The position numbers and the translations under genes are program-made. The notes under the pieces were generated by a model. It ran no database searches. It had not been told where the DNA came from and was given only the letters and a program-made list of their open reading frames with translations. 23,693 nucleotides of DNA from a virus. The DNA lies in IMG/VR virus record IMGVR_UViG_3300001979_000005, positions 1 to 23,693 of that record. One strand, written 5' to 3'. Below, piece after piece: positions 1 to 23,693 of the stretch (positions within the stretch are counted from its first letter, which is position 1; each line of letters starts with the position of its first letter).

Positions 1-374
1 GCCCCGCTATAGATGACGCGGATGCTTGCGCTCTCCGAAATGGAGTAGTCGCCGCGATGGCCGCGTGGGTAATAGGTTCCGAAGATTTCCAGCGTGATCG
101 AGCCGTCCGCATCGGCTCGCGTGACCCGGCCCGTCGACATGCGATAGCGAGGCTCCCATTCCAGAATTGCACGCGCGGCTTCGGAGTAGACGGCCAGAAC
201 ATTGCGGCGGGTCATCTTCGCGTCGATCAATTCCGGCAAGTCACTGCCGAAGTTTCGGCGCATGACGCGCGACCGTTTTGGGGTTTTTAATATCTTGCGC
301 ACCGACTGCTCGACATGGCCCCAATTGCTAAGGGACCCGCCGCTTGCGACGTTTAGTCCTGCCGAATCCGGCAT
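1..374 (-). CDS. gp25/GpW-family baseplate wedge protein (partial, 3' end outside window)
   Basis: The reading frame begins at an ATG ending at 374, has an AGAGGTG ribosome site just upstream, and runs off the left edge, so only the first 124 residues are visible. The protein carries the family signature around residues 25-75: a segment of the type SVRKILKTPKRSRVMRRNFG followed by SDLPELID and, further on, AILEWEPRYR. This is the conserved core of the phage T4 gp25 / P2 gpW baseplate family, which forms part of the wedge around the central spike of contractile tails. An in-frame ATG at 392 exists but has no ribosome site. Its position after the spike gene V fits the usual V-W-J order, interrupted here by a HIT gene. 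The family call rests on motif recognition and is firm. Confidence 0.85.
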   Translation of the reverse strand, partial: MPDSAGLNVASGGSLSNWGHVEQSVRKILKTPKRSRVMRRNFGSDLPELIDAKMTRRNVLAVYSEAARAILEWEPRYRMSTGRVTRADADGSITLEIFGTYYPRGHRGDYSISESASIRVIYSG

Positions 375-460
375 GGTCCGCACCTCTTTCATTTTTTGAT
401 AGGTGAAACGACATTGGCGAACGGCGGCGCAAAGCTCCTCGCCTGCACGGCAGTCAGCAG

Positions 461-487
461 CAGGTTCCTATCGGCTCGCGGAACCTG
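461..487 (-). terminator. hairpin downstream of the HIT gene
   Basis: CAGGTTCC (461-468) and GGAACCTG (480-487) form a perfect 8-bp stem with an 11-nt loop, between the HIT gene stop and the gp25 gene start. There is no T-run after it, so it may weaken or process the transcript rather than end it. Confidence 0.4.
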
Positions 488-494
488 TGGGCAG

Positions 495-1001
495 CTATGA
501 GCTGATCATCTCTGCATGGAAAGCGTCAGCTATTTCCCGCGCCATCTGAGCCATTTCGCCTTCTGGAAGGTGCAGAATCCCATGCTCCGCCATCAAAGCA
601 TGGTATTGCTGTTCTTCAAGCGGAACACCCGAAGGCAAGGGGACGACATGGAAATGTACGTGGGAGTTAGCCTGTCGGCTGCCGAGCGAAAGCACATAGA
701 TGCGCTCAGCATCGAACACCTTTTTAAGGGCACGAGAAAGCGCGTGGACCTTCTCTTGCAATCGAAGATATTCGGCCCTTGACATATCTTCTGCCAAATC
801 CTCGCGATGGCCTCGCGGACTGACAAGGCAATAACCGGGTAAGGTTGGGTACTTGCTTAGGAAGATGATCGTCTCATCATCCTCAAAAATGCGGTGGTGA
901 AAACACGACGGATCATTCCGCACTAAGCCGCATATGAAGCATGGTCTCGTTCCGATGCCGCGCACGTAAGCATTGAGATCGAATGGTTGGCGGTTATTCA
1001 T
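495..1001 (-). CDS. HIT-family (histidine triad) protein, phage cargo gene
   Basis: This 168-residue protein is a HIT-fold nucleotide hydrolase or transferase. The diagnostic triad is visible at residues 114-120 (HVHFHVV), preceded by the usual N-S, and the N-terminal half has the LSKYPTLPGYCLVSPRGH segment typical of the fold. Cysteines at 21 and 24 (CFIC) may bind zinc, as in some HIT proteins. The start at 1001 has a GAGG site six bases upstream. It is transcribed with the tail genes but has no virion role that I can recognise; it sits in a 130-base gap after gene V and a 120-base gap before the gp25 gene, each with a small hairpin, which is typical of a cargo (moron) insertion. Substrate is unknown: dinucleoside polyphosphates or AMP-linked compounds are family precedents, not shown here. 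Confidence 0.85.
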   Translation of the reverse strand: MNNRQPFDLNAYVRGIGTRPCFICGLVRNDPSCFHHRIFEDDETIIFLSKYPTLPGYCLVSPRGHREDLAEDMSRAEYLRLQEKVHALSRALKKVFDAERIYVLSLGSRQANSHVHFHVVPLPSGVPLEEQQYHALMAEHGILHLPEGEMAQMAREIADAFHAEMISS

Positions 1002-1132
1002 TCTGAACCTCTATCTGACCACTCGTCAGGATATCGATTTTCAACCTAGCGCAGCAATTCAACTTGGGAAGATAAAGACACCTACTGCAGGCGTTGCCGG
1101 CACCCAAAATGGGCGGCTTTTCACAGCGCAAA

Positions 1133-1684
1133 TTAGTCTTGAGCAAATACACAAGACGAACCTTCGACAATGGGCCAAAGCCCCTTGGACGAGCCAGCTC
1201 CAACATCGACCTTATCGCCGATGCGTGCGACTTTCTTGCCACCCTCACCGCCAAGCTGAACGTTCGGCGAATGAACAATGACGGTTGCGCCCGTCACCTT
1301 GACCAGATCGGCCGAGGCTTCCACGACGGTATCGCCGATTTTGATATGCAGCGGCATATCCTTGTTCTCGCGAGCGTTCGCATCGCTATAGGTGGAGAAA
1401 TCTATCTGCGCGTCGGCCATGTCGCCGCTTTCGGACACAACATCGACTTGCTCGCCCTTCTGATAAAGCACGTCCACCTTGACGCCGCCGGCCGCAAGCG
1501 TGCGCGCCTTTATCCATGGCGAGAGGTAGGGTTTGCCGTTCTGATCGGACAGCTTGACCCGATACTTGCTCTTGTCGTCGCTGACTTCGGCAATCGTCCC
1601 TTTCCGGCGGCGGTTCCGGTTGCGGCGCTCAAGCTCGGCAATTCGGTGCATCATGTCCGAAAGCTGTTCAACGAGACTCATCAT
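1133..1684 (-). CDS. Baseplate assembly/spike protein V
   Basis: This 183-residue protein matches the gpV type of P2-like phages, the central spike at the tip of a contractile tail. After an N-terminal helix rich in E, L and R (residues 2-27) comes an OB-like domain (about 28-95: KGTIAEVSDD, YRVKLSDQNG, LSPWIKAR, KGEQVDVVSESGD) and then a repetitive beta region (about 110-180) with many G, V and K residues that would form the needle-like beta helix. The ATG at 1684 overlaps the stop of the upstream gene as ATGA, so the two are translationally coupled; a second ATG follows at 1681. The neighbouring gp25-type gene supports the call. Confidence 0.85.
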   Translation of the reverse strand: MMSLVEQLSDMMHRIAELERRNRNRRRKGTIAEVSDDKSKYRVKLSDQNGKPYLSPWIKARTLAAGGVKVDVLYQKGEQVDVVSESGDMADAQIDFSTYSDANARENKDMPLHIKIGDTVVEASADLVKVTGATVIVHSPNVQLGGEGGKKVARIGDKVDVGAGSSKGLWPIVEGSSCVFAQD

Positions 1685-2433
1685 CGCGTCACCTCAAATG
1701 CAGGCGTCATCAACATGGCATCGGCTTCGCTGTAGATCATGCCGTAGCGCCGCATGGCGGCTTGCAGCTCGTCGGCATCGCCGGAAATCTGCGCGCGCAT
1801 GAGCGCGATCTTTCGGCCCATATCCGGCGAGCGCGAAACAAGCTCCGTTTCACACTTCGCGAAAAACCGCGCCAACGGCGAGTTGGCTTTAAGGGGCATG
1901 CCGCGCACCGGGTCGGCGACGGCATCCACGGTCAATTTCAATTGGTGTGCCGCTAGCCGGACACCATTGGTATCGCCGCTTGCCCGAGAACGTTGCGACT
2001 GTCCGAAGCCAAGCACGAGGCTATTGAAGATCGCCGACCAATCGTTATCCGGGTCGGCGAGCGTATCGGCAATTTGCCGCATCGTTAAATCGAGATGGAA
2101 TTCGAAATTCGCGTCTGTCGCCGGCACGCCCTCATATATGACGGATTCATCAGTCGCGGCATCCGTCACAACGTGCGAGGTTGCTATTCCGGCCTCGAAA
2201 AAGATGTCCACCTTGCCGCTCTTTGTGAGTGAGCGAAGTTCTAGCCCGTCCGTCACCTTGGCGTCGTCGGTATAAACAGAGATAAATGGCTTCTCCTGCG
2301 GCGTGTGCAGCGATCCGTTGGCGGCAACGTCGAGCGCGCCAATCTGGCTATCGAGAACATTGCCATCCACCAGCGTCCTCCCTTTCAGGGCTTCCACGGC
2401 AGAGATGCGCAATGCGACACGTACGAGCGACAT
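1681..2433 (-). CDS. Phage virion protein of unknown role (tail completion candidate)
   Basis: This 250-residue protein is not one I can assign to a named family. It is soluble, with no signal peptide or membrane segment. The first 120 residues look mostly beta (ISAVEALKGRTLVDGNVLDSQ, KPFISVYTDD, VDIFFEAGIATS), and the C-terminal 60 are helical and charged. It has a GAGG site close to its ATG, lies 18 bases after the head-tail joining candidate, and overlaps gene V by ATGA. Its place between the head-completion gene and the spike gene is where neck, tail-terminator and sheath or tube genes are found in other phages. A tail terminator or completion role is therefore an inference from position only. 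Confidence 0.5.
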   Translation of the reverse strand: MSLVRVALRISAVEALKGRTLVDGNVLDSQIGALDVAANGSLHTPQEKPFISVYTDDAKVTDGLELRSLTKSGKVDIFFEAGIATSHVVTDAATDESVIYEGVPATDANFEFHLDLTMRQIADTLADPDNDWSAIFNSLVLGFGQSQRSRASGDTNGVRLAAHQLKLTVDAVADPVRGMPLKANSPLARFFAKCETELVSRSPDMGRKIALMRAQISGDADELQAAMRRYGMIYSEADAMLMTPAFEVTR

Positions 2434-2451
2434 GGGACCTCACCAATGCTG

Positions 2452-2835
2452 TCATTTGTGAACAAGCTCGACAATCAGCCGAGTATGATTGCGGTCATCG
2501 ACAAGCGAGACCTCGAAAACGGGTTGCCCGTGGCGGGCCAAAGCGCGCACCGCGTCCTGCTTCCTCAAAACGATATCGGAATATCGCGTGCGGTCGATAT
2601 AGAGCATGGCCTTGCCCGCCGCGATCTTGACTTGCCATGCGGCGGGGTTCGCAGTGTCAACGGCATTCGATTTCTCGGCACCTGTACGCAAGACCGCCGA
2701 AATTTCGCGCTGCGGCCTTTGTTGGTCCTTCGCGCCGCCGCTCATGGGAGACAAGCGGACTGTTTCGGCAAACTTCGCGTCTACAGCCGAAACCACAGAA
2801 TCGCGGACGCTGTGAAAGGTAGCCCCGACAGGCAT
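2452..2835 (-). CDS. Head-tail joining protein candidate (FII-like)
   Basis: The frame is open from 2946, but the ATG at 2835 with GGAG seven bases upstream is the better start, giving 127 residues; the longer version would run back through the hairpin behind the capsid gene. The C-terminal two thirds have a beta-barrel pattern (WQVKIAAGKAMLYIDR, VFEVSLVDDRNHTRLIVEL) of the kind seen in small lambda FII / P2-type head completion and joining proteins. It follows the major capsid gene directly, as FII-type genes do in lambda-like heads. The fold assignment is by resemblance and location; no catalytic residues are expected. A general head-completion protein is the alternative. Confidence 0.5.
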   Translation of the reverse strand: MPVGATFHSVRDSVVSAVDAKFAETVRLSPMSGGAKDQQRPQREISAVLRTGAEKSNAVDTANPAAWQVKIAAGKAMLYIDRTRYSDIVLRKQDAVRALARHGQPVFEVSLVDDRNHTRLIVELVHK

Positions 2836-2854
2836 GGTCAATCTCCAAAGGCTG

Positions 2855-2883
2855 CATCCGGTCGCCATGGTGGCGACCGGATG
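2855..2883 (-). terminator. Perfect 13-bp hairpin behind the major capsid gene
   Basis: CATCCGGTCGCCA (2855-2867) and TGGCGACCGGATG (2871-2883) pair perfectly across a 3-nt loop. It starts 11 bases after the capsid stop. No T-run follows, so it probably lowers downstream expression or protects the abundant capsid mRNA 3' end rather than stopping all transcription. Confidence 0.6.
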
Positions 2884-2893
2884 ACGTTTGCTG

Positions 2894-3949
2894 TTAGTTC
2901 GAGGTTTTGACCTGCACCAAGCAATCTGGCTGTTTGCAGATGGCAAGCATGTTCGACTGCGATTTCAGTTCGAGGCCGACGCCATGGTCCAGCTCCTTCG
3001 TGGAGATGAAGATAGAACCTTCCTCATCCGCGCCCGGAGCCTGATTGACGCGGTCGATATGGTAGGCCGGACCATCGAAAGTGCGAAACATCGACTGCGT
3101 GCCGGACGGGTAAACCGTGCCGGAGTTGTCATCGACATTCTTGACCGTCGAAATGCTGCCGTCGTTGCTCTTGACCGGCAAGCCGCCCTTGTACTCACGC
3201 CAGACAATATCGCCAAACTCAAAGATGCGACCCCAGTTGCCGCCGAGGCGCTGGCGCTCCAACTGCGTATGAACAGAGGCATTCTGCGCTTGCAGCCAGT
3301 ATTTTTCGACCTTGCTGTGTGAAATCAGCTTGGCGAAAAACTTGCTGTCAACGATGGCCTCCACGCCGCCGACCGTCTCGCCCTTGGCATTGGTTAGAAT
3401 ATGGTCACTGACTTCCTCGCACTTCTGGCGGACATCGGTGCCGGCAGTGCCCAGGACGAAATCGACTTCCTTCCGTTCGACGCCGAAGACGTCATAGAGA
3501 TTGTAGAGCGTCCGCAGCTTGCCGTCCTTGATTTCACCTCGCAGCATTCCGAGGCGCAGAAACTCGCGCGTGATCGAGTGGTTTTTACGGATCGTGATGA
3601 GCTTGCGCTCAAGCTCGGCGTCGAGCGATGCTTCCGTGATCTGCCCGTTCACCACTTCCAAGAGGCCATCGATGTCGCCGACAAGGATGTTTTCGAAGTG
3701 CGTAAAATGAGGGATGGATAAGATAATGCCAGACTGCGCGCCATCATCCGAAATCTCGCCGGGACCGCCCGGTTCCTGATGAGACAGGACAACAATCTGC
3801 CCTTCCCGATAGTCGATACGGACAAGACGCGAACGCTTCGGTTCCCCCGGCGCGATGGCGAGGGCGTTCAAGAGACCGAAGGTATTCGGCAGCTTGTTGA
3901 CCTCCGTCGTGAGATCAACGTTAGTATAAGGCAAAACGATTTCCGGCAT
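2894..3949 (-). CDS. Major capsid protein, lambda gpE family
   Basis: This 351-residue protein matches the Phage_cap_E family, the HK97-fold shell subunit of lambda-like heads (lambda gpE is 341 residues). Recognisable family segments are the N-terminal VLPYTNVDLTTEVNKLPNTF, the RLVRIDYREGQIVVLSHQEPG stretch, HITREFLRLGMLRGEI-type residues around 125-145, and the C-terminal LELKSQSNMLAICKQPDCLV. The start at 3949 has AAGGA upstream. It lies in the canonical order protease/scaffold, decoration D, capsid E. The strong hairpin behind it is a common feature of highly expressed capsid genes. Confidence 0.92.
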   Translation of the reverse strand: MPEIVLPYTNVDLTTEVNKLPNTFGLLNALAIAPGEPKRSRLVRIDYREGQIVVLSHQEPGGPGEISDDGAQSGIILSIPHFTHFENILVGDIDGLLEVVNGQITEASLDAELERKLITIRKNHSITREFLRLGMLRGEIKDGKLRTLYNLYDVFGVERKEVDFVLGTAGTDVRQKCEEVSDHILTNAKGETVGGVEAIVDSKFFAKLISHSKVEKYWLQAQNASVHTQLERQRLGGNWGRIFEFGDIVWREYKGGLPVKSNDGSISTVKNVDDNSGTVYPSGTQSMFRTFDGPAYHIDRVNQAPGADEEGSIFISTKELDHGVGLELKSQSNMLAICKQPDCLVQVKTSN

Positions 3950-4037
3950 GGCGGATTGGTCCTTGTATCCTGTAAGGCATGGGAACCCCTACCCGCGAGC
4001 GCGAGACGGAAATTCCAGCGAGTGATGAAGGGATGGG

Positions 4038-4472
4038 TTAGGCGCGAACGATCAGCCCAAGACGCTCCTCGATGTCATCGAGCGCAGCAGCCTTTTGAGC
4101 GTCGATCGCATCGTCAGGCCACACGATGGCGGCTCGATTGAGTATTGAGAGACGGCGGGAATAAAGCAGGCCGTCAACGAGATCGACCCCGGGCACAGCC
4201 TCGCAATCCTTCAAGCAAACACCGTGGACGATCTGGCTGCCATCCGTTGCATCCGGGTTCCAGGCAACCAGCTTGCCAGCCTTCGCGCCGGCTGGAGCCT
4301 GTTCCGTGCCGACAATCTTGCCGACGAGCTGGCCCATCTTAATCGAGCGGACAGCGGCCTCGCCCGCGAGAAGGGTCCCGACGCCACGGCAGATTTCGGC
4401 ATCGACTTCCTTTTTCAGCAGCTTGGACATGCCCGGCGACTGCTGGAATTTCAGAACAGGCAAAGTGCCCAT
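4038..4472 (-). CDS. Head decoration protein, lambda gpD family
   Basis: This 144-residue protein belongs to the gpD family that trims and stabilises lambda-like capsids at the three-fold positions. The order of elements fits: a short N-terminal arm, a GVGTLLAGEAAVRSIKMGQLVGKI core, a second beta unit (AGKLVAWNPDATDGSQIVHGVCL) and a C-terminal helix ending in DIEERLGLIVRA, where family members often carry L-x-x-R-x-I-x-V/A. It is somewhat longer than lambda gpD (110). AAAGGAT lies upstream of the ATG. It sits between the protease-scaffold gene and the capsid gene, as in lambda. Confidence 0.88.
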   Translation of the reverse strand: MGTLPVLKFQQSPGMSKLLKKEVDAEICRGVGTLLAGEAAVRSIKMGQLVGKIVGTEQAPAGAKAGKLVAWNPDATDGSQIVHGVCLKDCEAVPGVDLVDGLLYSRRLSILNRAAIVWPDDAIDAQKAAALDDIEERLGLIVRA

Positions 4473-4528
4473 GTTGATATCCTTTTCAAAAGCTTTGATT
4501 CAGGTGAAGTGAAAGCGAACCGAACGGG

Positions 4529-4906
4529 CTATGCCTTGGCGCGCTGCACGCGGGCATCGATCCGGGCGGAAAGTCCCGACTTCGCCACCGGCTTGCCGTT
4601 GGTCGGCTCGCGATTGAGGCCCTGTGCGTTCATGGTGCGTGGCGGCTGATATTCCTGTTCGCCCGCCTCCGGCGACTTTGGCGCAAACGACAATGTTGCC
4701 TTGGCGGCATCGACAGAAACGCCAGTTGCAAAGAGATGCTCGGCCAGCGCTTCGCGTCCCTTGGCCTCGTCAAGCGCCATGATTGCGGCGCGGCGTTCGC
4801 GGTCTTCTTTCACGGCGGTTTCTGCCGAGGCCGTAAGCTTTTCGATCTGCGCTTTCAGGCCGGCATTTTCGGTCGCAAGGCTATCCGCGCGCTCTTTGTC
4901 GTTCAT
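4529..4906 (-). CDS. Nested, separately translated scaffold protein (Nu3-like)
   Basis: Inside the protease gene and in the same frame, an ATG at 4906 is preceded by AAGGAG at a spacing of six bases, a stronger site than that of the protease itself. It would give a 125-residue protein identical to the C-terminal part of the longer product: a coiled coil (about residues 15-28), a charged helix and a basic end (RIDARVQRAKA). This is exactly the arrangement of lambda C and Nu3, in which the scaffold is made in excess from an internal start. The ribosome site is seen; the function is inferred from that precedent. Confidence 0.72.
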   Translation of the reverse strand: MNDKERADSLATENAGLKAQIEKLTASAETAVKEDRERRAAIMALDEAKGREALAEHLFATGVSVDAAKATLSFAPKSPEAGEQEYQPPRTMNAQGLNREPTNGKPVAKSGLSARIDARVQRAKA

Positions 4907-5572
4907 GGTCTTCTCCTTGGTGGAATTAGGGTTTTGATGTTTGGGAGGGGGACTGGTCGTCATTGACCAGTTCTTCGCCTTCGACAGCGCAACGAGATTT
5001 TTCGGGGCGTGGGCGAAAAGCCGGTAATCGAAGGCGGCAACCGCCTTGGCCATATTCTCGGTCGTCTCATCGGCGAAGCCTTCGGCGACCGCCTCGTCAG
5101 GTGTCAGCCAGCGCTCCGCCTTCATTATGTCCCGGCACTCGTCAGCAGTCTTGCCGGACTTGGCCGCATAGACCCGGGCATAGGAGGTTGCCAAAGCTTC
5201 GAGCGCTTCGATGGTTTTGCTGTGATCGTCGGAATTCCCGAAGGTGTAACCGCTGGGATCATGGATCATCATCACGGCACCCGCCGACATGGTGACGGTC
5301 TGGCCGGCCATGGCAATAAGGGATGCGGCAGATGCCGCAATCCCTTCAACCACGACATTGGTCACGCCGGGCCGCGCTGTAAGCAGCGCGTGGATTGCCG
5401 CACCTTCCGTAGCAATGCCGCCCCCCGAGTTGATGTGAACGGCAAGTTCCGCATCGGCCTCGATTTGCGACAAGGCAAAGACGACATCGGCCGACGTGAA
5501 GCCGTCTTCAAAATAATAATCGCCGACATAGCCGGAAAGCCGCAGCTTCCCGTCTTCAAGAATAGCAGCCAT
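4529..5572 (-). CDS. ClpP-type prohead protease fused to C-terminal scaffold
   Basis: This 347-residue protein joins a ClpP/S49-type serine protease to a scaffold tail, as lambda gpC does. The substrate-binding loop NSGGG (residues 49-53), the nucleophile S81 in GIAASAAS and H104 in MMIHDPSG are all visible, and an acidic residue in the WLTPDEAVAEGFAD region could complete the triad. Residues about 223-347 are charged, with a short coiled coil (ENAGLKAQIEKL), and look like scaffold. The frame opens at 5671, but the ATG at 5572 has GAGG eight bases upstream and starts just ahead of the protease fold, so I prefer it. The protease would clear scaffold and trim head proteins inside the prohead. 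Confidence 0.88.
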   Translation of the reverse strand: MAAILEDGKLRLSGYVGDYYFEDGFTSADVVFALSQIEADAELAVHINSGGGIATEGAAIHALLTARPGVTNVVVEGIAASAASLIAMAGQTVTMSAGAVMMIHDPSGYTFGNSDDHSKTIEALEALATSYARVYAAKSGKTADECRDIMKAERWLTPDEAVAEGFADETTENMAKAVAAFDYRLFAHAPKNLVALSKAKNWSMTTSPPPKHQNPNSTKEKTMNDKERADSLATENAGLKAQIEKLTASAETAVKEDRERRAAIMALDEAKGREALAEHLFATGVSVDAAKATLSFAPKSPEAGEQEYQPPRTMNAQGLNREPTNGKPVAKSGLSARIDARVQRAKA

Positions 5573-5582
5573 TTCCGTGACC

Positions 5583-5840
5583 TCAGTAAGGGCGCATGCG
5601 ACCGCTGATCGCGTATCGGGTTCGCGCTGGTTTCTCGCCTCGCGCAATCTGGCAATTGCGGATGGCCTCATTCAAAGCCCGCTGCACCTCCGCCAGAGAC
5701 GCACTGGCATAGCGGGTCATGTCTTCACCGAAGCGCGCTTCCGTAACCATCTCGCCCGAAAGCAACGCCTCTTCCACGCGGCGCAGCTTAACCGCGCGCG
5801 CGCACCAATCTATTTTCAGCGGGTCGGAAATGTCCGCCAT
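5583..5840 (-). CDS. gpW-like head-to-tail joining protein
   Basis: This 85-residue, largely helical protein sits between portal and protease. Its pattern, RRVEEALLSGEMVTEARFGE followed by MTRYASASLAEVQRALNEAI, resembles the lambda gpW fold (68 residues): helix, a short beta turn around a repeated aromatic/charged segment, then helix. gpW closes the portal end of the filled head so that the tail can join. The ATG at 5840 overlaps the portal stop as ATGA; a TTG one codon upstream is unlikely to be used. It ends 10 bases before the protease start. In lambda, W lies between A and B, so the position here is one gene later, as in many related phages. Confidence 0.68.
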   Translation of the reverse strand: MADISDPLKIDWCARAVKLRRVEEALLSGEMVTEARFGEDMTRYASASLAEVQRALNEAIRNCQIARGEKPARTRYAISGRMRPY

Positions 5841-7495
5841 CAAGCAGCCTCCTTGGCGGGGTCCCTGTTTCCAACGGCTGCGGCCCCGAGGGGACCGCCG
5901 CCACCCTGCGACCGGCCAAAGGGATGGGGAACGCCCTCATCCTCAAACATCTTCTTTTCCCGCCCAAGCTGCACGATTTGCTCCTCGCCATTCTTGCCGG
6001 CGAGTGCGCATTCATCATGGTAGGTGGACAGGCCGGTTTCGAGCCTGATCTTTGCAGCCAGGGCGGCTTTGTAATCGTCGGCCGAGGGTGCGGCGGGACC
6101 GCTCCATTCTGTCTGGAAAACGCTTTCTCTGTCCCGACTGAAAGCCTCATATCCGCCCTTGAACGGGATGATCTTCCGAAAGATCATCTCATCAAGCCAG
6201 CGCTCGAATATGCCCTGCAAGAAGGGCGCTACGATGCGGGTGCGGCGACGCAACACAATCGGCCATATGCTGGCGACGGCCATTCGGACAGATGAATACG
6301 AGGCATTGGAATGGTCCATCGCCAACGCCTCGTAGGTGATGCCGAGGCAACGCGCGACTTCCTTCAAGAGATTTTGGAAGAACGGCAGATATTGCGATCC
6401 GGGCGTTGCCGCCGTGTGCATCTGGAATTCTTCGCCGGGGCCAAGATGATTGATGCGAGCGGAATCGGACATCGATATGCCCTTTTCCTTCAACGCGCCA
6501 ATACGATGGTCCCAAACATCAAGCAAATCTTGCTGCAACCCGCCGATGAACTCCGACCAATCCCCGTCAAAGCCGGCTGGAGCGTCTATGTCGTTCAACG
6601 TCTGTATCGCCTGAAACGCTGTTTCGCTTGGCTCGGGGCTTTTGATGGTCGCCGCGAAGATGGTCTGCATCAAAGCAGTCGCCAAGGTCGCATCCGCCAA
6701 CTGATCCGACTGCGCGATGACCTTCAATGCGGATGCAATGACCGAAATTCCACGCGGGCTATTCAGGTTCGCGGCGCGATCCATGACATGGATGACATCG
6801 GAAGCATCGATAGTCCGGTCCTGCTCGACGCCCGCCACCCGGACGCGAAAGCGATACGCGACTGCCCGGTTATCTTCATCGTGATAAATGCCCTGATCGA
6901 GTCCGACGCTTTCCTCTGTCCTGCGAGGGCAACGATGCGAGGCGATCAGAGATACCTTTGTGCCCGACTTCACGCCAAGGCGTCGCTGCTTTTCGAGCGG
7001 CAAATTATCGAGCAGGCCGAAAGCCTCGCCGGTCGCAAGGAAACTGAGTAAGGCCGCTTCCGCCATATCGGCAATGGTCGCCTTGCCAGCAAGATCGCAT
7101 TCCTTGGGGTTCCACGCCCAGCGCCGCCAAGCGCGCTCGACCCGGCGGCACCATGCCGTGGCCTGCTTTTTTGTGTAACCGAAAGGCTCAAGCTGCGCGA
7201 GACAGGCAAGTTTCAGCTCCTCACCGATGGTATCGGTGACGATCTGCTGAATAGCGCCCGATATCCAGCCGCTGTTCTGCATGAAATCGAAGGCCAACGC
7301 GGAAGCACGTTCAGCAGCTTCACGGACATCTATCCGTGCATCGCGCGTGACCGCTCGGCGCATGCTAAGCGTGCCGGCCCGATCACCCCGAAGATATCGC
7401 GCCGTCATTTTGCGGGATGGCGCGAGCTGCGGCGCGGGCGTCTCGACCCGCACCGAATTCGCCTTCACGCGCATGCGAGGTTTGCTTTCAATCAT
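5840..7495 (-). CDS. Portal protein, lambda gpB family
   Basis: This 551-residue protein is a lambda-type portal (Phage_portal_2; lambda gpB is 533). Family landmarks are AFDFMQNSGWISGAIQQIVTDTIG near the N-terminus, WCRRVERAWRRWAWNPKECDLAG, the VSLIASHRCPRR / DRTIDASDVIHVMD stretch, the NSPRGISVIASALKVIAQSDQLADA helix region, and PGSQYLPFFQNLLKEVARCLGITYEALAMD with SYSSVRMA. The portal is the dodecameric ring at one capsid vertex through which DNA is packed. The ATG at 7495 overlaps the terminase stop as ATGA; a TTG at 7510 is the only longer alternative. Confidence 0.92.
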   Translation of the reverse strand: MIESKPRMRVKANSVRVETPAPQLAPSRKMTARYLRGDRAGTLSMRRAVTRDARIDVREAAERASALAFDFMQNSGWISGAIQQIVTDTIGEELKLACLAQLEPFGYTKKQATAWCRRVERAWRRWAWNPKECDLAGKATIADMAEAALLSFLATGEAFGLLDNLPLEKQRRLGVKSGTKVSLIASHRCPRRTEESVGLDQGIYHDEDNRAVAYRFRVRVAGVEQDRTIDASDVIHVMDRAANLNSPRGISVIASALKVIAQSDQLADATLATALMQTIFAATIKSPEPSETAFQAIQTLNDIDAPAGFDGDWSEFIGGLQQDLLDVWDHRIGALKEKGISMSDSARINHLGPGEEFQMHTAATPGSQYLPFFQNLLKEVARCLGITYEALAMDHSNASYSSVRMAVASIWPIVLRRRTRIVAPFLQGIFERWLDEMIFRKIIPFKGGYEAFSRDRESVFQTEWSGPAAPSADDYKAALAAKIRLETGLSTYHDECALAGKNGEEQIVQLGREKKMFEDEGVPHPFGRSQGGGGPLGAAAVGNRDPAKEAA

Positions 7496-9603
7496 GAGTA
7501 CGACCCCCAACGCTTACGCTGACGTGGTTTTGCAGATGGTTGCGCTGGCTTTTGCTCTTGCTTGCCGAACGGACTAAGGTCAGCCAGGTCAAACAAATCG
7601 TTGGCCTGTTCCGGTTCGCCATGCAGTTCACGCAGCAGGTCGGCCCACCGGTCGAGCGTAAGCTTGCGCTTGTTTTGAAGATACCAGCCGAGGGCATAGG
7701 AATAGACGGTCGCGTCAAACCAGTCGTTCATGCGACCGTTGATCTTCTTCCATTTCCGTCCAGCTTTCGGGTTTACGAGCCGCTTCGACTTTCGCTTGAG
7801 GCTGGTACGGGCTTCCTCTTCCTCGTCCACCAAGCACTCGGCGGTAAGCTCTTTGGCAAAATCCTCGTCGCAGAGATCGCCCGCGAAATGGATCGTGCCG
7901 CGCGGCCACTGCCCGGTCTCGCTGGCACCTTGAACGAGATTGGCAAGCGCCGCCGTAACGGCAGTCTTCACATCGTAGAGACCAACGGGATAGAGTAAGA
8001 CCTTGGCAATGACCTTCTTGCGATGGTCTTTTACATCCTTCTTTACGGGCGTCCCTAACCAAGGCAAGCCGACCGGCTCGCGCCCATCGAGTGGAATGAC
8101 ATTCGGACGGCCAACGCAGAAGCGATAGACTCTGTCTGTGGACCACCCGGAATCGATGCCCGAAAGGTCGATTGATTTTTCGCGTCCGCCCGGCGTCGGA
8201 TAGCTTCGGTTCAAGGCGTCGGACAACTGTATCCACGGCTCATCGCTCTGATCTGGCGAGCCTTCGAAAATTTCCCGATCGATCAGGCAATATTGCTCGC
8301 GTGGGCCGATGGCATAGACAACCCACTTGATGCCGTATCCTTGAACGTCGGCAGCAGAAACAAGCAACGCTGCCCATTCGGGCACCATGCCGGTCGGCAC
8401 CATTTCGTCTCTTGCCGCCTTGACGATCTTTTCCCATTCGACCGTTGTGCTGCCGGGATCGTACGGCTCAGCCAAGTCCTGCTGATAGAAGGCTTTGAGC
8501 TTTGTTGTGTCGCCCTGCGCATCAATCCAGCGCTGCCAGATATCCGCCCATTTTTCCCGGACCGCGTAACCGGCCCACAAATGATAGCTCGGTTGCCAGT
8601 CGCGGCAGCGCCCCTCACAGGGCGGGCAAATCCACTCGCCAATTTCGTCTGCCGCAATCTCAAGCGGAACCGGCTTGTCGCCCTCGTGGACGCGGCGGGC
8701 AATCCAGTGCGCCCGCTCTTCCATCTCCCGCTTGTGACCGTCGAGGATTACACCATCGCAACGCGTGCATCGAACGTGAACCGGTAGCCCGCGTTCCTTG
8801 TCCGCACCGCGCATCATGTCGAAGGTGAGCGCCTGATAGGTGTCGCAATGTGGGCAAGGCATGTAACGGAAACGCTGGTCGCCGCCTTCGAAATCTTCCG
8901 AGATCGCACATTCGCCGGCTATGCCCGGCGTGGACCCCTGCCACTCTTTCGCGAGATCGCCGTACATCTTCTGGCGCGCGCGCGCCTGATCGCGAGGACT
9001 ACCGCGACCGTCCACGTCTTTCGGGTAGCCGGTCACCTCGTCCATGGCGAGATATTTGATGGACACCATCTGCAAACCCTTGGAAGAGCCTGCATTGACA
9101 ATTTGGCAAAAGCCGCCGGCATACCTTTTGAACGACGTTGTGCTGCCCTGCTCATCACGGCTGTTGACGGGCAAAACCTTGTGGGCGATGCGCTTCGAGG
9201 CTTCGATAGTCGGCTGTAGTTTGATGCGATTGAACTTCGTCGCCTCTTCGAGGGTCGGAAGCACGATCATCATCGATCCCGGCGCTTGATCCACGATGAA
9301 GCAAAACCAGTTTTCGATGGCAGTCGATTTTCCGAGCTGTGCCGCCCATCGGCAGGTGACGCGCCGAGCTGGATGATCGGGATGCAAGCAATCCTGCGGC
9401 TCGCGGAGATAGGGTACGCGGTCGGTGCGAAAATCGCCGGGCCAAGGCGAACCCGATTCCGGCGAAACCTTGCGGTGACGATCCGCAAACTCGCTGATCG
9501 TCAAGTCTTCCGCTGGACGGCTGGCTGCGGCCAAGCCCCCGAAAAGGACCGCCGCACCGTTCGCCAATTCCGGAAACCGCGCGCGAACATCGTGAAAGGT
9601 CAC
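7492..9603 (-). CDS. Terminase large subunit, lambda gpA family
   Basis: This 703-residue protein is the packaging motor and DNA-cutting enzyme. The ATPase has a Walker A-like RWAAQLGKST at residues 85-94 and a Walker B with acidic pair at 188-189 (IKYLAMDEV). A zinc finger characteristic of the GpA group is formed by C250, C253, C279 and C282 (CPHC ... CTRC). The nuclease half has the acidic strands LLVSAADVQGYG and LSGIDSGWSTDRVY. It starts at a GTG whose last base pair overlaps the small terminase stop (GTGA), so translation is coupled. GpA-type enzymes usually cut at cos sites, which makes the non-coding stretch 10227-10396 interesting. Confidence 0.93.
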   Translation of the reverse strand: MTFHDVRARFPELANGAAVLFGGLAAASRPAEDLTISEFADRHRKVSPESGSPWPGDFRTDRVPYLREPQDCLHPDHPARRVTCRWAAQLGKSTAIENWFCFIVDQAPGSMMIVLPTLEEATKFNRIKLQPTIEASKRIAHKVLPVNSRDEQGSTTSFKRYAGGFCQIVNAGSSKGLQMVSIKYLAMDEVTGYPKDVDGRGSPRDQARARQKMYGDLAKEWQGSTPGIAGECAISEDFEGGDQRFRYMPCPHCDTYQALTFDMMRGADKERGLPVHVRCTRCDGVILDGHKREMEERAHWIARRVHEGDKPVPLEIAADEIGEWICPPCEGRCRDWQPSYHLWAGYAVREKWADIWQRWIDAQGDTTKLKAFYQQDLAEPYDPGSTTVEWEKIVKAARDEMVPTGMVPEWAALLVSAADVQGYGIKWVVYAIGPREQYCLIDREIFEGSPDQSDEPWIQLSDALNRSYPTPGGREKSIDLSGIDSGWSTDRVYRFCVGRPNVIPLDGREPVGLPWLGTPVKKDVKDHRKKVIAKVLLYPVGLYDVKTAVTAALANLVQGASETGQWPRGTIHFAGDLCDEDFAKELTAECLVDEEEEARTSLKRKSKRLVNPKAGRKWKKINGRMNDWFDATVYSYALGWYLQNKRKLTLDRWADLLRELHGEPEQANDLFDLADLSPFGKQEQKPAQPSAKPRQRKRWGSYS

Positions 9604-10226
9604 TGCAAAGCCTGCCCTATTTCATGATATTGATTGTCGCCGCCGGCATCGGACTGTCGCCGCATACCGTCGAGCCTCTTCAGGATTTCGCGGTTGAAGA
9701 TGCTCAAACCCTCCCTCGCAAAGCCTTTGAGCGCGAGGCGGGCCATGCGCTCGTCCCATCCGTATTTCAGGGACAAGGCAGCAGCTTCCGTTTCAATCGC
9801 GCGTTCGAAAGCGCTCTGCATGAGGGCGATTGCATCGCGCCCGCCCTGATCGACTTCGGCGACAATGGTCAATTCGCCACGCCGCTCCGCAAGGTCCATT
9901 TCCTTTAGTTCGGCTTCGGCTTGCGCCTTACGCGCGGCACCGTCAGACTGTGTGCCCTTGAAGCGAGAAGGCATCATGTGCGGAGCCGACGCCGCCCCGG
10001 CTCCCATGCCGGGCAACGAAACAACTTGCGTCTTGAGGCGCACATTCTCACTACGATGCGCAATGAGAGCGACGAAATCGACGAGGTTCGATTTACCGTC
10101 CGCCTTGAGGGGCAGAGCTTCGGAATGCTGCTTGAGATACCGCGAGAGCGATGATCGGTCGATCTTGTCGCCGGCCTGCGTAAGCCGGGCGGCAGCTTCC
10201 GTGATCGATATCCATTCCTCGTTCAT
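9600..10226 (-). CDS. Terminase small subunit-like DNA-packaging protein
   Basis: The preferred ATG at 10226 gives 208 residues; a GTG at 10235 is possible but less well placed relative to GGGTGG. The N-terminus has a winged-helix type segment (ISITEAAARLTQAGDKIDRSSLSRYLKQH), as lambda Nu1 does for recognising cos. A flexible, alanine- and glycine-rich middle leads to long helices (AARKAQAEAELKEMDLAERRGEL; FERAIETEAAALSLKYG) that would mediate assembly and contact the large subunit. It is directly upstream of, and coupled to, the large subunit gene. Sequence identity with Nu1 is not obvious, so the call rests on architecture and position. Confidence 0.72.
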   Translation of the reverse strand: MNEEWISITEAAARLTQAGDKIDRSSLSRYLKQHSEALPLKADGKSNLVDFVALIAHRSENVRLKTQVVSLPGMGAGAASAPHMMPSRFKGTQSDGAARKAQAEAELKEMDLAERRGELTIVAEVDQGGRDAIALMQSAFERAIETEAAALSLKYGWDERMARLALKGFAREGLSIFNREILKRLDGMRRQSDAGGDNQYHEIGQALQ

Positions 10227-10396
10227 GTGTGCCACCCATGCATCAACACGTGTATTGCACGTGTATCCGTGTACCGCTTTTGAAAGTGCTACTGGCGAAA
10301 TCGCGCAGTCCCCCAGGCCCGTCCATGGAAGATGTCTGCAAACCGGTCCCTGAATGGGGGGGGGCTCGGCCGGGAGGGGTCGAGGGGGTGGCCCGG
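10227..10396 (-). other. Candidate cos/terminase-recognition region
   Basis: This 170-base non-coding stretch lies directly upstream of the small terminase gene, where lambda-type cos sites sit. It holds three spaced copies of ACGTGTA-like DNA at 10248-10274 and a run of nine G at 10356-10364 within a very G-rich segment. No cut site can be identified by eye. Confidence 0.4.
10248..10274. repeat. Three short direct repeats (ACGTGTAT-like)
   Basis: ACGTGTAT occurs at 10248-10255 and 10259-10266, and CCGTGTAC at 10267-10274. The first two are 11 bp apart, one helical turn, as expected for sites bound on one face of DNA. They begin 22 bp upstream of the small terminase start. Confidence 0.5.
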
Positions 10397-10966
10397 TCAG
10401 GGGACCAGCTTGTTCAAGGCGGCTTCGACCCGTTCCTTGAGCAATGGAGCCGCGAGCCGATGGAAGGCGGCAGAGGTAGCGCCTGTGGTCATCTCTTTCG
10501 GGATAAACACGCCAGAGCGGGCGAACGTGATCTTCGTTCCCGACCGGTTCAAGCGGTAGTAGACATGCCCGTTGAACCTTGGAACGTCTTTGCGGTCGGG
10601 GAATAGGCCACCCCGCATGAACGATCCGGGATAGAGCGTTGGCTTACCGAAGGGCCTCGCCACCACGCCAGCCGGCGTTTCCTTCGGTCGCAGAAATTTC
10701 AACCGAATGTTCCCGCCTTGGGTCATCATGTCATAATAGAGCTTACCGGGACGCGCCGCCGATGGACTGCCAATCGCCCTAACGATGGTGGCACGCGGCA
10801 GGCCGGTTTGTTTGGTCAGCTCGCGAATGACAACGGTCTTGGCGCGATTGCCGACCTGATTGACGATGCGCGGCAGAACCTTCGGGAAGCGCTCTTTCAG
10901 CGCACCGATACGCTTGCCGTACTCCGACAGGTTGCGGTCAACCCATTGCATGGATAGCGCGGTCAT
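10397..10966 (-). CDS. Prophage minor tail protein Z-like
   Basis: This 189-residue protein matches the minor tail protein Z family (lambda gpZ is 192 residues). Recognisable parts are the helical N-terminus (LSEYGKRIGALKERFPKVLPRIVNQVGNRAKTVVIRELTKQTGLPRATIVRAI), where RALNRTA-type helices lead into a VR.L...TGLP segment, then an arginine-rich beta region (NIRLKFLRPKETPAGVVARPFGKP), and a GSFMRGG motif before a C-terminal helix. The ATG at 10966 has AGGG upstream. It is the first gene of the late operon, ahead of the terminase, which is odd because in lambda Z lies downstream of the head genes. In this family it helps finish the tail end that meets the head. Confidence 0.75.
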   Translation of the reverse strand: MTALSMQWVDRNLSEYGKRIGALKERFPKVLPRIVNQVGNRAKTVVIRELTKQTGLPRATIVRAIGSPSAARPGKLYYDMMTQGGNIRLKFLRPKETPAGVVARPFGKPTLYPGSFMRGGLFPDRKDVPRFNGHVYYRLNRSGTKITFARSGVFIPKEMTTGATSAAFHRLAAPLLKERVEAALNKLVP

Positions 10967-10994
10967 CGGCAGGCCCTACCTATGGGAAACAGAA

Positions 10995-11018
10995 AAGGCG
11001 ATCACTCTGGACCGCCTT
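10995..11018 (-). terminator. Terminator-like hairpin before the first late gene
   Basis: On the minus strand AAGGCGGTC and GATCGCCTT pair over 9 bp (one G-U) across a 6-nt loop and run into TTCTGTTT. On the plus strand no T-run follows, so the direction is leftward. Confidence 0.6.
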
Positions 11019-11054
11019 CGACATGATGATGATTTTTGCAATGCAGTAGCACCG

Positions 11055-11091
11055 TGCTTGAATCGATGCCTCCAACGAGGCCATTCAAGCA
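11055..11091. repeat. Interrupted inverted repeat in the late leader
   Basis: TGCTTGAAT (11055-11063) pairs with ATTCAAGCA (11083-11091), and inside it GCCTC (11068-11072) pairs with GAGGC (11077-11081) over a CAAC loop. The small internal bulge is CGAT opposite C. Confidence 0.65.
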
Positions 11092-11200
11092 GGGTCTGAC
11101 TGGTTTACCCACGCGGAGGCTCTTGCCTCACTTCCGGCCCGTTCTTGTCGGGCGGGTCAAACGCTAACCGAGATCATCAGATCAACCTGACCCTTTCTAG

Positions 11201-11896
11201 TCACAGCTTTTCGAGCAATGCAAGAGGGGTACGCTTGAGATTGTGCCATTGTCCATGAACGCAAGCTGTGATGTCAGCATGCAGCATAGCCGGGCTGTCG
11301 TTGCGATGCAGGCGGGTCGCGTGGAGCTTCTCAATCACTCCCTCAATCCCCTTGAAAGGACCAAAGCCGAAGAGCACACGGTCGCCCCGGCTGAACTCCA
11401 AATTAGCCGCAGCGCGTAATTCCAAATCCGTCAACGCGATGAATCGGCTCACATCTTCCTGTGATACACGCCACGGCTTTTCGCAGCCGCCAACGATATC
11501 GACCACGCCCCTTACTTGGCGCAAGCCAACGAACGCAGCGGGCGACGGAACGATTTTGATCAACAGATACCCGGCGAGCAAAGGCGTCTTCTCGCCCTCA
11601 GAAACTCGTCCGCGTTTGTAGGTCCGAGGTCCCGGCACCATCGGAAATGCCGTGACAATTTTTTCGTCATCCAAAAGTTTTTTCACAACCAGCTCACGAT
11701 TATCAGGGGTTTGGATCGCAAACCATGCCGCCTTGCTGGCGAACGACGGGTGCGATTCGGATGCCATGGAGAGCATGGTCGCCTTGATTCGCTTCCGCGC
11801 CACGACACGATCAAGCACAGCGTCGAACTGCGATGCATCGTAGAGGGTGGAATCAACCGTCTTGCAAGCGGCGTAGGTTTTCACGTTATGCATCAT
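11201..11896 (-). CDS. Phage NusG/RfaH-like transcription elongation factor
   Basis: This 231-residue protein has the two NusG domains in order. The NGN domain covers about residues 57-153 (AWFAIQTPDNRELVVKKLLD, AFPMVPGPRTYKRGR, LLAGYLLIKI, GVVDIVGG); NGN binds RNA polymerase across the active cleft. The KOW domain covers 168-191 (FSRGDRVLFGFGPFKGIEGVIEKL). A 55-residue N-terminal extension is not part of the usual protein. The ATG at 11896 has GAGGG eight bases upstream and overlaps the replication gene by 11 bases. It is the last gene of its operon and directly precedes the structured leader and late genes, so a late antitermination role like that of RfaH or, by analogy, lambda Q is likely. 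It is not the housekeeping NusG, which sits with ribosomal protein genes. Confidence 0.85.
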   Translation of the reverse strand: MMHNVKTYAACKTVDSTLYDASQFDAVLDRVVARKRIKATMLSMASESHPSFASKAAWFAIQTPDNRELVVKKLLDDEKIVTAFPMVPGPRTYKRGRVSEGEKTPLLAGYLLIKIVPSPAAFVGLRQVRGVVDIVGGCEKPWRVSQEDVSRFIALTDLELRAAANLEFSRGDRVLFGFGPFKGIEGVIEKLHATRLHRNDSPAMLHADITACVHGQWHNLKRTPLALLEKL

Positions 11897-13109
11897 TGGA
11901 AATTCCCTCGTTAACTAGCCGTTCAAATGCAGACCACGCCTCACTAACCGCCGCGTCCAAGTCGGTGATTTCGGATGAGAAGGGCGGGAAAAAGAAGCGT
12001 TCAACGTTTCCGTCTGGCGTCGGCACCCATGGCAAACCGGTTCTGGCGAAGAACCGCTCCCATGCCGCGCACAACTCGCCAGTGCGGCCAACGCTGTCGA
12101 AACCTTCGGAGACGCGGAAGACGTTCGGAGCCACCGTCACGCCCTTACGGTCCTGTACGCGCTCATCCATGGTGTTGACCTTCGGCCAGCCATGCTTGAT
12201 GCGACGGTCCCGCAGGATGGCATCAGCCCGTTCGCCACCTTCGGCCACGAGGGACCGAAGCAACGGCGGCAATGCCGGCATGGTGGCCGAGGCGGGTTTT
12301 AGCAACTCGGCACAACGTCCGGCGTGCCATGCCCTCGAATACGGCTTGTGGACGATTGGCAGAGCAACGTCCGACTTCGGGTCCTCAAGCTTTTCCCAAT
12401 CTCGCCCGGTCAGGTAAGCGCCGGCCCACGGAACCGAGATTTTCGCTTTCTCGGCGCGCTCGATGTAGGTCGGGGATTTGGCGATGCATTCGGCGCGCTG
12501 CTCTTGCGAGAGCTTCTGCCACGCCTTCCGGCCAGCGTATTCGCTGTCCTTGTCCCGCGTCGGCCATTTGGCATACCAGCGACGGAAAGCGCGCTCGACG
12601 GCTTCCGGCTTTTCTTCCGAGCCTTCGTCGCGCGCATCTCTCTCTTGCTGATAATCAGTATTTGCTAGAGATGAGTTATTACTATGTGCCGATTTTGCCG
12701 GCGACGGTAAAACCGGCGACGGTTTTGCCGGCGACGGCATTTCAGTCTGCGGTAGAAATGCAACACTCTCGCTGTCCCCGCGCGGCGCGTCGGCGACCGG
12801 AGGGGAACGCGGCTCATCAAAGATAACCAGATTGGATACGCCGAACTTGCCGTCTTCGCGCGATTGCTCGCGCTCCGCATAGCCGCAATCGACCAATTCG
12901 GCGATCATCTTCCGCGCCTTGTCGCGTCCGCAACCGCCCTTCTTGATGATGTCGCCAACAACGACGGTCCAGTTGTCCGGCTTCGATAGCAGGTAGCCGA
13001 GCAGCCAACGGGCTTCCATGGAAAGACGGTCATCCTCGAATACGTGATTGGGAACTGCGGTATAGCGGGCATTTCGCGCGCCGCGCCGAATAGTCGCCTC
13101 GCTGGTCAC
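11886..13109 (-). CDS. Phage replication initiator-like protein (lambda O-type architecture)
   Basis: The GTG at 13109 overlaps the previous stop as GTGA and gives 407 residues; the frame is open further upstream but that part overlaps the preceding gene. Residues about 14-100 form a winged-helix domain (RYTAVPNHVFEDDRLSMEAR, WLLGYLLSKPDNWTV, IIKKGGCGRDKARKMIAELVDCGYAER), typical of phage and plasmid initiator proteins. Residues 125-140 are a proline-rich repeat (PSPAK, PSPVL, PSPAK), and a low-complexity linker follows to about 165. The C-terminal part has AFRRWYAKWPTRDKDSEYAGRKAWQKLSQEQR, a motif common in such phage initiators. The order DNA-binding domain, repeat-bearing linker, C-terminal interaction domain is that of lambda O. 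Host helicase loading is the inferred role. Confidence 0.72.
   Translation of the reverse strand: MTSEATIRRGARNARYTAVPNHVFEDDRLSMEARWLLGYLLSKPDNWTVVVGDIIKKGGCGRDKARKMIAELVDCGYAEREQSREDGKFGVSNLVIFDEPRSPPVADAPRGDSESVAFLPQTEMPSPAKPSPVLPSPAKSAHSNNSSLANTDYQQERDARDEGSEEKPEAVERAFRRWYAKWPTRDKDSEYAGRKAWQKLSQEQRAECIAKSPTYIERAEKAKISVPWAGAYLTGRDWEKLEDPKSDVALPIVHKPYSRAWHAGRCAELLKPASATMPALPPLLRSLVAEGGERADAILRDRRIKHGWPKVNTMDERVQDRKGVTVAPNVFRVSEGFDSVGRTGELCAAWERFFARTGLPWVPTPDGNVERFFFPPFSSEITDLDAAVSEAWSAFERLVNEGISNDA
12642..12737 (-). other. Candidate replication origin inside the replication gene
   Basis: CCGGCGACGG occurs three times, starting at 12698, 12713 and 12728, a constant 15-bp period, and is followed on the minus strand by an AT-rich stretch (12642-12692). 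Iterons next to AT-rich DNA in the linker of the initiator gene is the layout of lambda ori in gene O. The repeats also encode a PSPAK/PSPVL protein repeat, which is the alternative explanation. Confidence 0.5.
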
Positions 13110-13399
13110 TGTGCACCGCCTTTCCGCACGATTTCGCGCAAAAGCGAGCGAATGGCCTGAACGCTGAGAACGACCGTCTGCGGCAATCCGCCGTCCGCCA
13201 AACGTGTGGCATGCAGGGCCGAATATTCCACCGCGAACGCCTGCAAGCCGAACGTGAAGTGGGCTTCCATCAGAATGCGGCGAATAGCGCTGCAATCGCG
13301 GCAAATGACGCCCGCCGGGACTCGCAAAAGCCAGTCCGCACGCTGCGCGTCAGTCTCGCAATCCGCTAGCTCTTCAACGATAGGGAGAAGCGCGCTCAT
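13106..13399 (-). CDS. Small phage protein of unknown function
   Basis: This 97-residue protein is not one I recognise. It is mostly helical, with a CRDC pair (residues about 33-36) in VPAGVICRDCSAIRRILMEAHF and a leucine/alanine-rich second half ending in LREIVRKGGAQ. No signal peptide or membrane segment is seen. The ATG at 13399 overlaps the upstream stop as ATGA, and its own stop overlaps the GTG of the replication gene, so it is embedded in the coupled operon and almost certainly expressed. A helper role for replication would be a guess from position. Confidence 0.65.
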   Translation of the reverse strand: MSALLPIVEELADCETDAQRADWLLRVPAGVICRDCSAIRRILMEAHFTFGLQAFAVEYSALHATRLADGGLPQTVVLSVQAIRSLLREIVRKGGAQ

Positions 13400-14040
13400 C
13401 GCCCCACCTCGCGCTCAACCCTGCGCGCTACGGCGCGATAGGCGTCCATCTGCTTGCACAGATCGGTATGGGCGAGCCTTTGCGCTTCTGCGGCCTTTTC
13501 GGCGGCGGAGCAGAGTTCGGCGTAGCCCTTGAACGCAGCCTCGATTTGCGCCATGCCGGCAAGCATTTCATCGAACAGCGGATTGGACGCCGCCGGCCCG
13601 AAGAACTGTTCGCGAACTTGTGCGACCCAATCGCGTGGCACGCCCAAATCCTTGGCAACGGCGGCATCAGTCCAGGGCGCTTTGTATGCATCCTTGGCAT
13701 AGACCGCATCCAACTTGTCGTTAATGATCCGGCGATCCTCGCGCGTCATTTCACGCGGCTTTTCGGCTATGGACGAAGCGGGAAGGTTAGCCATGACTGT
13801 CGATCCTTTACGTTTGGCCGGGCTGGCGTGGTGCGGGCAAAAATCCTTGCGCGGGCCGTTGCCGACCACCCATCCCTTGTTCTGGAAATGCTGAATTGCC
13901 GCGACGGGCGGCTTTCGGTTTGCCCCTGTCTGAAAGGGGAAGTAGGCGACCGCGTTGCAGCAGGCGCACACGATCTTCATGGCCTTGGTGGACTTGTCGC
14001 CGTAGGAAATGGACTCTTCTGGAAAATCGCGCTCGCTCAT
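13396..14040 (-). CDS. Zinc-ribbon and helix-turn-helix phage protein
   Basis: I use the ATG at 14040, which overlaps the previous stop as ATGA, giving 214 residues; the frame opens one further possible start upstream at 14061. The N-terminal part has CACC (residues about 26-29) and a later CPHH (about 67-70), a likely zinc site. The middle contains an HTH-like run, WTDAAVAKDLGVPRDWVAQVREQF, and the C-terminal 60 residues form a charged helix (AAEKAAEAQRLAHTDLCKQMDAYRAVARRVEREV) that could be a coiled coil. DNA binding is likely, but the role is not known. It belongs to the coupled operon between the methyltransferase and replication genes. Confidence 0.68.
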   Translation of the reverse strand: MSERDFPEESISYGDKSTKAMKIVCACCNAVAYFPFQTGANRKPPVAAIQHFQNKGWVVGNGPRKDFCPHHASPAKRKGSTVMANLPASSIAEKPREMTREDRRIINDKLDAVYAKDAYKAPWTDAAVAKDLGVPRDWVAQVREQFFGPAASNPLFDEMLAGMAQIEAAFKGYAELCSAAEKAAEAQRLAHTDLCKQMDAYRAVARRVEREVGR

Positions 14041-14585
14041 TGGCCCCTGCCCTGTTTCCACACCTCGAAATCCGCGCGCAGGTCTAGAAAGGCCATCTGT
14101 GCACGCGCTTCGGTGTTGATCTGTCTTTTGCTGGAAATGCCGAGGAGCTTTTTCAGCACGGTATCGGCATGGTCTTTGTTGTGGATTGCCCGGCTGCTGT
14201 CCCGACGTTCAAGAAAGCGATGGAACGGCTTTTCGGCGCAGAGCATTGCCGCATTCGCCGCGAAATCGCCGTCGCGCGACTGGCGCGGTACTTCCCTTTG
14301 AGGCTGGCTTTGCCGCAACGCGACGACTGCACGGCGACGAAGCTCTAAAAACAGCACCACGTTTTCAAGTGCGCCGCTGATAAGCTCGATATCCTCGGGA
14401 AGGGCATCGGCGTGCATCGTGCAAAGCACAGCTTGCTCACCTGTCGCGCGCCGTACAACGATGCGTGTCATCCCGCCATCGGTGTCGATGGACCATCGGT
14501 CGCCTTGGCAAAGGTCCGCGATACCGGCCAATCTGGAAACGCGCGCCTTCTCGCGTTCGCGTGCGGCTTGGGCTGGCGTCGTCAT
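14037..14585 (-). CDS. Phage protein of unknown function
   Basis: The ATG at 14585 overlaps the methyltransferase stop as ATGA and gives 182 residues; the longer frame to 14639 lies inside the methyltransferase gene and is not needed. The N-terminus is basic and helical (AAREREKARVSRLAGIADLC). A small beta unit follows (DRWSIDTDGGMTRIVVRRATGEQAVLCTM), then a leucine-rich helix (ISGALENVVLFLELRRRAVVALR) and a basic C-terminus. I do not recognise the family. The beta unit followed by long helices suggests a compact adaptor rather than an enzyme. Expression is supported by tight coupling on both sides. Confidence 0.65.
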   Translation of the reverse strand: MTTPAQAAREREKARVSRLAGIADLCQGDRWSIDTDGGMTRIVVRRATGEQAVLCTMHADALPEDIELISGALENVVLFLELRRRAVVALRQSQPQREVPRQSRDGDFAANAAMLCAEKPFHRFLERRDSSRAIHNKDHADTVLKKLLGISSKRQINTEARAQMAFLDLRADFEVWKQGRGQ

Positions 14586-15988
14586 GCCGCCTCGCTTTCC
14601 GCCGTCTGCGCAGCTTCGGCAGGCATATAGTCTTGCCAATCAATGCGCCGCGTCGGTATCCACTTATCTTTGTCGCCGTAGGTGCCGTCTTCCTGTAGCT
14701 CCCATACGAACCAGCCGGTATTCATGCGACTACTGGCCTTTTCGCCGTCCCATCCGTCGCGGTGCATCATCGGAAGGCGATGCTTGAAAATGTAGACGCG
14801 GGACGGCGGGCAATCGTCCATGGCGAAATTGCGGTCATCGTCCGCAAAGCCGCACAGGAAATTGAGGTTAAGCAGCAACGCCATCTTGCGCGGGCGGAAA
14901 ACTCGCAGCGCATGGGCGACGAAAGCGTTCAAAACATCGCCGTAGGGCGGATTCGTCACGATGTCGTAAGACCCGCATTCCGGCGGATGCGAAGTTAGGA
15001 AGTCTTGCACCGCCTGCAATTCGCCATGCTGGTCCGCCGTGCCGTAGTCGATCAAATCGGCAAGAACCACGCTATAGCCAGCACGCTCAAGCATCCGGGT
15101 AATCGCGCCGCGCCCGCAGGCAGGCTCAAGAACCGTGGCGGAAAAGGTTTCGAGAGCGAGAAGCGTATGCATTGCTTCCGGCGGAGTTTCATAAAGGTTC
15201 TGTCCACGCGCCTCTTTCGTAGCGCTCGCCGTGCCCACCGCCGCCCGAAGATTGGCGCGCGTCGGCCCAAGCCCGGCAGAAAGCCGCGCCTGAATTGCGC
15301 GCTCGACAATGCCCGGCTCGCGATGTTCCGCCGCCGCCAGCTTGCGCGCCTCGTGGATTTCCTTGCGGGATAGGCCGGTTTCCTCCGATGTAAAACCGTT
15401 TCCATCGGAAACGGTTTTGGGCCGACCGCCTTTCGACGCCTTACCCGCCGCCTGCGCCTCATCCCATTTGTCAGCAATCAGGATTTTCGCGCGGGCTTCG
15501 ATCAGAAGCGCGTCGGCCTGCATCCGCCGCGCCTTGGCGATCAGCTTTTCCGTCGCGCCGATCTGTTCGGCGAATTGTGCCGCCGTCTTGGCCGTGGCAT
15601 ATGCAACCGAGGCGACGATACGCGCGTTGACGATATCGCCCTCGTCCAGTAGCGCCCGCGCCCGCTCGACAGTTGCGACCAGCCCGGAGGCGTCGGCAGT
15701 AGGCAGGATATCCGGCAAATTTTGAGGGATATCCGCAGAAGCGGGCAAGTCGCCTGGTTCCGCTATGCCTTGCAGCATCGCCAGCACTTCGCGGGCGCGC
15801 TCGGTCGGATAGTAGGTTTTCGCGTCTTGCTTGTCGCGTTTCAGATAGCCGTTACCAACGGCATTGTTTGCCGCCGTCACATGTCTTGGCTCTGTTGCCT
15901 TCACGACGCCTTCGCTAACCGCTGTCGTGATCAGCGCTAGCGCGTTCGGGCCGGGCTTGGGGAGTTTTACAGATTGATAGACGGGCAT
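14582..15988 (-). CDS. DNA adenine-type methyltransferase with N-terminal regulatory region
   Basis: The ATG at 15988 overlaps the previous stop as ATGA and gives 468 residues. The C-terminal third is a Rossmann methyltransferase: motif I EPACGRG at residues 288-294, and the catalytic NPPY at 346-349 typical of N6-adenine enzymes, with YETPPEA ahead of motif I. The N-terminal 260 residues are not methyltransferase: they hold helices (VERARALLDEGDIVNARIVASVAYATAKTAA) and an HTH-like run (SEETGLSRKEIHEARKLAAA). No restriction gene is nearby, so it is an orphan enzyme. It may protect phage DNA or mark regulatory sites; the N-terminal region suggests targeting or control. The target sequence cannot be read from the gene. 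Confidence 0.82.
   Translation of the reverse strand: MPVYQSVKLPKPGPNALALITTAVSEGVVKATEPRHVTAANNAVGNGYLKRDKQDAKTYYPTERAREVLAMLQGIAEPGDLPASADIPQNLPDILPTADASGLVATVERARALLDEGDIVNARIVASVAYATAKTAAQFAEQIGATEKLIAKARRMQADALLIEARAKILIADKWDEAQAAGKASKGGRPKTVSDGNGFTSEETGLSRKEIHEARKLAAAEHREPGIVERAIQARLSAGLGPTRANLRAAVGTASATKEARGQNLYETPPEAMHTLLALETFSATVLEPACGRGAITRMLERAGYSVVLADLIDYGTADQHGELQAVQDFLTSHPPECGSYDIVTNPPYGDVLNAFVAHALRVFRPRKMALLLNLNFLCGFADDDRNFAMDDCPPSRVYIFKHRLPMMHRDGWDGEKASSRMNTGWFVWELQEDGTYGDKDKWIPTRRIDWQDYMPAEAAQTAESEAA
15392..15418 (-). repeat. Perfect 12-bp inverted repeat inside the methyltransferase gene
   Basis: AAAACCGTTTCC (15392-15403) and GGAAACGGTTTT (15407-15418) pair perfectly across a 3-nt loop. 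On the minus-strand mRNA the stem ends in UUUU, giving terminator-like form inside the ORF at residues about 191-199. Confidence 0.75.
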
Positions 15989-16236
15989 CAGTTCGCCCTC
16001 ATCAATCGGTTGAGGTAGGCTTGCCCGAGGCCGGTCAGCTTGGCAGTGCGGTCGTCTGCACAGATATGCAGATAACCACAGCGGCGGCATTCCAGCGCAA
16101 GTTGGCGACGGCCAAGTCCGGTTGCGATTTCGACGCGTCCGCCGGCAAACTGCACTTCACGCAGAAAACCCCTTGCTCGTTCGGACAAGGGGCGGGACAT
16201 CAGCTCATCAATGGCGTGATCGGTTTGCGGCTTCAT
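15988..16236 (-). CDS. Small winged-helix-like phage protein
   Basis: This 82-residue protein has an N-terminal helix pair (AIDELMSRPLSERARGFLREVQ), a segment like a recognition helix (ATGLGRRQLALECRRCGYLHIC, with C-x-x-C), and then the DDRTAKLTGLGQAYLNRL ending seen in winged-helix DNA-binding proteins, where the last strands and helix form the wing. The ATG at 16236 and the stop at 15988 both overlap neighbouring genes as ATGA. The start is preceded by coding DNA of the CII-like gene, so translation is likely coupled. DNA binding is an inference from the pattern; no specific family is claimed. Confidence 0.65.
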   Translation of the reverse strand: MKPQTDHAIDELMSRPLSERARGFLREVQFAGGRVEIATGLGRRQLALECRRCGYLHICADDRTAKLTGLGQAYLNRLMRAN

Positions 16237-16730
16237 TGTCCGCCTCCAACTGCATGGAGGCCGACCCTCTGCCCGCCGCGCGCTTTCACGTTGGCGAGCG
16301 CCTTGCGCAGTGCCGCAATCCCGATTTCCAGTTCCGCCGCGTCCCGATCCATCTTGGTCGCTTCCGCTGGCGTCACCATGAGATCGGCAATCGCAACTGC
16401 CCCGCCCGAAATCAGGTCGCCGGCCTTGCGCACCATGTCGGAATAGGCGGCGATAAGGCAGTGATCGGCCCCGCGCTCGCTTTCCGGCTCGACCAGCCGC
16501 TTGCCGTGCAGCTCAGCCATCGCCGAGGTGACAACCTGCACGCCACAGTCGGATTCCAGGGCATAGACCGCGTGCAACGGCATCATTTCCGGGTCCGTCG
16601 CATTGTTCATGCGCCCGATGTGACTTTTCGAGATCGAGGAGATTTCCGCAGCTCGCTCGATACCGCCGACAAGCCGGATGAGATCGCGCTGCGCTGCCTT
16701 GATGCGATGAAACCATGCAGTTTGATTCAT
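16233..16730 (-). CDS. CII-like phage regulatory protein
   Basis: The ATG at 16730, with AAAGG nine bases upstream, gives 165 residues; a GTG at 16751 is possible but would sit within the first operator. The N-terminal half matches the phage CII (CP76) type: RDLIRLVGGIERAAEISSISKSHIGRMNNATDPEMMPLHAVYALESDCGVQVVTSAMAELHGKRL, in which the ERAAEIS...SKSHIGR part is a helix-turn-helix. The C-terminal half is alpha-helical and alanine-rich and would mediate oligomers. It is the first gene of the leftward operon. Three palindromes (16742-16786) lie just upstream, so autoregulation or control by the Cro-like protein is likely. Confidence 0.7.
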   Translation of the reverse strand: MNQTAWFHRIKAAQRDLIRLVGGIERAAEISSISKSHIGRMNNATDPEMMPLHAVYALESDCGVQVVTSAMAELHGKRLVEPESERGADHCLIAAYSDMVRKAGDLISGGAVAIADLMVTPAEATKMDRDAAELEIGIAALRKALANVKARGGQRVGLHAVGGGQ

Positions 16731-16741
16731 GAGACAAAACC

Positions 16742-16786
16742 TTTCCCGCACCGGGAAATTCCCGGTGTTTTTCCCGTGGTGGGAAA
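16742..16786. promoter_or_regulatory. Cluster of three 17-bp operators upstream of the CII-like gene
   Basis: TTTCCCGCACCGGGAAA (16742-16758) and TTTCCCGTGGTGGGAAA (16770-16786) are two 17-bp inverted repeats of the same form, 28 bp apart. ACCGGGAAATTCCCGGT (16750-16766) is a third perfect palindrome overlapping the first. They lie 12-56 bases ahead of the CII-like start. Which regulator binds is not shown. Confidence 0.72.
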
Positions 16787-16939
16787 TGATCGAAGATGAG
16801 AAATTCAGGGCGCTACAAAGCTACGGAGGCCCACATGCAAAACGAGAAATCCCCGCGCCGGGCGGCAGACAAGAAAGCGCCGCGGCGCGGGGTGCAGCAG
16901 GCCGGGAGGATTGGCCGCGCAAAAGGTGAGCGAGGCCGG

Positions 16940-17182
16940 TCATTCTGCGGCCTCAGTAAACGAAAAGAAGTCATCCGGCTTGAGATCGAGACCGGTCGCC
17001 CTTGCATGGGCGAGCAAACGAAACGCATCAGCTTGCGGAATAATTCCACCCGTGCCGCCGCGATGCCTCGGATACATCCAGCGGTAAACACGCGAAATGT
17101 GCTTGCCAGTGATGGCAGACACTTCGCCAATCCCAATTTTGGCAATGACAGACCTTGCCGGATCTAGGTGTTTTTCGCTCAT
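16940..17182 (-). CDS. Cro-like small DNA-binding protein
   Basis: The ATG at 17182 gives 80 residues. The N-terminal part, SVIAKIGIGEVSAITGKHISRVYRWMYPR, is a helix-turn-helix of the Cro/YdaS type, followed by a GGTGGIIPQADAFRLLAHARATGLDLKPDDFF segment common to such phage regulators. It diverges from the CI-type repressor gene, the standard immunity arrangement. The frame is open to an ATG at 17227, but that start would place the operators and -35 box inside the gene. With TTGACA at 17213-17218 and AAAGAT at 17189-17194 on the minus strand, transcription would begin at about the ATG, so the message may be leaderless. It would compete with CI for the shared operators. Confidence 0.68.
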   Translation of the reverse strand: MSEKHLDPARSVIAKIGIGEVSAITGKHISRVYRWMYPRHRGGTGGIIPQADAFRLLAHARATGLDLKPDDFFSFTEAAE

Positions 17183-17267
17183 ATCGCGATCTTTGCGATT
17201 ATCGCTACTTTTTGTCAACCGCACCATGGCGTTTTTCGCGATGGATTTTTTTGCGGATTACGCGAAA
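17183..17267. promoter_or_regulatory. Immunity operator region between cro-like and cI-like genes
   Basis: On the minus strand, TTGACA (17213-17218) and AAAGAT (17189-17194) are 18 bp apart. The palindrome GCGATTATCGC (17195-17205) fills the spacer, with ATCGCGAT (17183-17190) overlapping the -10 box. Looser relatives, TTCGCGAT (17235-17242) and GCGGATTACGC (17253-17263), lie on the repressor side. The plus-strand repressor promoter is not clear. Confidence 0.7.
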
Positions 17268-17272
17268 GTCAA

Positions 17273-18016
17273 ATGATGCTAGACCCGCAACACGAAATCA
17301 AACGCTGGTTGACCAACAAGTTGGATGCCGCGCCCCACGGCACTGCAAGTGCGCTCGCGCGCACCCTGGGTGTCAGCCCGACGCAAATCACGCGCATGAA
17401 GAACTTGGAGGCTGGAAAAGAGCCTCGCAGGATCGCCTTGGAAGAACTCCACGGAATCGCCAAATTCTTCAACGAATTGCCGCCGGGCTACGAGGAAATG
17501 GCTAGCTGGATTTCCGACCAGCAAGATCATTCAACGGCGATGCCGGCGCAATCTCGCCCATCACCAAATGCTAGCTTCCCGCCTAAGTGGCAGGTATTTC
17601 CCGGAGACACATCAATTCCTTTGCGCGGCCAGATTTCTGCAGGCGCAAACGGCCGCTTCATAATGAACGGGCAAGACATAGCGCGGGTCTTCTGCCCGCC
17701 CGGCCTGGAAGGCGTCGAGGGAGCTTACGCGGTACAAGTACAAGGCACCTCCGGCGAGCCGAGATTCTTTCATGGCGAAACGGCGTGGGTAAACCCCAAT
17801 GCTCGCTATCGCAAAGGCGACGACGTTATTGTGCAGATACTCGGCGACGATGAGAGCGGCGAGGTCTTCAGCTACATTAAGCGATACGAAAGCCAGAACT
17901 CTCAAGTCCTCAGACTATACCAGTACAATCCCGCCGATGGCGAAGGACATGAGCTTGAATTCCCCATGGACAAGGTTTTTAGCATCCATAAGGTTGTATT
18001 TCACGCGATGCTATAA
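17273..18016 (+). CDS. LexA/CI-type phage repressor with S24 autocleavage domain
   Basis: I start at the first of two ATGs at 17273, giving 247 residues; the frame is open to 17168, but that part runs through the operators. Residues about 23-45 are a helix-turn-helix (GTASALARTLGVSPTQITRMKN). The C-terminal half is an S24 peptidase domain: an A123-G124 cleavage site in ISAGANG, the nucleophile S160 in VQGTSGEP, and the base K203 in SYIKRYE. The 43-residue Ser-Lys spacing equals that of lambda CI. RecA-stimulated self-cleavage, hence SOS induction of the prophage, follows from family knowledge. Its 3' end overlaps the convergent zinc-ribbon gene by 16 bases. Confidence 0.88.
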   Translation: MMLDPQHEIKRWLTNKLDAAPHGTASALARTLGVSPTQITRMKNLEAGKEPRRIALEELHGIAKFFNELPPGYEEMASWISDQQDHSTAMPAQSRPSPNASFPPKWQVFPGDTSIPLRGQISAGANGRFIMNGQDIARVFCPPGLEGVEGAYAVQVQGTSGEPRFFHGETAWVNPNARYRKGDDVIVQILGDDESGEVFSYIKRYESQNSQVLRLYQYNPADGEGHELEFPMDKVFSIHKVVFHAML

Positions 18017-18267
18017 CGCGGCTCATCACATCGCCAAGTGGGCCGAATAGTGAGATTTCGAAAGGCCGGAAGGCCCTTTGGGCACTCGCTGCACCTGATT
18101 TTCCGGCACAGTTGCATGTAGCTATGAACGCCTAAATCGACAGCCTTTCGCAGGCTTTCGACCCCAAGATTTCGAGAATGGCCGCAGTCGTCGCAAGCCA
18201 CATAAAGGCTGGACAACTCGATAATCAACCTCATTGCATCGGGGTGATCTACCGGCGGCCTCTTCAT
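18001..18267 (-). CDS. Small zinc-ribbon protein
   Basis: This 88-residue protein has two CxxC knuckles, C25/C28 in YVACDDCGHSRNLGVESL and C58/C61 in LCRKIRCSECPKG, the pattern of a zinc ribbon. The intervening helix and second knuckle are of a type often seen in small alphaproteobacterial proteins. The ATG at 18267 has GGAG upstream. It converges with, and overlaps, the last 16 bases of the repressor gene, so transcripts of the two are antisense at their ends. Its upstream region shares the operators at 18399-18450, so it may be under the control of the same repressor. Function is unknown; nucleic-acid or protein binding are the likely uses of the ribbon. Confidence 0.6.
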   Translation of the reverse strand: MKRPPVDHPDAMRLIIELSSLYVACDDCGHSRNLGVESLRKAVDLGVHSYMQLCRKIRCSECPKGLPAFRNLTIRPTWRCDEPRYSIA

Positions 18268-18366
18268 TTTCTCTCCTGTTTGTTCTTTGTTCGTTCACGG
18301 CAAGAAAGCACCTTCTGGTGGCAGTGTCGAGTCGTTTTTGATCTGCCATTCCATGCGGAAAACGCG

Positions 18367-18456
18367 ATTTCGCGCGCTGAATTTCGCGCTGGCTGATCGA
18401 TAATCGCGATTATCTCTATTTTGTGGCTTGACTTATTTTGCGATTATCGCGAATTT
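18367..18456. promoter_or_regulatory. Rightward early promoter and CI-type operator cluster
   Basis: TTGACT (18428-18433) is followed 17 bp later by a weak GAATTT -10 (18451-18456); the spacer ends in GCGATTATCGC (18440-18450), the same 11-bp palindrome and the same placement as in the leftward promoter at 17195-17205. GATAATCGCGATTATC (18399-18414) is a perfect 16-bp palindrome, and ATTTCGCGC is repeated at 18367 and 18381. Confidence 0.72.
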
Positions 18457-18464
18457 TAGCGCAT

Positions 18465-18537
18465 CCGAGCCTTGCGGACGCAGGCTCGGCATTCGACCGG
18501 GCAATGTCGTGCTTTCTTGCGAACTCACTCCGCCCGG
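18465..18537 (+). promoter_or_regulatory. Leader hairpins of the rightward early operon
   Basis: CCGAGCCT (18465-18472) pairs with AGGCTCGG (18482-18489), extended by GCG/CGC inside. CCGGGC (18497-18502) pairs with GCCCGG (18532-18537). They lie in a 104-base leader and could influence transcription or translation of the first gene. Confidence 0.5.
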
Positions 18538-18560
18538 CTCAACGCAACGATGGAGAGAAC

Positions 18561-18725
18561 ATGCGCAATATTCCGAGAGAGATGGCCGATCTGGCACGCG
18601 AACGCGGCGTCGGCATGACTGAGGCCGAGTTACGGGCCGAAGGTTTCACCAAAGACGAAATCGCGAAGCACGCAACCGAGGCGGCGGAAATGCTGCGCGC
18701 AGCAGAAACCGCGCGCGCCGCCTGA
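18561..18725 (+). CDS. Small phage protein of unknown function (54 residues)
   Basis: The ATG at 18561 follows GGAGAG by six bases and gives 54 residues; the frame is open from 18438, but that part overlaps the promoter and leader. The sequence is helical and charged: PREMADLARERGVGMTEAELRAEGFTKDEIAKHATEAAEMLRAAETAR. TEAELRAEGFTKDEIAKHA looks like a small helix-turn-helix or helical hairpin. It is the first gene of the rightward early operon. I cannot assign a family. Confidence 0.6.
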   Translation: MRNIPREMADLARERGVGMTEAELRAEGFTKDEIAKHATEAAEMLRAAETARAA

Positions 18726-18730
18726 TTTGG

Positions 18731-18778
18731 CATCCGCTCCGGTTTCCGGCCTTCGGGCCGGTTTCCCGAACGGATGAA
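18731..18778 (+). repeat. 48-bp hairpin repeat, copy 1
   Basis: This 48-bp unit is identical to 19205-19252. Its core CCGGCC-TTCG-GGCCGG has a UUCG tetraloop, and CATCCG/CGGATG close the outer stem. It sits between a stop codon and the ribosome site of the next gene. Confidence 0.85.
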
Positions 18779-18788
18779 AGGAAGCGCA

Positions 18789-19199
18789 ATGCCCCACATA
18801 CAAGACCTCATGACTATTTCGCTGTCTATCGACCTGAACGGCATCATCAAAGATGGCGAAAACGAGCTTCAACACCACGAGGGCCACGAAGAGACGTTTA
18901 GCTGCGGCCTTGAAGATGCAGAATCAACTGCCGATCTAATTCGAGAAATCGCCGATGCCATTGAAGAAGGCCGCCTCTACGGGTGGATGATGCAAGATCA
19001 AGCGGACTCAATGGTGAAGGCTGGCGACCTTCGCGAAGAAACCCAATCAGAACTGTTTGACCGGGTCAGCGGTGCCTACACCGAACAATCCCTCAGCGTG
19101 GAGAAGATCGGGACCTCCATTGTCGCAATCGACGCCTCGGACGAAGCCGCTTCGCAAAGGGATAACGCTAACCAAGCGCTCGGCGATATCGCCGAGTGA
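18789..19199 (+). CDS. Acidic phage protein of unknown function
   Basis: The ATG at 18789 follows AAAGGA by seven bases and is preferred over the ATG at 18774 that overlaps the hairpin; it gives 136 residues. The protein is strongly acidic, with runs such as DLIREIADAIEEG and LREETQSELFDRVSG. It has a beta-like N-terminus (ISLSIDLNGIIKDGENEL) and no recognisable catalytic motif, signal or membrane segment. Very acidic small early proteins sometimes mimic DNA or inhibit nucleases, but that would be a guess. It lies between the two copies of the hairpin repeat. Confidence 0.6.
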   Translation: MPHIQDLMTISLSIDLNGIIKDGENELQHHEGHEETFSCGLEDAESTADLIREIADAIEEGRLYGWMMQDQADSMVKAGDLREETQSELFDRVSGAYTEQSLSVEKIGTSIVAIDASDEAASQRDNANQALGDIAE

Positions 19200-19204
19200 T
19201 CCCC

Positions 19205-19252
19205 CATCCGCTCCGGTTTCCGGCCTTCGGGCCGGTTTCCCGAACGGATGAA
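19205..19252 (+). repeat. 48-bp hairpin repeat, copy 2
   Basis: Identical in all 48 bases to 18731-18778 and in the same position relative to a stop codon upstream and a ribosome site downstream. Confidence 0.85.
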
Positions 19253-19265
19253 CGGAGATCACATC

Positions 19266-19406
19266 ATGTTCCGCATTTCCCCAATGACAGAGACGCCCGT
19301 GAGCCTGCCCCGGCTCGCTATGGAAGTGCGCGCGCTCTGCGCTGCAATCGGTCTCATCACCGCTGCCATGGCCTTCGCCGTGCTGGCACTCACGCTTTCG
19401 CACTAA
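19266..19406 (+). CDS. Small single-pass membrane protein (46 residues)
   Basis: The ATG at 19266 follows GGAG at eight bases and runs to a TAA at 19404. The product has a short polar N-terminus (MFRISPMTETPVSLPRLAM), then a hydrophobic stretch of about 22 residues (CAAIGLITAAMAFAVLALTL) that would cross the membrane, and ends with SH. It has no recognisable family. Its ribosome site, position between two early genes and the membrane segment argue that it is real. A holin role is unlikely from early location; superinfection exclusion is one possibility. Confidence 0.55.
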   Translation: MFRISPMTETPVSLPRLAMEVRALCAAIGLITAAMAFAVLALTLSH

Positions 19407-19426
19407 CCGACCAAAGGAAACCGCGC

Positions 19427-19765
19427 ATGAAGAAGATACGCGATGCCTCAATGATCATCGGCATGCTGGAAAACGGCCAACTCAACCCGGCCTTTTCGGC
19501 AGAGATCGGCACCACGCTCGAAAAGCTGTCCGCCATGTCGGAAGACAATCCCATGGCGACGTTCAAGGGGTCCGTGACCCTGAAACTTGGCCTGTCCGTC
19601 AAGGACGGCATGGTCACGATTTCAGCCGACATGGAATCCAAGACGCCGAAGCTGCCCCGAAAGAACTCGGTCTTTTGGGTTGTCGAGGACGGCGCGCTTT
19701 CCGCCGAGCATCCCCGCCAACACGACATGTTCACGCCGCGCGAAGTCAGCAGCGCGCAGCAATAA
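19427..19765 (+). CDS. Conserved-looking phage protein of unknown function
   Basis: The ATG at 19427 has AAAGGA eight bases upstream and gives 112 residues; the same frame is open from 19196, but that part runs through the repeat and the small membrane gene. The N-terminus (KKIRDASMIIGMLENGQLNPAFSAEIGTTLEKLSAM) is helical, and a beta unit follows (GSVTLKLGLSVKDGMVTISADMESKTPK), then a basic and hydrophobic end. No enzyme motif is seen. It lies 50 bases ahead of the DUF2303 gene and probably acts with it. Confidence 0.65.
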   Translation: MKKIRDASMIIGMLENGQLNPAFSAEIGTTLEKLSAMSEDNPMATFKGSVTLKLGLSVKDGMVTISADMESKTPKLPRKNSVFWVVEDGALSAEHPRQHDMFTPREVSSAQQ

Positions 19766-19815
19766 CCCCTCCCGCTTTTTCAACCGCGCAACCGCGCACC
19801 AATAGAGGAACTACA

Positions 19816-20724
19816 ATGGATCAATCTTCAAAAGCCGCCGTGGCCGAAATCGCCAAGCTTGCGACGGAAGCGAATGCCCGCATCATCACCGTGGCCGCGC
19901 CGGCAAATGCTAAGGGTATCCCGTCAAGCGTTCCGGCGCTGCTAGACCCGTCAAGTGGGCGTGTCATAGAGCTGTCAAACGTATTCGCCCCATGGCGCGA
20001 CCGTCCCGAACGCAAGACCGGCACGGCGAGCGTGGAGACGCTCGATTCGTTCATCGCTCTGGTCGAGCGCCACAAGACGGCAAACAGCGCTATCTTTGCC
20101 ATCACCGATTGGCAGAAGCCGAGCTTTACCGCAGTCATCGACTATCACGGCGCAGACCCGGACAACGGCAGGCACCGCATCCACTACGCTTTCCCGCTCT
20201 CCGAGGAATGGAAGGCTTGGGTTTCCAAGGACAGTAAGCCCATGACCCAGGGCGAGTTTGCCGAGTTTATCGAAGACCATATTGCCGAGCTGTCGTTGCC
20301 CGACGCGGACGAGGCCAAGGACTTCGGCGGCATGTTCAACACCAAGGTTGCCTATCCTAACGAGCTGATCGAGCTTTCGCGCGGCCTGCAAGTCAATGCG
20401 GAAACCCGCGTCAAGAATGCCGTCAAGCTGCAATCCGGCGAAAGCCAGATCGTATTCGAAGAAGACCACAAGAACGCAGCCGGCCAGCCTATCACGGTGC
20501 CGGGCATCTTCATTCTGAGTATCGCGCCGTTCTTTGAGGGCGAAAGCATTCGCGTGCCGGTCCGCCTGCGCTACCGCCTGCGCGACGGCGTTCTTTCGTG
20601 GATATTCATGCTCTATCGCCCGGATATCCACATCACCAAGGCCGTCAACTTCGCCCTCCACGACACCGCCGCCGCGCTGGACCTGCCGAAATTCACCGGC
20701 AAGCCGGAAATGGCCGGCGGCTGA
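19816..20724 (+). CDS. DUF2303 family phage protein
   Basis: The ATG at 19816 follows GAGGAA and gives 302 residues. The sequence matches the DUF2303 type found in early regions of proteobacterial phages: a short N-terminal helix, the ITVAAPANAKGIPSSVPALLDPSSGRV region, VETLDSFIALVERHKTANSAIFA, the FTAVIDYHGADPDNGRHRIHYAFPLSEEWKAW motif around residues 110-145, and a C-terminal beta-rich part ending with DIHITKAVNFALHDTAAALDLPKFTG. The biochemical role of the family is not established. Its place in early operons suggests a role in DNA metabolism or host takeover. It is the largest protein of this operon. Confidence 0.78.
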   Translation: MDQSSKAAVAEIAKLATEANARIITVAAPANAKGIPSSVPALLDPSSGRVIELSNVFAPWRDRPERKTGTASVETLDSFIALVERHKTANSAIFAITDWQKPSFTAVIDYHGADPDNGRHRIHYAFPLSEEWKAWVSKDSKPMTQGEFAEFIEDHIAELSLPDADEAKDFGGMFNTKVAYPNELIELSRGLQVNAETRVKNAVKLQSGESQIVFEEDHKNAAGQPITVPGIFILSIAPFFEGESIRVPVRLRYRLRDGVLSWIFMLYRPDIHITKAVNFALHDTAAALDLPKFTGKPEMAGG

Positions 20725-20728
20725 TATC

Positions 20729-20762
20729 AGCGGAGCGGGCGTCACCCCTCGCCCGCTCTGCT
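20729..20762 (+). repeat. 13-bp intergenic hairpin
   Basis: AGCGGAGCGGGCG (20729-20741) and CGCCCGCTCTGCT (20750-20762) pair over 13 bp with one G-T, across an 8-nt loop. As with the 48-bp repeats, it lies between a stop and a ribosome site and is followed by a related CGAACGGA tail. Confidence 0.7.
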
Positions 20763-20783
20763 CCCACGAACGGAGCGAAGAAC

Positions 20784-20960
20784 ATGCAACAGCCGACCGC
20801 TACTAAAACCACCCCGAAAAGCCGGCTCTTCCGTGTCCGCTTCTATGACGGCGCAACCGTCACCACCACCGCCGCCAACTCATTGCAAGCCGAGCAGCAG
20901 GCCCGCCGCCAGCGCGCCGGCTTCGTTGAAACCGTCCGTATCATCAAAGGAAAACGCTAG
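20784..20960 (+). CDS. Small basic phage protein (58 residues)
   Basis: The ATG at 20784, just after GGAGCGAAG, gives 58 residues. The product is basic, with one predicted beta hairpin (SRLFRVRFYDGATVTTTAA) and a helix (LQAEQQARRQRAG), ending in VRIIKGKR. The composition suggests nucleic-acid binding, but no family is recognised. Its stop lies two bases ahead of the next start, so the two are likely coupled. Confidence 0.6.
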   Translation: MQQPTATKTTPKSRLFRVRFYDGATVTTTAANSLQAEQQARRQRAGFVETVRIIKGKR

Positions 20961-20961
20961 A

Positions 20962-21222
20962 ATGATCACCATCGAACCTACAACCGTCAATCCGATGCCT
21001 CTGCAGCGCCCGCGTCTGCGTCGCAGCGATGTGCCGAATTATCTCGCCTCTAAGCACGGCATCGACATTGCGGTCTCTACACTCGCCAAGATGGCAACTG
21101 TTGGCGGCGGGCCGGCCATGCAGTATAGCGGTCGCATTCCTCTTTACCACCTTCAGGACTTGGATAATTGGGCCGAAGAGCGCCTTTCGAAGGCCGTCCG
21201 CTCAACCTCGGAGCGAGGTTGA
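20962..21222 (+). CDS. AlpA/excisionase-like DNA-binding protein
   Basis: The ATG at 20962 is preceded by AAAGGAAAA and gives 86 residues. The core RRSDVPNYLASKHGIDIAVSTLAKMATVGGGPAMQYSGRIPLYHLQDLDNWAEERLS is a MerR/AlpA-type winged helix in which the second helix is followed by a G-rich turn and Y...DLDNWA end, the usual pattern of phage excisionases and AlpA regulators. The last codons form part of the terminator stem. It is the last gene of the rightward operon and the nearest DNA-binding gene to the integrase, which makes an excisionase role plausible. A transcription regulator is the alternative. Confidence 0.62.
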   Translation: MITIEPTTVNPMPLQRPRLRRSDVPNYLASKHGIDIAVSTLAKMATVGGGPAMQYSGRIPLYHLQDLDNWAEERLSKAVRSTSERG

Positions 21223-21226
21223 GCGG
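21198..21226 (+). terminator. 13-bp-stem hairpin ending the rightward operon
   Basis: CCGCTCAACCTCG (21198-21210) and CGAGGTTGAGCGG (21214-21226) pair perfectly over a GAG loop. The stop codon of the AlpA-like gene lies inside the second arm. There is no T-run, only CCCAAAAC. Confidence 0.65.
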
Positions 21227-21298
21227 GGCCCAAAACTAAGTCAGATGGCACTAGCTTCCGCAAAATATTTCTGGTTTTTCCCGAAGATCTAAGTGTAG

Positions 21299-22024
21299 AT
21301 GGCTGGAACTGATTATATTGCGAAGTTTAGGGCTATGAACGTGTCGGATGAGCTTTCCAGGATCGAGAAAAAAGTTGAAGGACTAGCAGACGCAGAAATT
21401 GCGACAACCTGCCAACCATATCTGCTTAGCAAGCTAGGCAAGGATCTCGGCGCCGACCTCAAAATCATCAAGCAAGAAGCGAAAAGCCTCGCTGATTTCA
21501 TAAAGAGTAGGTTTCCCGATAAATACGAAATAATAATCACTGGCGATTACAAGAATATTCAGTCCATAATTTTAAAGAACGCTAGGGATGTTGCTTACAA
21601 AGCGACCGAAGAAAAAGAAGAGGAGAAGAAGACAGAACGATTTAATTATCGTTTTTGGGCAGCATTCTCTGTACCATTAGAAGGCGACTCGCGCTTCTTG
21701 AACATTGAGAACTTTACATTTGAAGATACTCAGTCTTCGCCATCGAGTTCCCACGAGCTTATTGAGCCTGAGTATATTGCACCGACGGATATAAAGGAAC
21801 GCGATAAGGCAATCGCTCAAAACATTCATCGCTGGATTGAGCAAAGAGGCTTTAAGACTGAACAGTTCTTGGCAAGGCCTCATTTTGGCAGGAGTGCCAG
21901 CGCCTCCGGTGGACAAGCCCGGACGCTGCTGCACGCTGTCATAGAGACGCTGGACAAGAAACAGTTATCCTCTGTCTCTTTGCCTTTGGACGTCGTCGCT
22001 ACCTTGCTTAATAAAAGTGTTTGA
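21299..22024 (+). CDS. Unknown protein, first gene of a two-gene accessory cassette
   Basis: This 241-residue protein is not one I recognise. The N-terminal 80 residues are helical and charged (LSRIEKKVEGLADAEIATTCQPYLLSKLGKDLGADLKIIKQEAKSLADFIKSRF). A highly charged stretch (EEKEEEKKTE) follows at about 102-111, then a beta-rich segment (FNYRFWAAFSVPLEGDSRFLNIENFTFED) and a C-terminal helical domain with GRSASASGGQARTLLHAVIETL. The DNA is clearly more AT-rich than the rest (two lines I counted were 47% and 35% GC against about 60% elsewhere). The ATG at 21299 has only a weak ribosome site; an ATG at 21335 has AGGG very close to it. It ends 23 bases before its partner gene. Confidence 0.6.
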   Translation: MAGTDYIAKFRAMNVSDELSRIEKKVEGLADAEIATTCQPYLLSKLGKDLGADLKIIKQEAKSLADFIKSRFPDKYEIIITGDYKNIQSIILKNARDVAYKATEEKEEEKKTERFNYRFWAAFSVPLEGDSRFLNIENFTFEDTQSSPSSSHELIEPEYIAPTDIKERDKAIAQNIHRWIEQRGFKTEQFLARPHFGRSASASGGQARTLLHAVIETLDKKQLSSVSLPLDVVATLLNKSV

Positions 22025-22047
22025 TGGGCTAGGTGCTAGAGCGAGCA

Positions 22048-22926
22048 ATGACAGAATATTCTCTTGTCATCGCGGGCCTGCCGGTCCCATTTTTTGATCG
22101 ACTTCGGAAGGAAGCCGAAAACAGAATCGCTCCGGGTGGAAAGCTCTTTGTAACCCCAACCGCGTGGTCAAATGGCTACGACCCTAAGCACGCGGATCAT
22201 CTCTTGAAACAAGTTTATGAGCATTGCTTAGGGAAGCCCGAGAAAGATCCCGTTGTAACGCTGCTGCTGTATGTCGATTACGGCGATAAGAGCACAGCCA
22301 GCCTTTTAGAAAAATTCTTCCCTTTCGCACTCCCCCGACGACTGGTTTTGCCCGACCTAGAAGCCGCGCGGAACAAGCCGGAACGCAACAAATTACTGAA
22401 CGACTTTGCGATTGAGATTATTCAGGCAAGCAGAAGCGTGAGGGCGACATCGAATGTAATTTCCCACCGAACTAATGTTCGCAACCTCAATCCTCTACTG
22501 CTGCCGGTCCGCAATTTCGGTAGCGACAATCTGACGCAACTTCTCCGAAAGATATATGGCGAAGCAGCCCACAGCGAAGATCCGGACAAGTTGGTTGGCG
22601 AAGAGATAGATAGGTTTCTGTCCAAGCACCCTTGGGCAACACCGCCTGATGCGAAGAAACACGCGCTGTCTGACGGAGTTCTTTATTTCAAAAGTCCAGG
22701 CAACGACCGCCACGGGTATTTGAGGAACAGCGTCGCAAAAAGTCACCCGATCGATTGCTTGCTGAATGCTAGAAGCCGTCTCGGCGGAGCGTATGACTAT
22801 TGCCTTCATTATGACTGCACACCGGTCAAAGGAAAGCTGAAGTCAGCCTATGAAAACTGCCATGGCCACGACAGCCCGCCGAAAAAAACACACGTGAACA
22901 TCGCACCCAACGATTTTATTATTTAA
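22048..22926 (+). CDS. Unknown protein with C-terminal Cys/His region, second cassette gene
   Basis: The ATG at 22048, with AGAGCGAG upstream, gives 292 residues; a GTG at 22033 is the alternative. I do not recognise the family. The central part has alternating helices and short strands (VVTLLLYVDYGDKSTASLLEKFFPFALPRRLVLPDLE), and the C-terminal 60 residues are rich in possible ligands: C-L-H-Y-D-C, then N-C-H-G-H-D, then THVNIAPNDFII. This could be a metal-binding or nuclease-like site. Like its partner it has foreign, AT-richer composition. It is followed by two hairpin terminators, so the pair is a closed transcription unit. Confidence 0.6.
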   Translation: MTEYSLVIAGLPVPFFDRLRKEAENRIAPGGKLFVTPTAWSNGYDPKHADHLLKQVYEHCLGKPEKDPVVTLLLYVDYGDKSTASLLEKFFPFALPRRLVLPDLEAARNKPERNKLLNDFAIEIIQASRSVRATSNVISHRTNVRNLNPLLLPVRNFGSDNLTQLLRKIYGEAAHSEDPDKLVGEEIDRFLSKHPWATPPDAKKHALSDGVLYFKSPGNDRHGYLRNSVAKSHPIDCLLNARSRLGGAYDYCLHYDCTPVKGKLKSAYENCHGHDSPPKKTHVNIAPNDFII

Positions 22927-22940
22927 GATCAATAAGAAAA

Positions 22941-22969
22941 GGCCGATGTCGCTATTAGCGCCATCGGCC
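22941..22969 (+). terminator. Terminator of the two-gene cassette
   Basis: GGCCGATG (22941-22948) pairs with CATCGGCC (22962-22969), extended internally by GCT/AGC. AAGAAAA precedes it and CTGCTTT follows, so it could act in both directions. Confidence 0.7.
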
Positions 22970-22980
22970 CTGCTTTGAAA

Positions 22981-23015
22981 CGGGTCGCGTGAAAGCGCGA
23001 TACCCGCATATTTTT
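22981..23015 (+). terminator. Second, tandem terminator
   Basis: CGGGT-CGCG (22981-22989) pairs with CGCG-ACCCG (22996-23006), with AT bulged out, and is followed by CATATTTTTGC. This has the usual form of an intrinsic terminator. Confidence 0.65.
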
Positions 23016-23460
23016 GCTTGCCTTTCGAACAACGAGATTATGCGTTCCTCTACCGCAACTTATCTCTCACACCTACGGATCGTAACAACCACTAAGGAGG
23101 CGCCCGGCCGGACGAAGTCCAAAGTCTAGATGTTACGAACACGCTCAAATTAACCCGCAAGCAGGTAATTCAAGCTTCGGATGGCTTTCCAGATTTCCTC
23201 AAGGGAAATCCAGTCCACACGCGTGTGCTCGTACTGTAAAACGCATATGCAGCAAAAAAGATCGTTGTTGCAAGCGCTTTTTTTTGCAAGTGCCTCGTAG
23301 GCCCTCAATCATTATTGAATGGACGTTAACACGCCTTAAACGCTGCTGCCAGTTACCTATGTGGGTAACCGCCAACCGTTTTCAATGCCACCAAGAGTTA
23401 TAGCAAGTTTTTTGAGCCGACAACTGCGATCCCGTGTTCTTCCGGCAGACGCTTGCAAAA
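23016..23460. other. Non-coding region between cassette and integrase
   Basis: No convincing gene lies here. Small inverted repeats are GATTTCC/GGAAATC (23192-23210) and GTTACC/GGTAAC (23352-23369); CGTAACA (23081-23087) and TGTTACG (23131-23137) form a distant pair. TTGCAAGYGC occurs at 23268 and 23284 on the plus strand, and its complement CGCTTGCAA at 23450. Such repeats next to an integrase could be arm-type sites; no att core can be defined from one end. Confidence 0.4.
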
Positions 23461-23693
23461 CTACTCCTGAGTGTCTGTCATCATCATTCTAAGCACCTCA
23501 CCGGAAACTTTGTTCGCCGCCGCGATCAGGACGCTGTCAAGATGGTGGACATATCGTTGCGTGACGTTGCCCGCCGCATGCCCCAAAAGCGCAGAAATAG
23601 TGATCTCGGTAAATCCGAGATCACCCGCCACACTGGCATACGAATGCCGTAGCGTATGCGAAGTGACGCCTTCTAGCCCCGCTCTTTCCGTCA
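23461..23693 (-). CDS. int: Tyrosine integrase, C-terminal part (5' end outside window)
   Basis: Only the last 76 residues are present. They hold the end of the catalytic domain: HTLRHSYAS (the His and Arg of box II), LLGH (the second His), and NVTQRYVHH with the nucleophile Tyr. After it comes a helix (VLIAAANKVSGEVLRMM) and a TAG at 23461. This is a phage-type integrase that would integrate and excise the prophage by recombination between att sites. It is on the minus strand, convergent with the cassette, and its beginning lies to the right of the window, so the prophage end is expected near there. The catalytic residues make the family call firm. Confidence 0.9.
   Translation of the reverse strand, partial: TERAGLEGVTSHTLRHSYASVAGDLGFTEITISALLGHAAGNVTQRYVHHLDSVLIAAANKVSGEVLRMMMTDTQE

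Follow-up and report, generated by a model that had tools for sequence, protein, structure and literature searches.

A mobile two-gene module beside a phage integrase gene, with a predicted LOTUS-like protein and a probable role in defence

Closest described systems and the phage cassette

LOTUS (OST-HTH) domains are known from Oskar, TDRD5/7 and Tejas and, in bacteria, from proteins of family PF12872; their hallmark is a helical insert, with a Ghxph motif, between helices 2 and 3 (PMC2848206). Almost all described bacterial OST-HTH domains are fused to an LK-nuclease (PMC2848206), and OST-HTH is also described for predicted immune effector modules, in a different arrangement (PMC8195603). Here we describe a gene pair, P1 and P2, whose first product is likewise a predicted winged helix with an inserted helix, for which LOTUS domains gave the best structural matches and bacterial OST-HTH domains an in-register profile alignment. 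P1 differs from these proteins in having no Pfam match, a Ghxph motif that is only partly kept, a tail of its own and a separate partner, P2, and it lacks the nuclease fusion of the bacterial LK-nuclease proteins. With two-gene defence and toxin-antitoxin modules the pair shares tight coupling, the smaller gene in first place, mobility and a position beside other defence systems, although neither P1 nor P2 falls into a PADLOC, NCBIfam or Pfam family. It likewise resembles type II toxin-antitoxin systems as coupled small genes on mobile elements, whereas P2 matched no known toxin family, although it may belong to a new one. No description of the pair was found in the open-access literature, which was searched by accession and by domain.

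The window, the whole stretch of DNA that was analyzed, is a 23.7-kb virus record with genes for terminase, portal, head protease, replication, a DNA methyltransferase, a repressor and an integrase, a content from which we take it to be part of a temperate phage. The methyltransferase (14582-16090, minus strand, PHROG 799) is the phage's own and possibly an anti-restriction gene. The features of the P1-P2 cassette are given in Table 1. Homologues place the start of P2 at an ATG downstream of the first start codon of its open reading frame, and the gap after the P1 stop codon is therefore 23 nt. A preliminary description, made from the letters of the window, had reported two same-strand genes at this spacing, a GC content lower than in the rest of the window and tandem terminators at the end of the cassette, and all three observations were borne out. 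The cassette has 48.2% GC (P1 45.0%, P2 50.6%) against 58.5% for positions 1-21000, where the lowest stretch of equal length (1628 bp) has 53.4% (mean 58.5%, S.D. 1.8%). Both terminator-like hairpins 3' of P2 were absent from the list of a simple terminator scan, an omission that its rules on loops and tails probably explain. The proposed placement between an early operon terminator and the integrase was only partly right: the 3' part of an integrase gene does adjoin the cassette, but the hairpin on the 5' side has no T-run. That hairpin (21192-21230, 13-bp stem, z -3.9) is very stable and overlaps the end of the small gene preceding P1.

Table 1. Positions of the cassette and its predicted features in the window
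Feature	Position	Strand	Basis
P1 gene	21299..22024	+	ORF, 241 aa, long form; homologues 5' of P2 at all intact loci
P1 LOTUS-like winged helix (predicted), residues ~14-95	21338..21583	+	VIA-align and profile match to bacterial OST-HTH
P1 conserved C-terminal tail, residues 209-238 (LLHAVIETLDKKQLSSVSLPLDVVATLLNK)	21923..22012	+	Kept in 19/19 aligned P1
P2 gene	22048..22926	+	292 aa from homology-supported ATG; ORF opens with GTG at 22033
P2 N-terminal Rossmann-like domain (predicted), residues 1-142	22048..22473	+	Predicted model, pLDDT mostly above 80
P2 LP..NF motif, residues 152-157	22501..22518	+	Pro153 22/22, Asn156 20/22, Phe157 21/22
P2 C-terminal domain, residues 210-292	22675..22923	+	Conservation over 22 sequences
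Terminator-like hairpin 1	22941..22969	+	-20.5 kcal/mol, z -3.9
Terminator-like hairpin 2 with T-run	22982..23015	+	Stem 22982-23005, -15.9 kcal/mol, z -2.4, then CATATTTTTG
Phage integrase, 3' part	23461..23691	-	PHROG 216/1, E 2e-11; runs off window

In line with the preliminary description, neither protein matched a named family: for P1, P2 and the relatives scanned, all matches in Pfam, NCBIfam, PADLOC and PHROGs stayed at chance level. In PADLOC-DB 2.0.0, P1 and P2 had 0 matches at E values up to 1, and 21 relatives of P2 gave isolated chance-level matches only. Sequence searches of the PDB also returned chance matches only, and no Pfam nuclease domain, including LK-nuclease and DUF88/NYN, was matched in P1 or P2. 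P1 and P2 are nevertheless more than chance open reading frames, since homologous pairs at 15-70% identity are present in many genomes.

Linkage and distribution of the pair

We aligned 22 P1-P2 pairs, with identities down to ~15%, from prophages, chromosomes and plasmids of 4.6 kb upwards. In every intact locus P1 (~130-290 aa across the family) lies directly 5' of P2 (~260-330 aa) on the same strand, at a distance of -4 to +23 nt. The identity matrices of the two proteins over the 22 pairs are strongly correlated (Mantel r 0.91; 0/5000 permutations), and the correlation is 0.62 with only those pairs whose P2 proteins share less than 40% identity. Plasmid searches starting from an Acinetobacter P1 and from the P2 of that subfamily yielded an identical set of 12 records. 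Among 398 Pseudomonadota genomes a P1 match was found in 8, and P2 adjoins it in five of these; of the others, two are truncated at contig ends and one (G687) has the halves on separate contigs, which seem to break within the module. A search for solitary P1 genes gave no clear case, the two uncertain ones (L071, L072) being cut by contig ends. An independent check of the family came from two very distant pairs (L074, L075) found through the tail of P1 alone, where the next gene ends in FHYD[VI]...HLNLD, the pattern of P2. These data establish P1 and P2 as a real, diverged and always-paired module, in agreement with the earlier suggestion that protein 1 may be the partner of protein 2.

Several copies have decayed. 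In Rhizobium sp. G21 (L013, about 7222-8870) disruptions affect P1 as well as P2, and in two further loci (L024 1495-1848 and L064 5818-6186) only the C-terminal domain of P2 is left. A Synechocystis record has an intact P2 with a frameshifted P1, for which a sequencing error is possible.

Relatives of the pair occur on IMG/VR contigs (L005-L011, L065-L067), in Niveispirillum and Rhizobium (L012, L013) and further Pseudomonadota genomes, and on plasmids of Klebsiella, Enterobacter, E. coli, Aeromonas, Acinetobacter, Komagataeibacter, Sphingobium and Synechocystis. Some of the plasmids are conjugative; on 4.6-kb and 8-kb plasmids and in unrelated prophages the pair is found without other defence genes. 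Its occurrence is sporadic, in ~1% of the sampled Pseudomonadota genomes, and in E. coli two subfamilies were detected in 2/5426 and 5/5426 genomes, always on plasmids. One plasmid-borne E. coli pair has the accessions WP_001280081/WP_000581111. This sporadic and mobile occurrence is the distribution of a conflict system. The place beside the integrase gene and the several prophage copies would also fit a pair that serves the phage, in lysogeny regulation, host takeover or lysogenic conversion rather than immunity. We regard such a role as improbable: the pair is also carried by small and conjugative plasmids and lies in chromosomal Hma loci, and these plasmid and chromosomal copies make a purely phage-serving function unlikely. 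Moreover, three P2 queries had no match among 50,697 phage records. Scans of viral sequences that started from P1, or from the P2 most distant from the others, found nothing.

Predicted architecture of P1 and P2

The predicted model of P1 (mean pLDDT 75.7) has a long helix, three short helices and a beta wing over residues 3-92. When it was compared with 999 chains using VIA-align, LOTUS domains came out on top (TDRD5, Z 8.5; Tejas, 7.1; Oskar, 7.0), the alignment to TDRD5 covering 75 residues at 2.8 Å. Plain Foldseek instead put MarR regulators first, with weak E-values. Because winged helices commonly give middling Z scores with many unrelated proteins, we compared sequence profiles as well. 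A profile of 24 P1 N-termini aligned end to end and in register with one of 25 bacterial OST-HTH domains (E 0.0086), and 0/150 column shuffles scored as well. Only this diverse set passed; with the short P1 proteins by themselves, 63/200 shuffles were as good. In the model, the helical insert between helices 2 and 3 appears to be present, with helices at 43-50, 53-60 and 64-71 followed by wing strands at 76-81 and 87-92. The Ghxph motif reads GFVNI in one relative (L026), its glycine is retained in several others, and it is absent from the P1 of the window (QEAKSL). The Pfam OST-HTH profile (PF12872) gave no match to P1 at E values up to 10. Given this lack of a match and the partly kept motif, we file P1 as LOTUS-like and not as a member of the family. 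We infer from the model that the N-terminus of P1 is a LOTUS-like winged helix, which refines its earlier description as a charged helical segment. A SWIRM match (E 0.02, below the cut-off) was dropped, as it lies beyond the winged helix, at residues 131-185, and was obtained for one of nine members.

The Foldseek ranking, and the fact that winged helices are common, would be expected if P1 were an ordinary DNA-binding regulator of the MarR type that controls a metabolic or housekeeping enzyme, P2. In the VIA-align comparison, however, MarR proteins scored near 6, below the LOTUS domains, and the in-register profile match beat all 150 shuffles. A housekeeping role also sits poorly with a pair that is so rare and, in E. 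coli, confined to plasmids, and we think this explanation very unlikely.

Two forms of P1 exist. Short proteins consist of the winged-helix domain, a linker and the tail, and long ones, such as that of the window, have a middle region of ~100 residues between the winged helix and the linker. In the model a stretch with pLDDT below 50 precedes the tail. The two pairs found through the tail (L074 1489-2352, minus strand, and L075 400-1269, plus strand) have P1 proteins of ~290 aa that clearly share only this segment with the others, and the tail is therefore the most widely conserved part of P1. We would guess that this hydrophobic tail is a putative P2-docking segment.

P2 has a predicted Rossmann-like N-terminal domain; its structural matches to lumazine synthase, ribose-binding protein and arsenate reductase are generic Rossmann-like ones only and were set aside. 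Conservation is concentrated in the LP..NF motif and the C-terminal domain, where the residues listed are His222, His233, Cys237, Arg244, His254-x-Asp256, Cys271, His272 and Asn284. Over 22 sequences His254 and Asn284 are invariant (22/22), His222 is kept in 21, Arg244 and Cys271 in 20 and Cys237 in 19, with Asp or Asn at position 256. The C-terminal region had been proposed as a Cys/His-rich active or metal site. It is indeed the most conserved part of P2; the metal site remains unproven, since Cys257 (8/22) and some of the histidines are not conserved, and we rejected a site made of all the Cys and His residues, the constant ones being His254, Asn284, Cys271 and Arg244. The conserved His/Cys/Arg/Asn pattern, as read from the alignment, fits a putative active site. 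Among L011, L027 and L054, the members without His272 have lost His282 together with it, which suggests a possible contact or shared ligand. In the structure prediction, the C-terminal domain has a pLDDT of ~30 and no predicted fold; residues 196-292 have no model, and we claim no fold for the C-terminal domain. A BFVD search with P2 gave nothing convincing.

Defence neighbours and proposed function

Known defence genes beside the pair were identified with PADLOC. One locus (L077) has HmaA-HmaB-HmaC of the Hma system (helicase-methylase-ATPase, DUF499-centred and BREX-related) 5' of the pair on the same strand; P1, from its homology-supported start, follows HmaC by ~150 nt and overlaps P2 by 4 nt. 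In another (L079) HmaC lies ~3 kb from the pair, which is usually present without Hma; the main text of a 2026 survey of Hma systems mentions neither LOTUS nor OST-HTH (PMC12839542). An E. coli plasmid (NZ_CP019904.1; L003 5114-11968) carries the pair together with full-length GajA and GajB of Gabija, with an IS110 between them. Neither P1 nor P2 is a Gabija protein, and elsewhere the pair occurs without Gabija. On two Acinetobacter baumannii plasmids (L062 4323-6409, L083 2720-4806) a ThsB-like TIR gene lies directly 5' of the pair, and AbiEi and AbiEii are near it in L027. This company, which fits the idea of defence cargo in the preliminary description, points to a role in defence; as elements of this kind often carry defence genes, it is an association and not a proof.

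We give an even chance to the proposal that the two genes of the cassette form a mobile conflict module, most likely anti-phage or anti-mobile-element defence cargo, with P1 as adaptor and P2 as effector. P1 would be a nucleic-acid-binding adaptor whose LOTUS-like winged helix probably serves for RNA and which would bind P2 through its tail. P2 would be the effector, most likely an RNA- or nucleotide-directed enzyme, with its Rossmann-like N-terminus and compact C-terminal domain. P1 would hold or position P2 until foreign or structured RNA bound by P1, or another infection signal, releases or targets the activity of P2, which would then stop the infection or the cell. The trigger, the docking of the tail and the chemistry of P2 are guesses in this scheme. 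A more specific version, which we offer as tentative and rather doubtful, is that P1, LOTUS-like and with a fold like that of the domains in Oskar and TDRD5, proteins of animal germ granules, detects foreign or structured RNA in a bacterial immune system not described before, where it would control a separate effector whose catalytic domain is new.

The anatomy of the cassette would be explained nearly as well by a type II-like toxin-antitoxin system that stabilizes mobile elements, with P1 as antitoxin and autorepressor and P2 as toxin: the smaller gene comes first, coupling is tight (-4 to +23 nt), the pair sits on plasmids of 4.6 to 10 kb, and P1 has a predicted winged helix and a conserved tail. 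P2, however, is large for such a toxin (265-328 aa, two domains) and has no toxin-family match, the Synechocystis record, sequencing error aside, combines an intact P2 with a frameshifted P1, and the neighbours are defence systems. We consider this system possible although not likely, and prefer defence on account of the defence-system company and the size of P2; the two readings overlap if infection releases the toxin.

The pair is an undescribed mobile module whose role is probably defence. Were it a defence system, it would be one missed by Pfam, NCBIfam, PADLOC and PHROGs, and one carried, beside Gabija or TIR genes, by clinical plasmids of Klebsiella, Enterobacter, E. coli and Acinetobacter; the 4.6-kb plasmids, such as that of Klebsiella in L059, make it easy to test. 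If the proposal is true, bacterial LOTUS-like domains would have a role beyond the LK-nuclease proteins, germline RNA-silencing factors would have a possible parallel in bacteria, and P2 would define an unclassified His/Cys/Asn domain.

Some further features of the neighbourhoods were observed. The pair and complete Gabija form one defence block on conjugative plasmids, and the same cassette occurs on Klebsiella and Enterobacter plasmids as well as that of E. coli. The ThsB-like TIR gene of the two A. baumannii plasmids has no obvious ThsA beside it, and these small plasmids also carry tet(39). Toxin-antitoxin genes of the BrnTA, VapBC and YafQ types lie within a few kb of the pair on several plasmids (L063 5611-6199, L083 5209-5831 and L060 11431-11679).
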